This document shows, piece after piece, positions 1-64,000 of a stretch of 64,000 nt of DNA. The position numbers and the translations under genes are program-made. The notes beneath the pieces are model-generated. The model ran no database searches and had not been told where the DNA came from. It saw only the letters and a program-made list of their open reading frames with translations. How positions within the stretch are numbered: position 1 is the first letter of the stretch; every line of letters begins with the position of its first letter. Origin of the DNA: Alphaproteobacteria bacterium (GTDB taxonomy: Bacteria; Pseudomonadota; Alphaproteobacteria; Ferrovibrionales; Ferrovibrionaceae); contig JAFKFH010000005.1 in the NCBI GenBank assembly GCA_017307375.1, positions 372,001 through 436,000 of the forward strand, given 5' to 3'.

Positions 1-2025
1 GGCGTTGCCCAGCTCCAGCACCGCCGGCGGGGCGAAGGCGAAGGCCATCGCGCCGCGGAAGCGCATGAACGCCCCCATTGCGCGGCCGGCGACCGCGCCG
101 ACGCGCAGGGCCGGGCTGTTGCGCTGGGACCAGTCCTTGAGGCGGACGAAGGCGATGCCGGTATTCTGCCCGGCACCGGCAAAGCCGAAGCCCGCGACGG
201 TGAACACCGACTCGACGGCGGCCTTCTCGTCGTTGGCGAAATATTGCTGCACCTGGGTCAGCACTTCCTGGGTGCGTTCGAGCGTCGCGTTTGGCGGCAG
301 CTGCACCTGGGCGAACATGATGCCCTGGTCCTCGTCCGGCAGGAACGAGGTCGGCATGCGCACGAACAGATAGCCCATGGCCCCGACGAGGACGAGATAG
401 ACCAGCATGAAACGGAAGGTGCGGCGCACCATCCAGCCGACCGCCGACTGATAGCCGCTGTTGGTGGCGTCGAAACCGCGGTTGAACCAGCCGAACGGCC
501 CGCGGCGGGTGGGGCCGTGATGGGCCGACGGCTTCAGCATCGTCGCGCACAGGGCCGGGGTGACCACGATCGCGACGATCACCGACAGCACCATGGCCGA
601 GACGATGGTGATCGAGAACTGGCGATAGATGACGCCGGTCGAACCGGGGAAGAACGCCATCGGCACGAACACCGCCGACAGCACCAGCGCGATGCCGATC
701 AGCGCGCCGGTAATCTGGCCCATCGACTTGCGCGTCGCCTCGCGCGGCGACAGCCCCTCCTCGCTCATCACCCGCTCGACGTTCTCGACGACGACGATGG
801 CGTCGTCGACCAGCAGGCCGATGGCGAGTACGACGCCGAACATCGTCAGCGTATTGATCGAGTAGCCGAAGGCCGCGAGCACTGCGAAAGTGCCGAGCAG
901 CACGACCGGGATCGCGATCGTCGGGATCAGCGTGGCGCGGAAGTTCTGGAGGAACAGGTACATGACCAGGAACACCAGGACGATCGCCTCGCCCAGCGTC
1001 TTGATCACTTCCTCGATCGAGGTCTTGACGAACGGGGTGGTGTCGTAGGGGATCTCGACCTTCATGCCCGGCGGGAAGAAGGTTTCGAGATCCTTGAGCT
1101 GCTTCTCGACCGCCTTGACAGTGTTCAACGCGTTGCCGCCGGTGGCGAGCTTGATGGCGAGACCCACCGCCTGCTTGCCGTTATAGCGGGCCGAGGTCGA
1201 GTAGTTCTCGCCGCCCAGTTCGATGCGCGCGACATCGCCCAGGCGCACTTCGGCACCGTCGGTATTGGTGCGGAGCAGCACGCGGGCGAACTGTTCGGGC
1301 GTGCGCAGCAGGCTCTGCGCCTGGACGGTCGCCGCGATCTGCTGGCCGGCGACCGCCGGGTTGCCGCCGATCTGGCCGGCCGAGACCTGGGCGTTCTGGG
1401 CCTGCAGGGCCAGTACCACGTCGCTCGGCATCAGCTTGTAATTGTTGAGCTTGTCGGGATCGAGCCAGATGCGCATCGCATACTGGGCGCCGAACAGGGT
1501 GACGTCGCCGACGCCTTCGACGCGGCTGATCGTATCCTGCACGCTGGAGGCGACATAGTCGGCCAGATCGGTCTCGTTCATCGAGCCGTCCTCGGAGAAG
1601 AAGCCGAGCACGAGCAGGAAGTTCGATGTCGCCTTGGTGACCTGGATGCCCTGGCGCTGCACCACTTCCGGCAGCAGCGGCGTGGCCAGGGCCAGCTTGT
1701 TCTGGACCTGGACCTGGGCGATGTCGGGATTGGTGCCGGCCTCGAAGGTCAGCTTGATTTCCATCTGGCCGGTGCCGTCGGAGGTCGACGACATGTATTT
1801 CAGGCCGTCGATGCCCTTCATGCGCTGCTCGATCACCTGGGTCACGGTGTCCTCGAGCGTCTTGGCCGACGCGCCCGGATAGGTCGCGGTGATCGAGACG
1901 GCAGGCGGGGCGATGTTGGGATACTGCGCGATCGGCAGGCGATAGATGGCGAGCGCGCCCGCCAGCATGATCACGATTGCCACCACCCAGGCAAAGATCG
2001 GGCGGTCGATGAAAAAACGGGCCAT
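1..2025 (-). CDS. RND efflux pump, AcrB/HAE1 type (partial, C-terminus off left edge)
   Basis: Inner-membrane, proton-driven pump of a tripartite resistance-nodulation-division system that exports hydrophobic drugs or solvents. The frame is open from the ATG at 2025 to the left edge, giving 675 residues of an expected ~1040. The start [17 protein letters not shown] is the typical first transmembrane helix of AcrB/MexB pumps; the porter domain follows, and [16 protein letters not shown] near residue 400 carries the paired Asp of TM4 used in proton relay. The adaptor gene lies 41 bp upstream on the same strand, so the two should be one operon. A TetR gene is divergent to the adaptor and is the likely repressor. 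Whether an outer-membrane channel gene follows cannot be seen. Substrate cannot be inferred. Confidence 0.95.
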
Positions 2026-2066
2026 GGGTCGGTCGTCCGTCCTGGGCTACTGGGCGATGGGAAAAA

Positions 2067-3293
2067 TCAGAGCTTGGGCGCCGTGGGCTTGTCGCCCAGG
2101 CTGCCCAGCTGCACCGGAACGGCCTTGGCCGGTGCGCCCGGCCGCACCTTCTGGACACCGTCGACGATCAGCTGCTCGCCGCCCTGCAGGCCCGAGGTCA
2201 CCAGCCATTTGTCGCCGATCGCCCGCTCGGCCTCGATCACCCGCTGCTCGACCTTGCCGTCGGCCCCGAGCAGCAGTGCCGTCGCCTTGCCCTGGGGGTT
2301 GCGGGCCACCGCCTGCTGGGGCACCAGGATCGCCTGGTCGTCGACGCCCTCCTGCAGCACGGCGCGCACGTACATGCCGGGCAAGAGGTCGCGATTCGGA
2401 TTGGGGAACACCGCGCGCACGGTGATCGAGCTGGTCGTCGGCTCGACCGTGACGTCGGTGAAGGCCAGCGTACCGTCATGCGGATAGACGCTGCCGTCCG
2501 ACATGATCAGCTTGACCTGGGCGGCCTGCTTGTCACCGGCCCGCTTCAGCCGGCCGCTCTCCAGCTCGCGCTTCAGCCGCAGCGCGACCGTCGTCGGCTG
2601 GGTCACGTCGACATAGATCGGGTCGAGCTGCTGGACGGTGGCGAGCGCCTGGGACTGGTTGGCGGTGACCAGCGCGCCCTGGGTCACCGACGACTTGCCG
2701 ATGCGGCCCGAAATCGGCGAGACGACGGTGGTATAGTCGAGGTTGATGCGCGCCGACTGCAACGCGGCCTTGTCGGCGGCGACGTCGGCCTCGGCCTGCT
2801 TCAGCGCGGCGATGGCATCGTCGTGCGACTGCTTGGACACCGCGTTGATCGCCGACAGCTCCTTGTAGCGGTCGGCCTTCAGCTTGGCGACGGTCACGTT
2901 CGCCTCGGCCTTGGCCAGCGCCGCCTTGGCGCTGTCGAAGGCGGCCTGATAGGTCGCCGGATCGATCTGGTAGAGCACCTGGCCCGCCTTGATCTCGGCG
3001 CCTTCGGTGAACAGCCGCTTCTGGATGATGCCGCCGACCTGCGGGCGCACCTCGGCGATGACGAAGGACGACGTCCGGCCCGGCAGCTCGGTGGTCAGCG
3101 TGACCGGGCCCTTGGTCACCGTGATGACCCCGACTTCCGGCGGCGGATGGGCGCCCCCTTGGGCGTTCGCGGCGTGTGGCGCCTGGTCGCAGCCGGTCAG
3201 CGCCAGCGTCGCGAAGATCAGGACGCCGGCGACGATCAGAAGACCGGGAACAGCCACCCCTGCGGGGCGAGTATTAAGTTTGCCGAATGCCAT
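2067..3293 (-). CDS. RND efflux periplasmic adaptor (membrane fusion) lipoprotein
   Basis: Periplasmic adaptor linking the RND pump to an outer-membrane channel (AcrA/MexA family). 408 residues. The chosen ATG at 3293 has GAGG nine bases upstream; an in-frame start 63 bases further up would add a tail before the export signal. Residues 1-35 form a lipoprotein signal peptide ending in a lipobox LTGC, so it is probably anchored by a lipidated Cys. Then come the lipoyl/barrel-sandwich half motif (RPQVGGIIQKRLFTEGAEI), an alpha-helical hairpin rich in Ala/Lys (about residues 100-160), the second lipoyl half (VVSPISGRIG) and the beta-barrel and membrane-proximal domains. First gene of the pump operon; the intergenic region to tetR holds the operator. 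Confidence 0.95.
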   Translation of the reverse strand: MAFGKLNTRPAGVAVPGLLIVAGVLIFATLALTGCDQAPHAANAQGGAHPPPEVGVITVTKGPVTLTTELPGRTSSFVIAEVRPQVGGIIQKRLFTEGAEIKAGQVLYQIDPATYQAAFDSAKAALAKAEANVTVAKLKADRYKELSAINAVSKQSHDDAIAALKQAEADVAADKAALQSARINLDYTTVVSPISGRIGKSSVTQGALVTANQSQALATVQQLDPIYVDVTQPTTVALRLKRELESGRLKRAGDKQAAQVKLIMSDGSVYPHDGTLAFTDVTVEPTTSSITVRAVFPNPNRDLLPGMYVRAVLQEGVDDQAILVPQQAVARNPQGKATALLLGADGKVEQRVIEAERAIGDKWLVTSGLQGGEQLIVDGVQKVRPGAPAKAVPVQLGSLGDKPTAPKL

Positions 3294-3394
3294 TTTTAAC
3301 TGCCTCACGGGACCTTGGCCACGGTATGACGGGTTTGCGGCACCCTTCATCCGCACGATTGCGCAGACCGTAACCGTGTGCGGCGCAACAAACT

Positions 3395-3412
3395 AGAATG
3401 AACGTTCACTCT
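3395..3412. promoter_or_regulatory. Likely TetR operator between the efflux operon and tetR
   Basis: The core TGAACGTTCA (3399-3408) is a perfect 10-bp palindrome. Extended to 18 bp (3395-3412) it stays symmetric except for one base pair. It lies about 100 bp upstream of the adaptor start and 70 bp upstream of tetR, as expected for a TetR-family repressor site controlling both divergent units. Seen in sequence; binding is inferred. Confidence 0.6.
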
Positions 3413-3415
3413 CGG

Positions 3416-3431
3416 TGTGACGGCGGTCACA
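3416..3431. promoter_or_regulatory. CRP/FNR-family-like palindrome TGTGA-N6-TCACA
   Basis: TGTGA (3416-3420), six bases CGGCGG, then TCACA (3427-3431): an exact match to the half-sites of the enterobacterial CRP consensus, and symmetric for one more base pair inward. It sits three bases from the TetR-type palindrome and about 52 bp upstream of tetR. Role inferred from consensus only; the local regulator may be another CRP/FNR-family protein. Confidence 0.4.
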
Positions 3432-3482
3432 TTCCTGATAGATTGGAAAGCGGATAGATCGGCGCATGACCAGGGACACGCC

Positions 3483-4082
3483 ATGACCATGCCGACCAAC
3501 CGCGTCGACCGCGACAAGGGCCAGGCCCGCCGCCAGCAGATCCTGGAGGCGGCCGAGGCATGCTTTCGCCGCCGGGGCTTCCAGGGCGCCTCGGTCGCCG
3601 AGATCTGCAAGGGTGCCGGCGTCAGCGCCGGTCATCTCTATCATTTCTACGACAGCAAGGAGGCGATCATCGCCGCCATCGTCCAGCGCGACCTCGAGGA
3701 AAAGCTCGAGATGCTGGAGCAGCTGTCGCAGCGGCCCGACATCACCTCGGCGATGATCGACGAGGTCGACGAAGGCGTCAGCGAGCATATGGACAATCCC
3801 GGCACCGGCCTGATGCTCGAGGTGATGGCGGAGGCCAGCCGCAATCCGAAGGTGGCCGAGATGGTCCACCGTTCGGACGCCACCGCGCGGGCCAAGCTGG
3901 CCGAAACCGTGGCCAAGGCCAAGGAATGCGACCCGGCCAGCCCGCAGCTGGCCGCCGAGGTCGAAGTGATGATCGCGCTGTTCGAGGGGCTGTCGACCCG
4001 GGCGATCTGCAACCCCGATCTCGACCGTGATGCCGTGGCGGGGGTGATGCGGCGGATGATCCGGCATATCCTGGAAACCTGA
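3483..4082 (+). CDS. TetR/AcrR family transcriptional regulator
   Basis: 199-residue repressor of the TetR family, probably controlling the divergent RND operon in response to a pump substrate. The N-terminal helix-turn-helix is typical: RRQQILEAAEACF, GFQGASVAEICKGAGVS, AGHLYHFYDSKEAIIAAI (about residues 15-60). The C-terminal ligand-binding and dimerisation domain is all-helical. The ATG at 3483 was chosen because it starts just before the HTH region with a purine-rich AGGGAC upstream; an earlier in-frame start at 3417 would add 22 residues and run through the CRP-like palindrome. rmuC follows 28 bp downstream. Confidence 0.93.
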   Translation: MTMPTNRVDRDKGQARRQQILEAAEACFRRRGFQGASVAEICKGAGVSAGHLYHFYDSKEAIIAAIVQRDLEEKLEMLEQLSQRPDITSAMIDEVDEGVSEHMDNPGTGLMLEVMAEASRNPKVAEMVHRSDATARAKLAETVAKAKECDPASPQLAAEVEVMIALFEGLSTRAICNPDLDRDAVAGVMRRMIRHILET

Positions 4083-4110
4083 CGTCAGCGATTCGCCGGA
4101 TTTGCCGCTC

Positions 4111-5529
4111 ATGGAGCCTCTGCTCGCCCTCGACCCGCTCTACCTGATCTTCGTCGCCGGCTTCGTCGTCCTTGCCCTGCTCGTGGTGCTGCTGCGGCCG
4201 CGAGCCTTTGACCTGCGCCCGATCGACGACCGGCTGGCGGCGCTCAAGGGCGACATCGAGCGCATCGACCGGGTGCTGCGCGAGGATGCCGCGCTGGTGC
4301 GCGAGGCGGCCGACACGAGGGCCGAACGGCTGCGCGAGGAGATGCTGCGCATGCTGACCGCGCTCGGCGACCAGCAGCGGGTGGCGCTCGACGCTTTCCG
4401 CGCCCAGTTGCAGGCCCAGTCCGAGGCGGTCGACCAGCGGCTCGCGGGCCTGGCCGAACAGGTCAATTTCCATCTCGGCCGTCAGGCGCGCGAGCAGGCC
4501 GAGGCCGGGCTGACCCTGCAGACCCGGCTGCAGGAATCGCTGGTCGCCTTGTCGACCGACCTGCGGACGGCCCTGGACAAGAACATGGCGACGCTTCGGC
4601 AGGAAAACGACGCCAAGCTCGAACAGATGCGCCAGACCGTCGACGAGAAGCTGCAGGGTACCTTGGAAAAGCGCCTGGGCGAAAGCTTCCGCCTGGTGTC
4701 GGAGCGGCTGGAACAGGTACATCGCGGCCTGGGCGAGATGCAGACCCTGGCCAACGGTGTCGGCGATCTCAAGCGCGTGCTGACCAACGTCAAGGCGCGC
4801 GGCATCTGGGGCGAATACCAGCTCGCCAACCTGCTCGACCAGATGCTGACCCCCGACCAGTTCCAGGCCAATGTCGCGACCAGGCCCGGCTCGGCCGAGC
4901 GGGTCGAGTTCGCCATCCGCCTGCCCGAGGGTGTCCTCCTGCCGATCGACGCCAAGTTCCCGCGCGAGGATTACGAGCGGCTGGTCGAAGCCTCCGACCG
5001 CGCCGACCCGGTGGCCGTCGACGACGCCTCGAAAGCGCTGATCGCGCGGGTGCGCGCCTTCGCCCGCGACATCCGGGACAAGTACATCGCCCCGCCGGCC
5101 ACCACCGACTTCGCCCTGCTCTATCTGCCGACCGAGGGGCTTTATGCGGAAGTGCTGCGCCACCCGGGGCTGTTCGATCAGATCCAGCGCGACTTCCGTG
5201 TCTCGATCGTCGGGCCGACCACCTTGTGCGCGCATCTGAACAGCCTGCAGATGGGTTTCCGGACGCTGGCGATCCAGAAGCGGTCAAGCGAGGTGTGGCA
5301 GGTGCTGGGCGCGGTCAAGACCGAGTTCGGCAAGTACGGCGAGGTGCTCGACAAGGTGCAGAAGAAGCTCGAGGAAGCCTCCAAGCAGATCGACGGGGTG
5401 GCCGTGCGCCGCCGCGCCATCGACCGCCGGCTGAAGGGGGTCGAAAGCCTGCCCGAGGCCGAGAGCGCCGCGATCCTGGCGATCGGCACGACATCTTCCG
5501 GCCCCGCCGACGACGACGAGGCGGCGTGA
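4111..5529 (+). CDS. rmuC: DNA recombination protein RmuC homologue
   Basis: RmuC-family protein, associated with limiting inversions and rearrangements at short inverted repeats; it carries a nuclease-like fold. 472 residues from the ATG at 4111 (a TTG three codons earlier is possible). One N-terminal membrane helix (about residues 8-27), then a long coiled coil (30-170), then the conserved RmuC domain with NVKARGIWGEYQLANLLDQML and LPIDAKFPREDYERLV. Length and order fit the family. The stop overlaps the ATG of the next gene (TGATG), suggesting translational coupling. Confidence 0.92.
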   Translation: MEPLLALDPLYLIFVAGFVVLALLVVLLRPRAFDLRPIDDRLAALKGDIERIDRVLREDAALVREAADTRAERLREEMLRMLTALGDQQRVALDAFRAQLQAQSEAVDQRLAGLAEQVNFHLGRQAREQAEAGLTLQTRLQESLVALSTDLRTALDKNMATLRQENDAKLEQMRQTVDEKLQGTLEKRLGESFRLVSERLEQVHRGLGEMQTLANGVGDLKRVLTNVKARGIWGEYQLANLLDQMLTPDQFQANVATRPGSAERVEFAIRLPEGVLLPIDAKFPREDYERLVEASDRADPVAVDDASKALIARVRAFARDIRDKYIAPPATTDFALLYLPTEGLYAEVLRHPGLFDQIQRDFRVSIVGPTTLCAHLNSLQMGFRTLAIQKRSSEVWQVLGAVKTEFGKYGEVLDKVQKKLEEASKQIDGVAVRRRAIDRRLKGVESLPEAESAAILAIGTTSSGPADDDEAA

Positions 5530-6056
5530 TGAGCGGCCGTCCGATCCGCGTCCATCTCGGCGGCCAGCAGGTCAAGGCGGGCTGGGAAATCGTCGATGCG
5601 GTTCCCGCCCCGCATGTCGACCATATCGGCTCCTGCGTCAGCCTGCCCTGGTATGCCGACAATACGGTCGAGGAAGTCTATGCGAGCCACGTGCTCGAAC
5701 ATCTCGGCTTCCGCTCGGAACTGCCGCGCGCCCTGCGCGAGGTCCGGCGGATCCTCAAGCCCGGCGGCCGCTTCTGCATCTCGGTGCCGGATTTCGAGAT
5801 CCTCTGCCGGCTGTTCGTCCACCCCGAGGTGCCGCCCGAGGAACGCTTCTCGCTGATGCTGCACGTCTTCGGCGAGCAGACCGACGACTACGACTTCCAC
5901 AAGATCGGCCTGACCTTCGACTTCCTGCTGAAATTCCTGGGCGAAGCGGGCTTCCAGTCGGCCCGCCGCGTCGAGAATTTCGGCCTGTTCGACGACTACT
6001 CGACCTTCACCCGCTTCGGCGTGCCGATCAGTTTGAACGTCGAGGCGTTCAAGTAG
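5529..6056 (+). CDS. Small class I SAM-dependent methyltransferase-like protein
   Basis: 175 residues, starting inside the rmuC stop codon. The centre matches the second half of methyltransferase-11 domains: VEEVYASHVLEHL, then LREVRRILKPGGRFCISVPD. The usual glycine-rich motif I (ExGxGxG) is absent; the N-terminus reads like the short versions found next to sugar-nucleotide or glycosyltransferase genes (IRVHLGGQQVKAGWEIVD). SAM binding may be weak or different, so the substrate is unknown. Coupling to rmuC is positional only. It converges on the nitrile hydratase accessory gene 71 bp further on. Confidence 0.75.
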   Translation: MSGRPIRVHLGGQQVKAGWEIVDAVPAPHVDHIGSCVSLPWYADNTVEEVYASHVLEHLGFRSELPRALREVRRILKPGGRFCISVPDFEILCRLFVHPEVPPEERFSLMLHVFGEQTDDYDFHKIGLTFDFLLKFLGEAGFQSARRVENFGLFDDYSTFTRFGVPISLNVEAFK

Positions 6057-6127
6057 CCGGGCGCAAGCCGTCCTGTACGCATCGACGACCGGTGTGACAA
6101 GCCCGGCAATCCTGGCTCCATCTTCAG

Positions 6128-6439
6128 CTATCGGATCTGGGCGCCGCGATCGAGCCTTACCGGCTGGCCGTGCGGGGTGTGGATATAGGCGTCGCGCCAG
6201 GCATCCTTCAGCGCGCCGAGTTCGGCAGTACCGGCAATGTCCTTGGCCGTCACCAGCCGCTCCAGCGCCGCCAGCCAGTTGTCGTAGTAGCCGCGGTCAC
6301 GGTTGGCCGCGAGTTCGGCGCCGAGCGTCTCGGCCCATTCGGCCCAGGTGAACAGGCCGCCCTCGTGCAGCTTGACCACCATGGCGAAGGCGGTGGCCTG
6401 CCAGGGTTCGTCGAATGCGGAAACGTCAGGCTGATTCAA
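6128..6439 (-). CDS. Nitrile hydratase accessory (activator) protein
   Basis: 103-residue protein of the nitrile hydratase accessory family, related to the N-terminal part of the beta subunit; family members help metal insertion or maturation of the alpha subunit. Recognisable stretch: FDEPWQATAFAMVVKLHEGG, then FTWAEWAETLGAEL, then GYYDNWLAALERLV. The start is a TTG at 6439, 14 bases inside the end of the beta gene; no ATG exists in frame near the conserved region, so translation by coupling to the beta subunit is likely. Last gene of the alpha-beta-accessory cluster. Confidence 0.88.
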   Translation of the reverse strand: MNQPDVSAFDEPWQATAFAMVVKLHEGGLFTWAEWAETLGAELAANRDRGYYDNWLAALERLVTAKDIAGTAELGALKDAWRDAYIHTPHGQPVRLDRGAQIR

Positions 6440-7085
6440 GATGCGATTCCCAGAGGTCGACGCGCACGTCGCCGCGGAAGGCGGCATCCGCCCCCCACAG
6501 TTCGGCGGCTTCGAAGCGGACATTGTAGAGATGCTGCGGATTTTCGCCGCGGAAATGGGCGTGGTCGTCGGCAAAGACATGCGGGCCATGGTCCAGCATG
6601 ATCGTGCCGACATGGCCGCGGACATAACGCGGCAGGCGCGTATGGCCCACGGGATTGATGTTGCGCGCGCGGACACGCTGGCCGACCGCGAAACCGGCCG
6701 GCTGGCCCTCGCTGCGGGCGGTAGGCCCGCCGCGATCGAGCAGCGCCGGCACGTCCTGCGGCCGGATCGGCGGGGTCTGCCGGGGCGCCGCCGGGTCGGG
6801 CTGCATCGTCGCCCATTCACGCTCGGTCAGCAGGCCCTGTTCGACCATCAGCCGGCCGAGGCCATCGATCCAGCGTTCGTAGTAGCTGTTGCGGAGGTAG
6901 TCGGCCGGGTCCGAGCGTTCGCGGGCATGCCGGGAGACATCGAGGTTCCAGCGTTTCCAGCCGGCCATCGCCAGGGTGATGGCCAGGGCGCGGGCCTCCC
7001 AGTCATGGTGGAACAACGGTTCGTCCGCCTCGGGCAGCACAGGCCCGAAGCCGTGCATCCCGCCCATGTCGTGCACGCCGTTCAT
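6426..7085 (-). CDS. nthB: Nitrile hydratase beta subunit
   Basis: Beta subunit of the cytoplasmic metalloenzyme that hydrates nitriles to amides. 219 residues, normal length. The start [16 protein letters not shown] is the family signature; the C-terminal SH3-like half has [19 protein letters not shown] and YVRGHVGTI, which frame the alpha-subunit metal site. The ATG at 7085 overlaps the alpha stop (ATGA), so the subunits are translationally coupled. Order alpha, beta, accessory is that of the Co-type low-molecular-mass enzymes. Confidence 0.97.
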
Positions 7086-7717
7086 GGCGCCGTCACCTTG
7101 GCGGTGCCGATCATCGAATCGCGGCTGACCAGGGCGGCAAGTTGCGCCTCGTCCAGCCCCTCGGTGCCGGCGGGCCGTTCGGGGATCACCAGATAGCGAA
7201 TCTCGGCCGTCGAATCCCAGACGCGGATCTCGACGTCGTCGTCGAGCACCAGGCCGAAGTCGCCGAGCACGCCACGCGGATCGATGACGGCGCGCGACCG
7301 ATAGGCATCCGACTTGTACCAGACCGGGGGCAGGCCCAGCACCGGCCAGGGATAGCAGGAGCACAGCGTGCAGACGACGAGGTTGTGCAGCTTCGGCCCG
7401 TTCTCGACCGCCACCATGTGCTCGCCCTGGCGGCCCCGGATGTCGAACTCGGCGATGGCCGCCGTCGCATCCTCCAGGAGCCGCCGGCGATAGGCCGGGT
7501 CGGTCCAGGCCCGCGCGACCACCTTGGCGCCGTTCCGCGGCCCCACCTTGGTTTCGTAATAGTCGATATAGGCATCGAGGGCGGCCGGATCGACCAGGCC
7601 CTTGGCGGTCAGCAGCGTTTCCAGCGCCTTGACCCGGAGCGCCGCATCCGACGGCGGTTCCTGGTGGTCATGGCCATGGTCGTGATCGTGGTGATGGTCG
7701 TGATGATGGGTCGACAT
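7082..7717 (-). CDS. nthA: Nitrile hydratase alpha subunit, Co-type, with His-rich N-terminal tail
   Basis: Catalytic alpha subunit. 211 residues. The metal site is VCTLCSC with C116, C119 and C121; a Thr at position 117 is the mark of cobalt enzymes (iron enzymes have Ser). Residues 4-18 form an unusual tail with ten His and four Asp ([15 protein letters not shown]) before the conserved [16 protein letters not shown] start. Such tails are known in metallochaperones and could hold Co or Ni. No cobalt transporter gene is visible nearby. No aldoxime dehydratase or amidase is adjacent either, so the physiological nitrile is unknown. The gene starts 40 bp after the dioxygenase stop on the same strand. 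Confidence 0.97.
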
Positions 7718-7757
7718 GGCCCCATCGTCGCGACAAACCGGGGCCGCTGTCCAGACG

Positions 7758-8558
7758 CTATTTCACCCCCGGCACGAGCGACCCCGGCGGCCGCATTGCC
7801 CGGCGCGGCGGCGGCCCCTCCGGCGGTGGCCCCTCCGGCGGCTGCCCAGGCGGCGGACCGCCGCGCTGGCCGCCTGCCGGCCTGGCCGCCGGGTCGATGC
7901 CGATCACCAGGCTGGCGAGATAGCCGGTCGCATCCTCGCGAATGCTGCAGAAGCTGTCGAAGCCGCCGCCGCTGCCGGCCAGCACGCCGTCGGTGCGGTT
8001 CGACGTATCGCGCGTCCGGCCGCCGCGCCCATAGGCCGCGACCTCTCGATAGATGAACTCGCTGAGCGCGTCGGGAAAATAGAGCTGCCCGGTCAGCACG
8101 CTGGCATGATCGAGAAAGACCTTGAAATGGATATGCGGCGTGCGCCCGGCATACCAGCCGGGATAGAGCGTCGCGAAGGCGACCCCCCCCCCGGCATCGG
8201 CGAACTGGGTGCCGCGCAGAAACGTCTGGCCCCGGGTCGAGACATCGCGGCCGTCGCCCTGCCCGTCATGGCCGGAATACCAGCCGGCCGCATCGGCATG
8301 CCAGACGTCGACGCGGGCGCCTTCCACCGGCCGGCAGCCATTGGCGTCGACAACCTGCAAGGCCAGCCGCAGGGCTACGCCTGGCCGGCCCTCGGTAATG
8401 TCCTCCCTTACCAGGGCCGGATCGACATAGAACGGCCCTTCGACCGTCTGCGGCGTCAGCCGGCAGGCGCCCGGTCGGTCGGCGGCGAACACGGGCGAAG
8501 CGGCGACGGTGGCAAGGCCGGCCAGCACGCGGCGGCGGGAAAACAGACTGGTCATCAT
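7758..8558 (-). CDS. Exported intradiol ring-cleavage dioxygenase-like protein
   Basis: 266-residue protein of the protocatechuate 3,4-dioxygenase-like fold, Fe(III)-dependent. Residues 1-26 form a Tat-type signal ([19 protein letters not shown]), so it should act outside the cytoplasm. The core has [25 protein letters not shown] and [17 protein letters not shown], giving the Tyr, Tyr, His, His iron ligand set. The C-terminal ~40 residues are a Pro/Gly-rich tail ([19 protein letters not shown]). Exported members of this family are poorly characterised and may not act on catechols. Two adjacent ATGs (8558, 8555) are possible. It starts 7 bp after the methyltransferase stop. Confidence 0.88.
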
Positions 8559-8565
8559 GCCGGTG

Positions 8566-9450
8566 TTAACGGCGGTCGCGGCCGTTTCCTGCGATGTCGA
8601 CGACGACACAGCCATGCAGCGCCGCCCCGCGATGCCAGAGGCGATGGGCCGCCCCGGCCAGCGCCGCGAACCCGCCCATGCCGGCGCTGAGGTCGGCGTG
8701 GGCGACGATCCGGCCGCCCGGGACCAGCGCCAGGACCTCGGCCGGATCGCTGAGCGACCAGTGGAACGGGCTGGCCCAGCTGCCCATGATCGCGGCGATC
8801 GACGGGTTGAGGCCGCCGAAGGCCACGGCCGCGGGACTGAGATAATCGAAGACCAGCCGCATTGGCCCGCCCGATGCCTGTTCCAGGGCCGCGGCATCGG
8901 CAAACAGCCCGGCAACCGCCTCCGGGTCGAGATACATCAGCAAACCCGACGCGGCGAAGCACAGGGCCGGCGCATCGGGGATGTCGTCCCACCAGCCGGG
9001 TTGGCCGATATCGCGGGCCATCAGATGGTGGCGGCGCGCCGCCGGGATCAGCCGGCGGTGCAGCGCGACCATGACCGGCCGGTCGACATCCCACCAATGG
9101 CCCTGCCAGTCCGGGCACAGGCCGCGCAGCCGGTGGAACGCGGTATCGAGCCCGGCGCCCAGGTTGATCACGACCGCCGCCGGGTGGCGATGGAGGAATT
9201 CGGCCATCATCCGGTCGAACCAGGCGGCGCGCAGGATGCAGCCGCGTTCCATCGCCCGATCCGCGGCCAGCCGCGCGAAATCGGGGCCGAGGCCATGGTC
9301 CGCCAGCCTGGCGGCAACGGCCTCGGCCATCGGATCGGCAAAGCCGAGATCGGCGTGACGGCGGGCGCCCGCCCTGGCGGCCAGCGGGATCAGCGCGGTG
9401 CGCGCGACGCCTTCGAAACCGGTCAGCAGGTCGGGACGTCGATCCACCAT
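8566..9450 (-). CDS. LCMT/PPM1-like class I SAM-dependent methyltransferase
   Basis: 294-residue methyltransferase of the leucine carboxyl methyltransferase-like (TcmP/PPM1) group: motif I VVINLGAGLDTAFHRL, acidic loop WWDVDRPVM, and FAASGLLMYLDPEAV. Members methylate carboxylates or hydroxyls of small molecules; the substrate here is unknown. The ATG at 9450 has GGAG 14-17 bases upstream; an upstream in-frame ATG at 9492 would overlap the acyl-CoA synthetase stop. Position between an acyl-CoA synthetase and a dioxygenase suggests work on an organic acid. Confidence 0.85.
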   Translation of the reverse strand: MVDRRPDLLTGFEGVARTALIPLAARAGARRHADLGFADPMAEAVAARLADHGLGPDFARLAADRAMERGCILRAAWFDRMMAEFLHRHPAAVVINLGAGLDTAFHRLRGLCPDWQGHWWDVDRPVMVALHRRLIPAARRHHLMARDIGQPGWWDDIPDAPALCFAASGLLMYLDPEAVAGLFADAAALEQASGGPMRLVFDYLSPAAVAFGGLNPSIAAIMGSWASPFHWSLSDPAEVLALVPGGRIVAHADLSAGMGGFAALAGAAHRLWHRGAALHGCVVVDIAGNGRDRR

Positions 9451-9472
9451 GGTCTTGCGGCGCCCTCCGGCG

Positions 9473-11341
9473 TCAGGTGAAGCACACCTCATGGCGGATC
9501 GCGTAGCCGCCCAGCAACCGCGCCACCTCGGCCCCGGCCGCCCCCCGGTCGCCCGATCCGGCGAGGGCGACGGTGGCGAGGGTGCCGTAGAGGTCGTGGG
9601 CCGCCACCGTCACGGTGACGCGCCAGCCCTGCTCGCGCAAGGGATGCAATGACGCATCATAGACCCGCCGCGTCGCATCATGGCGCAGAGTCGGCTTGAA
9701 GATCTTGCCGACGGCGGTGACCGGCATCGGCGCGATCGGGATCACTTCGGCCGGCGCCGCCGGCGGCTCGAAGATGTTCTCGCGCGCGAAACGGCGCAGG
9801 TCCTCGGGGTCGGCGGTCAGGCCGGGCCGGAATTCGACATAGGCGACCGGGACTTCGCCGGCATAGACGTCCGGCCGGCCGACCGCGGCCGCCAGCGCCA
9901 CGGCGGGATGGCGGTGCAGCACTTCCTCGATCATCTGCGGATCGATGTTGTGGCCGCCGCGGATGATCAGGTCCTTGGCCCGGCCGGTCAGCCAGAAATA
10001 GCCGTCGGCATCCTGGCGGCCGAGATCGCCGGAATTGACCCAGCCCGGCGCGACGAAGGCGGCCTTGTTGTGCTTGTCCTGGACATAACCCGGAAAGGCG
10101 TTGGGGCCGGAGAAGGTGACGACGCCGATCTCGTCGACCGCGCAATCGCGATCATGGCTGCCGTCGGCCTTCAGCTTCACCGTCTTCATCGGCTGGTAGG
10201 GATAGCGCAGCCCGATCGAGCCGACGCGGCGCTCGCCGGCGAACGGATTGACCGACGAGGCGCAGGTGCCCTCGGTCATGCCGTAGCCTTCGAGGATGCG
10301 GATGCCCGTCGCCGCCTCGAACCGGCGGAACAACTCGACCGGCATCGGCGCCGCCCCGCAGATGGCAAAGCGCAGCGAGGAGACGTCGGCATCGCCGATC
10401 GGCACGTTCAGCAAGGCGGCATAGATCGTCGGCACGCCGGAGAAGCTGGTGGCGCGATAGCGTTCGACCACGCGCCAGAACTGCGGGATCACGTCGGGAT
10501 GGCGATAGCCCGACGGCGACAGCATGACCGTCGCCGCGCCGACCAGGAAGGGAGCCAGCCCCGTCACCATCACCGCGTTGACGTGGAACAGCGGCAGGCC
10601 GAGCAGCAGGGTGTCGGCCATCGTCATGCCCACCACCGTCGACATGACCCAGGCCTCGTAGACCTCGCCGCGATGGGTATGGCGGGCCAGCTTCGGCGCG
10701 CCGGTGGTGCCGCCGGTATGGAAATAGGCGCAGATCTCGTCGGGTTCGATCCGGCGGCCGGAGACCAGCCGGTCGGCCGGGCGGCGCGCGACCTCGTCGT
10801 CGAAGGCGAGGATGCCGCGTGCCGGATCGGCCTTGCCGCCGATCACCAGCACGGTATCGAGCCGGGGCAGCATCGCCCTGACCGCCTCGACCTTGCGCCA
10901 CAGGTCCGGCGCGGCCTCGGGCGCCATCGTCACCAGGACGCGGCTGTCGGCTGCCGCCAGGATCTCGGCGATATGCCCGGCATCGAGCAGCGGGTTGATC
11001 GCATTGACGATCCCCGCCGCCTGCCCGCCCCAGATCACGAAATGCGTCTGCGGCAGGTTCGGCAGCAGGTAGGAAACCGCCTTGCCCGGCCGGATGCCGA
11101 GATCGTGGAACAGATTCGCGGTCTGGGTGACGCGGGCGAACAGCGCGGCGTAGCTCAGGATGACCGGCACGTCGTCGGCCCGGCCATTGGGCAGGAAATG
11201 GATAGCCGGCCGGTCGGGGAAGCGGGCGGCCGATCCTTCGAGCAGGGCGTAGGTCGAGTGCGCGGGCGCGCGCTCGTCCCAGGGCATCTCCCGCTCGATC
11301 GCCTCGATATCGGCGAGGCTGCGGATCGGCCGGTCCGTCAT
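9473..11341 (-). CDS. AMP-forming acyl-CoA synthetase
   Basis: 622-residue adenylate-forming enzyme making an acyl-CoA from a carboxylic acid, ATP and CoA. It shows the P-loop YFHTGGTTGAPK, the A5 motif EGYGMTEGT, the hinge YFWLTGRAKDLIIRGG and the C-terminal catalytic Lys region AVGKIFKPTL. Chain length preference cannot be read from the sequence. The ATG overlaps the stop of the aldolase/dehydrogenase gene (ATGA), so these two products are co-produced and the ligase may activate the acid that the dehydrogenase domain releases. Confidence 0.93.
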   Translation of the reverse strand: MTDRPIRSLADIEAIEREMPWDERAPAHSTYALLEGSAARFPDRPAIHFLPNGRADDVPVILSYAALFARVTQTANLFHDLGIRPGKAVSYLLPNLPQTHFVIWGGQAAGIVNAINPLLDAGHIAEILAAADSRVLVTMAPEAAPDLWRKVEAVRAMLPRLDTVLVIGGKADPARGILAFDDEVARRPADRLVSGRRIEPDEICAYFHTGGTTGAPKLARHTHRGEVYEAWVMSTVVGMTMADTLLLGLPLFHVNAVMVTGLAPFLVGAATVMLSPSGYRHPDVIPQFWRVVERYRATSFSGVPTIYAALLNVPIGDADVSSLRFAICGAAPMPVELFRRFEAATGIRILEGYGMTEGTCASSVNPFAGERRVGSIGLRYPYQPMKTVKLKADGSHDRDCAVDEIGVVTFSGPNAFPGYVQDKHNKAAFVAPGWVNSGDLGRQDADGYFWLTGRAKDLIIRGGHNIDPQMIEEVLHRHPAVALAAAVGRPDVYAGEVPVAYVEFRPGLTADPEDLRRFARENIFEPPAAPAEVIPIAPMPVTAVGKIFKPTLRHDATRRVYDASLHPLREQGWRVTVTVAAHDLYGTLATVALAGSGDRGAAGAEVARLLGGYAIRHEVCFT

Positions 11342-13386
11342 CTCAGCGCGGCTTCGATATTGCCGCCGTCGACGGTCAGCACGGCGGCCGTGGTCTTCGG
11401 GCTCAGCGCCAGCGCGACGAAGGCGCGGGCCACGTCCTCGGCGGTCACCTCGCGCTTCAGCAGGTTGCCGGCCATGTAGTCGGCCTCCGACACGCCGCGC
11501 GCCTTCGACCGGTTCTTGATCATGTCGTCGGTCAGCAGGCCCGAACGGATCCGGTCGGCATTGACCGCGTTCGAGCGGATGCCGTCGGCACCGTAGTCCA
11601 GCGCGTACTGGCGCGACAGGAACAAGGTCGCGGCCTTGGGCAGGCCATACGGACCAAAATTGAGGCCCGGATTGACCGCCTGCTTCGAGGCGTTGAACAA
11701 CAGGCAGCCGCCGGTACCCTGCGCCCGCATCACCCGGACCGCCGCCTTGGCGACGTTCTGGTGGGAGAAGAAGTTCAGTTCGAACGACTGGCGCAGCAGC
11801 GCGTCGTCGACCTCGCCGATGCGCCCGCCCCAGGCCGCGCCGGCGTTGGAGACGACGATGTCGACGCCACCGAAATGGGCCGAGGTCGCGGCGATCGCCG
11901 CCTCGATCGCGGCGGGGTCGGTGACGTCGCAGGCAAGGCCGAGCCCGCCGAACGACTTGGCGACCGCCTTGGCCGCCGCCTCGTCGCGGTCGAGTACGGC
12001 GACCTCGGCCCCCTCGGCGGCAAAGGCCCTGGCCGTCGCGGCCCCGATGCCCGAGCCGCCGCCGGTGACGACGACGATCTGGCGGGCCAGCGGCTTTTCG
12101 GCCGCCTTGCCGAGCTTGGCCTGTTCGAGCGACCAGTACTCGACATCGAAGATGTCGGCTTCCGGAATGCTCTCGAACCGGCCGATGCCTTCGGCCCGGG
12201 TGATCGTGTGCACGGCCGCGGCGGCAAGGTCGGCGGCGATGCGGGCATCCTTCTTGGACCCGCCCAGGCCGAACAGCCCCAGCCCCGGCACCAGCAGCAC
12301 CCGCGGCATCGGGTCCAGCGCGGTCTTCTTCGGGCTGGCCTTGGCGTTGTTGCGCTCGAAATAGGCGCGGTACTCATCGACATAGGCCTCGAGCGCCAGC
12401 TTGGCGCCACGGGCGAAATCCTCGAGCTTGCCGGCCTCGGGCGCCGGCACGATCAGCGGCTTCTCCTTGGTGCGCAGCACATGGTCGGGGGTGATGTTGC
12501 CCGACAGCGCATAGCGCGCCAGCTCGCGGCCGTTGACGAAGGCCAGGATCTCGTCTGACGTGCGGAAGTCGACGATCTGGCGCTTCCAGTTGCCGGCCCC
12601 CGCCGGCAGCGCGACCAGGCCCCGCAGGATCGGCGCGACCTCGGCCACGGTGGCGAGCTTCTTGGGCAGGCTGGCCGGGGCGAAGACCTTCTTGCGGCCC
12701 TTGGCCAGGCGCGCCTCGGCCATCGAGACGAACTCGATCATCCGGTCATAGGCCTGGCGGGCGGTATCGCCCCAGGTGAAGATGCCGTGCTTGATCAGGA
12801 TCAGGCCTTCGGCGTCGGGCTGCTTGGCAAAGGCCTCGGCGCATTGCTTGGCGAGGCCGAAACCCGGCATCAGGTAGTCGACCGCGATCACCCGGTCGCC
12901 ATAGACCTTGCGGACGATCTCGCGGCCGTCGGGCTGGTCGGTCAGGGCCAGCACCGCCCAGGCATGGGTATGGTCGATGAACTTGTGCGGCAGGAAGGCA
13001 TGGAACAGCGTCTCGACCGACGGGTTCGGCGAGGTCGCGTCGAGCAGGTTGATGCGCTGGAAATTGACCATGTCCTCGTCGGAGAGGCGGTCCAGCCTGA
13101 TCAGCTTCTTCAGCGGCTCCAGCCGCACCGCGGGCAGGCCCGGCGGCTCGATCACGCCCATATCCCAGCCCGAGCCCTTGACGCAGAGCACCTCGACCGG
13201 TTCGCCGAGCTGGTCGGGCATCACGGTCTTGACCGAGGTATTGCCGCCGCCATGCTGGACCAGCGCCGGCACGCCGCCGAGCAGGCGGGTGGTGTAGGTG
13301 CGCAGGGCCAGGTCGGCATTGACGCCCTTGGCGCCATAGGCCTTGATCGCCGCCTTCGCGTCGCGATCGGACCAGAGATTATCCAT
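11338..13386 (-). CDS. Bifunctional class II aldolase / short-chain dehydrogenase (RhaD-YuxG type)
   Basis: 682-residue two-domain enzyme. Residues ~1-400 are a class II aldolase/adducin domain (VQHGGGNTSVK, LILIKHGIFTWG, DHTHAWAVLALT with Zn-binding His); residues ~430-682 are an NAD(P) short-chain dehydrogenase (VVTGGGSGIGAATARAFA, VSNAGAAWGG, catalytic YGLPK). Family members split a ketose 1-phosphate (rhamnulose-1-P in rhizobia) to DHAP and an aldehyde, and oxidise the aldehyde. No other rhamnose genes are present. mtnA lies 41 bp upstream, which suggests a 5-methylthio- or 5-deoxy-ribulose 1-phosphate as the true substrate (inference). Confidence 0.93.
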   Translation of the reverse strand: MDNLWSDRDAKAAIKAYGAKGVNADLALRTYTTRLLGGVPALVQHGGGNTSVKTVMPDQLGEPVEVLCVKGSGWDMGVIEPPGLPAVRLEPLKKLIRLDRLSDEDMVNFQRINLLDATSPNPSVETLFHAFLPHKFIDHTHAWAVLALTDQPDGREIVRKVYGDRVIAVDYLMPGFGLAKQCAEAFAKQPDAEGLILIKHGIFTWGDTARQAYDRMIEFVSMAEARLAKGRKKVFAPASLPKKLATVAEVAPILRGLVALPAGAGNWKRQIVDFRTSDEILAFVNGRELARYALSGNITPDHVLRTKEKPLIVPAPEAGKLEDFARGAKLALEAYVDEYRAYFERNNAKASPKKTALDPMPRVLLVPGLGLFGLGGSKKDARIAADLAAAAVHTITRAEGIGRFESIPEADIFDVEYWSLEQAKLGKAAEKPLARQIVVVTGGGSGIGAATARAFAAEGAEVAVLDRDEAAAKAVAKSFGGLGLACDVTDPAAIEAAIAATSAHFGGVDIVVSNAGAAWGGRIGEVDDALLRQSFELNFFSHQNVAKAAVRVMRAQGTGGCLLFNASKQAVNPGLNFGPYGLPKAATLFLSRQYALDYGADGIRSNAVNADRIRSGLLTDDMIKNRSKARGVSEADYMAGNLLKREVTAEDVARAFVALALSPKTTAAVLTVDGGNIEAALR

Positions 13387-13427
13387 GGTCGGAAGTTCCT
13401 CGATATCGGAAAATATACTTATTCGGA

Positions 13428-14528
13428 TCAGGCAGCCGCGGCGCGCTCGGGGTAGAGGCCGGCCAGGCCCGCCGTCGTCGCCTCGCAGACGCCGCGTTCG
13501 GTGATCAGCCGGGTGACCAGCCGCGCCGGCGTCACGTCGAAGGCCGGGTTGCCGCCCTTCGAGCCCTCGGCCACCACGCGGATGGTTTCGATCCGGCCAT
13601 CGCGGGTCTTGCCGGTCATCTCGGTCAGTTCGGTCTCCGCGCGCTCCTCAATCGGAATCTGGCGCACCCCGTCGGTCAGGGTCCAGTCGATTGTCGAATG
13701 CGGCAGGCCGACATAGAACGGCACGCCGTTGTCATAGGCGGCCAGCGCCTTCAGATAGGTGCCGATCTTGTTGCAGACGTCGCCGTTCGCCGTGGTGCGG
13801 TCGGTGCCGACGATGCAGAGATCGACTTCGCCATGCTGCATCAGATGGCCGCCGGCATTGTCGGCGATGACCGTGTGGGCCACGCCGTGCCGGCCGAGTT
13901 CCCAGGCGGTAAGCGAGGCGCCCTGGCTGCGCGGGCGGGTCTCGTCGACCCAGACATGCACGTCGAAGCCCTCGTCATGGGCAAGGTAGATCGGCGCCAG
14001 CGCCGTGCCCCAGTCGACGGTCGCAAGCCAGCCGGCATTGCAATGGGTCAGGATGTTGATGCGCTTGCCGCCCCGCTTCTCTGCGGCGGCCCTGATCAGG
14101 CCGAGGCCGTTGCGGCCGATGGCGGCGCAGGTGGCGACATCGTCCTCGGCGATGTCGGAGGCGACCTGGTAGGCAGCGGCGCGACGGTCGGCCGGGTTGA
14201 CCGCGGCGATCTCGCGCCGCGCCCGCTCCAGCGCCCAGAACAGGTTGACGGCGGTGGGCCGCGTGGCGGCCAGCAGCGTCACCGCCTGCTCCAGCGCGCC
14301 ATCGGATGGGTCTTCGGCAACGGCCAGCGCCAGGCCATAGGCCGCCGTCGCCCCGATCAGCGGCGCGCCGCGCACCTGCATCGTGCGGATCGCGTGGGCG
14401 GCCTGTTCCTTGGTCGACAGCTTCAGCGTCTCGAAGCTGTAGGGCAGTCTGGTCTGGTCGATGATGCCGACTGTTGCCCCGTCGGGCTCCAGCCAGATCG
14501 ACCGATAATGAACGCCGTCGACTTTCAT
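13428..14528 (-). CDS. mtnA: S-methyl-5-thioribose-1-phosphate isomerase
   Basis: Isomerises 5-methylthioribose 1-phosphate to 5-methylthioribulose 1-phosphate in salvage of the methylthioadenosine left by polyamine synthesis. 366 residues. Catalytic residues are seen: Cys163 in NILTHCNAG and Asp243 in GTDRTTANGDVCNKIGT; also VRGAPLIGATAAYG. The ATG at 14528 has GAGGAT five bases upstream; the open frame further upstream lies antisense to the MFS gene and is not coding. None of the other aerobic methionine-salvage genes (mtnB, C, D) is in the window; an aldolase follows instead. Confidence 0.96.
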   Translation of the reverse strand: MKVDGVHYRSIWLEPDGATVGIIDQTRLPYSFETLKLSTKEQAAHAIRTMQVRGAPLIGATAAYGLALAVAEDPSDGALEQAVTLLAATRPTAVNLFWALERARREIAAVNPADRRAAAYQVASDIAEDDVATCAAIGRNGLGLIRAAAEKRGGKRINILTHCNAGWLATVDWGTALAPIYLAHDEGFDVHVWVDETRPRSQGASLTAWELGRHGVAHTVIADNAGGHLMQHGEVDLCIVGTDRTTANGDVCNKIGTYLKALAAYDNGVPFYVGLPHSTIDWTLTDGVRQIPIEERAETELTEMTGKTRDGRIETIRVVAEGSKGGNPAFDVTPARLVTRLITERGVCEATTAGLAGLYPERAAAA

Positions 14529-14708
14529 CTGCAATCCTCGAGGATAGGCGCGCGATAACCGCCGGGACGATAGCGGCCCCGCCCGCCGATTTCCAGCACC
14601 CAGCGTTGCGCGGTTGCGCGCGATATGGTCTGGTCGCCACCGAATTCGGGGAGGATCGATGCACGCGATCATTTCGCACCTGCAATATCGTGACGGGCGG
14701 CCCAGGCC

Positions 14709-15872
14709 TTGGTGATCCTGTTTGCGTCTGCAGTGCTGGATCTGATCGGGTTCGGACTGATGCTGCCGCTGCTGCCGTTCTATGCCCAGGCCTACGGCGC
14801 GTCGCCCTTCACGGTCACGATGATCGCCGCCGCGTTCTCGATCGCCCAGCTTGCCGCCTCGCCGCTGATCGGGCGGCTGTCCGACCAGTACGGCCGCAAG
14901 CCGGTATTCCTCGGCTGCCTGGCCCTGTCGGTCGTCGGCTATGTCTGGCTCGGCCTCGCCGGCGATCTCGTCTCGATCTTCCTGGCCCGCATCGTCGCCG
15001 GGGTGTCGGCGGGCAAGATCGCGGTCACCCAGGCGATCGTCGCCGACATCACCACGCCCGAGCGGCGGGCCCGCGGCATGGGCATGATCGGCGCGGCCTT
15101 CGGCATCGGCATGATCGCCGGGCCGATCGCCGGCGCGCTCCTGGTCGGCGATCCCGCCCGGCCGAACTTCGCCCTGCCGGCCTATGCCGCCGCGGCGGCC
15201 TCGGGCCTCGCCCTGCTCTTCGCCCTGGTGATGCTGCCCGAATCCAGGAGGCCCGCTGCCGGGCCGGCGGCGCCGCGACCGGGCTGGACCGACCGGCTGC
15301 GCATCCTGCGCGGCCACACCGCATTCCTCCATCTGGCCGTGCTGGCCTTCCTGATCTTCTTCGTGTTCTCGCAGATCGAGGTGCTGTTCCCGCTGTGGAC
15401 CGGCGCAGTGCTGGGCTGGGGCCCGCACGAGGTCGGCCTGGCCTTCACCCTGATCGGCACCATCGTCATCATCGTCCAGGGCGGGCTGATCGGCCCGGTT
15501 ACCCGCCGGCTCGGCGAACGCGGGGTGCTGGCGCTGGGGCTGGCGCTGCTTGCCGTCGGCGCGGCCGGCAGCGTCGCGGTGACGGCGACCTGGCAGGTGC
15601 CGGTCACGATCCTGTTCACCGCCGCCGGCTTCGGGCTGATCAACCCGTCGCTGAACGCCCATGCCTCGCGCCTGGCCGATCCCGCCCGGCTCGGCGCCAT
15701 CATGGGGGTGATGGCGTCGGCCGGGGCGCTGGGACGGGTGCTGGGACCGGGCTGGGGCGGCTGGCTGTTCGAGGGATTCGGGCCGCGCTGGCCCTATGCG
15801 GTGGCGGCGGCGATCCTGGTCGCGGCGCTGGCGCTGGTCTGGCCGCGCACGGCGGTGGCGGCGGCACCATGA
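14709..15872 (+). CDS. MFS transporter, TetA-like
   Basis: 387-residue, twelve-helix major facilitator permease of the tetracycline/multidrug exporter type. The loop 2-3 signature RLSDQYGRKPVF and the second-half ITTPERRARGMG and GIGMIAGPIAGALL are clear. No ATG is available: the frame opens with TTG at 14709 followed by GTG at 14712, and a stop lies 18 bases upstream, so a non-ATG start is required. It is divergent from mtnA (180-bp gap). Its stop overlaps the ATG of the next gene (ATGA). Substrate unknown. Confidence 0.9.
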   Translation: MVILFASAVLDLIGFGLMLPLLPFYAQAYGASPFTVTMIAAAFSIAQLAASPLIGRLSDQYGRKPVFLGCLALSVVGYVWLGLAGDLVSIFLARIVAGVSAGKIAVTQAIVADITTPERRARGMGMIGAAFGIGMIAGPIAGALLVGDPARPNFALPAYAAAAASGLALLFALVMLPESRRPAAGPAAPRPGWTDRLRILRGHTAFLHLAVLAFLIFFVFSQIEVLFPLWTGAVLGWGPHEVGLAFTLIGTIVIIVQGGLIGPVTRRLGERGVLALGLALLAVGAAGSVAVTATWQVPVTILFTAAGFGLINPSLNAHASRLADPARLGAIMGVMASAGALGRVLGPGWGGWLFEGFGPRWPYAVAAAILVAALALVWPRTAVAAAP

Positions 15873-16813
15873 CCCGGGCGATCGTCTGCCGCGAGCTGGG
15901 CCCCCCGTCCGGCCTGATTTTCACCGACTGGCCGTCGCGGCCGCTGCGGCCCGGCGAGGCGCGGGTTCGGATGGCCGCGGCCGGGGTCAATTTTCCCGAC
16001 TACCTGATGGTCCAGGGCCTCTACCAGTACAAGCCGCCGCTGCCGTTCGTGCCGGGCTTCGAGGGCGCCGGCGTGGTGACCGAAGTGGCCGACGACGTCA
16101 CCGCCGTCGCGATCGGCGATGCCGTCATCCTGCGCCTGCGCGCGGGCACCTTTGCCGAGGAGGCGATCGCGCCGGCAAGCGATCTCTGGCCGCTGCCGCC
16201 GGGCTGGTCGATGGCCGAGGGTGCCGCGATGCCGACCGTGGCCGTCACCGCCGACGTCGCCCTGGTGGCCCGGGGCCAGGCGCAGGCCGGCGAGGTGCTG
16301 CTGGTTCTGGGTGCCGGCGGTGGCGTCGGCCTTGCGGCCGTCGAACTCGGCGCCCTGCTCGGCCTCGACGTCGTTGCCGTGGCATCGACGCCGGAAAAGC
16401 GCCGGGCGGCGCTGGACCGGGGCGCGACCGAGGCGGTCGCGGCCATTCCGTCCGGGCTGAAGGCAGACCTGGTGTTCGACCCGGTCGCCGGCGACCAGTT
16501 CACGCCGGCGCTGGAAACCCTGGTACCCGGCGGGCGCTATCTGGTGATCGGCTTTGCCGGCGGGGCGCCGGGCCGGCCGGAAACCGCGCTGGTACAACGG
16601 CGCGAGGTCGCGATCCTGGGGGTGCGGGCCGGCGAATACGGCCGGCGCGATCCGGCGGCCGGACAAGCCAGCCGGGATCGCGTGCTGGCCTGGGCCAGGG
16701 CAGGTCGTCTGAAGCCGCTGATCGGCGGGTGCTATCCGCTGGCCGCTGCCGCCCAGGCGCTGGAGGCGCTGGGCGACAGGCGCGCGATGGGCAAGCTGGT
16801 GCTCGAACCCTGA
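15869..16813 (+). CDS. NADPH:quinone oxidoreductase, zinc-free MDR family
   Basis: 314-residue medium-chain dehydrogenase/reductase of the quinone oxidoreductase (Qor/CurA-like) branch. N-terminal GroES-like domain with VNFPDYLMVQGLYQYKPPLPF and VPGFEGAGVV; Rossmann domain with VLGAGGGVGLAAVELG. The zinc-binding Cys of alcohol dehydrogenases are absent. Such enzymes reduce quinones or alpha,beta-unsaturated carbonyls. Co-translated with the MFS gene (ATGA overlap); it converges on motA with only 6 bp between stops. Confidence 0.9.
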   Translation: MTRAIVCRELGPPSGLIFTDWPSRPLRPGEARVRMAAAGVNFPDYLMVQGLYQYKPPLPFVPGFEGAGVVTEVADDVTAVAIGDAVILRLRAGTFAEEAIAPASDLWPLPPGWSMAEGAAMPTVAVTADVALVARGQAQAGEVLLVLGAGGGVGLAAVELGALLGLDVVAVASTPEKRRAALDRGATEAVAAIPSGLKADLVFDPVAGDQFTPALETLVPGGRYLVIGFAGGAPGRPETALVQRREVAILGVRAGEYGRRDPAAGQASRDRVLAWARAGRLKPLIGGCYPLAAAAQALEALGDRRAMGKLVLEP

Positions 16814-16819
16814 CGCCGG

Positions 16820-17677
16820 TCAGGCCTGGTTCAACGCCTCTTCCAGCTCGTTGAAGGTCGGCATGTATTCGGAAGGCACGCTCTTGCGGCCGGTTTCGGC
16901 CGAGACTGCCGGAGCATAGCCGTTCAGATGGGCGATCATGATCGACATGATGGTCTCGTAGAACCGCATCTCCTCGTCGACGACGCCCTTCAGCCGGCTG
17001 GCGATCGGACCGACGAAGCCATAGGCCAGGAACACGCCGAGGAAGGTACCCACGAGCGCGCCGCCGATCAGCTGGCCCAGCACTTCCGGCGGCTCGGTGA
17101 TCGAGCCCATCGTCTTGATCACGCCCAGCACGGCGGCAACGATGCCAAGTGCGGGCATGCCGTCGGCCATCGACTGCCAGGCGTGGGAGGGATGCATCTC
17201 CTCCTCCTTGTACTTGGCCAGTTCCTTCTCGATGATCGATTCGACCTCATGCGGGCTGGTCAGGCCCAGGGTGATCATGCGCATGTAGTCGCAGATCAGC
17301 GACAGGCCGAACTTGTCCTGCAGGATCAGCGGCGCTTTCTGGAACAGCGTACTTTCGCCGGGATTTTCGATATGGGCTTCGACCGCGATCGATCCCTTCT
17401 GTTTCATCAGCTTGGTCATCGAATACATCAGCGTTATCAGCTGTATGTAGTGTTCCTTGTGGAACTTGGACCCGCCGACGATCTTCTTGACTGCGCCCAG
17501 CGCGTGCTTCAGGCCGTGGCTGGACTGGCCGATCATGAAGGCGCCGGCGGCCGAGCCGCCGATGATCATCAGTTCCTTCGGCATCGCCTCGACGATGATG
17601 CCGATCTTGCCACCGAAGATGATATAGCCGCCGAGAACGCAGAATATCACCATTACAATGCCGGCAATCGCCATCAT
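16820..17677 (-). CDS. motA: Flagellar motor stator protein MotA
   Basis: Proton-channel subunit of the flagellar stator, inner membrane. 285 residues, usual length. Four membrane segments (about 2-22, 34-50, 170-190, 205-225); the cytoplasmic loop has the conserved Arg/Glu-rich torque region (LICDYMRMI, EVESIIEKEL), and PALGIVAAVLGVIKTMG plus GGALVGTFLGVFLAYG form the channel helices. Two adjacent ATGs at 17677 and 17674 are possible. No motB is next to it; the neighbours are dcd (divergent) and the quinone oxidoreductase (convergent). motA apart from motB occurs in other alphaproteobacteria. Confidence 0.96.
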   Translation of the reverse strand: MMAIAGIVMVIFCVLGGYIIFGGKIGIIVEAMPKELMIIGGSAAGAFMIGQSSHGLKHALGAVKKIVGGSKFHKEHYIQLITLMYSMTKLMKQKGSIAVEAHIENPGESTLFQKAPLILQDKFGLSLICDYMRMITLGLTSPHEVESIIEKELAKYKEEEMHPSHAWQSMADGMPALGIVAAVLGVIKTMGSITEPPEVLGQLIGGALVGTFLGVFLAYGFVGPIASRLKGVVDEEMRFYETIMSIMIAHLNGYAPAVSAETGRKSVPSEYMPTFNELEEALNQA

Positions 17678-17825
17678 GGCCGTCTATCCCGTCGCAGTCT
17701 CGAAGAAGCAGTTATGCCCGACGATACCCTAACGAAGTCCGAACGGCGAGCTTCCCCGTGACAGCGTTACACAATGACGGCATTCTGCCCGTCCTCCGCG
17801 ATCTGGATTGCTCAGGATAGCGCGT

Positions 17826-18938
17826 ATGACAACCCCTACCCGGCCCGCCGGGATTGTACCGGCGCAGGCGATCGGCCGGCTGATCGCCGCGGGCGCCGCC
17901 CTTGCCAAGCCTGGCATCGAGGCCGACCAGATCCAGCCGGCCAGCCTCGATCTGCGCCTCGGCCCGAAGGCTTACCGCGTGCGCGCGAGCTTCCTGCCAG
18001 GCCCGGACGCCAGCGTGATCGACAAGGTCGCGCCGCTGGCGATGCACGAGGTCGACCTGCGCCGCGGGGCGGTGCTGGAAAAAGGTTGCGTCTACATCGT
18101 GCCGCTGCTGGAGAAGCTGAAGCTGCCGGCCGATCTCGCCGCCTCGGCCAACCCGAAGAGCTCGACCGGCCGCCTCGACATCTTCACCCGGCTGATCGCC
18201 GACAATGCCCGTTCGTTCGACCAGGTCCCCGCCGGCTATCGCGGCGGGCTTTACCTGGAAATCAGCCCGCGGACCTTCAGCGTGCTGGTGCGCGAGGGCG
18301 ACCGGCTGAACCAGTTGCGCTTCCGCTATGGCGCGCCCGGCCTCGACGATGCCGCGCTGCGCCAGCGCCATGCCGCCGACCCGCTGATCGAACGGCGCCG
18401 CGGCGAGGCGCCCGCCCGGCTGCAGGACGGCCTGCTCGTCACCATCGACCTGAAGGGCGAACGCGGCCGTTCGGTCATCGGCTACCGTGCCAAGCGGCAT
18501 ACCCCCGTCGTCGATCTCCGCCGGATCGGCGCCTACGACCCGGCCGAGTTCTGGGAGGCGCTGCCCGCCCGCCCGGACGGCACCCTGATCCTCAACCCCG
18601 ACGATTTCTACATCCTGGCCTCGGCCGAACGCTTCCGCGTGCCGCATGACCTTGCCGCCGAGATGATCGCCTACGACACCGCGATGGGCGAATTCCGCAT
18701 CCATTATGCCGGGTTCTTCGATCCCGGCTTCGGCTGGTCGGCCGCGCATCGCCGCGGCACCCGCGCGGTGCTCGAAGTGCGCAGCCACGAAGTGCCGTTC
18801 CTGCTCGAACACGGGCAAGGCGTCGGGCGGCTGGTGTTCGAGAAGCTGTCGGAGGCGACCGACCGCGCCTATGGCGGCGCGATCGGCTCGAACTATGCCG
18901 GGCAGAGCCTGACTTTGGCCAAGCAGTTCAGGCGATAA
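17826..18938 (+). CDS. dcd: dCTP deaminase, double-length alphaproteobacterial type
   Basis: Deaminates dCTP to dUTP, the route to dTTP. 370 residues, about twice the E. coli Dcd length, as in other alphaproteobacterial 2'-deoxycytidine 5'-triphosphate deaminases: two trimeric dUTPase-like repeats in tandem. N-terminal half has QIQPASLDLRLG and NPKSSTGRLD (the SSxxR-type motif); the C-terminal half repeats the fold. The ATG at 17826 is preceded by CAGGATAG. It converges with nrdB across a bidirectional terminator, so deoxynucleotide synthesis genes cluster here. Confidence 0.94.
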   Translation: MTTPTRPAGIVPAQAIGRLIAAGAALAKPGIEADQIQPASLDLRLGPKAYRVRASFLPGPDASVIDKVAPLAMHEVDLRRGAVLEKGCVYIVPLLEKLKLPADLAASANPKSSTGRLDIFTRLIADNARSFDQVPAGYRGGLYLEISPRTFSVLVREGDRLNQLRFRYGAPGLDDAALRQRHAADPLIERRRGEAPARLQDGLLVTIDLKGERGRSVIGYRAKRHTPVVDLRRIGAYDPAEFWEALPARPDGTLILNPDDFYILASAERFRVPHDLAAEMIAYDTAMGEFRIHYAGFFDPGFGWSAAHRRGTRAVLEVRSHEVPFLLEHGQGVGRLVFEKLSEATDRAYGGAIGSNYAGQSLTLAKQFRR

Positions 18939-18942
18939 ATTT

Positions 18943-18970
18943 GTTGCGGCCGGGTCGCCCCGGCCGCAAC
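18943..18970. terminator. Bidirectional hairpin terminator between dcd and nrdB
   Basis: A perfect 12-bp inverted repeat (GTTGCGGCCGGG / CCCGGCCGCAAC) with a TCGC loop lies in the 53-bp gap between the convergent dcd and nrdB stops. The flanks are moderately T-rich in both directions (AAATTTAT on the nrdB side). It should end both transcripts. Confidence 0.8.
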
Positions 18971-18991
18971 TCCTGTCGCTTTAGTGCCGGA

Positions 18992-19954
18992 TCAGTCGAA
19001 GGCTTCGTCCCAGGTGCCCTTGGTCGAGGCTTTCGAATACTCGGTCGCGCGGTTCTCGAAGAAGTTCGTGTGCTCGACACCGTTCAGCATCACGTCGAGC
19101 CAGGGCAGCGGGTTCTTTTCGAGGCGGTAGATCGGCTGCAGGCCGAGCTGCATCAGCCGGCGATCGGCGGTGAAGCGGATGTAATCCTTCACTTCCTGTG
19201 CCGCCAGCCCCTCGATCGCGCCGAACTCGAAGGCCAGGTCGATGAAGGCATCCTCGTGATCGACGATGGTCGAGCAGGCGACATAGAGCTCGCGCTGCAG
19301 GTCCTCGTTGAAGATCTCGGGGTTCTCGTCGACGAAGGTGCGGAACAGCCGGATGATCGAGTTGGTGTGCAGCGTCTCGTCGCGCACCGACCACGAGATG
19401 ATCTGGCCCATGCCCTTCATCTTGTTGAAGCGCGGGAAGTTGAGAAGGATCGCAAACGACGCGAACAGCTGCAGGCCTTCGGTGAAGGCGCCGAAGGTCG
19501 CGAGCGTCTTGGCGATGTCGGCCTTGGAATCGACGTTGAACGACTGCATGTAGTCGTACTTGTCCTTCATCTCCTTGTAGCGGAGGAAGGCCGAGTACTC
19601 GGTCTCGGGCATGCCGACGGTATCGAGCAGATGCGAATAGGCGGCGATGTGAATCGTCTCCATGTTGGAGAACGCCGACAGCATCATCAGCACCTCGGTG
19701 GGCTTGAACACCCGCGAGTAGTGCTTCATGTAGCAGTTGTTCACCTCGACGTCGGCCTGGGTGAAGAAGCGGAAGATATGGGTCAGCAGGTGCTTCTCGG
19801 CCGGCGTCAGGTTCTTGTTCCAGTCCTTGACGTCGTCGGCCAGCGGCACCTCCTCCGGCAGCCAGTGGATGCGCTGCTGCGTCAGCCAGGCGTCATAGGC
19901 CCAGGGGTAGTTGAAGGGCTTGTAGACGTTGTTTCCGGCTTCCAGCAGCGACAT
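18992..19954 (-). CDS. nrdB: Class I ribonucleotide reductase, beta (radical) subunit
   Basis: Carries the dimetal site and tyrosyl radical that start reduction of ribonucleotides by NrdA. 320 residues from ATG 19954, with AGAGGGA eight bases upstream; the open frame extends 26 codons further but lacks conservation. Metal and radical motif ETIHIAAYSHLLD matches the E-x2-H-x3-Y of NrdB with the radical Tyr present; further ligands are in FGAFTEGLQL and SVRDETLHTNS. The nrdA gene lies 195 bp upstream on the same strand but a terminator and a NrdR-like box lie between, so nrdB seems to have its own promoter. Confidence 0.96.
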   Translation of the reverse strand: MSLLEAGNNVYKPFNYPWAYDAWLTQQRIHWLPEEVPLADDVKDWNKNLTPAEKHLLTHIFRFFTQADVEVNNCYMKHYSRVFKPTEVLMMLSAFSNMETIHIAAYSHLLDTVGMPETEYSAFLRYKEMKDKYDYMQSFNVDSKADIAKTLATFGAFTEGLQLFASFAILLNFPRFNKMKGMGQIISWSVRDETLHTNSIIRLFRTFVDENPEIFNEDLQRELYVACSTIVDHEDAFIDLAFEFGAIEGLAAQEVKDYIRFTADRRLMQLGLQPIYRLEKNPLPWLDVMLNGVEHTNFFENRATEYSKASTKGTWDEAFD

Positions 19955-20029
19955 GGCGACGATCCCTCTTCTTCCCCCTGTTAGTACCGCGACATATAGC
20001 GTCGCAGCAACCGGACAAGCGGCATTATC

Positions 20030-20043
20030 CACTAGATTTTGTG
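20030..20043. promoter_or_regulatory. NrdR-like box upstream of nrdB
   Basis: On the nrdB strand the site reads CACAAAATCTAGTG, agreeing at 12 of 14 positions with the NrdR consensus as I recall it (CACWATATATWGTG). A -10-like GATAAT begins directly after it (20024-20029), so a bound repressor would cover the promoter. A weaker, partly symmetric site with a TATAT core lies at 19990-20004; the spacing is about 40 bp rather than the usual 31-32. NrdR is the ATP/dATP-sensing repressor of RNR genes. Confidence 0.5.
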
Positions 20044-20100
20044 CTTGACGGAGTCACGGGGACGACCTGCCCGCCACCGCCATTCAAGCACACAGAAAGA

Positions 20101-20121
20101 GGGCGGCGCAATGCGCCGCCC
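20101..20121 (-). terminator. Rho-independent terminator after nrdA
   Basis: A perfect 10-bp hairpin stem, GGGCGGCGCA / TGCGCCGCCC around one base, lies 28 bp past the nrdA stop. On the minus strand it is followed by TCTTTCTGTG, a short U-rich tail. It would end or attenuate nrdA transcription before nrdB. Confidence 0.75.
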
Positions 20122-20149
20122 GAGGCGTGAGCCAAGTGCCGGAACTGCG

Positions 20150-22027
20150 TTACTGGCAGGCCAGGCACTCTTCGTAATTGGTGTTCGACGGCTCGGGCGT
20201 CGAGACCGCCATGGCGGCCAGCGGCCGCTCGTCGATATTGATGCGCCCGGCCAGCGGAATGCGGGCGATGTCGGCCGCCTTGGCCGAGGCCTCGGACACC
20301 TTCTCGGCCCGCTGGATCGACAGCGAACGGCAGTAATAGAGGCTCTTCACGCCCTTCTTCCAGGCCTGGAAATGCAGCTGGTGCAGGTCGCGCTTGTGGA
20401 TGTCGGGCTGCAGGAAGATGTTGAGGCTCTGCGCCTGGCAGATATAGGGCGTGCGGTCGGCGGCGAGGTCGATCAGCCAGCGCTGGTCGATCTCGATCGC
20501 GGTGCGGAACACCGCCTTCTCGTCGTCGTCGAGACAATCGAGATGCTGGACCGAACCGCCGTTGACGGTGATCGACGACCAGGTCGCCTCGTCGTTGCAG
20601 CCCTTCTCCTCCAGCAGCCGCTGGAGATACTTGTTGCGCACCGAGAAGCTGCCCGACAGCGTCTTGTGGTTGTAGGCATTGGCCGCATTGGGCTCGATGC
20701 CCGGGCTGGCGCCGCCGCAGATGATCGAGATCGACGCGGTCGGCGCGATCGCGATCTTGTTGGAGAAGCGTTCCATGATGCCGTATTCGGCGGCATCGAG
20801 GCAGGGTCCGCGCTCCTCCGCCAGGCGGCGCGAGGCGGCGTCGGCCTGGGTCTTGATATGCTTGAACATCTGCTTGTTCCAGACCTTCGACATCACCGAT
20901 TCCAGCGGGATGCCGTTGGCCTGAAGGAAGGAATGGAAACCCATCACGCCGAGGCCGACCGAGCGTTCGCGGGCCGCCGAATAGCGCGCCTTGGCCATCG
21001 AATCCGGGGCGTGGTCGATGAAGTCCTGCAGCACGTTGTCGAGGAAGCGCAGGCAATCCTCGATGAACAGCGGATGGTCCTTCCAGGCGTGATAGTATTC
21101 GAGGTTGAGCGACGACAGGCAGCAGACGGCCGTCCGCTGCTGGCCATGCTGGTCGATGCCGGTCGGCAGGGTGATTTCCGAGCACAGGTTCGAGGTCTTG
21201 ACCCGCAGCCCGGCCAGCTTCTGCTGCTCGGGCAGCGCGCGGTTGACGTGGTCGATATAGACCACGTAGGGCTCGCCGGTCTCGATCCGGGCGGTCAGGA
21301 TGCGGATCCACAGCGCGCGGGCCGAGACGGTCTTCTGCACCGAACCGTCGAGCGGGCTGACCAAGGGCCAGATCTCATCGGCCTCGACGGCGCGCATGAA
21401 GGCGTCGGACAGCAGCACGCCGTGATGCAGGTTCAGGGCCTTGCGGTTGGGATCGCCGCCGGTGGGACGGCGGATCTCGACGAATTCCTCGATCTCGGGA
21501 TGATCGACCGGCAGGTAGACGGCAGCCGAGCCGCGGCGCAGCGACCCCTGGCTGATCGCCAGCGTCAGCGAGTCCATCACCCGGATGAAGGGGACGACGC
21601 CCGAGGTCTTGCCGTTGGCTCCGACGCGCTCGCCGATCGAGCGCAGATTGCCCCAGTAGCTGCCGATGCCGCCGCCCTTGGAGGCGAGCCAGACGTTTTC
21701 GTTCCACAAGCCGACGATGCCGTCGAGGCTGTCGGTCGCCTCGTTCAGGAAGCAGGAGATCGGCAGGCCGCGGCGCGTGCCGCCGTTCGACAGCACCGGG
21801 GTCGCCGGCATGAACCACAGCTTGGAGATGTAGCTGTACAGCCGCTGCGCGTGGGCGGTGTCATCGGCGTAGAACGAGGCGACACGGGCGAAGAGGTCCT
21901 GGTAGGACTCGCCTGGCAGCAGGTAGCGGTCGTCCAGCGTGGCCTTGCCGAAATCGGTGAGCAACCTGTCGCGGCTGCGGTCGACATCGACGCGGATGCC
22001 ACGTTCGATCTGGACGGTATTGAGCAC
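20150..22027 (-). CDS. nrdA: Class I ribonucleotide reductase, alpha (catalytic) subunit
   Basis: Reduces ribonucleotides to deoxyribonucleotides using the NrdB radical. 625 residues. Active-site triad N280, C282, E284 in SNLCSEI; redox Cys92 in ISCFLNEATDS; C-terminal ECLACQ is the swinging dithiol that takes electrons from thioredoxin or glutaredoxin. The protein starts almost directly at the catalytic core, so the ATP-cone activity domain is missing and dATP feedback inhibition of the usual kind is unlikely; transcriptional control may matter more. The start codon is GTG with GAGG upstream. A structured leader of about 145 nt precedes it. Confidence 0.96.
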   Translation of the reverse strand: MLNTVQIERGIRVDVDRSRDRLLTDFGKATLDDRYLLPGESYQDLFARVASFYADDTAHAQRLYSYISKLWFMPATPVLSNGGTRRGLPISCFLNEATDSLDGIVGLWNENVWLASKGGGIGSYWGNLRSIGERVGANGKTSGVVPFIRVMDSLTLAISQGSLRRGSAAVYLPVDHPEIEEFVEIRRPTGGDPNRKALNLHHGVLLSDAFMRAVEADEIWPLVSPLDGSVQKTVSARALWIRILTARIETGEPYVVYIDHVNRALPEQQKLAGLRVKTSNLCSEITLPTGIDQHGQQRTAVCCLSSLNLEYYHAWKDHPLFIEDCLRFLDNVLQDFIDHAPDSMAKARYSAARERSVGLGVMGFHSFLQANGIPLESVMSKVWNKQMFKHIKTQADAASRRLAEERGPCLDAAEYGIMERFSNKIAIAPTASISIICGGASPGIEPNAANAYNHKTLSGSFSVRNKYLQRLLEEKGCNDEATWSSITVNGGSVQHLDCLDDDEKAVFRTAIEIDQRWLIDLAADRTPYICQAQSLNIFLQPDIHKRDLHQLHFQAWKKGVKSLYYCRSLSIQRAEKVSEASAKAADIARIPLAGRINIDERPLAAMAVSTPEPSNTNYEECLACQ

Positions 22028-22083
22028 GGATCGCTTCCCTCTGCCCGGATTTCATTAACTGTAATATAGTCTCCGGAGTCAGA

Positions 22084-22157
22084 ATCACCCACCGTCAGAA
22101 GCTCCTCCAACGATCGGAATCGTTGATTGAGCGAGCTTCTGCCCGCTGGCAGGTGAT
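22084..22157 (-). ncRNA. Structured 5' leader of nrdA, candidate cis-regulatory RNA
   Basis: Between the predicted promoter and the nrdA start the transcript can form nested helices, all exact inverted repeats: P1 AUCACC/GGUGAU (22152-22157 with 22084-22089), P2 CUGCC-AGCG-GGCAG (22139-22152), P3 CAGAAGCUC/GAGCUUCUG (22133-22141 with 22096-22104) and an apical CAACGAU-UCCG-AUCGUUG (22108-22125). P2 and P3 share three bases, and the P1 strand AUCACC can also pair with GGUG just upstream, so alternative folds exist. No cobalamin-riboswitch B12 box was recognised. I do not recognise a known RNA family. Confidence 0.5.
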
Positions 22158-22177
22158 GTAAGCCGGAAACACCAAGG

Positions 22178-22205
22178 ATAGTAGCCCATGCCACGAAACC
22201 GTCAA
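22178..22205 (-). promoter_or_regulatory. Predicted sigma-70-type promoter of nrdA
   Basis: On the minus strand TTGACG (22205-22200) and TACTAT (22183-22178) are 16 bp apart, close to the -35/-10 consensus. A 14-bp inverted repeat TCAATATGTATTGA (22202-22215) overlaps the -35 element and could be an operator. Predicted start near 22171. The rest of the gap up to the next gene (22216-22344) holds no recognisable gene or motif beyond the purine-rich AGCGGGGG before the ATG at 22345. Confidence 0.5.
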
Positions 22206-22344
22206 TATGTATTGATCGCTTGACATCGGGCCGGCTGATGTGCGGGCACGGCGAATCCCGGCATAGCAACGAAATCTCAAGGGTTTGCCCTGCATTCTTG
22301 CGTGCTGAATCGAAGAGTCTGCGGGCCTGGCAGCGGGGGCGGCG

Positions 22345-25300
22345 ATGTTGGTCAATCATCCAAGATTAGAGAGCGGCGTGACGCCCGAAGGCGGCGAGGC
22401 CGCGCCCAAACTGCCGGCCCTGCCCGCCCCGGCGCCGCAGCGGCGCTGGCTGTTGCTGACCGGATCGGCGCTGAGCCTCGGCTGGCTCGGATTGATGGGT
22501 TACTACGTTCAGCAGTCGGTCGGGTTCGCGAATCTCGCAAACCTGCTGCCCCACGAACTCGGCGGCTTCCTGGCCGGCGTCGCCGCCCCGCCGGCCTTCC
22601 TGTGGCTGTTCCTCGGCTATGTGCTGCGCGGCGCGGAGTCGCGCCGCTACGCCGCGGCGCTGCAGCAGGTCCTGGCCGACGTCCACTACCCGACGCCGGA
22701 TGCCGAGCGGCGGGTTTCGCAACTGACCGGCTCCTTGCGCCGCCATGTCCGCGAGGTCGAGGAGGCCGGCGAGACCGCGGTCAGCCGCGTCGCCGCGCTC
22801 AACGAGACGCTGCTCGAACGCTCGCAGGCGATGATCAATGCCTGCCGCGAGATGACCAAGGAAGTCGACGTCGTCGCCGGCATGTTCAAGGAGAAGTCGG
22901 CCGAGGTGTCGCGCATCGCCGCGGCGGTCGCCTTCCAGAACGAGCGGGTCGAGCAGATCGGCAAGGCCCAGGCCGACGCGCTGCAGGATGTGGCGCGCAG
23001 TTCGGCCGCCGCAGCCCAGGAAATCCAGACCTCGCTCGAACAGAAGCTGCAGGCGCTCGACCGGGCGGTCACCCGGGCCTCGACCCAGGCGGCCGGGATC
23101 GCCGACCAGTTCGGCACCGCCGCGCGCGAACTGGTGGCGGCCGCCGAATCGTCGACCAGCCGCACGCTGACCGCGGGCAGCGAGCTGAAGCAGACCACCC
23201 AGGAACTCTCGACCATCGCCGAACGCGCGGTGACCGAGGCGGAGGCCGCCGGCCAGGTCTTCCGCAAGCGCTCGAACGAGCTGGACGAAGCCGCGCTGTC
23301 GGCCGTCGGCCGGCTGCGCGACGCCGGCGAGGCGATGCGGGCCGAGTCCCACTCGCTGGACGACAAGTCGGCCGCGGTGGTCGAGCGGCTGCGCGGCGCG
23401 GCCGAATCGCTCGGCGAGCGCACCAAGGCGATGGAGACCGCCGGCGAGACGCTGGGCCTGCGCATCGATGCCTTGTCGGGCCTGGCCGAGCGGGGCCGCG
23501 CCAATCTGACCCAGGCCGGCGATGCCGCGCGCGCCCATGCCGACCAGTTGGCCGGCGCCGCCCACCAGGCCGCCGAGCGCCTGGCCAAGACCGGCGAGGC
23601 GATGCGGACCGAGCTTGCCGCGCTGAGCAGCGCCGCCGATCGCGCGGTCGCCCAGTCCGAGGAGGTCGGCACGGCGTTCAAGGCCCATGCCGCCGGGCTC
23701 GACGAGGTGTCGGAGAAGGTGTTGGGCCGCGCCGACCTGGTCGGCCAGGTGCTGCAGGGCCGCAGCCGCGAGATCGGCCGCCTGGTCTCGGAAATCACCG
23801 TGATGACCGGGGCTATCGGCGACAGCCTGGGCACGGCGGTATCGACGCTCGACCAGGCCTCGTCGAAGGCCGCCGCCAAGGTCGCCGAGACCGGCGTGGC
23901 GCTGCGCCGCGAGGCCGAGGCGCTCGATGCGGCGGCAACCGGGGCCGCCCAGCGCCTGTCGGAAGCCGGCGACGGCCTGCGCCAGCAGATCGACGACCTC
24001 GACGCCGCCACCGGCCGCACCGGCTCGCGCCTGCGCGGCGCCGGCGAATCGCTCGGCCAGGAGGCGCAGAACATGCGCCAGACGGCGGAACGGCTGGTCG
24101 CCAGCCTGCAGGAAGTCGGCGATGTCGCCCGCCAGCAGGTACAGCTCGTCGCCGCCAACGGCACGACGGCGACCCGCGACCTGACGACGTTGCTGGAACA
24201 GAAGCTGCAGACCCTCGACCAGGCGGTGGCGCGCGCCACCGTGCTGGCCACCAATGTCGGCGACCAGTTCGGCGCCGCGGCACGCGAACTGGTCGCCGCC
24301 GCCGAGCAGAGCGTGCAGCGCACGCACGCCGCGGGCACCGGCCTGCAGAAACAGACCGAGACCTTCGCCCAGCTGGCCGAACGCGCGGTGCAGCAGTCGG
24401 AGATCGCCGGCCAGGCCTTCCGCAAGCGCGGCCACGAACTCGACGAGGCGGCGCTGGCCGCCGCCGGGCGGCTGCGCGATGCCGGCGAGGCGATGCGCAG
24501 CGAGGCCGCCTCGCTCGACGTGATGGGCGGCCATGTCTCGCAGCGCCTGGTCGACGCCGCCGAGGATCTGCGCGCCCGGACCGAGAACCTGCGCGACGCC
24601 GGCGGCAGCGTCAGCGCCCAGTCGACCCAGCTGGCCGAACTCGCCAAGGACGCCGAGGCACGGCTGCGCCATGCCGCCCAGGCGCTGGTGGAGGATTCCG
24701 ACCACCTCGCCACCGCCGCCGACACCATCGACCGGCGGCTGTCGACGACCGGCGAGGCGGTGCGGCGCGAACTGCAGGCGATGAACGCATCGGCCGACCG
24801 GGCGGTGCTGCAGTCCGAGCAGGTCGGCGCCGCCTTCCGCACCCATGCCGCGGCGCTGGCCGAGGCGTCGGACAAGGTCGTGGCCAAGTCCGACCGGGTC
24901 AACGAAATGCTGAACGGCCGGGCCCGCGAGCTCGGCCGGCTGGCCTCGGAGATCGTCGTGCTGGCCAACGCGGTCAACGACACGCTCGGCACCGCCGCGA
25001 CCGCGATCGAGCAGGCTTCGGCGCGCACCGCCACCCGGGTCGGCGAGACCGGCCTGGCGCTGCGCCGCGAGGCCGATGCGCTCGATACCGCCGTCGCCCA
25101 GACCGCCCAGCGCCTGGGCGAGGCCACCAATGGCCTGCGCGGCCAGATCGACGGCCTGGACCAGGCCGCCGGCCGCACCGCCGGGCGGGTCCGCGCCGCC
25201 GGCGAAAGCGCCGGCCAGGACGCGCTGGCCCTGCAGCAGACGTCCGAACGCATCGTCGCCCGGCTGCAGGCGATCGGCGAAGTCTCGCGCCAGCAGCTGC

Positions 25301-26685
25301 AGGACCTCGCCGCCTCGGCCGAACGGGCGACGCTGCAGGCCAAGCAGGCCGGCGAGGCCGCCCGCTCGCAGAGCCAGGACCTGACCGTCGTGACCGAACG
25401 GCTGTCGGCCAACATGTACCAGCTGGGCGATCTCGCCCGGCAGCAGACCGACACGCTCGAGACCATCGGCGGCAAGGCGAAGGCCGAGATCACCAACCTG
25501 GCCGAGCTGGTCACCGCGGCGAAGGCCGAGATCGACGCGCTGGCCCAGGCCGCCGCCGACCGCACCGGCGCGCTGGACGAGGCGGCGCGGACCGCGCTCG
25601 GCCATACCGACACGCTGTCGGCGACGATGGAGGAACAGTCGGCGGCGCTGGGCCGGCTTGCGGCCGACCTGGCCCAGCAGGCCGCCTCGATCGGGGAATC
25701 GCTGAAGCGTCGCACCGCCGACCTCGCCGCCGCCTCGGATGCCGCGATCAAGCGGACCGAGGGCATCGCCAGTTCGTTCGACAACACCACCCAGGCGATC
25801 GGCCGGGCGTCGGACTATGCGGCGCAGAAGCTGACCGAAGCGACGGCCGCCTTCGATTCGCGCGCCCGCGACCTGACGCTTGCCGCCGGCACCGCCCAGG
25901 GCGAGATCAACGATGTCGGCGAAAGCCTGCAGCGCCGCGCCCGCGAGATCGAGCAGGCGGCGCAGGCCGCGGTGCAGCGCACCGAGGAAGTCGGCGAACT
26001 GGTCCGCCGCACCTCCGAGGAAGTCGAGAACCGCACCGACCGGCTGGCCCAGCGGCTGGGCAGCCTGGGCGAGCGCATGGCCCAGTCCGGCGCGGACTTC
26101 GCCGGGGCGGCCGACCGCGCCGCGGCCAAGGCCAACGAGGCGAGCGACAGCCTCAACCGCCGCTCGATCGAACTGCGCGACGCCGCCGAACTGGCCCAGC
26201 GCCAGTCGGAAGGCGCCGCCCAGACCTTCCGCATCCAGGCCGAGACGCTCGCCACCGCCGCGATCAACGCCGGCCAGCAGGCCGAGGAACTGCGCAAGGC
26301 GGCGCAGGCCCTGCGCTCGGGCCAGTTCTTCAAGACCGCGTCGTTCATCACCGAGAACCTGAACTCGCTGGCCATCGACATCAGTCGTTTGTTGGACCGC
26401 ACGCTGTCCGACGAGTTGTGGAAGCGCTACTACAAGGGCGAGCGCGGCCTGTTCACCCGCCGCATCATCGAGCAGCGCGACATCGACGCCATCCGCCAGA
26501 AATACCAGGCCGAGGACGAATTCCGCCGCTATGTCGACCGCTATGTCGGCGACTTCGAGCGGCTGCTGGCCGAGGCCAAGGGCAACGAGCACGAGGAACT
26601 GCTCTCCTCGGCCTTCGTCACCGCCGACGTGGGCAAGGTCTACCTCTTGCTGCGCGAAGCGCTGGGGCGGACGCCGGCGGTCTAA
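22345..26685 (+). CDS. Giant membrane-anchored coiled-coil protein, TipN-like architecture
   Basis: 1446 residues. A short basic N-terminus (RRW at 33-35) is followed by two membrane helices (about 36-55 and 72-92), then ~1200 residues of Ala/Glu/Gln/Arg-rich coiled coil, then a compact C-terminal domain (~1325-1446: FITENLNSLAIDISRLLDR, ELWKRYYKGERGLFTRR). Residues ~226-611 and ~612-985 are a tandem duplication. I infer a cytoplasmic scaffold anchored in the inner membrane, resembling the layout of alphaproteobacterial polarity proteins such as TipN; no enzymatic motif is seen. The coiled-coil composition leaves long open frames on the other strand, which are shadows. Its stop overlaps that of the convergent SDR gene. 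Confidence 0.8.
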   Translation: MLVNHPRLESGVTPEGGEAAPKLPALPAPAPQRRWLLLTGSALSLGWLGLMGYYVQQSVGFANLANLLPHELGGFLAGVAAPPAFLWLFLGYVLRGAESRRYAAALQQVLADVHYPTPDAERRVSQLTGSLRRHVREVEEAGETAVSRVAALNETLLERSQAMINACREMTKEVDVVAGMFKEKSAEVSRIAAAVAFQNERVEQIGKAQADALQDVARSSAAAAQEIQTSLEQKLQALDRAVTRASTQAAGIADQFGTAARELVAAAESSTSRTLTAGSELKQTTQELSTIAERAVTEAEAAGQVFRKRSNELDEAALSAVGRLRDAGEAMRAESHSLDDKSAAVVERLRGAAESLGERTKAMETAGETLGLRIDALSGLAERGRANLTQAGDAARAHADQLAGAAHQAAERLAKTGEAMRTELAALSSAADRAVAQSEEVGTAFKAHAAGLDEVSEKVLGRADLVGQVLQGRSREIGRLVSEITVMTGAIGDSLGTAVSTLDQASSKAAAKVAETGVALRREAEALDAAATGAAQRLSEAGDGLRQQIDDLDAATGRTGSRLRGAGESLGQEAQNMRQTAERLVASLQEVGDVARQQVQLVAANGTTATRDLTTLLEQKLQTLDQAVARATVLATNVGDQFGAAARELVAAAEQSVQRTHAAGTGLQKQTETFAQLAERAVQQSEIAGQAFRKRGHELDEAALAAAGRLRDAGEAMRSEAASLDVMGGHVSQRLVDAAEDLRARTENLRDAGGSVSAQSTQLAELAKDAEARLRHAAQALVEDSDHLATAADTIDRRLSTTGEAVRRELQAMNASADRAVLQSEQVGAAFRTHAAALAEASDKVVAKSDRVNEMLNGRARELGRLASEIVVLANAVNDTLGTAATAIEQASARTATRVGETGLALRREADALDTAVAQTAQRLGEATNGLRGQIDGLDQAAGRTAGRVRAAGESAGQDALALQQTSERIVARLQAIGEVSRQQLQDLAASAERATLQAKQAGEAARSQSQDLTVVTERLSANMYQLGDLARQQTDTLETIGGKAKAEITNLAELVTAAKAEIDALAQAAADRTGALDEAARTALGHTDTLSATMEEQSAALGRLAADLAQQAASIGESLKRRTADLAAASDAAIKRTEGIASSFDNTTQAIGRASDYAAQKLTEATAAFDSRARDLTLAAGTAQGEINDVGESLQRRAREIEQAAQAAVQRTEEVGELVRRTSEEVENRTDRLAQRLGSLGERMAQSGADFAGAADRAAAKANEASDSLNRRSIELRDAAELAQRQSEGAAQTFRIQAETLATAAINAGQQAEELRKAAQALRSGQFFKTASFITENLNSLAIDISRLLDRTLSDELWKRYYKGERGLFTRRIIEQRDIDAIRQKYQAEDEFRRYVDRYVGDFERLLAEAKGNEHEELLSSAFVTADVGKVYLLLREALGRTPAV
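23020..25310 (+). repeat. Tandem 1158-bp intragenic duplication in the coiled-coil gene
   Basis: Two diverged copies of a ~386-codon unit lie in tandem (about 23020-24177 and 24178-25310). Marker motifs recur at a constant offset of 386 residues: LEQKLQALDRAV / LEQKLQTLDQAV, DQFGTAARELVAAAE / DQFGAAARELVAAAE, and NELDEAALSAVGRLRDAGEA / HELDEAALAAAGRLRDAGEA. The copies carry many substitutions, so the duplication is old or under selection. Confidence 0.85.
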
Positions 26686-27413
26686 CGCGCGGTCATCCCG
26701 CCGTCGACCGCGAGCTGCGTGCCGGTGACGAAGCTCGCCTCGTCGGAGGCGAGGAAGACGATGCCGGCGGCGATCTCATCCGGCGTCGCCATCCGGCCGA
26801 CCGGCTGGATGCGTTCGAGATGCCGGCGGAACCGGTCGGGATCGCCGGCGCGTGCCACCGCCTGGTCGATCATCGCGGTCTGGACATAGGCGGGGTGCAC
26901 CGAATTGACCCGGATCGGCCAGCCGTTCTGCGCCGCTTCCAGCGCCAGCGACTTGGTCAGCAGGGTGACGCCGCCCTTGGCCGCGCTGTAGGCCGAGGTC
27001 TCGGGCTGGCCGACCAGCCCGAGGATCGACGAGACATTGACGATCGCGCCGCCGCCGGGCTGGTCCTTCATCACCCGGAAGGCCGCGCGGCAGCCGAGGA
27101 ACACGCTGTCGAGATTGACCGCCTGCACCCGCCGCCATTCGGCCAGCGTCATCTCGGTGACCAGCCGGGAAAAGCCGATGCCGGCATTGTTGACGAGGAT
27201 GTCGAGCCGGCCATGGGCCGCGAGGATGCCGGCAATGCCGGCATCCCACTGCGCCTCGTCGGTCACGTCGAGGACGATGCCGCCGGGCGGCGCGGCCAGG
27301 TCGGCGCCGATCGCCACGGCACCCTCGGCCGCCATCATCGCGGCGACCGCGGCACCGATGCCGCTGGCCGCCCCGGTGACGAGCGCGACCTTGGCCTGGA
27401 GGCGACCGCTCAC
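26682..27413 (-). CDS. Short-chain dehydrogenase/reductase
   Basis: 243-residue classical NAD(P)-dependent SDR. Cofactor motif [12 protein letters not shown] (TGxxxGIG), NNAG at the active-site strand, catalytic Ser in VNVSSILG, Tyr-Lys in YSAAKGG. Ends with the typical [10 protein letters not shown]. It is the last gene of the rhodanese/racemase operon: its ATG overlaps the racemase stop. With an acyl-CoA racemase next door it may be a 3-hydroxyacyl-CoA-type dehydrogenase, but specificity cannot be read. Its TAG stop shares CTAA with the TAA of the convergent coiled-coil gene. Confidence 0.92.
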
Positions 27414-28570
27414 GCCTCGGCCTTGATCAGGCCTGCCGACGCCATCCCGGCGACGGCTGCGTCATCGAAACCCCAATCCTTGAGCGCCGCAGCCCCCCGT
27501 TCCCCGATGCCCGCCGGGTTGGAACGAACGGCGCCGGGCGTGCGCGAGAAGCGCGGCGCCGGCGCCGGCTGGACGATGCCGTCGACCTCGATGAACGTGC
27601 CGCGGGCGACGTTGTGCGGGTGCTTGGGCGCTTCATCGAGCGACAGTACCGGGGCAAAGCAGGCATCTGAGCCTTCGAGGATCGCGCACCATTCGTCGCG
27701 CGTCTTCTGCCTGAAGCGGGCGGCGATCCGCTCGCGCAGTTCGGGCCAGCGCCTGGTTTCGTACTGCTTGGGCAGGTCGGGTTCGTCGGCCAGGCCGGTC
27801 TTGGCCAGGAATTCGGCGTAGAACTTGCCCTCGATCGCGCCCAGCGCGACGAACTTGCCGTCGGCGCATTCGAAGGTGTCGTACCAGGGCGCCCCGGTAT
27901 CGAGCAGGTTGACGCCGCGTTCGTCGCGCCACATGCCGATGCCCTTCATGCCGTAGAACATCGTCATCAGCGAGGCGGCACCGTCGGTCATCGCCGCGTC
28001 GACCACCTGGCCCTTGCCCGAGGTGCGCGCCTCGATCACGGCGGCCAGCATGCCGAAGGCGAGATAGAGGGCACCCCCGCCGAAATCGCCGACCAGGTTC
28101 AGCGGCGGCACCGGCTTGTCGCCCGGCCGGCCGATCGCATGCAGCGCGCCGGTCAGGGCGATGTAGTTGATGTCGTGGCCGGCGGCATGGGCCAGCGTGC
28201 CGTGCTGGCCCCAGCCGGTCATGCGGCCGTAGACCAGCTTGGGGTTGCGGGCCAGCGCGACCTCGGGCCCCAGCCCCAGCCGCTCCATCACCCCGGGGCG
28301 GAAGCCTTCGACGACGATGTCGGCCTTCGCCATCAGATCGACGGCCAGCGCCACCCCTTCCGGTTTCTTCAGGTCGATGGCGACCGAACGCCGGCCGCGG
28401 CCGGCGACGTCCTTCCTGGGGTCGAGGCCGACCCCGAGATCGGCGGCGCCCAGGCGATCGACGCGCAGCACGTCGGCGCCGAGATCGGCCAGCAGCATGC
28501 AACAGAACGGGCCGGGCCCAATCCCTGCGAACTCGACAACCTTGATACCGGAAAGGGGACCCACGCTCAT
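27410..28570 (-). CDS. Alpha-methylacyl-CoA racemase (family III CoA-transferase fold)
   Basis: 386 residues. Belongs to the CaiB/BaiF fold; [13 protein letters not shown] with His132 and GDFGGG with Asp162 match the catalytic His/Asp pair of alpha-methylacyl-CoA racemases rather than the Asp nucleophile of formyl-CoA transferases. The reaction would be epimerisation of 2-methylacyl-CoA during branched fatty acid or sterol side-chain breakdown. The ATG at 28570 follows a strong AGGAGG and overlaps the rhodanese stop; the end overlaps the SDR start, so all three are coupled. Confidence 0.9.
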
Positions 28571-28977
28571 TTTCCTCCTGATTTCTTTTCGATCGCCGCG
28601 ACCGGGCCACCGGCCGCTTTCCACGCGCCGAAGCCGCCCTCGACATGGGCGACGCGTTCCAGGCCCATGTCCTGGGCCAGCTTGGCGGCAAGTGCCGAAC
28701 GCCACCCGCCGGCACAATAGAAGACGAATTGCCGGTCCTCGGCGAAGACCGGCTTGTGATAGGGACTTTCCGGATCGATCCAGAATTCCAGCATGCCGCG
28801 CGGCGCATGGAAGGCGCCGGGGATCTGGCCCTCGCGCTCCAGCTCGCGCGGGTCGCGCAGATCGACGAACAGGACGTCCGGGTCCTGGTGCCAGTCGATC
28901 GCTTCCGCCGTGCTCAACGTGGTGATTTCGGCGTTGGCCTCGTCCAGCATGGCCTTGTACCCCTTGCCCGGCTTCAT
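28567..28977 (-). CDS. Rhodanese-like sulfurtransferase
   Basis: 136-residue single-domain rhodanese. [21 protein letters not shown] starts the domain and the active-site loop is YCAGGWRSA with the persulfide-forming Cys present. Single-domain forms move sulfane sulfur or act in arsenate/cyanide handling; the exact acceptor is unknown. First gene of a three-gene operon (overlap with the racemase ATG); a functional link to acyl-CoA metabolism is not obvious. Confidence 0.9.
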
Positions 28978-29101
28978 GGCCTGCTCCTCGCGCCCGGTCG
29001 ATCCTACCCGGCGGTAACATAGCGGGCATGGTTGCGCCGATCAACATGGCGCGGCGCGCGCCTCCGCCCGTATAATCCTGCTCCGACTCGGATAAGGCTC
29101 G

Positions 29102-29581
29102 ATGACCCAGGTCCTGCAACCGCCGCCGCTGAAGGATCCGCGGCTGATCGCGCTCTACGGCTACTGGCTCGGCAAATGCGCCGGCCGGCTGATGCCGGCG
29201 CGCGCCGATCTATTGCCGGAAGAGATGAAGCCGTGGCTGGGCAACCTGATGCTGATCGACGTGACGCCCGACGGCGACTACGTCTACCGCCTCTACGGCA
29301 CCCGCTTCGTCGAGCAGTTCGGCGTCGAGATGACCGGGAAGACCATCAAGGTCCTGGCCTCGGCCCAGGCCGACGCGATCCGCAGCGAATACGACATGGT
29401 GCGCCGCGCCCGCGCGCCGCACGCGCGCAGCTATACCGCCTCCTTCGACGTCTTCCTGCATGGTCCGATCGACAAGGTCGAGCTGGTGCGCACCTGGGAA
29501 CGGCTGGTGCTGCCGCTGGCCCGCGCCCAGGAGAACGTGGTCGAGATGCTGCTGATCGGCGCCTACCAGCAGGAAACTTAA
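29102..29581 (+). CDS. PAS_5-type PAS domain protein
   Basis: 159 residues, a stand-alone domain of the PAS_5 group common in alphaproteobacteria. Typical blocks: [61 protein letters not shown] and [19 protein letters not shown]. No output domain is fused. Ligand unknown; many are single-gene proteins of unknown role. Its TAA stop and that of the next, convergent gene share the palindrome TTAA. Confidence 0.85.
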
Positions 29582-29853
29582 GGCGGCACCAGGGTTCCGC
29601 CGAAGGCCGCCGCGAATTCCTGGGCCTTGGCCAAGTCGGCGAAGCACTGGCGATGCAGCCGGATCGGCGGCTGGCCCTTCGGCCAGCGCGTCGCCCAGCT
29701 GCGCCCATGCCGGCCGGCTTCGACATTCTTGTCGAGCCACTGGTGAATCTCGTCGGCGCGGGCCCGCAGGCCGCCCGGCGGCACCTCGATATCGACCCAG
29801 TGGGGAAATTTCCGCTCGCTCTGGATATTGGTCGGCGCGGTCCTGCGGATCAT
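29578..29853 (-). CDS. Small hypothetical protein
   Basis: 91 residues, not recognised. Composition is soluble and Trp/Arg-rich: HWVDIEVPPGGLRARADEIHQW then HGRSWATRWPKGQPPIRLH. No signal peptide or membrane segment. Codon use and GC match the neighbours and the stop overlaps the PAS gene stop, which supports a real gene. Upstream (29854-30016) there is a GTTC/GAAC inverted repeat near 29879-29891 and nothing else notable. Confidence 0.6.
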   Translation of the reverse strand: MIRRTAPTNIQSERKFPHWVDIEVPPGGLRARADEIHQWLDKNVEAGRHGRSWATRWPKGQPPIRLHRQCFADLAKAQEFAAAFGGTLVPP

Positions 29854-30016
29854 CCGGCGGCCCCTTTGTTCATGATATGTTCCAATTGAACCGCTGCGCC
29901 TGAGGACTCGTCAAGCGCCGTAAATCAACGGCTGACGACACCGATTCGGGGCATTGGATGACAGGCCGGGGCGGGCCTGCTAGATCAGGTGGCAACAGCC
30001 CTGCCGGAGACAAGAT

Positions 30017-30499
30017 ATGCCGCCCCCGCCGCCCCTGCCCTTCGCCCAACGCCATGCCAAGGCCGCCCGCCTGGTCGCGCGCGCCCGCAATTTCTTCGAC
30101 GGCTGGGGCCAGGCGCAGGAGAAGGAGGCCGAGGGAATCGAGGCGCGGGCCTATTTCACCGCCCTGCTCGCCCATGTCGCGGCGCTGTTCGAAACCCGGC
30201 GCGACACGATCAACCTGCCGACGCTGGGCCAGGATGCCGGCCCCGACGACCAGTTGAACCACGCCATGGCGCTGGCCCGCCGGGTCAACAACCTGCGCAA
30301 CGACGATTTCAGCAACCGTGTCGACCTCGCCACCTTCGCCGACGCCTTCAAGCGCGCCCAGGTCGGCCCCGACGAGATCGACGAACTGCTGGGCCTCGCC
30401 CAGGCGATCGTCGACCGGCTGGCGCCTTCAGGTGATCAGGACGGCCCGGAAGTCGTTGACGTTAGTCAGGGTGGGGCCGGTGACGACGAGGTCGCCTAG
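30017..30499 (+). CDS. Hypothetical protein overlapping the glycerate kinase 3' end
   Basis: 160 residues, not recognised. GGAGACAAGAT precedes the ATG. Begins with a Pro-rich MPPPPPLPF, then two amphipathic helices (FAQRHAKAARLVARARNFF, KEAEGIEARAYFTALLAHVAALF) and an acidic C-terminus. Its last 72 bases are antisense to the end of the glycerate kinase gene, an unusually long 3' overlap. The domain part ends near residue 140, so the tail may be dispensable. Probably cytoplasmic. Confidence 0.6.
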   Translation: MPPPPPLPFAQRHAKAARLVARARNFFDGWGQAQEKEAEGIEARAYFTALLAHVAALFETRRDTINLPTLGQDAGPDDQLNHAMALARRVNNLRNDDFSNRVDLATFADAFKRAQVGPDEIDELLGLAQAIVDRLAPSGDQDGPEVVDVSQGGAGDDEVA

Positions 30500-31705
30500 G
30501 GTCTGGAACACGCTGTAGGAATCATGGGCGTCCAGCCGCGCCTTGACGTCGACATTGGCCTGGCGGAGACGGGCGAGCGACTGGGGCGACATCAGCGCCC
30601 CGGCCGCATCCTCCGACCCGTCGATGCCGTCGGTATCGCAGGCGATGGCGTGAATCCCGGCGGCCCCGTCCAGCGCCACCAGCAGCGATAGCAGGAATTC
30701 GGTGTTGCGCCCGCCCTTGCCGGGCCGGCCGCGCAGCGTGACCGTCGTCTCGCCGCCCGACAGCAGCACCGCCGGCGTCTTGACCGGCTGGCCATGGCGC
30801 ATCACCGCCTTGGCGATGCCGGCCATCACCTTGGCGACCTCGCGCGCCTCCCCCTCGATCTCGTCGCCGAGCAGGATCGGCGTCACGCCGTTTTCCTCGG
30901 CCACCGCGGCGGCGGCATCGAGGCTGGCCTTCGGGCTGGCAACCAGCCGGTAGACCGAGCCGCGCAGCCGCGGATCGCCCCATTTGGGCGTCTCGTCGGG
31001 CCCGGTCATCAGGTGGGTGCGCACCGACAGCGGCAAATCGAGGCGATAGCGTTCGACCACCGCCCGGGCATCGGCGTAAGTCGAGGGATCGGGGACGGTC
31101 GGGCCCGACGCGATCACCGCCGGCGCGTCGCCCGGCACGTCCGATATCGCCAGCGTCACCACCGTCGCGCCGTTGGCGGCCGCGGCCAGCCGGCCGCCCT
31201 TTATCTGCGACAGGTGCTTGCGTACCGCGTTGATCTCGTCGATCGCGGCGCCGCAGGCCAGCAACTGGCGGTTCACTTCCTGCATCTCGGCAAGCGTGAT
31301 GTCGTCGGTCGGCAGGGTCAGCAGCGCCGAACCGCCGCCGGAAACCAGGAACAGGAACAGATCGCCGGGATTCAGCCGGCCGACTTCCTTCAGCAGGCGG
31401 CGGGCCGCGGCCATGCCGCTTTCATCGGGTACCGGATGGCCGGCCTCGACGATCTCGATCTGCTTGCAGGGCAAGGCATAGCCATAAGGCACGACGACGA
31501 GACCGGTCAGCTTGACGTCCGGCCAGGCCGCCTCGAGCGCCTGGGCCATGCGGGCCGAACACTTGCCGGCACCACCGACGAACACGCGCGATCCGGGCGC
31601 GGGCGGCTGGGGCAGGAAATTGCGCAGCCGCGCGGTCGGGTCGGCGGCGGTCACGGCGGCATCGAACATGGCGCGCAGAAGTTCGCGGGGTTGCAGCCGG
31701 GTCAT
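30428..31705 (-). CDS. Glycerate 2-kinase (TtuD/MOFRL family)
   Basis: Phosphorylates D-glycerate to 2-phosphoglycerate; members act in the serine cycle, tartrate and hydroxypyruvate breakdown. 425 residues. N-terminal DUF4147 domain (VFVGGAGKCSARMAQALE, LFLFLVSGGGSALL, VRKHLSQIKGGRLA) and C-terminal MOFRL domain (LSGGETTVTLRGRPGKGGRN, ACDTDGIDGSEDAAGA). The ATG at 31705 has CGGAGG nine bases upstream; two earlier in-frame ATGs lack a ribosome site. Single gene; no glyoxylate or hydroxypyruvate genes adjoin it. Confidence 0.93.
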   Translation of the reverse strand: MTRLQPRELLRAMFDAAVTAADPTARLRNFLPQPPAPGSRVFVGGAGKCSARMAQALEAAWPDVKLTGLVVVPYGYALPCKQIEIVEAGHPVPDESGMAAARRLLKEVGRLNPGDLFLFLVSGGGSALLTLPTDDITLAEMQEVNRQLLACGAAIDEINAVRKHLSQIKGGRLAAAANGATVVTLAISDVPGDAPAVIASGPTVPDPSTYADARAVVERYRLDLPLSVRTHLMTGPDETPKWGDPRLRGSVYRLVASPKASLDAAAAVAEENGVTPILLGDEIEGEAREVAKVMAGIAKAVMRHGQPVKTPAVLLSGGETTVTLRGRPGKGGRNTEFLLSLLVALDGAAGIHAIACDTDGIDGSEDAAGALMSPQSLARLRQANVDVKARLDAHDSYSVFQTLGDLVVTGPTLTNVNDFRAVLIT

Positions 31706-31862
31706 TTCCGTCATCCTCCGTTGGCGCGCCGTCACGGCACTCTAGTATTTTGGACGTCAGTTTATAAGCGTCTCGCCGCGACCCTCCGCCGCAGTTGCGG
31801 CAGGCGGCCGAATGGCTCACTAAAGGGTAGAGCCACTCATTTTCATGATTCGAGGAGCCAGC

Positions 31863-32243
31863 ATGCGTCCCGTTCTTTCCCTGATTTCCGCCGCCGCCCT
31901 GACCCTGGTCGCCAGCCAGGCCCTGGCGGCCGGCGATGTCGCCGAGGGCCAGAAGGTGTTCGGCAAATGCAAGGTCTGCCACACCATCGACAAGGGCGGC
32001 AAGAACCTCGTCGGCCCGAACCTCTATGGCATCGTCGGCCGCAAGGCCGCGACCGTGCCGGGCTTTGCCTATTCGAAGTCGCTCGTCGACAAGAACGTGA
32101 CCTGGGACGAAGCGACCCTGGCCCAATACCTGACCGATCCGCGCGTATTCAATCCCGGCACCAAGATGGTGTTCGCCGGTCTGAAGAAGCAGTCGGAACT
32201 GGACGACGTGATCGCCTATCTGAAGGACGCCGGCACCAAGTAA
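31863..32243 (+). CDS. Periplasmic class I c-type cytochrome
   Basis: Soluble electron carrier, 126 residues with a cleaved signal (MRPVLSLISAAALTLVASQALA). One haem site CKVCH; the axial Met is in TKMVFAG near the C-terminus; GPNLYGIVGRKAATVPGF is typical of cytochrome c2/c550. The ATG at 31863 follows GAGGAG. The 157-bp gap upstream contains two perfect inverted repeats (31788-31801 and arms at 31813-31818/31830-31835). It converges with the multicopper oxidase gene with 7 bp between stops and may exchange electrons with it or a terminal oxidase. Confidence 0.95.
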   Translation: MRPVLSLISAAALTLVASQALAAGDVAEGQKVFGKCKVCHTIDKGGKNLVGPNLYGIVGRKAATVPGFAYSKSLVDKNVTWDEATLAQYLTDPRVFNPGTKMVFAGLKKQSELDDVIAYLKDAGTK

Positions 32244-32250
32244 TCCCGGC

Positions 32251-33783
32251 TCAGCGGAACTCGATCAACTGCATCATGCCGAGGTCCTCGTGGCCGAGGT
32301 TGTGGCAATGCAGGACGCTCTTGCCGGTATAGCGCAGGAAGCGGCTGCGGATGGTGATCGAGGTGAGCGGCGGCAGCGTCACCGAGTCAGCCCAATAGGG
32401 CGTGGCCAGACGCTGGCCGCCGACCGCGACGACCTGGAACGGGTTGACGTGGATATGGAACGGATGCGGCTCGGCCGCGGCATTGGTCAAGGTCCACTCC
32501 TCGACCGCGCCGACCGAGATCACCTGATCGACGCGGTTCGGATCGAACTGCCGGTTGTCGATCAGCGGTCTGAATTGCAGATAGGCTGACGCATCGGGCA
32601 CGATCTGGCTGAAGACCAGCGTGCGCCTGCCGGTGATCTCGGCATCGGTGATCGGGCGCAGCATCGCCGATTGCGGCAGGTCGCCCTGCGGCAGACCCAT
32701 CGCGACCGGCGTCTCGCTGGTCACCAACACCATGGCCAGCACCGCCGGCGGCCGCGCCGGGAACGAGCCTTCGGGCGCCGCATCCGTCTTCAGGAAATAA
32801 AGCCCGGGCGCCCCGGCGCGCACCAGCATCGAGGCCCGGCCGCCATTGGTGATCTCGACGCCCGAGCGGGTCTCCAGCCGCGGCAGGTTCAGGCCGTCGA
32901 TGGCATAGAGGTTCAGGCTGTGTCCCTCGAGGAACAGCCGCAGGATGCGGCCCGACAGCGCGTTGACGAAATGCCAGCGCTGGACCTCGCCCGGCCGCAT
33001 CACCAGGATCGGCTGCAGATAGCCGTTCAACGTCACGACATTCTCGTCGGGCGGCGCGTTCGACGGGAAATCCTCGACCAGGCCCTGGTCGTTGCCACCG
33101 ACGCACTGGCACATGAAGATCCGCTCCCTGGCCGCGGCGATCTCCGGGACCTGGTCGATGTCGCCCTCGACCATCAGCGCACCGCTCATGCCGCTGGCCA
33201 GCTGGATCGCCGTCGCGCCGTGCTTGTGCGCGTGATACCAGCGGATCCCCGGCGGATGTGCCGCAGGGATGTCGTAGGCATAGTCGATGCGGCCGCCGGG
33301 ATTGGCCTCGATCAGCACGTTGTCGCTGAACCCGGCCGGGCTGACATGCATGCCGTGCAGATGCAGATTCGTCGAGTTGAACTGATGCGGGACATTGACG
33401 TTGACCGGCATCTGCGGATCGGGGTTCGGCGGCAGGTTGTTGGTCAGCGCCACCTCGAGCCGGTCGCCCGGCCGCACGCGCCAGATGCTGCCGCCCATCT
33501 TGCCGTTCCAGGTGCGGACATAGCGGCGGCTGCCCGGCCGGCCGTCGGGCCGCAGCGGATAGAGGAATTCGCCGTAGGTCACGTTCAGCGCGACCGACAG
33601 CTTTCCGTTGGCCGATCGCACGCTGGGCAGATCGAGCGACTGCCCCTCCGCCATCGCCCGCAACGCCGATTCGACGCGGGCCCCCACCGCCTGGCCACGG
33701 GCGAAACCCGGCACCATGGCGCCGACCCCGCCGGCAAGCCCCAAGGCCAGCGCGGCGCGCCGCGACAGAACAGGCGATGTCAT
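32251..33783 (-). CDS. Tat-exported multicopper oxidase
   Basis: 510 residues, three cupredoxin domains. Tat signal SRRAALALGLAGG at the N-terminus. All four copper-ligand motifs are present: HLHGMH, WYHAHKHG, HPFHIHVNPF and HCHNLGHEDLGMM, giving one type 1 and the trinuclear site. No long Met-rich insertion as in CueO is seen. Likely oxidises Cu(I), phenols or metal ions in the periplasm. A PCuAC copper chaperone gene lies 63 bp upstream on the same strand and may load it. Confidence 0.95.
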   Translation of the reverse strand: MTSPVLSRRAALALGLAGGVGAMVPGFARGQAVGARVESALRAMAEGQSLDLPSVRSANGKLSVALNVTYGEFLYPLRPDGRPGSRRYVRTWNGKMGGSIWRVRPGDRLEVALTNNLPPNPDPQMPVNVNVPHQFNSTNLHLHGMHVSPAGFSDNVLIEANPGGRIDYAYDIPAAHPPGIRWYHAHKHGATAIQLASGMSGALMVEGDIDQVPEIAAARERIFMCQCVGGNDQGLVEDFPSNAPPDENVVTLNGYLQPILVMRPGEVQRWHFVNALSGRILRLFLEGHSLNLYAIDGLNLPRLETRSGVEITNGGRASMLVRAGAPGLYFLKTDAAPEGSFPARPPAVLAMVLVTSETPVAMGLPQGDLPQSAMLRPITDAEITGRRTLVFSQIVPDASAYLQFRPLIDNRQFDPNRVDQVISVGAVEEWTLTNAAAEPHPFHIHVNPFQVVAVGGQRLATPYWADSVTLPPLTSITIRSRFLRYTGKSVLHCHNLGHEDLGMMQLIEFR

Positions 33784-33846
33784 GACGATTCTTCCCCCCG
33801 GAAGCCCCCGATTACCCGGCGAGAGTGCAGTGCGCCGGGATGCCGG

Positions 33847-34305
33847 TCAACCGCCCTGCGACGGCCCGCGCGCGCCGGCGCCTTCGACCGTCACGGTGAC
33901 CGTGCGGCTGCCCGCCTTCTCGAAGGTCAGGGTCAGCGGGAAGGTCGTCCCCTGCTTCAACGGCCCGGTCAGCCCGAACAGCATGATGTGCAGCCCGGAA
34001 GGGCCGAAGGCGACAGTCGCCCCTGGCGGCAGTTCGACGGCCGCGACCTGCCGCATCTTCATCACGCCGTCCTCGTTCAGATGCGTGTGCAGTTCGGCCC
34101 GCGCCGCCACCGGGCTCGACGCGGCCAAGAGGCGGTCGACCGCCGGCCCGCCATTGACCAGCCGGACATAGGCCGCACCGTTCTTCGCGCTGGTCGCGGT
34201 GGCCCGCGCCCAGGGCTGTTCGATCTTCAGCGCCTCCTGCGCCCAGGCCGGGGCGGCAAGGAAAGCACCAAGGCTGAGGCTGAGCAGCAGGCGGCGGGTC
34301 GGCAT
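33847..34305 (-). CDS. PCu(A)C-type periplasmic copper chaperone
   Basis: 152 residues with a cleavable signal ending AWA. The Cu(I)-binding signature of the DUF461 family is present: HTHLNEDGVMKMRQV followed about 21 residues later by GLHIMLFGL (H-Mx10M-x21-HxM pattern). It delivers copper to periplasmic or membrane cuproproteins, classically the CuA site of cytochrome oxidase; here the next gene is a multicopper oxidase. The ATG at 34305 has GGAG eight bases upstream; the frame further up is not coding. Divergent from the outer-membrane protein gene. Confidence 0.93.
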   Translation of the reverse strand: MPTRRLLLSLSLGAFLAAPAWAQEALKIEQPWARATATSAKNGAAYVRLVNGGPAVDRLLAASSPVAARAELHTHLNEDGVMKMRQVAAVELPPGATVAFGPSGLHIMLFGLTGPLKQGTTFPLTLTFEKAGSRTVTVTVEGAGARGPSQGG

Positions 34306-34402
34306 GACGGATGCTCCATGGAAAAACCGCGCCATCATGCCGGCTTGCGGTCGCGGCGCAAGGCTATACCCTGTCGCCGTCATGTCCGGGGGGATTCGAC
34401 TC

Positions 34403-35089
34403 GTGAAAAAGATCGCCATGGCCGCGCTGGCCTGCCTGCCGCTCTGCGCCGCCCTGCCGGCCGCCGCCATGGATGGCCTGACGCCTTACATCCGCGGCGA
34501 TCTCGGCCTGTCGGTCAGCCGCTCTTCCGGCGGCAACCCGGCGAGCGGCACCGGCTTCGGCAGCGATTACGGCCAGGCCGGCAGCTTCGGGCTGGGCGGC
34601 GGCGTGGCGCTGACCGGCCTGCCGCTGCGCTTCGATGCGACGCTGGCCTATCGCAGCGGCTATGAGATCAACTCGACCGCGTCGATCCCGTCCTCGGCCG
34701 GCCCGCTTGCCCTGACCGGCCGCGGCAGCCTCAGTCAATGGCTGGCCCTGGCCACCGCCTATGTCGACATTCCCGTCTCGCTCGGCGGCATCCAGCCGTT
34801 CGTCGGCGCCTCGGCCGGTTACGCCTGGAACCAGTTGGGCAGCTTCACCACGGGGATCGGCGGCATCGAGATCACCGAGGCACCCAAGACCACCGGCAAT
34901 TTCGCCTGGGGCCTGACTGCCGGCGTCACGATGCCGGTCACCCCGCGGTTCCGCATCGATGCCGCCTATCGCTATCTCGACGCCGGCGACGTCAAGACCT
35001 CGGGCCAAACCGCCTTCGGCCCGATCACGCCGATCACGGGGAAGCTCGCGGCCGACGAGTTCGTCCTGAGCTTCCGCTACAGCTTCTGA
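34403..35089 (+). CDS. Outer-membrane beta-barrel protein (OmpW/opacity type)
   Basis: 228 residues. GTG start at 34403 with GGGGGGA eight bases upstream; an ATG 21 bases earlier lacks one. Signal peptide MKKIAMAALACLPLCAALPAAA. The mature part alternates aromatic and small residues as in 8-stranded barrels: TPYIRGDLGLSVSRSSGG, LRFDATLAYRSGYEI, GIQPFVGASAGYAWN, FRIDAAYRYLDAG, and it ends in the outer-membrane signature RYSF with a terminal Phe. Function as porin or adhesin cannot be told. Divergent from the copper chaperone with a 97-bp gap. Confidence 0.85.
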   Translation: MKKIAMAALACLPLCAALPAAAMDGLTPYIRGDLGLSVSRSSGGNPASGTGFGSDYGQAGSFGLGGGVALTGLPLRFDATLAYRSGYEINSTASIPSSAGPLALTGRGSLSQWLALATAYVDIPVSLGGIQPFVGASAGYAWNQLGSFTTGIGGIEITEAPKTTGNFAWGLTAGVTMPVTPRFRIDAAYRYLDAGDVKTSGQTAFGPITPITGKLAADEFVLSFRYSF

Positions 35090-35093
35090 CCGA

Positions 35094-36596
35094 TCAGGCC
35101 GCCTGCAACCGCGCGTCCCGCACCATCTGCCAGCGCGCGGCCTCGTCGGCCGTCATCGCCGGCCCGTCGATGGCCCCGAATGCCGCAGCGGCGGCGGCCA
35201 CGCGGGCCGGTGCATCGGCCAGGGCATCGGGTCCCGACAGCCGGAACGATACCGGCGACAGCGGCCCGAACAGCAAGGCCCGCTGCAGTTCCGGCCATTC
35301 GGCCAGCATCGGCTCGACCCCCGCACGGCGGGCGAACAGGATGGCCATGTCGTGCATCGTCACCGGTACGCGGCCGCCATGCCGCAAGCCGCTGCGGTCG
35401 GGCAACGGCGCCTTGCCGGCCCAGCCATAAGCGATCCAGCGCGCCTGCAATTCCAGAACCGGCAGCTGCGGACCGATCTGGTCGTAGAGGCCGAGGAAGG
35501 CGAGACCCGCGATATCGGGATGGAAGGTATGGTCGGCAAGATCGATGCCACCATCGCCCAGGCCCAAGGTCGCGGCATCGGGCGGATCGATGAATGGCAG
35601 CGCCAGCCGATATCCGGTGGCGAGCACGATGGCATCGATATCCTCGACCTGGCCGTCGGCAAAGGTGACGCACCGCCGGTCGATCGCGGCAATCCAGGGC
35701 CGCGGCCGGATGCGCCCCTCGGCCACCAGGGGCAGATAATGCTGCGACTGCGTCAGCCCGGCGGCGAAAAGGTCGTCATGCGGACGGGGCGCACCGAACT
35801 GCTCGGGACTACCGCTGGTCTTCAGCACGAAATCCTTCATGCCGGCAGCCAATGCCGCGGGCGGCAGGACTTCGCCGGCCAGCGCCGCCCAGCGGGTGAA
35901 GGCAAGATGATCGGCAGGCACCCCGGCCAGCAGCTTCTGCAGCACATAGCGCTGGCGACGGCTGGCCAGCGTCACGCCGGCCGCGCCGGCCATCGCCAGG
36001 TCCGACGCGATCTCCAGCGCACTGATCGAGCAGCCCGCCACCAGGACCTTCTGCCCGCGATAGGCCTCGGCACCGTTGTAGTCGAAGGCGTGGATGACGC
36101 CGCCGGCGCCGCCGAAGCTCTCGAGGCCCGCGATCGCCGGACGAACAGGCGTGTTCTGCCGGCCGGTCGCGACGACTACCCGGGCGAAAACCTCGGTGAC
36201 CGCCGTCTCGCCGCCGCGCCGCGAGGTGATCGCCCAGCGGCCACCTTCGGCCCGTGCCAGGCGATCGACCCGGGTCGATGTCCGGACCGCCCCGGCGCTG
36301 CCGGTCCTGGCAGCATAGCGCTCGAGATAGGCCTGCATCTCCACCGCGGTCGGATAGACCGCCGTGCCGGGGCCGTGGTCGAGGTCGCTGAACGCGGTCA
36401 GCACGCGGCTGGTATTGGTCCGCATGCCGGGCCAGACGCCGCTCATGGCCGAGCCGGCGTTCCACTGGCCGCCCGGACGCTCCGCCGCCTCGAACAGGAC
36501 AGGCGTGAAGCCCTGGCGGCGCAGCCAGGCCGCCGCGGCAAGTCCGCCGGGTCCGGCACCGATGATGGCTACGTGATGGTCGGGATGGATGGTCAT
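35094..36596 (-). CDS. Flavin-containing monooxygenase (class B type)
   Basis: 500 residues. FAD motif AIIGAGPGGLAAAAWL at the N-terminus, GRQNTPVRPAIAGL, and an NADPH motif VLVAGCSISALEIASDL where the usual GxGxSG is GCSISA. IVLATGYRLALPF matches the ATG-containing motif of FMO proteins. Probably N- or S-oxygenates a small amine or thioether, or acts as a Baeyer-Villiger enzyme. The ATG at 36596 has GGAGAG five bases upstream. The upstream region shared with a divergent regulator-like pair contains four phased TCCTAA repeats. Confidence 0.88.
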   Translation of the reverse strand: MTIHPDHHVAIIGAGPGGLAAAAWLRRQGFTPVLFEAAERPGGQWNAGSAMSGVWPGMRTNTSRVLTAFSDLDHGPGTAVYPTAVEMQAYLERYAARTGSAGAVRTSTRVDRLARAEGGRWAITSRRGGETAVTEVFARVVVATGRQNTPVRPAIAGLESFGGAGGVIHAFDYNGAEAYRGQKVLVAGCSISALEIASDLAMAGAAGVTLASRRQRYVLQKLLAGVPADHLAFTRWAALAGEVLPPAALAAGMKDFVLKTSGSPEQFGAPRPHDDLFAAGLTQSQHYLPLVAEGRIRPRPWIAAIDRRCVTFADGQVEDIDAIVLATGYRLALPFIDPPDAATLGLGDGGIDLADHTFHPDIAGLAFLGLYDQIGPQLPVLELQARWIAYGWAGKAPLPDRSGLRHGGRVPVTMHDMAILFARRAGVEPMLAEWPELQRALLFGPLSPVSFRLSGPDALADAPARVAAAAAAFGAIDGPAMTADEAARWQMVRDARLQAA

Positions 36597-36655
36597 GATG
36601 GCTCTCCGTCGGGTCGATGACGGCGATCGAATACGCAGCGGCACTTGCGCGCGCC

Positions 36656-36703
36656 TCCTAAAACCTTCCTAACTGCAGGGCGACGTTCCTAAATGGATCC
36701 TAA
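36656..36703. promoter_or_regulatory. Four phased TCCTAA direct repeats (11-20-11 bp spacing)
   Basis: TCCTAA occurs at 36656, 36667, 36687 and 36698, that is two pairs with an 11-bp repeat period, 20 bp between pairs. The period places all copies on nearly the same DNA face, as for OmpR/PhoB-type winged-helix regulators that bind direct repeats. The array starts 60 bp upstream of the flavin monooxygenase and runs across the first codons of the gene at 36693. No other run of this hexamer was noticed in the neighbouring intergenic regions. Confidence 0.65.
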
Positions 36704-37160
36704 GGGCATGGTGATCGACGACGAACTGGCCGACTTCGTGGAAAGTCCCGTCATGATCATCGTCGGCACCGCCGGGCCGGAGATCGCGCGGGCTGCTGGG
36801 GCCCGGGTCGACCGCGTCCAGGGCCGCATCGCCCTGCTGGTCTCGGCCTGGCTCTGGCCCGAGGCAACAACTGCGATGATGCCGGGCGATCGCATCGCCG
36901 CGACCTTCGCCCGGCCGGCCGACTATGTATCGCTTCAGGTCAAGGGCGTGGTCGAGCAGGCCGGGCCGGCAGACGACAGCGACCGGGCCCAGGCGATGCG
37001 CTATGTCGCCGCCGTGACCGCCACGCTCACCGAGCTCGGCCTCGCCCCCGAAATCATCGAACCCTGGCAGACCGACCGCCAGTTGGCGCGCATCGACATC
37101 CGGCCCGAAGCAGTGTTCGTGCAGACGCCGGGGCCGCAGGCCGGGCTGGCGCGACCGTGA
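36693..37160 (+). CDS. Flavin-binding split-barrel (PNPOx-like) protein
   Basis: 155 residues (or 150 from the ATG at 36708). Pyridoxamine 5'-phosphate oxidase-like fold: ADFVESPVMIIVGTAG, GRIALLVSAWLWPEATTAM, GDRIAATFARPADYVSLQVKG. Such proteins bind FMN, F420 or haem and some are sensors. The four-repeat control region overlaps its 5' end, so the downstream ATG may be the true start. Its TGA overlaps the GTG start of the next gene, which itself begins with a PNPOx-like domain; the two products are coupled and may interact. Confidence 0.75.
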   Translation: MDPKGMVIDDELADFVESPVMIIVGTAGPEIARAAGARVDRVQGRIALLVSAWLWPEATTAMMPGDRIAATFARPADYVSLQVKGVVEQAGPADDSDRAQAMRYVAAVTATLTELGLAPEIIEPWQTDRQLARIDIRPEAVFVQTPGPQAGLARP

Positions 37161-38476
37161 CGCCGACGCTCGCCGATCTCGCGGCCTGTTTCGAAGGGGT
37201 CATCCCCTCGATCATCGCCACGACGGCGGCCGATGGCACACCCAACATCTCTTACCTGTCGCATGTCGCGCGCGTCGACGAAAGCCATGTCGCGCTGTCG
37301 AACCAGTTCTTCTCCAAGACCGCGGCCAACCTGCGGGCCAATCCCCGGGCCGCACTGCTGGTCGTGGATGCCCTGAGCGGCCTGCAGTTTCGGCTCGACG
37401 TCACCTATCTGGACACGGTGACCGAAGGCCCGCTGTTCGACCGCATGGCCGCGGACCTGCGGGCGACCAGCGACCAGCTCGGCATGGCGACCGTAATGCG
37501 CCTGCGCGGGGTCGACATCCACCGCGTCGACGCGATCCGGGCCGTGCGTTCCGCTGTCATGCGCGCCCCGGCCCCGCCTGCCGCCGACCGCCTGCCGGCC
37601 CTGGCGGACCTTGCGGCCGGCATCGCCGCGGCCACCGACCTGGGCAGGTTGGTCGACGGCACGCTTGGCGCCCTGCAGCGCAATTTCGGCTTTGGCCACG
37701 CGATGATCCTGCTGGCCCAAGGCGACCGGCTGGTCACCATCGCCTCGACTGGCTATGATCGCAGCGGCATCGGTGCCGAAGTCGCCCTGGGGGACGGGCC
37801 GATCGGCATGGCCGGGCTCGCGCGGCGCACGCTCAGGATCAGCGACATGAGCCGGGCACGCCGCTTCGCCGCCGCCGTGGCCGCGACCAGCGCCGAGGAA
37901 AACCTGAGCCGCGAGATCGCCCTGCCCGGCCTCGACGGCGCGATGAGCCAGCTTGCCGTCCCGATCGTGGCGCAAGCCAGGCTGCGCGGCGTCCTGATGC
38001 TCGAGAGTGTGGCGCGCCTCGCCTTCACGCCCGCCGACGAACTGGCGATGACGATCGTCGCCGGCCAGTTGGGCGCCGCGCTCGGCGCCTTTGACGGCGA
38101 GATGCCCGAGACCGCCGAATTGCCGGCCGAGGGCACCGGCCCGTCCTTCACGGTGGTCCACCACAGCTTCGACGACAGCGTTTTCATCGGCGGCGACTAC
38201 ATCGTGAAGGGGGTGGCGGGCCGTCTGCTTATCGCCTTCCTGCGGGCCTATGTCGCCGACGGGCGGCAGCAGTTCTCCAACCGCGAAATCCGGCTCGACA
38301 CCTCGCTGCGCCTGCCCGAGTTCAAGGACAACCTGGAAACCCGGCTGCTGCTGCTGCAACGGCGGCTGGACGAGAAGGCGGCGCCGGTCAGGCTGGAACG
38401 CCCAGGCCGCGGGCGCATCCGCCTGTCCGTCACCGGCCGGCCGGTCCTGTCAGAGGGCGAGGCGCATCTGCGGTGA
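37157..38476 (+). CDS. PNPOx-like / GAF / winged-helix protein, probable one-component regulator
   Basis: 439 residues in three parts. 1-130: PNPOx-like split barrel (GVIPSIIATTAADGTPNISY, VALSNQFFSKTAANLRANPR). About 145-310: GAF domain (LGALQRNFGFGHAMILL, GDGPIGMAGLARRTLRI, LAVPIVAQARLRGVLMLES). About 335-425: a segment that reads like an OmpR-type winged helix, with VAGRLLIAFLRAYVADGRQQ, FSNREIRLD, NLETRLLLLQRRLDEKAAP and RPGRGRIRL in the places of the recognition helices and wing. The last match is by pattern only. GTG start inside the previous stop. The 3' end overlaps dinB by 27 bases. Confidence 0.75.
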   Translation: MTPTLADLAACFEGVIPSIIATTAADGTPNISYLSHVARVDESHVALSNQFFSKTAANLRANPRAALLVVDALSGLQFRLDVTYLDTVTEGPLFDRMAADLRATSDQLGMATVMRLRGVDIHRVDAIRAVRSAVMRAPAPPAADRLPALADLAAGIAAATDLGRLVDGTLGALQRNFGFGHAMILLAQGDRLVTIASTGYDRSGIGAEVALGDGPIGMAGLARRTLRISDMSRARRFAAAVAATSAEENLSREIALPGLDGAMSQLAVPIVAQARLRGVLMLESVARLAFTPADELAMTIVAGQLGAALGAFDGEMPETAELPAEGTGPSFTVVHHSFDDSVFIGGDYIVKGVAGRLLIAFLRAYVADGRQQFSNREIRLDTSLRLPEFKDNLETRLLLLQRRLDEKAAPVRLERPGRGRIRLSVTGRPVLSEGEAHLR

Positions 38477-39571
38477 CTCCGCCTCGCCCTCGGTATTGAG
38501 CGAGGACAGCGTGACGCCGAGCAGGCGCACGCCCTTTTCAATGGGAAACAAAGCCTGCAGCAGGGCTTCGACGATCCGGTCGACCTCGTCGCGACCGGCA
38601 ATCATCGACGGCAGGGTGCGGCTGCGGGTGATCGTCTCGAAATCGGCATAGCGCAGTTTCAGCGTCACGGTGCGGCCGCGCAGGCCGGACTTCTCGCAAT
38701 GGCGCCACACCTTGTCGACCAGGAGGCGGGTTTCGGCCCGCATCGCCTCGAAGGTCACCAGGTCGACCGAAAAGGTATCTTCGGCCCCGATCGACTTGCG
38801 GATGCGATCGGGCCGCACCGGGCGATGGTCGATGCCGCGGGCGACTCCGTAGAAGTACGGTCCGGACTTGCCGAAATGCTGCTGCAGGAAATCGAGCGGT
38901 CGTTCGCGCAGGTCGCGGCCGGTATGGATGCCCAGCGCCTTCATCCGTGCCGCGGTGGCCGGCCCGACGCCGTGGAATTTCTCGATCGCCAGACCTTCGA
39001 CGAAGGCCGCCCCCTCGCGCGGGGTGATCACGAACAGCCCGTCGGGCTTGCGGTGGTCGGAGGCCAGCTTGGCCAGGAACTTGTTGTAGGACACCCCGGC
39101 CGAGGCGGTCAGCCCGGTCTCGGCGCGAATGCGGGCCCGGATTTCCTCGGCGACCCGGGTTGCCGACGGGATGCCCTTCAGGTTCCCGGTGACGTCGAGA
39201 TAGGCTTCGTCGAGCGACAGCGGCTCGATGACCGGCGTGAATTCGGCGAAGATCGCATGGATCTGGCGCGAGACCGTACGATAGACGTCGAAGCGCGGGG
39301 GCACGAAGATCAGCTGCGGGCAACGTCGCCGCGCGGTGACGGACGGCATCGCCGACCGCACGCCGAACCGCCGCGCCTCGTAGCTTGCCGCGGCCACGAC
39401 GCCGCGCTCGCGCGAGCCGCCGACCGCCAGCGGTTTGCCGCGCAGTTCGGGATTGTCGCGCTGCTCGACCGAGGCATAGAAGGCATCCATGTCGATGTGG
39501 ATGACCTTGCGAACCACCTCGCCCCGCCCGGCCGCGTCCAGCGCCGATTCCACACTCTCCGCCGCGTCCAT
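38450..39571 (-). CDS. dinB: DNA polymerase IV (Y-family translesion polymerase)
   Basis: 373 residues, usual length. Catalytic Asp in HIDMDAFYASVEQRDNPEL, Asp-Glu in PLSLDEAYLDVTG; helix-hairpin-helix KFHGVGPATAARMKALGI; little-finger domain to the end. The C-terminal QMRLAL fits a sliding-clamp binding motif. No clear LexA box was found upstream. It converges with the PNPOx/GAF gene with a 27-bp overlap. Role: bypass of minor-groove adducts and stress mutagenesis. Confidence 0.97.
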   Translation of the reverse strand: MDAAESVESALDAAGRGEVVRKVIHIDMDAFYASVEQRDNPELRGKPLAVGGSRERGVVAAASYEARRFGVRSAMPSVTARRRCPQLIFVPPRFDVYRTVSRQIHAIFAEFTPVIEPLSLDEAYLDVTGNLKGIPSATRVAEEIRARIRAETGLTASAGVSYNKFLAKLASDHRKPDGLFVITPREGAAFVEGLAIEKFHGVGPATAARMKALGIHTGRDLRERPLDFLQQHFGKSGPYFYGVARGIDHRPVRPDRIRKSIGAEDTFSVDLVTFEAMRAETRLLVDKVWRHCEKSGLRGRTVTLKLRYADFETITRSRTLPSMIAGRDEVDRIVEALLQALFPIEKGVRLLGVTLSSLNTEGEAESPQMRLAL

Positions 39572-39714
39572 CGGGCGATCTTATCGCGACCGGAAAACCG
39601 GATCAAACAGCGAACATTCGCAAGAAGCGCGCCGGCCGGCGCAGGTCGGCGTGGGAAAATTCTGCGGGCCCGGATACAATCTTACCGGGTTCATCATCTA
39701 GTTGCTGGTCGCGC

Positions 39715-41397
39715 ATGAAGTTTCCGGGATTTGTCCTCAGCCTCGCCCTGGCCCTCGGCATCGCCGCAAGCCAGCCTGCCGCCGCCCAGAACGCCGCGGT
39801 ATCGCCACGGACCGCCGATGCCCTCGCCCGCTATGACCGGGCCACGCTGGTCGTGACGCTGATGGCGCCGGCCAGCGCCCCGTCGGCCGATCCGGTGGCG
39901 ATGACCGCCTATCGGCAGGCGATCCGCGACGTGCAGCAGCGGGTGATCGACGATCTCCGCGGGCTTATCGCCGTAGATACCCGCTATGCGACGCTTCCCG
40001 TCCTTACCGTGCAGACGACCGGTGCCGGCGTCGAAGCGCTGCGCCGCCACCCGCTGGTCGTCGCGATCGGACCGAACACCTTGCGCGGACCGAACGGCAC
40101 GAAGGCGGCCGACGTCGACCAGTTGATCGGCTCGGCACCGCGCCCCATCGACCCCAGCCGCGCCCGCGGCCTGCTGCCGACCGAGACCGTGCCGGGCAGC
40201 CCGTCGGCAGCCGGGCGCGACCGCGCCATCGGCGGCCCTGCCCGGTCCCCGGCACCACCGCCCGATGTCGTCCTCGCCCAGCCCGAAAACATGGCCCGCA
40301 TCGGGGCGCCGGCCCTGTGGGGCATCGGCCATACCGGGGCCGGTGTCAGGGTCGCGGTGCTGGACAACGGCATCGACGTCTCCCATCCGATCTTTGCGGG
40401 CAAGCTGGTCTGGCAGGCCTGCTTCTCGACCCATTCGCCCGACGAGGACGAACAGGTCTATTCGCTGTGCCCCGGCCGGGCGACCGAGGCCTACGGGCCG
40501 GGCAGCGCCTCGTCCTGCCCCGATGCGGACCTGGTTCCGGTCTGCAACCATGGCACCCATGTCGCGGGCATTGCCATCGGCAGCGATCCGTCGGCGCGGG
40601 TCTACGGCGTCGCGCCCCAGGCCGATCTGGTCGCGGTCCAGGTGTTCTTTCGCTACTACAATCTTAAGGACGGCGAGTGGACGACGGGCACGCTGACCGC
40701 CGATCAGCTGAAGGCACTCGACTACGTCACCCTGCTCGCCGCCGGCGAGCCGGACCGGATCGCAGCCGTCAACATGAGCCTCTCCGGCGTCGAGAGCTTC
40801 AGCGGATTCTGCGACGATCTGGCCGAGATCAAGCCGCTGCGCGCGGCGATCGACGGACTGCGCAACCTCAACGTCCTGACCGTCATCGCGGCAGGAAACG
40901 AGAATTTCCGCAGTGCCGTGGGCTCGCCCGCCTGCATCTCGACCGCCATCTCGGTCGCCGCGACGACCGCCGAGGACAAGTATTCGGTCAATGCCGGGAC
41001 CAATCTGGCCGCCTTCCCGCTGGTCTTCGTCGCGGCACCGGGCGACCAGGTCCTGTCGGCGATACGGGGCGGCAAGTATGACCGCTACAGCGGCACGTCG
41101 ATGGCGGCACCGATGGTGGCGGGCGCGCTGGCCCTGCTCAAGGCGGCCTATCCCGCCAATCAGCCGATCGATTTCGAAATGACGCTGGCGCGTAGCGGCA
41201 CGCCGGTGATGCTGGCCGACCGCTACGCCCTGCCCCGCCTCAATCTGGTCCAGGCCGACGCGATGCTTGCCGGCAATTTCGACGGCAATTCGCTGACGCA
41301 CCCCTACCAGCCGAACTCGGCGGTCAGCTATATCGAATTCCCGGCGGAATCGACCGAAGACTGGTCGATCTTCAAGCGGCAGCTCTACATGCCCTGA
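39715..41397 (+). CDS. Secreted subtilisin-like (S8) serine protease
   Basis: 560 residues. Signal peptide MKFPGFVLSLALALGIAASQ to AAAQ at 25, then a propeptide-like domain (residues ~40-125, RATLVVTLM) and a Pro/Gly-rich linker. Peptidase domain ~190-500 with a complete triad: Asp217 (VAVLDNGID), His279 (NHGTHVAG), Asn395 oxyanion (AAGNEN) and Ser462 (YSGTSMAAP). Between Asp and His there is an insert with four Cys (236, 252, 268, 277) that could form two disulphides. A ~60-residue tail follows. Active extracellular or periplasmic protease expected. Confidence 0.93.
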   Translation: MKFPGFVLSLALALGIAASQPAAAQNAAVSPRTADALARYDRATLVVTLMAPASAPSADPVAMTAYRQAIRDVQQRVIDDLRGLIAVDTRYATLPVLTVQTTGAGVEALRRHPLVVAIGPNTLRGPNGTKAADVDQLIGSAPRPIDPSRARGLLPTETVPGSPSAAGRDRAIGGPARSPAPPPDVVLAQPENMARIGAPALWGIGHTGAGVRVAVLDNGIDVSHPIFAGKLVWQACFSTHSPDEDEQVYSLCPGRATEAYGPGSASSCPDADLVPVCNHGTHVAGIAIGSDPSARVYGVAPQADLVAVQVFFRYYNLKDGEWTTGTLTADQLKALDYVTLLAAGEPDRIAAVNMSLSGVESFSGFCDDLAEIKPLRAAIDGLRNLNVLTVIAAGNENFRSAVGSPACISTAISVAATTAEDKYSVNAGTNLAAFPLVFVAAPGDQVLSAIRGGKYDRYSGTSMAAPMVAGALALLKAAYPANQPIDFEMTLARSGTPVMLADRYALPRLNLVQADAMLAGNFDGNSLTHPYQPNSAVSYIEFPAESTEDWSIFKRQLYMP

Positions 41398-41410
41398 CGG
41401 CCGGCAGCCC

Positions 41411-42595
41411 TCACACCACGTTCTTCTCGATAATCAACCGGCCCGCGGCGAAACGTTCATAGGCAAAGCGGGTCAGATCGAGGGTGCGATAGGCGCCGTG
41501 CGCGATCAGTTCGGCGACGCCGCGTCCGACCGCCGGGCTCTGCTGCAGGCCGTGGCCGGAGAAACCGTTGGCGAAGACGAGGTTGGCCACGTCCGGGTGG
41601 CGCCCGACGATGCCGTTATGGTCGATCGGGTTGTAGTCGTAGAACCCGGCCCAGGCCGATTGCAGCTTGATCGCCTCGAACGCCGGCACGCGCTGGGCCA
41701 GCACCGGCCAGATCACCTCTTCGAACGGGCGGTAATCGACCTCGAGGTCGTCGGCGGGGCCGTCCTCGTCGGGCGGCGGCGACATCCCGCAGATGAAGCC
41801 CTTGCCCTCCGGGCGGAAATAGATCCCGGTCGGGTCGATCAGCAACGGCGCCAGCGGCTCGACCGGCTCGCGGCAGTTGATCATGTAGACGAAGCGCTTG
41901 CGCGGCTCGACGCTGAGCGGAATGTCGGCCAGCGCGGCCAGCCGGCCGGCCCAGGCCCCGGCGGCATTGACCAGCGTGCCGCAAGCAATGCGGTCGCCCC
42001 CCTTCAGTCGGACCGCGGCGATCCGGTTGCCGTCACGCTCGAGGCCCACGACCTCGTCGGTCAGGTAGGTCACGCCGTTGGCGCGCGCCCGGCGGCGGAA
42101 GCCCTGCAGCAGCCCGTGCGGGTCGAACCAGCCTTCCATCGACAGCCCGAGGCAGCCGAGAGCCAGGTCGTCGACATGGAGCCAGGGAAAGCGCGCCCGC
42201 AACCCGGCGGGATCGAGCAGCACGTTGTCGGCCCCCATGCGGCGCTGCAGCGCATGATTCTCGCGCAGCACCGGCGCGCCCGCCTCTGTCGCCAGGAACA
42301 GATAGCCGCCCTCGACGAAGCCGATCTCGCAGGGATGACCGTCGACCGAGAGCAGGTCGTGCGAGCGGCGCAGGAAATCGGCACCGAACAGGCCGATGGC
42401 GATGTTCTCGGGGGTCGAGAACTGCTGGCGGATCGAGGCAGCCGACAAGGTGGTCGAGGCGATGCGATAGGTCGGGTCGCGCTCGACGACCGCGACGCGG
42501 CCGGAGAAGCCGGGCTCGATCGACAGGAAATAGGCCACCGCCGAACCGATGATGCCGCCGCCGGCGATGACGACGTCGAAGCTGTGATCCGCCAT
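41411..42595 (-). CDS. FAD-dependent oxidoreductase, DAO family
   Basis: 394 residues. N-terminal VVIAGGGIIGSAVAYFL (GxGxxG of FAD), IASTTLSAASIRQQFS, and near the C-terminus GFYDYNPIDHNGIVGRHP and FANGFSGHGLQQSPAVGR, typical of sarcosine/dimethylglycine-type amine oxidases of the FOXRED1 branch. Substrate is probably an N-methylated or secondary amino acid. It lies downstream of the purine importer operon on the same strand but a strong terminator intervenes, so it is likely expressed separately. Confidence 0.9.
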   Translation of the reverse strand: MADHSFDVVIAGGGIIGSAVAYFLSIEPGFSGRVAVVERDPTYRIASTTLSAASIRQQFSTPENIAIGLFGADFLRRSHDLLSVDGHPCEIGFVEGGYLFLATEAGAPVLRENHALQRRMGADNVLLDPAGLRARFPWLHVDDLALGCLGLSMEGWFDPHGLLQGFRRRARANGVTYLTDEVVGLERDGNRIAAVRLKGGDRIACGTLVNAAGAWAGRLAALADIPLSVEPRKRFVYMINCREPVEPLAPLLIDPTGIYFRPEGKGFICGMSPPPDEDGPADDLEVDYRPFEEVIWPVLAQRVPAFEAIKLQSAWAGFYDYNPIDHNGIVGRHPDVANLVFANGFSGHGLQQSPAVGRGVAELIAHGAYRTLDLTRFAYERFAAGRLIIEKNVV

Positions 42596-42615
42596 GATTG
42601 CCCCGCAAACGAAAA

Positions 42616-42642
42616 GGGCCCGTGGCGACCAGCCACGGGCCC
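42616..42642 (-). terminator. Strong rho-independent terminator of the purine operon
   Basis: A perfect 11-bp inverted repeat (GGGCCCGTGGC / GCCACGGGCCC) with a 5-base loop lies 21 bp past the substrate-binding protein stop. On the minus strand it is followed by TTTTCGTTT. The best intrinsic terminator in the window. Confidence 0.92.
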
Positions 42643-42663
42643 CATCCTGCTACGCCGAAGCGG

Positions 42664-43746
42664 TTACTTCGGCAAGTCGCCCTGCACGCCCTCGACGAAG
42701 TAGTTCATCGTCAGGATCTGCTGGTCGTTCAGATGCTGGCCGGCCGGGATCACTTCCTTGCCGTCGCGATTCTTGAACGGGCCGTCGAACGAGGTGATCT
42801 TGTGGGCGATCAGGTCGTTCTTGATCTGATCGGCCATCGCCACGACGTCCTTGGGCAGGTTGGGGTTGTACGGCGACAGCACGACCATGCCGGAATCGAG
42901 GCCGCCCCAGGTGTCTTCCGACTTCCACTTGTTGTCGAGCACGGCCTGGGCGCGGTTGATGTAGTAGCCGTCCCAGATATCGACGATCGAGGTCAGGTGA
43001 GCCTTCGGACCGAACTTCGACATGTCCGACGACTGGCCGAAGGCATAGATCCCGCGCTCCTCGGCGGCCTGGATCGGCGCCGGCGAGTCGGTATGCTGGC
43101 TCAGCACGTCGGCGCCCTGGTCGATCAGCGCCTTGGCCGCGGCCGCCTCCTTGCCCGGGTCGTACCAGGAATTGACCCACACGACGCGGACCTGGGCATC
43201 CGGCCGCACCTTCTTCAGCGACAGGGTGAAGGCGTTGATGCCGGAGACCACTTCCGGGATCGGGAACGAGGCGATGTAGCCGATGATGCCCGACTTGGTC
43301 ATCTTGCCGGCGATGGCGCCGATGACGGTGCGGCCTTCATGGAAACGCGCCGAATAGGTCGCGACGTTGTTGGCCCGCTTGTAGCCGGTCGCATGCTCGA
43401 ACTTCACCTTGGGGAAGCGCTGGGCGACCTTCAGCGTCGGGTTCATGAACCCGAACGAGGTGGTGAAGATCAGGCCGTGGCCCGACTGCGCCAGCTGGGC
43501 GATCACGCGCTCGGCGTCGGCGCCTTCCGGCACGTTCTCGACGAAGGTGGTCTCGACCTTGTCGTTCAGCGCCTTCTGCAGGGCGATGCGGCCGACATCG
43601 TGCTGGTAGCTGTAGCCGAGGTCGCCGACCGGGCCGACATAGACGAAGCCGACCTTCAGCTTGTCGGCGGCGCTGGCCGGCGCCGCCGCGGCGATCAGCG
43701 CGGCGGCGACCGCGATGGCGGCCGCCTTGATCGTCGATTTCAACAT
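42664..43746 (-). CDS. BMP-family substrate-binding protein of a nucleoside/purine ABC importer
   Basis: 360 residues with a Sec signal ending PASA. BMP (PnrA/Med) family, which binds purine nucleosides: KVGFVYVGPVGDLGYSYQHD, GHGLIFTTSFGFMNPTLKVA, HEGRTVIGAIAGKMTKSG, VVWVNSWYDPGKEAAAA, QHTDSPAPIQAAEERG. Periplasmic, as no lipobox is seen. Last gene of the puuD-uraD-uraH-ATPase-permease-permease operon, 65 bp after the second permease, with GAGGAG before the ATG at 43746. The context makes guanosine, inosine or a purine base the likely ligand. Confidence 0.94.
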   Translation of the reverse strand: MLKSTIKAAAIAVAAALIAAAAPASAADKLKVGFVYVGPVGDLGYSYQHDVGRIALQKALNDKVETTFVENVPEGADAERVIAQLAQSGHGLIFTTSFGFMNPTLKVAQRFPKVKFEHATGYKRANNVATYSARFHEGRTVIGAIAGKMTKSGIIGYIASFPIPEVVSGINAFTLSLKKVRPDAQVRVVWVNSWYDPGKEAAAAKALIDQGADVLSQHTDSPAPIQAAEERGIYAFGQSSDMSKFGPKAHLTSIVDIWDGYYINRAQAVLDNKWKSEDTWGGLDSGMVVLSPYNPNLPKDVVAMADQIKNDLIAHKITSFDGPFKNRDGKEVIPAGQHLNDQQILTMNYFVEGVQGDLPK

Positions 43747-43811
43747 CCCACTCTCCTCTTGGATTAAGCCGTGAAGCCCCTGGTCCGGACACCCCCCGGC
43801 GTCCGGCAGTT

Positions 43812-44738
43812 CTAATGATCCGGATGATAGGATTTGCCCAGACAGGCCGGGGTATTCAAGCGAATCCTGGTCGCATCCCGGCTGATCAGCGTCAAAACCA
43901 CGATCGTCGCCACGTAAGGCAGCATCGACAGGAACTGCGACGGTATCGAGAAGCCCAGCCCCTGCAGGAACAGCTGGCCGAAGGCGAGCCCGCCGAACAG
44001 ATAGGCGCCGGCCAGCGTCCGCACCGGTTTCCAGGTGGCGAACACGACCAGCGCCAGCGCGATCCAGCCGCGGCCCGCGACCATGTTCTCGGCCCACATC
44101 GGCGTCACCGCGAGGCTCAGATAGGCGCCGCCCAGCCCGCAGCAGGCGCCCCCGAACAGCGTCGCCAGATAGCGGATGCCGATCACCGGGTAGCCGATCG
44201 CATGCGCCGAATCGTGGCTTTCCCCGACCGCGCGCAGGACGAGACCCGCCCGGCTTTTCTCCAGGAACCACCAGATGCCCACGACCAGCGCGAAGGACAG
44301 ATAGACCAAGAGGTCCTGGCCGAAGATCAGGCGGCCGACCACCGGCAGGTCGGTCAGCCCGGGGACGTAGAGCTGCGGCAGGCGGGGCAGCGGCACACCG
44401 ATGAACGGCCGGCCGACCAGGGCCGACAGCCCGACGCCGATGATGGTCAGCGCCAGGCCGGTCGCCACCTGATTGGCCAGCAGCGTCAGGGCCAGCACGG
44501 CAAAGATCAGGGCCATCGCCATCCCGGCAAAAGCCGCGGCGACGATCCCGACGATCCACGACCCGGTCAGCATCGCGGCGGCAAAACCGGCGACCGCGCC
44601 GATCAGCATCATGCCCTCGACGCCGAGGTTGAGCACCCCGGCCTTCTCGGTCACAAGCTCGCCGAGTGCGGCAAGCAGCAGCGGGGTGGCGGCCGCCACC
44701 ACCGACATCATTACCGCGGCGATCACATCGGGGCTCAT
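43812..44738 (-). CDS. ABC permease (NupC/RbsC-like) of the purine importer, second subunit
   Basis: 308 residues, about eight to nine membrane helices. LGVEGMMLIGAVAGFAAA and EKAGVLNLGVEG are signatures of the branched-chain/BMP-type permeases; AGRGWIALALVVFATWKPV is the cytoplasmic ATPase-coupling loop. Starts one base inside the stop of the other permease (TGATG). With it forms the heterodimeric channel for nucleosides or bases. Confidence 0.93.
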   Translation of the reverse strand: MSPDVIAAVMMSVVAAATPLLLAALGELVTEKAGVLNLGVEGMMLIGAVAGFAAAMLTGSWIVGIVAAAFAGMAMALIFAVLALTLLANQVATGLALTIIGVGLSALVGRPFIGVPLPRLPQLYVPGLTDLPVVGRLIFGQDLLVYLSFALVVGIWWFLEKSRAGLVLRAVGESHDSAHAIGYPVIGIRYLATLFGGACCGLGGAYLSLAVTPMWAENMVAGRGWIALALVVFATWKPVRTLAGAYLFGGLAFGQLFLQGLGFSIPSQFLSMLPYVATIVVLTLISRDATRIRLNTPACLGKSYHPDH

Positions 44739-45823
44739 CACACAGCCCTCCGCACCGAATGGCCGAGCCGGATCCGGTAGCGGATCAGCACGTCGCAGGC
44801 CAACAGGAAGAACAAGAGCATGCCCTGGAACACGCCGGCGACCGCCACCGGCAGGCGCAGCAGGATCTGGGCCGATTCGCCGCCCAGATAGGACAAGGCG
44901 ATGACCAGGCTGCCGAGCAGGATGCCGACCGGATGCAACCGGCCGAGAAAGGCGACGATGATCGCGGTGAAACCGTAGTTCTGCGGAATGGCCGGGGTCA
45001 GCTGGCCGACCGGGCCGGCGATCTCGAAAACCCCGGCAAGCCCGGCCAGCGCGCCGGAAAGCAGCAGCGACGCCCAGATCATCCGGCGCTGGTCGAAGCC
45101 GGCATAGGCCGCGGCGAGCGGGGCCTGGCCGATCACCCGGATCTGGAAACCGAACAGCCCGCGGGTCAGCACCGCCCAGGCAAGACCGAGAATGGCGAGG
45201 GCCACCAGCGTGCCGAGATTGAGACGCGTGCCTTCGACCAGCACCGGCAGCAGGCCGCCTTCGGCGAACATTTCCGATTGCGGGAAGTTGAACCCCGCCG
45301 GGTCCTTCCACGGCCCATGCACCAGGAACTGCAGCAGCAGCACGGCGACATAGGTCAGCATCAGGCTGACCAGGATCTCGTTGGCGTTGAAGCGCGTGCG
45401 CAGGAAGGCCGGGATCGCCGCCCAGGCCATGCCGCCGAGAACCCCGGCGACGACCATCAGCGGCAGCAGCCACCAGCCCCCGCCGTCGCCCTGCAGGGCA
45501 AGGCACAGCCCGCCCCCGGCCAGCGCGCCGATGACGAACTGCCCCTCGGCCCCGATATTCCAGACATTGGCGCGGAACCCGATCGACAGGCCGACGGCGC
45601 AGAGCATCAGCGGCGTCGCCTTCAGCGCCAGTTCGGCCAGCCCCTCGACCGACGAGACCGGGTCGATGAAGAAGACCTTCAGCGAATGCGCCGGCGGATA
45701 GCCGAGGACCGCAAACAGCGCGGCACCGGCACAAAGCGTGATGGCGATGGCCAGCAGCGGCGCGCCATAACGCCAGGCGGCGGAAGCCTGCGGCCGCTGT
45801 TCCAGCCTGAGGTCAAGCGGCAT
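44738..45823 (-). CDS. ABC permease (NupB-like) of the purine importer, first subunit
   Basis: 361 residues, about ten membrane helices after a basic N-terminus. Typical blocks: LMLCAVGLSIGFRANVWNIG, GAEGQFVIGALAGG, RFNANEILVSLMLTYVAVLL and GFTAIIVAFLGRLHPVGI. Overlaps the 3' end of the ATPase gene by 11 bases, so translation is coupled. Confidence 0.93.
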   Translation of the reverse strand: MPLDLRLEQRPQASAAWRYGAPLLAIAITLCAGAALFAVLGYPPAHSLKVFFIDPVSSVEGLAELALKATPLMLCAVGLSIGFRANVWNIGAEGQFVIGALAGGGLCLALQGDGGGWWLLPLMVVAGVLGGMAWAAIPAFLRTRFNANEILVSLMLTYVAVLLLQFLVHGPWKDPAGFNFPQSEMFAEGGLLPVLVEGTRLNLGTLVALAILGLAWAVLTRGLFGFQIRVIGQAPLAAAYAGFDQRRMIWASLLLSGALAGLAGVFEIAGPVGQLTPAIPQNYGFTAIIVAFLGRLHPVGILLGSLVIALSYLGGESAQILLRLPVAVAGVFQGMLLFFLLACDVLIRYRIRLGHSVRRAV

Positions 45824-47333
45824 CGGCGTTCTCCGCGGCTTCGAACATGCCGCCCATCAGCAGGCCGATCTGCTCGACATTGGTATCGGCGGTCCGTCGC
45901 GGCGGCGACAGGCGGCCGTGATAGAGCACCGCCAGGCGGTCGCACAGCAGGAACAGTTCGTCGAGATCCTGGCTGATGACCAGCACCGCGGCGCCGCGCT
46001 CGGCCAGGCCGATCAGTTCGCGATGGATCGCCGCCGCCGCCCCGGCATCGACGCCCCAGGTCGGCTGGGCGACGACGAGCAGCCGCGGCTCGGCAGAAAT
46101 CTCGCGCCCGACGATGAACTTCTGCAGGTTGCCGCCCGACAGGCTGCCGGCCTCGTCGGCCGGCCCCCGCGCCTTGACGCCGAGGCGCTTTATGATGGCG
46201 GCGGCAAGCGCCGTGGCCTTGGCCCCCTCGACCCAGCCGCCGCGCACCAGCCCGCGGGTCTTCCAGCCGGTCAGCACGGTATTGTCGGCCAGGCTCAAGG
46301 CCGGCACGGCGCCGCGGCCGAGCCGTTCTTCCGGCACCAGGGCCAGGCCGAGCGCGCGCCGCTCGGCGGGCCCCAGGCCGCCGGCCGGCTTGCCGTCGAT
46401 CTTCAGCGACGCCGGCGCCACGCGCACCTCGCCCGACAGCGCCAGCAGCAATTCCGCCTGGCCCGAGCCGGCGACGCCCGCGATGCCGAAGATCTCGCCG
46501 GCCCGCACGCTGAAACGGGCATCGCGGATCTCGGTCGCGAACGGCGCGCCGGTCGCGGTCGAGAGGCCGTCGACCTCGAGGCGGACGGGGCCGGTCGCCT
46601 CGACCGGCTCGCGATGCGGCTGGCTCAGTTCCTGGCCGATCATCATCTCGGCCATCGACCGCGGGCTTTCCCGCGCCGGATCGCAGGCGCCGACCACGCG
46701 CCCGCCGCGCAGGATGGTCGCCCGGTCGCACAGCGCCTGGATCTCGGCCAGCTTGTGGCTGATATAGAGGATCGAACACCCCTCGGCCTTCAACTGCCGC
46801 AAGGTCATGAACAGGCGGTCGGCTTCCTGCGGCGTCAGCACCGAGGTCGGCTCGTCCATGATCAGCAGGCGGGGCTCACGCATCAGGCAGCGCGCGATCT
46901 CGACCCGCTGGCGCTCGCCGACCGACAGGTCGTGGACATGCCGCCGCGGATCGAGCGACAGGCCGTAGCGGTCGCCGACCTCGACGATCCGGCGCGACAG
47001 GTCGTCCATCGACCCGGCATCGCGCAGCACCAGCGCGACGTTCTCGGCGACGGTCAGGCTTTCGAACAGCGAGAAATGCTGGAACACCATGCCGATGCCC
47101 AGCCGCCGCGCCTGGGCGGGGCTGGCGATGGTGGTTTCCTGCCCCTCCCAGAACATCCGGCCGGCATCGGGGGCCAGCACGCCATAGATCATCTTGACCA
47201 GGGTCGACTTGCCGGCCCCGTTCTGGCCGAGCAGCGCGTGGATCTCGCCGGGTACGACGCTGAGATCGACCCGGTCGTTGGCCAGCGTGCCGGGAAATTC
47301 CTTGGTGATGCCCTCGAGCTTCAGGCGGTCCAT
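45813..47333 (-). CDS. ABC ATPase (two nucleotide-binding domains) of the purine importer
   Basis: 506 residues with two fused ATPase domains. First: Walker A GQNGAGKST, signature LSVGERQRVEI, Walker B LLIMDEPTS. Second: degenerate Walker A (GVAGSGQAEL), signature LSGGNLQKFIVGRE and VVAQPTWGVD, as in NupA/YufO and sugar importers where only one site is canonical. Starts three bases after the uraH stop, which ties import to urate breakdown in one mRNA. Confidence 0.94.
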   Translation of the reverse strand: MDRLKLEGITKEFPGTLANDRVDLSVVPGEIHALLGQNGAGKSTLVKMIYGVLAPDAGRMFWEGQETTIASPAQARRLGIGMVFQHFSLFESLTVAENVALVLRDAGSMDDLSRRIVEVGDRYGLSLDPRRHVHDLSVGERQRVEIARCLMREPRLLIMDEPTSVLTPQEADRLFMTLRQLKAEGCSILYISHKLAEIQALCDRATILRGGRVVGACDPARESPRSMAEMMIGQELSQPHREPVEATGPVRLEVDGLSTATGAPFATEIRDARFSVRAGEIFGIAGVAGSGQAELLLALSGEVRVAPASLKIDGKPAGGLGPAERRALGLALVPEERLGRGAVPALSLADNTVLTGWKTRGLVRGGWVEGAKATALAAAIIKRLGVKARGPADEAGSLSGGNLQKFIVGREISAEPRLLVVAQPTWGVDAGAAAAIHRELIGLAERGAAVLVISQDLDELFLLCDRLAVLYHGRLSPPRRTADTNVEQIGLLMGGMFEAAENADAA

Positions 47334-47336
47334 CGC

Positions 47337-47678
47337 TCAGGACCCGCGATAGGTCGAGAAGGCGTAGGGGCTGACCAGCAGCGGGACATGATAATGGCCG
47401 CCCGCCTCGCTGATGCCGAAGCGGATCGGCACGACGTCGAGGAACCGCGGCTCGGGCATCGCGACCCCCGCGCGGGCGAAGTAGTCGCCGACATGGAAGC
47501 GCAGTTCGAACACCCCGGTCGGAATGGCGTCGCCCGACAACAGCGGCTGGTCGGTGCGGCCGTCGGCGTTGGTGATGGCCGATGCCACCAGCCGGTCACC
47601 CTGGTACAGCTCGATCGCCAGCCCGGCGGCCGGGCGGCCGTGGGCGGTGTCGAGAACATGGGTCGAGAGGCGCGCCAT
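47337..47678 (-). CDS. uraH: 5-hydroxyisourate hydrolase
   Basis: Transthyretin-like enzyme that hydrolyses 5-hydroxyisourate to OHCU. 113 residues. [16 protein letters not shown] at the N-terminus supplies the active-site His, and the C-terminal YRGS signature is present. ATG 47678 has AGGAGGG just upstream. Lies between uraD and the importer ATPase in the urate operon. Confidence 0.96.
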
Positions 47679-47704
47679 GAACCCTCCTGGAAGGCGGCGA
47701 CTCG

Positions 47705-48217
47705 TCAGCCGCCGAAGATGCCATCGAGACGGAAACGGGCGATCTTGGCAACCTCGGCCAGCGCCGCGGCGAATTCGGCCGGCCGGTCGTGGTTCAGGCG
47801 CCGCTTGAAGGCGTCGAGGATCGTGGCCTTGGTATTCTCGCGCACGGCGATGATGAAGGGAAAGCCGAAGCGGGCCTTGTAGGCATCGTTGAGCGCGGTG
47901 AATTCGTCGTATTCGTCGTCGGCCAGCCGGTCCAGGCCGGCCGAGGCCTGCTCGGCGGTCGAGGCGGCGGTCAGCCCGCCGCCGCGGGCCAGCTTGCCCG
48001 CCAGATCGGGATGGGCCTGCAGCAGGGTCAGCCGTGCCGCCTCCGGCGCAGCGCCCGCGACCGCGACCATCGCCCGGTGCAGGTCGTCGACATTGCCGAA
48101 CGGCCGCTGCGCCCAGGCCCCCTCGGCCACCCACGGCGAATGCTCGAACACGCCGCCCAGCAGCGCGACGAAACCGTCGCGGTCCAGGCCGTTGACCTCG
48201 GGGATGCTCGCCATCAT
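47705..48217 (-). CDS. uraD: OHCU decarboxylase
   Basis: Decarboxylates 2-oxo-4-hydroxy-4-carboxy-5-ureidoimidazoline to S-allantoin. 170 residues. Catalytic His in [12 protein letters not shown]; substrate-binding [12 protein letters not shown] and the N-terminal [13 protein letters not shown]. Two adjacent ATGs (48217, 48214) overlap the puuD stop, so it is translationally coupled to the urate oxidase that feeds it. Confidence 0.96.
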
Positions 48218-49413
48218 TGCACCTTCGCGCCGGCCGCGATCCAGGCGCCGAGCAGGTCGCGCTCGGCATCGGTCATCTCGGTCAGGTTGCCGGCCGGCAT
48301 GATCTGGTTGATCACCGCGACGTCGAGGATGCGCGGCGACCAGCGCTTGATCTGTTCGGGCGTCTGCAGCATCACGCCCGCCGGCGGCGCGGCAAAGCCC
48401 TCGATCGTCGGCCTGGCGGAATGGCACCCCTGGCAGCGTTCGGCCAGGATCGGCTGGATATGCTGGAAGGCGAGCTGTTCGGCAGAATACTGCTTCAGCG
48501 GCACATAGGTCTGGCTGCGCGGCGCGATAGCGATCGCCAGGCCCACGACGATCACCGCGGCCGCGACCGGCAGCGCCCAGACCACCTGCCCCTTGTGACG
48601 CAGGTTGAAGAAATGACGGACCAGCACCCCCGCCACGATGATCGCCGCCAGCACCGCCCAGGAATAGGCATTGCCGTAGGTCATCGGGTAGTGGTTGGAG
48701 ATCATGATGAACAGGACGGGCAGCGTCATGTAGTTGTTGTGGACGCTGCGCTGCTTGCCCCATTTGCCGAAGCGCGGATCGGGCGCCTGGCCGGCCTTGA
48801 TCGCGTCGACCATCTTGCGCTGGCCGGGGATGATCACGAAGAAGACATTGGCCACCATGATCGTGCCGAGCATGGCGCCGACATGGATATAGGCACCGCG
48901 GCCGGAATAGAGCTTGGTCAGCAGGAAGGCGGTGATCACCACCAGCACGAAACCGAGCACCAGGAAGTTCAGCCCGTCCTCGACCAGCTTGGTCTTGCAG
49001 AGCGTGTCGTAGACCAGCCAGCCGCCGATCAGCAGCCCGATCGACGACAGGATCGCCACCGCCGGCGAGATATCCAGCACCGACTTGTCGATCAGATAGG
49101 CTTCGGCCCCCCACCAGTAGACGATCGCCAGCATCGAGATGCCGGACATCCAGGTGAAGTAGGCTTCCCACTTGAACCAGTGCAGTTCGTCGGGCAGCCG
49201 CGCCGGGCCCAGCAGGTATTTCTGGTTATGATAGAAGCCGCCGCCATGGACCGACCAGACCTCGCCGTTGATGCGTGGGTTCGACGGGTCGGCCGGCGGC
49301 TTCAGATGATTGTCGAGCCAGACGAAATAGAACGACGAGCCGATCCAGGCGATGCCGGTGATCAGATGCAGCCAACGCACCAGCAGATTGGCCCATTCGG
49401 CGATATAATCCAT
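48214..49413 (-). CDS. puuD: Membrane-bound urate hydroxylase with C-terminal cytochrome c
   Basis: PuuD-type urate oxidase, unrelated to the cofactor-free UOX. 399 residues. About eight membrane helices in the N-terminal two thirds ([47 protein letters not shown]) with conserved His residues; the last ~90 residues form a cytochrome c domain with haem motif CQGCH and a downstream Met. It oxidises urate to 5-hydroxyisourate and passes electrons to the respiratory chain. ATG 49413 was preferred over an adjacent GTG at 49416. First gene of the seven-gene urate/import operon, divergent from xdhA. Confidence 0.94.
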
Positions 49414-49438
49414 CACGTATCAGCCCCCCGACGCAACG

Positions 49439-49509
49439 ATACTGTACACAATCACATCATTGCGGCAATATGAATTGACGACAGTATGGCGCCCAGATTG
49501 TACGCAATC
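49439..49509. promoter_or_regulatory. Purine-island divergent control region with repeated boxes
   Basis: The 140-bp gap between puuD and xdhA holds three related sites: ACTGTACACAAT (49441-49452), ATTGCGGCAAT (49459-49469, a perfect 5+1+5 palindrome) and ATTGTACGCAAT (49497-49508). The first and third agree at 10 of 12 positions, 56 bp apart. An exact inverted repeat ATACTGT / ACAGTAT (49439-49445, 49481-49487) frames the middle. Likely operators for a purine-responsive regulator controlling both operons; no regulator gene is next to it. Confidence 0.55.
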
Positions 49510-49553
49510 CTGGTCAAAACTTGATCGCAATGCCTTGAGGGAGAGCATCGCCG

Positions 49554-51040
49554 ATGACGCAGGCCTCAGTTTCCTCCCGCCCGCGCTTCCTGCTCGGCCT
49601 CGAGCCGCGCACCCTCGACCTCGCCGATCCTACACGCACTGTCCTGGAATATCTGCGTCTCGACGAACGCCGGCGCGGCACCAAGGAGGGCTGCGCCGAG
49701 GGCGATTGCGGCGCCTGCACCGTGGCGCTCGGCGAATGCGGGGCGGATGGCGTCGTGCGCTATCGCGCCGTGAATGCCTGCATCCAGTTCGCCGCGACCC
49801 TCGACGGCAAGCAGCTGGTCACCGTCGAGGACCTCGCCGAGGGCGAACGGCTGCACCCGGTGCAGCAGGCGCTGGTCGACGCCCATGGCTCGCAATGCGG
49901 CTTCTGCACCCCGGGTTTCGTGATGTCGATGTATGTCGGCCACGAGGCCGACAAGGCGGCCGGAGCGACGCCGGACCGCCAGGCGATCAACGATCGGCTG
50001 GCCGGCAATCTCTGCCGCTGCACCGGCTATCGCCCGATCGTCGACGCCGCGCTGGCCGCCGCGTCCGAACCCGCCCCGGCGCAGGCCGACCGGTTGCGCG
50101 CGGCTGCCGCAGCCGCCCTGCCCGCCCTGGCACGGGCCGACACCCTGGCGATCGAGGCCGACGGCCGGCGCTATTTCGCGCCCGCCACGCTGGACCAGGC
50201 GGCCGACCTGCTCGCGCAATGGCCCGGGGCGACGCTGTTGGCCGGCGGCACCGATGTGGGCCTTTGGGTCACCAAGCTGCACAAGCGGCTCGATACCGTC
50301 ATCTATCTCGGCGACGTCGTCGAACTGAAGGGCATCGTCGAGCGGCCCGGCCATTGGTGGATCGGTGCCGGCGCCACCTATAATGAGGCGCTCGCCGCCT
50401 TCGCCGGCCTGCATCCGGATCTTGCCGAACTGGTGCGCCGCATCGGGTCGCTGCAGATCCGCAATGCCGGCACACTGGGCGGCAATATCGGCAATGCCTC
50501 GCCGATCGGCGATTCGATGCCCGCGCTGATCGCGCTGGGCGCGCAACTGCACCTGCGTCGGGGTGCGGCGGGCCGGGTGATGCCGATCGAGGACTATTTC
50601 CTCGGCTATCGCCGCACCGCGCTGCAGCCGGGTGAACTGATCGTCGGCGTCGAGATCCCCAAGCTGGCGGCGAACCAGCGTTTCGCCACCTACAAGGTAT
50701 CGAAGCGCTTCGACCAGGACATCTCGGCGGTCTGCCCGGCCTACCGCCTCACCCTCGACGACCAGGGGGTGATCACCGAGGCGCGGATCGCCCATGGCGG
50801 CATGGCCGCCATTCCGGCCCGCGCCCCCCGGACCGAAGCGGCCCTGACCGGCCGCCCGTGGACGGCCGAGACGGTGGCGGCCGCGATGGCGGCCCTGGCC
50901 GACGACTACGCCCCGATCGACGACATGCGGGCCTCGGCCGGCTATCGGCTGAAGGTCGCGCGCAACCTGCTGCGCCGCTTCCACCTGGCGACGACGGCGC
51001 CGCAGACGCGTGTCCACGTGCTGGCCAAGGAGGTCGCGGC

Positions 51041-51044
<4 letters not shown>
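49554..51044 (+). CDS. xdhA: Xanthine dehydrogenase small subunit (2Fe-2S and FAD)
   Basis: 496 residues. Residues ~10-170 bind two [2Fe-2S] clusters: plant-ferredoxin-type EGCAEGDCGACTVALGEC and the helical SQCGFCTPG / NLCRCTGYR. About 190-380 is the FAD domain (LLAGGTDVGLWVTK, GTLGGNIGNASPIGDSMPAL), then the CO dehydrogenase-like C-terminal domain. Transfers electrons from the Mo subunit to NAD. Purine-rich GAGGGAG precedes the ATG. Stop overlaps xdhB start. Confidence 0.97.
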
Positions 51045-53352
<2,308 letters not shown>

Positions 53353-53356
<4 letters not shown>

Positions 53357-54180
53357 TCGAGGTCTTCGCCCGGCTGGCCGACCTCGCACGGGCGGGCGAA
53401 GCCTGCATCCTCGTCACCGTCGCGGCGATCGCCGGATCGACGCCGCGCGAGGCCGGGGCGAAGATGGTGGTCACCCGCGAGGCCATCACCGGCACGATCG
53501 GCGGCGGCCAGCTCGAATTCCAGGCGATCGAGACCGCGCGCGGCCTGCTCGACGCCGTACAGGCGACGCCGGTACTGTCGCAGGTGCCGCTGGGCCCGGC
53601 GGCGCAGCAATGCTGCGGCGGCCATGTCGCCCTGCTCTACGAACCGATCCTGCCGCCGCGCCTGCGGCTCGCGTTGTTCGGCGCCGGCCATGTCGCCCGC
53701 GCGCTGGTGGCCAAGCTGGCCGACACCCCGGTGCGCGTGACCTGGATCGACCCGCGACCCGACGAATTTCCCGCCGACATGCCGGCCAACGCCACCCCGG
53801 TCGTGACCGAAAAACCGCTCGACGAGGTGGCGCGGCTGGCCCCCGGCACCCATGTGCTGGTGATGACCCACAGCCATCAGCTGGACGAGGCGCTGGTCGC
53901 CGCGGTGCTCTGCCGGGCTGATGCCGCCTGGATCGGCCTGATCGGTTCGGCCTCCAAGCGCGCCCGCTTCTTCCACCGCCTGAGGGACCAGGGCTTTACG
54001 GCCGACGACCTGGCCCGCGTCACCTGCCCGATCGGCCTTCCGGGGATCACCGGCAAGGAACCCGGCGTCATCGCGATCGCGGTGGCCGCTCAGCTCCTGT
54101 CCATGCTGGCCGATGCACCGGCCGGCACGACGTCGAAGGCGCAGTGGCAGGCCTGGAAAACCGTCCCGGCGCTATCCTGA
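53353..54180 (+). CDS. xdhC: XdhC, molybdenum cofactor insertion factor
   Basis: 275 residues. Binds Moco, helps its sulfuration and insertion into XdhB. N-terminal GSTPREAGAKMVVT and GTIGGGQLEFQAIE; CCGGHVAL with the adjacent Cys pair; C-terminal Rossmann part LALFGAGHVARALVAKLA and GLIGSASKRARFF. GTG start inside the xdhB stop completes the xdhABC operon. After its stop, 169 bp follow with no gene. Confidence 0.95.
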
Positions 54181-54308
54181 CCTTCGGGCCACGACCGTTC
54201 GTCATTCCAATGGCCGATCGTGCCCTGAAAGACACAGTCTGAGTCGGCTTGTCCTGCCCGTGACGCCGGTTACGGCCTAAAGTCGGTCTGTCCCCTAAGA
54301 GGCATTTC

Positions 54309-54326
54309 CGCCACATTGGCGTGGCG
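54309..54326. promoter_or_regulatory. Inverted repeat upstream of the Pls/PosA-type synthetase
   Basis: CGCCAC and GTGGCG, six bases apart, lie 24-41 bp before the synthetase ATG. The position suits an operator or a short hairpin in the leader. The remaining gap to xdhC (54181-54308) shows nothing recognisable. Confidence 0.3.
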
Positions 54327-54349
54327 TACAGTATGGGGGACCGCATTCC

Positions 54350-57300
54350 ATGACCGACCTTGCCGACTGCGCCCTGCGCGGGCCCGTCGACCCGTTGTTG
54401 CTGCGCGACGAGTTGCTGGCCGAGATCTTCGCCGCCTCGGCCCGCCGGCGGCCCGATCATCCGGCCATCGTCTTCGAAGGCGAGACGATCAGCTACGCCG
54501 AGCTCGACGCCCGGGCCGATCGCGTCGCCCGGGCGCTGCAGGTGCGCGGCATCGGACGGGGGCAGTTCGTCGGGTTGTGGATGACCCGGTCGGCCGACCT
54601 GCATGTCGGGCTGCTCGGCATCCTCAAATCGGGCGCGGCCTATATCCCGTTCGATGCCGACGCCCCGGCCGACCGCATCGCCGAATGCCTGGAGGATTGC
54701 GCCGCGCCGGCGATCGTCGTCGATGCGACGACCGCGGCCAAGGCCGGGGCGCGCCTGCCCGCCGCCATGCTCGCCCTGTCCGAGCTGATCGCCGCCGGCG
54801 GCGACGGTGTGCCGGCCGACCCGCGGGCAGCCGGGGCGACGCCCCAAGACCCCGCCTATGCGATCTACACCTCCGGCTCGACCGGCAAGCCCAAGGGCAT
54901 CGTCATCGAGCATCGCAACATCTGCCACTATCTGCGGTCGGCCAACCAGGTCTACGGCGTCCGGGAAAGCGACATCTGCTTCCAGGGTGCCTCGGTCGCC
55001 TTCGATCTGTCGCTGGAAGAGATCTTCGTGCCCTATCTGGTCGGCGCCACGCTCTGGGTCGCGTCGGCCCGGGTGCTGGGCGAGACCGAGAACCTGCCCC
55101 TGGTGCTCGAGCAGGCCGGCATAACCGTCCTGGACACCGTGCCGACGCTGCTCGCGATGATGCCGAAGGACATTCCGTCGCTGCGGGTCATCATCCTGGG
55201 CGGCGAAGCCTGCCCGCCGTCGATCGGCGAACGCTGGTGCCGCGACGGCCGCCGGATCTTCAACAGCTATGGCCCGACCGAGGCCACGGTCGTGGCGACC
55301 ATCGACGAGGTCCGCCGCGGCGAGCCCGTCACCATCGGCGGCCCGATCCCGAACTACACCTGCTACGTCCTCGACGACGAGTTGCGCCCGGTGCCGCGCG
55401 GGGTCGAGGGCGAGCTGATGATCGGCGGGCCCGGCGTCGCCCGGGGCTATCTGAAGCGCCCCGAGCTGACGGCGGAGAAGTTCGTCGCCAACCCGTTCGG
55501 CACCGCGGGCCTCGACCCGGTGCTGTACCGCTCGGGCGACGCGGTCAGCCTGGACGAGGCCGGCCGCATCCGCTTTCACGGCCGCATCGACGACCAGGTC
55601 AAGATCCGCGGCTTCCGCGTCGAGCTCGGCGAGATCGAGGCACGGCTGTCGACCCTGCCCGGCATCGCCAATGCCGCCGTGGTGATGCGCCGCGACGGCG
55701 ACATCGACCGGCTGGTCGCCTTCGTCGTGCCCGAGCCGGGCGCAGAACTCGACCGCCCCGCCCTGCGCGCGACGCTGCGCGAGCAGTTGCCGCCCTACAT
55801 GGTGCCGGCGCATTTCGAGGAAATGGCCATCCTGCCGCGGCTGACCTCGGGCAAGACCGACCGCAAGGCGCTGAAGGCCGCGCCGCTGCTGGCCACCGTT
55901 CAGGCCGAGGCGCAGGAGGAGCCGGAGACGGCGACCGAAGCCGCGCTGCTGGCCGCCGCCAGGCCGCTGTTTCCCGGCCAGGCCATTCCCTTCGAGGCCG
56001 ACTTCTTCACCGACCTGGGCGGCCATTCGCTGCTGGCGGCGACGTTCCTGGCCGCCGTGCGCAAGACGCCCGAATTCGCCCATCTGACCTTGCAGGACGT
56101 CTACGGCGCCCGCAGCCTGCGGGCGATGGCCGCACGGCTCGACGAAACCCGGCCGGCGACGGCGCGCGACCTGTCGTTTGCGCCGCCGCCGTTGTGGCGC
56201 CGGCTGTTCTGCGGGCTGGGCCAGCTCGCCGTCATGCCGCTGCTGCTGACCATGCTGACCGGCCCATGGCTGACCGTGTTCGTGACCTACGAGCTGATCG
56301 CGGAAGACCGCGAGATCGAATGGTCCGAAGTCGGGCTGCTGCTGCTGGTCTATGCCGGGGTCAACCTCGCCATCATGCTGACCGGCATCGTCGGCAAGCG
56401 GCTGGTGCTGTGGCGCGCGACGCCCGGGCGCTACCCGCTGTGGGGCTTCTACTATTTCCGCTGGTGGCTGTCGCGCCAGCTGGCCGGTTATGCCCATCTC
56501 GGCTACATGCAGGGCACGCCGCTCGCCGCCGCCACGCTGCGCCTGCTGGGCGCCAGGGTCGGCCGCAACGTGTCGGTGGGCGATGTCGAGGCCGGCGCCG
56601 TCGACCTGCTGACCATCGGCGACGACGTCACGCTGGGCGGCCGCATGCGGTTTGCCAATGCCGAAGTGATCGGCAACGAACTGGTGATCGGCCCGGTCGC
56701 GATCGGGCGCGATGCCTATATCGGCACCTCCTGCGTGATCGGCCACGACGTCGTGATCGGCGAAGGGGCCGAACTCGCCGATCTCACCGCGATCGCCGCC
56801 GGCGGCCGGGTCGGCGCCTGGGAACACTGGGACGGGGCGCCGGGCCGCAAGATCGGCCAGGTCGATCGCGATGCCCTGCCGACGCCGGTTCTTGCCCCCG
56901 CCCCGGCGGTGCAGGGCCTGCGCAACCTCTATTACTGGCTGGTGACGCTGTTCATGCCGTCGCTGGCGCTGCTGCCGATCTTCCCGGCCTACTACCTGCT
57001 GGACCAGTACGACGACGTGCTGGCCGCGGTGATCGGCAAGAACTACTACTGGTTCCTGCCGATCCTGACCTGGCCCACGGCGATGATGCTGATCTTCGGC
57101 ACGGTCCTCCTGGTCATCGCCGTCCGCTGGATCGTGCTGCCGCGCGCGCCGGCCGGCACCTATTCGATCCATTCCGGATTCTACCTGCGCAAATGGACGG
57201 TGGCGCTGGCCTCGGAAGTGATGCTGGAAACGCTGTCGTCGCTGTTCTCGACCACCTACATGCGCGTCTGGTACCGGGCGATGGGGGCCAGGGTCGGCCG

Positions 57301-58333
57301 CGATACCGAGATCGCCACCAACTTCTCGGGCCGCTACGACACCATCGACATCGGCGACAAATGCTTCGTCGCCGACGAGGTCATCCTGGGCGACGAGGAT
57401 CTGCGGCGCGGCTGGATGACCATGCGGCCGGTGCGCACCGGATCGCGCGTCTTCATCGGCAACGACGCGGTGCTGCCGCCCGGCGCCGAGATCCCCGACG
57501 GCGCACTGATCGGCATCAAGTCGAAGCCGCCGGCAGACGGGCCGATGCAGCCGGGCGAGACCCGGTTCGGCAGCCCGCCGATCAAGCTGCCGGTGCGCCA
57601 GCGCTTCGACGGCTCGGATGCCGACAAGACATTCGAGCCGCCCTTCTGGCGGCGGGCGATGCGGGCGGTGTTCGAGCTGTTCTCCGCCTCGATGCCGACG
57701 ATGATGTTCATCACCCTCGGCACGATCGCCGCCGAACTGGTGCTGTTTCCGGCGCTGGAAGACCGGCAGAGCTTCCTGCGCGACTTCCTGCCGGTCTTCG
57801 TCGCCACCGCCGTGGCCTGCTCGCTGATCCTCGCCGGCATCGTGCTGGGGCTGAAATGGCTGGTCATGGGCAGCTATCGCGCCGGCGCCCATCCGCTGTG
57901 GTCGTGGTGGGCGCTGCGCACCGAGGCGATGACGACGCTTTACTGGGGCACGGCCGGCCGCGTGCTGCTCGATGCCCTGCGCGGCACCCCGATGCTGCCC
58001 TGGGCACTGCGGCTGTTCGGGGCCAGGATCGGACGGGGCGTGTTCCTCAACACCACCGACCTGACCGAGTTCGACTGCGTCGAGATCGGCGACTATGCCG
58101 CGATCAACGCCACCGCCAACCTGCAGACCCATCTGTTCGAGGACCGGGTGATGAAGATCGGGCGCATCGTCATCGGCCGGGGCGTATCGGTGGGCGCCGC
58201 CTCGACCGTGCTCTACGACAGTTCGGTCGGCGACCATGCCCGGCTCGGCCTGCTGACCATTGTGATGAAAGGCGAGAGCATTCCGCCCGACACCACATGG
58301 TCCGGCGCGCCGGCCCAGCCGACGGCCGGCTAG
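54350..58333 (+). CDS. Pls/PosA-type single-module NRPS with membrane C-terminus
   Basis: 1327 residues. Adenylation domain 1-510 with A3 YTSGSTGKPKG, A5 NSYGPTEATV, A7 YRSGDAV, A8 GRIDDQVKIRGFRVELGEIE, A10 Lys502; carrier domain ~525-600 with Ser560 in LGGHSLLA. The rest has about six membrane helices in pairs alternating with three left-handed beta-helix-like blocks (IGDDVTLGGRMRFANAEVIG, NFSGRYDTIDIGDKCFVADE, CVEIGDYAAINATANLQTH). No condensation or thioesterase domain. This is the layout of epsilon-poly-lysine synthetase (Pls) and related homopolymer synthetases. Binding-pocket residues read D219 L220 E223 D262 I282 G284 S306 V314 V315 K502; the acidic pair suggests a basic amino acid. 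Product inferred. No phosphopantetheinyl transferase nearby. Confidence 0.92.
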   Translation: MTDLADCALRGPVDPLLLRDELLAEIFAASARRRPDHPAIVFEGETISYAELDARADRVARALQVRGIGRGQFVGLWMTRSADLHVGLLGILKSGAAYIPFDADAPADRIAECLEDCAAPAIVVDATTAAKAGARLPAAMLALSELIAAGGDGVPADPRAAGATPQDPAYAIYTSGSTGKPKGIVIEHRNICHYLRSANQVYGVRESDICFQGASVAFDLSLEEIFVPYLVGATLWVASARVLGETENLPLVLEQAGITVLDTVPTLLAMMPKDIPSLRVIILGGEACPPSIGERWCRDGRRIFNSYGPTEATVVATIDEVRRGEPVTIGGPIPNYTCYVLDDELRPVPRGVEGELMIGGPGVARGYLKRPELTAEKFVANPFGTAGLDPVLYRSGDAVSLDEAGRIRFHGRIDDQVKIRGFRVELGEIEARLSTLPGIANAAVVMRRDGDIDRLVAFVVPEPGAELDRPALRATLREQLPPYMVPAHFEEMAILPRLTSGKTDRKALKAAPLLATVQAEAQEEPETATEAALLAAARPLFPGQAIPFEADFFTDLGGHSLLAATFLAAVRKTPEFAHLTLQDVYGARSLRAMAARLDETRPATARDLSFAPPPLWRRLFCGLGQLAVMPLLLTMLTGPWLTVFVTYELIAEDREIEWSEVGLLLLVYAGVNLAIMLTGIVGKRLVLWRATPGRYPLWGFYYFRWWLSRQLAGYAHLGYMQGTPLAAATLRLLGARVGRNVSVGDVEAGAVDLLTIGDDVTLGGRMRFANAEVIGNELVIGPVAIGRDAYIGTSCVIGHDVVIGEGAELADLTAIAAGGRVGAWEHWDGAPGRKIGQVDRDALPTPVLAPAPAVQGLRNLYYWLVTLFMPSLALLPIFPAYYLLDQYDDVLAAVIGKNYYWFLPILTWPTAMMLIFGTVLLVIAVRWIVLPRAPAGTYSIHSGFYLRKWTVALASEVMLETLSSLFSTTYMRVWYRAMGARVGRDTEIATNFSGRYDTIDIGDKCFVADEVILGDEDLRRGWMTMRPVRTGSRVFIGNDAVLPPGAEIPDGALIGIKSKPPADGPMQPGETRFGSPPIKLPVRQRFDGSDADKTFEPPFWRRAMRAVFELFSASMPTMMFITLGTIAAELVLFPALEDRQSFLRDFLPVFVATAVACSLILAGIVLGLKWLVMGSYRAGAHPLWSWWALRTEAMTTLYWGTAGRVLLDALRGTPMLPWALRLFGARIGRGVFLNTTDLTEFDCVEIGDYAAINATANLQTHLFEDRVMKIGRIVIGRGVSVGAASTVLYDSSVGDHARLGLLTIVMKGESIPPDTTWSGAPAQPTAG

Positions 58334-58602
58334 ATCGCAGGATGCAGGTCGTAGAATTCGACCTGCATCCTGGCAGCCCCGAGCGGGGTGACAAAATGCG
58401 TCTGCTCGGGGCGGACGAGGCCGGGGGTCGAAGGATCGAGGATCACCTCGCCCGCCGGATCGGCATAGGTCAGTCTGAACCGGCCTTCCAGCACCCGGAT
58501 CACGCCCCAGACGCCCGCCCTGGTCCGATGCTCGGCCCGCAATGCCGCCGGCAGCGTGACCTCGTCGAAGACGGGCGTCGTGCGATAGGGCGCGGGTGCC
58601 AT
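58330..58602 (-). CDS. YeaR/DUF1971-like cupin protein
   Basis: 90 residues, single cupin fold. TPVFDEVTLPAALRAEHRTR, GVWGVIRVLEGRFRLTY and GLVRPEQTHFVTPLG match the DUF1971 family (E. coli YeaR, TehB N-terminus), nitrate/NO-induced in enterobacteria. ATG overlaps the alternative oxidase stop (TGATG), so both are coupled. Its TAG stop and that of the convergent synthetase share CTAG. Confidence 0.85.
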   Translation of the reverse strand: MAPAPYRTTPVFDEVTLPAALRAEHRTRAGVWGVIRVLEGRFRLTYADPAGEVILDPSTPGLVRPEQTHFVTPLGAARMQVEFYDLHPAI

Positions 58603-59294
58603 CACCGCGCCGGCACCCGGATCTCCTCGGCATGCTCCGGATAGGGCGCCTGCCCGGCTTCGTCGACCGGCATGCCGGCAAGCTGGCTGGCGAAACCATG
58701 GTTGACGTCGCGATGATGGGCTTCGTCGGCCCGTACCACCTCGACGACATCGCGCAGCGTCGCGCTGTCGGGCAGCTTCCAGTAATGCCGCGCGATCTCC
58801 GGCGCGGCCACGATCGGCGAGCGGCCCTCGTCCAGCTCGCGCAGATAGTGGGTGTAGCTGATGACCGCTTCTTCCTCGAAATAGCCGACCACGCGATGGG
58901 CGGTCCTGGCGCTGACGAGGTAGAGCAGGAAGAAGCCGATATAGAAGACCCACTGCACGCCCAGGATCACCATGCGCTCGAACAGCGTCGGCTTGGCGAC
59001 CTCGATGAACGTCATCAGATGCATGCGTTCGTTCTCGGCCTCCTCCATCAGCGTGCGGATCCAGCCCTGGTCGTCGGTCATCCGCCGCAGGCAGCGCAGA
59101 TGGGTCAGCGTCGCCCCGACCATGCCCGGCACCGCCGCGACGGTTTCCAGCACGATGGCGCGATGGCCGTAGCGCTTGGCGAAGAACGTGTCGGCGCAGA
59201 AACGCAGGACCTTGGTGAAACCAAGCGCAAAGCGGTCCGACAGATCGACCGGCCGGTGATGGACGCCGAGATCGACGAACGGGGCGGCAGCCAT
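58602..59294 (-). CDS. Alternative oxidase (cyanide-insensitive quinol oxidase)
   Basis: 230 residues. Diiron ubiquinol oxidase on the inner face of the membrane; reduces oxygen without proton pumping. All six metal ligands are present: Glu50 ([11 protein letters not shown]), Glu89 and His92 (NERMH), Glu141 ([11 protein letters not shown]), Glu191 and His194 ([12 protein letters not shown]). The ATG at 59294 follows GAGGAG by nine bases; the open frame further up is unlikely. AOX is rare in bacteria but occurs in alphaproteobacteria. Coupled to a YeaR-like gene, suggesting a role when nitric oxide or cyanide blocks haem oxidases. Confidence 0.96.
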
Positions 59295-59322
59295 GGCACG
59301 CAACTCCTCGGGGATGCTTCGT

Positions 59323-59342
59323 GGCGAACCAGATCGTTCGCC
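59323..59342. promoter_or_regulatory. Perfect inverted repeat upstream of the alternative oxidase
   Basis: GGCGAAC - CAGATC - GTTCGCC: exact 7-bp arms around 6 bp, 29-48 bp before the alternative oxidase ATG. Suits a dimeric regulator. Nearby, a 16-bp perfect palindrome (59400-59415) contains the stop codon of the upstream deacetylase gene and may form a hairpin, though no T-run follows. Confidence 0.5.
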
Positions 59343-59405
59343 TGTCACAGATCTATGCTCATCATCGCCGAAGTACAGGATGCCAAATTGCCGCATCCGC
59401 CGGGG

Positions 59406-60278
59406 CTAGCCCCGGGTCTCGGCGATCCAGTCGGCGATCTCGCCCGGGGTGGTCAGCCAGATGTCGTCGCGCTTCGCCGCGATATGGGCAAGCGCCCGGG
59501 TCAGCGCGCGCAGCCGGAACGGCTGGCCCGAGATGAACGAGTGTACAACGAGGCTCATCACCAGCGGCTGGCGGTCGGCGGCCACCAGCATCTCCTCGAA
59601 CTCGTCGACGATCATGTCGGCGAAGTCGCGGGCGGTGGCCTGCCGCCCGATCATCGTCGAGGAATCGTTGAGTTCCAGGGCATAAGGGACCGCGAGCAGC
59701 GGCGTCGGCGTGGTCTTGAGCCACACCGGCTGGTCGTCGAGGCGGAAATCGACGATGTAGCGGAACCCGGTCGCCGCCAGCAGGTCGAGCGTGCGCGGGG
59801 TATGGGCCAGCCAGGGGCTGGACCAGCCGGCGGGCGGGCGCCCTTCCTCGGCGGCGATGCGCGCTGCGACGGCGGCGATATAGGCAGCCTCTTCCTCGAC
59901 GCCCATGGTCGCCAGGCTGTCGGAATTGCTGTGCCCGTGGGCGACGAATTCGGCACCGACGGCACGCGCGGCCGCGATCAGCGCCGGGGCATGATCGTAG
60001 ACCGCGGTGTTCAGCAGCATCGCCGGGCGGATGCCGAATTCGGCCAGCCGGTCGAACAGGCGGAAACAGCCGACCCGGTTGCCATAGTCGCGCCAGGCGG
60101 TGTTGACCAGGTCGGGCTGCGGCGCGCCGGGCAACAGGTCCTCGGTCATGCCGCGGCCGAAATCGTACTCCTCGACCCCGACCGCGACATAGACCGCCAG
60201 CTTGCGGCCGTTGGGCCAGCGATAGAGCGGTCGCGCGGTGATCGGCGAATAGTCGTAGCGGCCGGGGGTGGCAAGCAT
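59406..60278 (-). CDS. Polysaccharide deacetylase family protein, PuuE/allantoinase-like
   Basis: 290 residues, NodB-type TIM barrel of the group containing the PuuE allantoinase. RYDYSPITARPLYRWPNGRKLAVYVAVGVEEYDFG, broken here by eye into RYDYSP and GVEEYDFG, marks the start; AHGHSNSD and SLVVHSFISGQPFR hold conserved His residues. In purine pathways PuuE opens allantoin, but here it sits with an amidohydrolase and an importer in a separate operon, so another cyclic amide is equally possible. Starts 4 bp after the amidohydrolase stop. Confidence 0.87.
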   Translation of the reverse strand: MLATPGRYDYSPITARPLYRWPNGRKLAVYVAVGVEEYDFGRGMTEDLLPGAPQPDLVNTAWRDYGNRVGCFRLFDRLAEFGIRPAMLLNTAVYDHAPALIAAARAVGAEFVAHGHSNSDSLATMGVEEEAAYIAAVAARIAAEEGRPPAGWSSPWLAHTPRTLDLLAATGFRYIVDFRLDDQPVWLKTTPTPLLAVPYALELNDSSTMIGRQATARDFADMIVDEFEEMLVAADRQPLVMSLVVHSFISGQPFRLRALTRALAHIAAKRDDIWLTTPGEIADWIAETRG

Positions 60279-60282
60279 CGTT

Positions 60283-61803
60283 TCAGTTCCTGAGCGTCGT
60301 CGGTTGCGTATCGCCGACCCAGCGGTTCATGCCGACATCGCGGCCGACCGCCCGGGCATACATCGCGTGATAATGAGGCAGCCAGCGTTCGGCCGCGGCG
60401 GCCGCCTCGGCCAGCGCCGCCGCCCGGCCGGCGAAAAGTTCACGCGCCTCGGCGCGCAGCGCCGCCTCGTCGATGGTCTGCAACCGGCCGTCGGCGAACA
60501 CGAGGCGGCCGGCCACCATCGTCGCCACCACCGAGCTGCCGCTTTCGCAATAGACGAGCTGGCGATGAATGTCGTTCAGCGGGGTGAAGGCGAGCGTATC
60601 GAGATCGACCAGGGTCAGGTCGGCCAGCCGGCCGGGTGCTATGGTGCCCAGGTCGTCCTGGCGGCCCATCGCGCGCGCGCCGCCGCGCAGCAGGCAGTCG
60701 AGGATCTCGGCGGCGCGCGGCCAGGCGCGATAATCGGGATCGCCGATGTTGTGGATCAGCCCGGTCATCTTGGCGACCGCCCAGAGATTGACGCTGTCGT
60801 CGGCGATGGCCTCGTCGGTACCGAGGCAGACGGGAATGCCCCGGTCGCGGATGCGGCGGAACGGCATCACCCCGCTGCCCAGGCGCAGATTGCTGATCGG
60901 GTTATGGGCGATCACCGCGCCCGCGGCGGCGACGAGATCGAGATCGTCGTCATCCACCCAGACGGCGTGGATGATGTTCATCCGCGGCGACAGCAGGCCG
61001 AGATCGGCGACCAGTCGGATCAGCGAGTGGCCGCCGAAACGCTCATGCCCCAGCACACGCTGCAGCTTGGTTTCCAGCATATGCGCGAAGAACGGCAGGC
61101 CGTGACGGCGGCTCAGATCTTCCAGCGCCTCGAAATACGGCAGGGACACGCGCTGCGGCGCCGAACAGGAAACCGCCGCGGCCAGCCGCCCGTCGGCGGC
61201 GCCATGCCAGCGCCCGATCAGATGCGCGTAGGCATCGAGCAGCTGGCTCGCCCCGATCTCGCGCGGCCGGGCCAGCGCCGCCTTCAGCCCGGCCGGCAGC
61301 AGGTCGGCCAGGAACGGCAACTTGTCGAGTTCCGGCAGATCCGGTTCGTCGAGCGCGACGGTCGCCCGGATGCCGCTGTCGGCATAGGCCTGCATGACCG
61401 CATCGATCACGTCCGTCGTCGGCCACGGCACGAAGAAGGCATCGTCCTGCACCGCGGTCACGCCGCCCTTCAGCATCTCGGCGCAGGCCAGCTGGGTGCG
61501 GACATAGGCTTCGCGCGGGCTGGGCATCAGCCCCTCCAGCGCCGGCGACTCATACAGCATGAAGATTTCGAGCGGCAGGCTGTCCAGCCGGCCCTTCATG
61601 TGATTGACCGGCGAATGGAAATGGCCGTTGACCAGGCCCGGCATCAACAGCCTGCCCCGGCCCTCGACGATGTGTGCCCCGACCGGCGCCGCCAGCGCCG
61701 GGGCGACCACGGCGATGCGCTGCCCTTCGACCAGCACGTCCGACGGGGCGGACATGCCGGCATCGAGGTCGAGGATATGCACCCCCCGGAACAGCGTGAT
61801 CAT
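60283..61803 (-). CDS. Amidohydrolase, deaminase/chlorohydrolase (AtzB/TrzN-SsnA) type
   Basis: 506 residues, metal-dependent (beta/alpha)8 hydrolase. Metal site NGHFHSPVNH (HxH), HAVWVDDDDL, AHNPISNLRLGSG and the Asp in GTDEAIADDSVN. The pattern is that of guanine/cytosine deaminase-like enzymes acting on ring amines or amides. Its ATG overlaps the preceding gene's stop (ATGA). With a PuuE-like deacetylase downstream and a transporter upstream it probably takes part in breakdown of an imported N-heterocycle. Exact substrate unknown. Confidence 0.9.
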   Translation of the reverse strand: MITLFRGVHILDLDAGMSAPSDVLVEGQRIAVVAPALAAPVGAHIVEGRGRLLMPGLVNGHFHSPVNHMKGRLDSLPLEIFMLYESPALEGLMPSPREAYVRTQLACAEMLKGGVTAVQDDAFFVPWPTTDVIDAVMQAYADSGIRATVALDEPDLPELDKLPFLADLLPAGLKAALARPREIGASQLLDAYAHLIGRWHGAADGRLAAAVSCSAPQRVSLPYFEALEDLSRRHGLPFFAHMLETKLQRVLGHERFGGHSLIRLVADLGLLSPRMNIIHAVWVDDDDLDLVAAAGAVIAHNPISNLRLGSGVMPFRRIRDRGIPVCLGTDEAIADDSVNLWAVAKMTGLIHNIGDPDYRAWPRAAEILDCLLRGGARAMGRQDDLGTIAPGRLADLTLVDLDTLAFTPLNDIHRQLVYCESGSSVVATMVAGRLVFADGRLQTIDEAALRAEARELFAGRAAALAEAAAAAERWLPHYHAMYARAVGRDVGMNRWVGDTQPTTLRN

Positions 61804-62516
61804 GCAAACAGCCGGCCCCAGCGCCGCCCCCGGGCATCCGCCGCACCGATCACCGACAGGCCGCCCCATACCGCTAGGGCGACCGAATCGAGGATGGGAA
61901 TATCGACCTCGTCCTCGAGGGTCGCGGCGCCGTAGGCCGCCGGAAAATTGGTGCACCAGGCCAGGATGGCGTCGGGCGTGGCCGCGGCGACATCCCGCAC
62001 CATCCCGGCGATCGTCCCGTCGGGCACCGCGGCGAAGGCCAGATTGTCGGCGACGTCCGCATGCGCCTCGGCGACGACGTCGAGCCCTTCGCGGGCGAAG
62101 CCGGCGATCAGCTTCTTCTGATAGTCGCCGCGATAGGGTGTGACCAGCGCGATGCGCCGTGCCCCCATCGCCCGCAGCGCGGCTTCCAGTGCCAGGGTCG
62201 AGGTCGTTGCCGGAATGCCGGTCTCGGCCGTCACCCGGCGGCAGAAGTCGCGGTCGACGTCGAAGCCCAGCGTCGCGCCCTTGGAGCCGTTCCAGGCGAT
62301 CACGTCGGGCCGGGCATGGGCCAGCAGCCGGGCCGCCCCCATCATGCCCTCCCAGTCGTAGTCGTCGGGGAACAGATCGGCACTGCCGAACACCGGCGTG
62401 CGCGAGAAATGGCCGGAGACCTCGGGGAAATCGGCAAGGATCGCCGTCGTCACCCGCTCGACCACCAGATTGGCCGACGGCGTGACCATGCCCAGCGCGC
62501 GGTGCGGCCGGATCAT
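61800..62516 (-). CDS. Asp/Glu racemase superfamily enzyme, arylmalonate decarboxylase/maleate isomerase-like
   Basis: 238 residues. GMVTPSANLVVERVT opens the family; the second catalytic Cys is present at 188 (LAWCTNF) but the first Cys of racemases and maleate isomerase is replaced, the loop reading AWNGSKG (N76, G77). The single Cys at 188 with Gly on the other side is the state of arylmalonate decarboxylase (Cys188, Gly74). So it is not expected to racemise; decarboxylation or C-N lyase chemistry fits better. Coupled by overlaps to the amidohydrolase and the ABC ATPase genes. Confidence 0.87.
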   Translation of the reverse strand: MIRPHRALGMVTPSANLVVERVTTAILADFPEVSGHFSRTPVFGSADLFPDDYDWEGMMGAARLLAHARPDVIAWNGSKGATLGFDVDRDFCRRVTAETGIPATTSTLALEAALRAMGARRIALVTPYRGDYQKKLIAGFAREGLDVVAEAHADVADNLAFAAVPDGTIAGMVRDVAAATPDAILAWCTNFPAAYGAATLEDEVDIPILDSVALAVWGGLSVIGAADARGRRWGRLFA

Positions 62517-63607
62517 GCGGCGACGTCCCGGACGAGACGGTTGCGGGCGGCTTCCCAGCTTGCGATCACCGCGGTGCCGGGCTCGATCGTGTCGTGGCCG
62601 TCGTCGTTCTGGCGCACGGCGATCAGCGGCTCGGCACCGGGACGGCGCAGGTAGTAATGAGTGTTGACCCCATGGTAGACGACCTGTTCGACCACCGTCG
62701 CCGCCTGGTTGGGACCGGGTGCCGCGGCATCCGCCGGGGTAATGCGTACCGCCTCGGGCCGCAGGGCCACGGTCGCCCGGCCATCGGCCGGCGGCACGCC
62801 GTCGAGCGCCAGGGTGACGCCATCGGCGGCGGCGACGAGAAAGCCGCCGCCCTCCCGCCGCGTCACCGTTCCCTCGAAGAAGTTCGAGGTGCCGATGAAG
62901 CCGGCGACGAAGCGGGTGGCGGGATTCTCGTAGATCTCGCGCGGACTGCCGATCTGTTCGATGACGCCGTTGTTCATGATCGCGATGCGGTCGGACAGGG
63001 TCATCGCCTCGTCCTGGTCGTGGGTCACCATCAGCGTGGTGATGCCAAGGCGCTGCTGCAACTGCCGCATCTCGACCTGCATGCTCTCGCGCAGCTTCTT
63101 GTCGAGCGCGCCGAACGGTTCGTCGAGCAGCAGGACCGAGGGTTCGATCACCAGCGCGCGGGCCAGCCCGACGCGCTGCTGCTGGCCGCCGGACAGCTGG
63201 TGAGGCAGCCGGTCGCCGAACTGGGCCAGCCGGACCATCGCCAGCGCCCCCTCGACCCTGGCCGCGATCTCGGCCTTCGGCAGCTTCCGCATCTCCAGCC
63301 CGAAGGCCAGGTTGCCGGCGACCGTCAGATGCGGGAACAGCGCATAGTTCTGGAACAGCATGCCGATGTTGCGGCGATGGACCGGCACGCCGGTGATCTC
63401 GCGGCCGGCGACGACGATGTCGCCGTCGGTCGGCTCGATCAGTCCGGCGATCATCCGCATGATCGTCGTCTTGCCGCAGCCCGACGGGCCCAGCAGCGAC
63501 AGCACATGCCCACGCTCGACGCCGAAGGTCACGCCGCGCACCGCCTGGGTGGCGCCATAGCTCTTGTGGACGTCGATGACCTCGATATCGGCAGCCGCGC
63601 GGGTCAT
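62513..63607 (-). CDS. ABC importer ATPase, PotA/spermidine-putrescine type
   Basis: 364 residues. Walker A GPSGCGKTT, Q-loop LFQNYALFPHLTVAGNLAFG, signature LSGGQQQRVGLARAL, Walker B LLLDEPFGALDKKLR, switch His in THDQDEAM; C-terminal TOBE domain from ~250. Belongs to the group importing polyamines, opines or similar cations. The substrate-binding protein gene precedes it by 5 bp; its permeases must lie outside the window. The operon continues with enzymes for the imported compound. Confidence 0.94.
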   Translation of the reverse strand: MTRAAADIEVIDVHKSYGATQAVRGVTFGVERGHVLSLLGPSGCGKTTIMRMIAGLIEPTDGDIVVAGREITGVPVHRRNIGMLFQNYALFPHLTVAGNLAFGLEMRKLPKAEIAARVEGALAMVRLAQFGDRLPHQLSGGQQQRVGLARALVIEPSVLLLDEPFGALDKKLRESMQVEMRQLQQRLGITTLMVTHDQDEAMTLSDRIAIMNNGVIEQIGSPREIYENPATRFVAGFIGTSNFFEGTVTRREGGGFLVAAADGVTLALDGVPPADGRATVALRPEAVRITPADAAAPGPNQAATVVEQVVYHGVNTHYYLRRPGAEPLIAVRQNDDGHDTIEPGTAVIASWEAARNRLVRDVAA

Positions 63608-63612
63608 CGCGG

Positions 63613-64000
63613 TCACGCCACGAAGATCTGGTTCATCTTCTCGATCCAGTCCGAGCGCACCGCGTTGATATGCGCCCAGTCCGGCGAGAAGAGGCCCAGT
63701 TCGTCCATCTTGCTTTCGGGATAGGCGAGCAGGCCGGCGATCTCGGGCTTGAACGACAGGCCGCCGATGGCCGGCGCGGCCAGCGCCGTTTCGGCCAGGC
63801 CCTGCTGGATCGCCGGATCGAGCATGCGGTTCATGAACTCGGCCCCGAGATCGGCATTCGGCGCATTCTTGACCAGCACCTGGCAGTTGACACCGGCAAA
63901 CGCCCCCTCCTTGGGGAAACACATGTCGATCGACGCGCCCTTGAGCTTGTAGGGATAGACGTATTTGGAATATTCCGGCCCGCCGATGGCGCCCTGCCCC
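63613..64000 (-). CDS. ABC extracellular substrate-binding protein (partial, N-terminus off right edge)
   Basis: The last 128 residues of a PotD/bacterial solute-binding-type protein: GAFAGVNCQVLVKNAPNAD, AEFMNRMLDPAIQQGLAETA, LAYPESKMDELGLFSPDW, WIEKMNQIFVA. The mature C-lobe pattern fits polyamine/opine binders that go with PotA-type ATPases. The gene continues beyond position 64000. Periplasmic; ligand unknown. Confidence 0.88.
   Translation of the reverse strand, partial: GQGAIGGPEYSKYVYPYKLKGASIDMCFPKEGAFAGVNCQVLVKNAPNADLGAEFMNRMLDPAIQQGLAETALAAPAIGGLSFKPEIAGLLAYPESKMDELGLFSPDWAHINAVRSDWIEKMNQIFVA

Follow-up and report, generated by a model that had tools for sequence, protein, structure and literature searches.

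The locus studied lies in a 64 kb stretch of alphaproteobacterial DNA, the whole of which is referred to here as the window. It comprises two plus-strand genes, a divergent minus-strand gene and, in the interval between them, four short direct repeats (Table 1). A preliminary description of this DNA had placed TCCTAA hexamers at 36656, 36667, 36687 and 36698, with spacings of 11, 20 and 11 bp; these positions proved exact. The flavin monooxygenase that it had named on one side of the repeats was recovered as an FMO-like protein encoded on the minus strand (PF00743, E = 5.4e-40), and the coupled gene pair on the other side was found to share 4 bp (GTGA, 37157-37160). A minus-strand gene at 38450-39571, to judge by its reading a Y-family DNA polymerase, stands tail to tail with the second gene of the pair, the two sharing 27 bp.

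Table 1. Features of the locus, with positions in the window.
Feature	Position	Strand	Basis or remark
Output gene, FMO-like flavin monooxygenase	35094..36596	-	PF00743; start by eye from translation
Possible -10 element TATTCG, divergent promoter	36628..36633	-	Only TA conserved among loci
Operator box 1, CTCCTAA (predicted)	36655..36661	+	Sequence read; orthologue boxes
Operator box 2, TTCCTAA (predicted)	36666..36672	+	11 bp from box 1
Operator box 3, TTCCTAA (predicted)	36686..36692	+	20 bp from box 2, 31 bp from box 1
Operator box 4, ATCCTAA (predicted)	36697..36703	+	11 bp from box 3
First gene, split-barrel protein ending QTPGPxAG	36708..37160	+	Orthologue alignment, profile comparison
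Second gene, split barrel - GAF - OmpR-like winged helix (predicted)	37157..38476	+	Pfam, structure model
PNPOx_N split-barrel domain, residues 15-118	37199..37510	+	Pfam
GAF domain, residues 161-309	37637..38083	+	Pfam
C-terminal winged-helix domain, residues 331-433	38147..38455	+	Structure prediction
Putative recognition helix, residues 390-406	38324..38374	+	K390, T395 covary with operator

The TCCTAA hexamer occurs four times in the window, counting both strands, and all four copies lie inside 48 bp. Their number is ordinary (shuffled sequence contained a mean of 3.6 per window); their clustering is not. The arrangement TCCTAA-N5-TCCTAA was found, as an exact match, twice in the 7.54 Mb source genome, both times at this site. 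By comparison of the boxes, the 7-mer TTCCTAA describes the repeat unit better than the hexamer does. The repeats are direct, spaced by about one helical turn within each pair (11 bp), with 31 bp from pair to pair, and are predicted to form an operator. A wider search of the source genome allowing up to two mismatches gave 30 matches to the double box versus 144 to a reversed control, and no larger regulon is therefore claimed in this genome. Rfam models gave no match over positions 36500-36800. When aligned with seven orthologues, the first gene appears to begin at 36708, not at 36693, in which case all four boxes fall outside its coding region.

Both genes of the pair had been read as encoding split barrels. 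For the second gene this was borne out by Pfam; for the first, Pfam gave no split-barrel match in the window protein, and the assignment came instead from profile comparison. In hhalign, 104 columns of the first-gene family profile could be aligned with the N-terminal domain encoded by the second gene (P = 9.7e-8), as against P = 0.42 for the GAF domain and 0.048 for the C-terminal domain, which served as controls. Two of eight first-gene homologues matched PNPOx_N at E 0.1, the best at 0.0018. The motif QTPGPxAG was invariant at the end of the first protein (8/8 sequences, chosen without regard to the motif). Where the sequence extends far enough ahead of the second gene (85 loci, two genomes being counted twice), a first gene directly precedes it in 84; none was found at L078. 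The search was for an upstream open frame of >120 codons containing TPG, so that in these loci the motif is present partly by construction. Because of this near-constant position, the first protein is taken to be a probable accessory partner of the regulator.

The second protein has 439 residues, and its full structural model had a mean pLDDT of 88.2. The GAF and PNPOx_N domains expected in it both scored above their Pfam cut-offs (49.4 bits versus 28.1 for PNPOx_N), and both were matched by all 69 aligned homologues at E 0.1. No receiver domain was found by Pfam in the window protein or in the 69 homologues. Candidate sensor domains (PNPOx_N and GAF) and a predicted DNA-binding winged helix thus lie on one chain, as in a one-component regulator. 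The nearest solved structure to the N-terminal split barrel, by profile, was the FMN-binding protein 3in6 (E = 3e-6), the haem-binding HutZ being a weaker match (E = 5e-4); the split barrel of the second protein is predicted to bind flavin, with haem, as in HutZ, a less likely cofactor.

In two other genomes of the class (loci L142, L146, L143 and L147, part of a set, L138-L147, that was not added to any count), a stand-alone split-barrel frame ends just before a gene for a GAF-class III cyclase, identified as a cyclase by Pfam in L142 and by eye in L143. This split-barrel frame is a relative of the N-terminal domain discussed above, and its position suggests that a split barrel plus a GAF domain may serve as a general input module. 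Two sequences considered as split barrel-GAF-cyclase fusions (G212 and G302) were rejected, since the split-barrel frame stops just ahead of the GAF-cyclase frame.

Fold searches with the whole second protein were swamped by the GAF domain, and the C-terminal domain was therefore folded on its own. The last 113 residues gave a pLDDT of 91.4 and the order bbb-a-b-a-a-bbb, a predicted winged-helix arrangement with antiparallel strands at the N-terminus, three helices and a hairpin at the C-terminus. The OmpR-type winged helix that the preliminary description had read into this C-terminus was indeed predicted, with OmpR/PhoB-type domains as the top structural matches. In VIA-align the model matched BaeR with Z 10.3 (rmsd 2.6, 96 aligned), SaeR and NsrR each with Z 9.1, PhoB 1qqi with Z 8.9 (rmsd 2.7 over 91) and PhoB on DNA (1gxp) with Z 8.0. 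The first 20 rows shown were all OmpR-type and spanned most of the domain, with its N-terminal strands; the first non-OmpR row was ScpB (Z 7.8), and a Z below 8 may reflect merely a common arrangement. Foldseek also placed BaeR first, but with E = 0.044, with ScpB and other winged helices interspersed and nothing at E 0.001. The corresponding profile check failed: Trans_reg_C (PF00486) matched none of the 69 homologues at E 0.1, which leaves the fold as a predicted one. A PDB profile search with the C-terminal domain gave no matches at E 10, and hhalign against the 27 OmpR-type domains of the same genome gave P = 0.018 (GAF control, 0.066). The structural models thus support a winged-helix fold, while membership of the OmpR/PhoB family is not supported by sequence.

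Residues in the putative recognition helix vary together with the boxes. In the alignment (from which L077, with a stop codon in its translation, was dropped), residue 390 was K or R in all 52 rows with at least one upstream TCCTAA, and residue 395 was T in 50 of them. In the 15 rows with no upstream TCCTAA, K390 was absent in 14 and A395 was present in 13. The exception at residue 390, L057, has the degenerate boxes TCCCTAA-N4-TTGCTAA; L085 has boxes, yet carries A395. On a tree of the second gene (quick maximum likelihood, 69 proteins, SH-aLRT support only), the rows lacking an operator form one clade plus L057, so that the association between helix and operator is essentially one event and suggestive only.

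The locus was compared with its relatives in a set of 89 loci: the best 80 of 546 stretches that code for a relative in a genome scan (E 1e-3), eight further full-length loci, among them the source genome's own locus, and the window. Partial matches (L009-L013) were dropped from all locus analyses. A divergent output gene was present in 67 of the 89 loci (65/87 once the doubles, the window with L001 among the FMO loci and L004 with L043 among the hemerythrin-like loci, are removed). It codes for an FMO in 23, a hemerythrin-like protein in 22 and an arylamine N-acetyltransferase (NAT) in 22. Pfam matches of representatives had E values of 3e-33 to 1e-47 for four NATs, 3e-45 for one FMO and 1e-6 to 3e-5 for three hemerythrin-like proteins, which scored respectively above, at and slightly below the cut-off. 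Identity to the reference NAT is 28% for L057 and 31% for L059 but 54-88% for the other NATs; the low values suggest separate capture.

Several further features of the output genes were seen. Among the NATs of L020-L060 and L087, those of the main group and of L087 carry Glu where those of L057 and L059 carry Asp, which we take to be the Asp of the usual catalytic triad. Genes of the YceI family adjoin the output gene in a number of loci (L020, L026, L036 and others; NC_007765.1), with all three output types, and a cupin gene lies beside the output gene in part of the NAT group.

The repeats are kept beside orthologues of the pair at the same spacing. This was assessed in 84 loci with enough upstream DNA, with box 1 to box 3 set at 30-32 bp and 60 first-order Markov resamplings per locus as shuffles; L001, a duplicate of the window, was left out, as were L070, L074, L076 and L084, which have short upstream DNA. 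Where the divergent gene encodes an FMO, a hemerythrin-like protein or a NAT (66 loci, or 65 if a genome present twice is counted once), the four-box score was in every case higher than all 60 shuffles; it was also higher than every control window taken downstream at that locus in 65 of them, L046 giving a tie. Among the 18 loci with no such divergent gene, the score exceeded the shuffles in three: L030 and L047, which have a divergent cupin gene, and L085, which has a hemerythrin-like gene downstream. The operator score was thus absent in 15 of the 84 loci with the pair, namely 10 loci that are beta- or gammaproteobacterial by record title or lineage, three from the window's class (L006-L008), the Oricola locus L077, and L067. 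A search for an 11-bp direct repeat of some other sequence in loci with no clear TTCCTAA (20 loci, five of them with some boxes) was abandoned as a lead, period 11 being no stronger than periods 8-25.

Within the NAT group, box 2 reads ATGTGCA in 14 of the 22 loci, with boxes 1, 3 and 4 mostly retained. On the tree of the 69 second-gene proteins the four labels change seven times. On starred branches there are three or more changes of the NAT label, gains and losses not being told apart, and the NAT locus L087, placed next to the hemerythrin group, retains a TTCCTAA operator. Comparison of the loci indicates that the predicted operator stays with the gene pair while the output gene changes. 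The gene itself is patchily distributed: within the family to which the window belongs, none of the 17 genomes, some of them incomplete, has it.

We consider it likely that the pair is a self-contained regulatory cassette, that is, a one-component regulator with its own operator that controls the divergent gene and probably itself. The split-barrel domain of the second protein, which probably binds flavin, would sense a signal together with the GAF domain. The winged helix, of predicted OmpR/PhoB fold, would occupy the four TTCCTAA direct repeats in two tandem pairs, three helical turns apart and on the same side of the double helix. A second split barrel would come from the first protein, which would probably pair with the first domain of the regulator in a heterodimer; split barrels usually form dimers. 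The array would lie next to the divergent promoter, at about the -35 position, and also at the promoter of the pair. Since it adjoins the putative divergent promoter and lies directly upstream of the first gene, the regulator would control the output gene, here the flavin monooxygenase, and probably its own operon; control of both is consistent with the position of the operator.

Activation of the output gene seems somewhat more likely than repression. All 62 loci that were scored (21 hemerythrin-like, 20 FMO and 21 NAT) have a minus-strand TA on the output side at 20-22 bp from box 1, the anchors having been set from the boxes alone and the count leaving out L004 (a duplicate of L043) and L019, L045 and L057 (low operator score). 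When three-base windows, 17 in all, were tiled, the two overlapping the TA site scored 32 and 48 of 62, and the remaining 15 scored 0 to 8. This conserved TA could belong to a -10 element. A fuller TA...T at 20-22 bp on the output side was present in just 3 of 63 loci, and scans of positions 36500-36900 gave no sigma-70 promoter and no terminator. In the window, GGAGAG at 36607-36602 precedes the FMO start on the minus strand. On the pair side, 17 of 63 loci have a TA...T that follows the first base of box 3 by 22-24 bp. The distance from the end of box 4 to the estimated start of the first gene, with starts picked by rule, is 11-52 bp in 38 other loci; in the window the predicted start is 4 bp past the box, which leaves little room there for a promoter of the first gene. 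The promoter reading is thus a weak one, too weak to dismiss the alternative that the second protein is a repressor of both promoters until a ligand or a redox change frees it. Such a repressor would fit an array that lies near or across both promoters and that in the window reaches the predicted start of the first gene. The fixed TA, together with the lack of a TTGACA-like element by eye, instead resembles the promoters of PhoB type, which depend on an activator; repression is accordingly judged a tenable possibility of less than even probability.

The boxes might also be the operator of a regulator encoded elsewhere, with the pair as one of its targets and the winged helix in some other role. 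OmpR-type domains are abundant in the source genome (27 matches), and the double box was found in genomes that lack the pair: among 385 genomes of the class, nine contained an exact TTCCTAA-N4-TTCCTAA, the protein being present in two of these and absent from seven, and a reversed control gave 11 matches. The motif is therefore no marker of the cassette by itself; where it lies is diagnostic. In ten hand-picked whole genomes, TTCCTAA-N4-TTCCTAA with at most one mismatch was found 13 times, in nine of the ten (reversed control, 9). By coordinate arithmetic, 11 of the 13 were known cassette operators; of the other two, one accompanied a further copy of the pair, in a Phenylobacterium genome, and one lay by unrelated genes. 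Against a regulator encoded elsewhere, then, the operator follows the pair across three unrelated divergent genes and accompanies its second copy in one genome, the exact double box occurs in the source genome at the cassette only, the operator is missing where the putative recognition helix differs, and none of the 27 OmpR-type matches falls, by coordinates, inside the window. We regard this explanation as unlikely. The second Phenylobacterium pair (L153, with boxes of its own, in the genome that also has L071) has as its divergent neighbour a 145-aa frame that by eye falls outside all three output families.

It is highly improbable that the C-terminal winged helix binds a protein and that the two genes encode, instead of a regulator, a flavoprotein system resembling an enzyme: ScpB-type winged helices do match as well (second in Foldseek), and the sequence similarity of the domain to DNA-binding domains is not significant, but the leading VIA-align rows are OmpR-type over most of the domain, the operator adjoins the gene, and basic residues are conserved in helix 390-406.

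The cassette reading invites comparison with several known systems. OmpR/PhoB-type domains bind direct repeats about one helical turn apart, and the operator, with direct repeats of 7 + 4 bp and hence a spacing of 11 bp, is like the pho box. The C-terminal domain is alike in predicted fold to the winged helices of BaeR, PhoB and SaeR; unlike these regulators, the second protein has no detected receiver, carries its sensors on the same chain and shows no detectable sequence similarity to them. ToxR and CadC, in which an OmpR-type winged helix works without a phosphorelay, were also among the structural matches (CadC 5ju7, Z 8.0; ToxR 8b4d, Z 7.0). Their DNA-binding domain is N-terminal in a membrane protein, whereas in the second protein it is predicted to be C-terminal, behind a split barrel and a GAF domain. 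CodY likewise combines a GAF sensor and a winged helix on a single chain, but is not known to have a split barrel or an accessory gene, and its winged helix and operator are different. The N-terminal domain resembles 3in6, HutZ and HupZ in profile and predicted fold; these are stand-alone proteins, whereas the split barrel here is joined to a GAF domain and a winged helix.

In the literature searched, which included little subscription content, no description of the protein or of its operator was found. A loose parallel is offered by OsdR of Streptomyces, whose predicted targets include a pyridoxamine 5′-phosphate oxidase and a hemerythrin gene (PMC5069765). Annotated plasmid records, where they name the genes, call them 'hypothetical protein', 'GAF domain-containing protein' or 'pyridoxamine 5′-phosphate oxidase family protein'. 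Neither one-component regulators nor OmpR-type domains are new in themselves; what is new, as far as that literature goes, is this set of domains on one chain, accompanied by a second split barrel and serving an output gene that varies.

The chances are about even that these loci represent a widespread class of regulator, in which a split-barrel pair forms a module that senses flavin or redox state, its readout passing through a GAF domain and a winged helix of OmpR type but unrelated sequence, with sensor and operator kept and the controlled gene exchanged. If so, a single chemical stress would be met in three alternative ways by the three outputs, and this would hint at the signal; that NAT, FMO and hemerythrin-like proteins could all answer chemical or oxidative stress is speculation. 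The loci would also offer a natural experiment, with one operator and sensor joined to three outputs, and the operator is short and, in its exact form, unique in the source genome. A role would be provided for a domain that has no Pfam match, split barrels would be added to the sensors of transcription factors, and many proteobacterial genomes would hold a dedicated sensor-regulator hidden under generic annotation.
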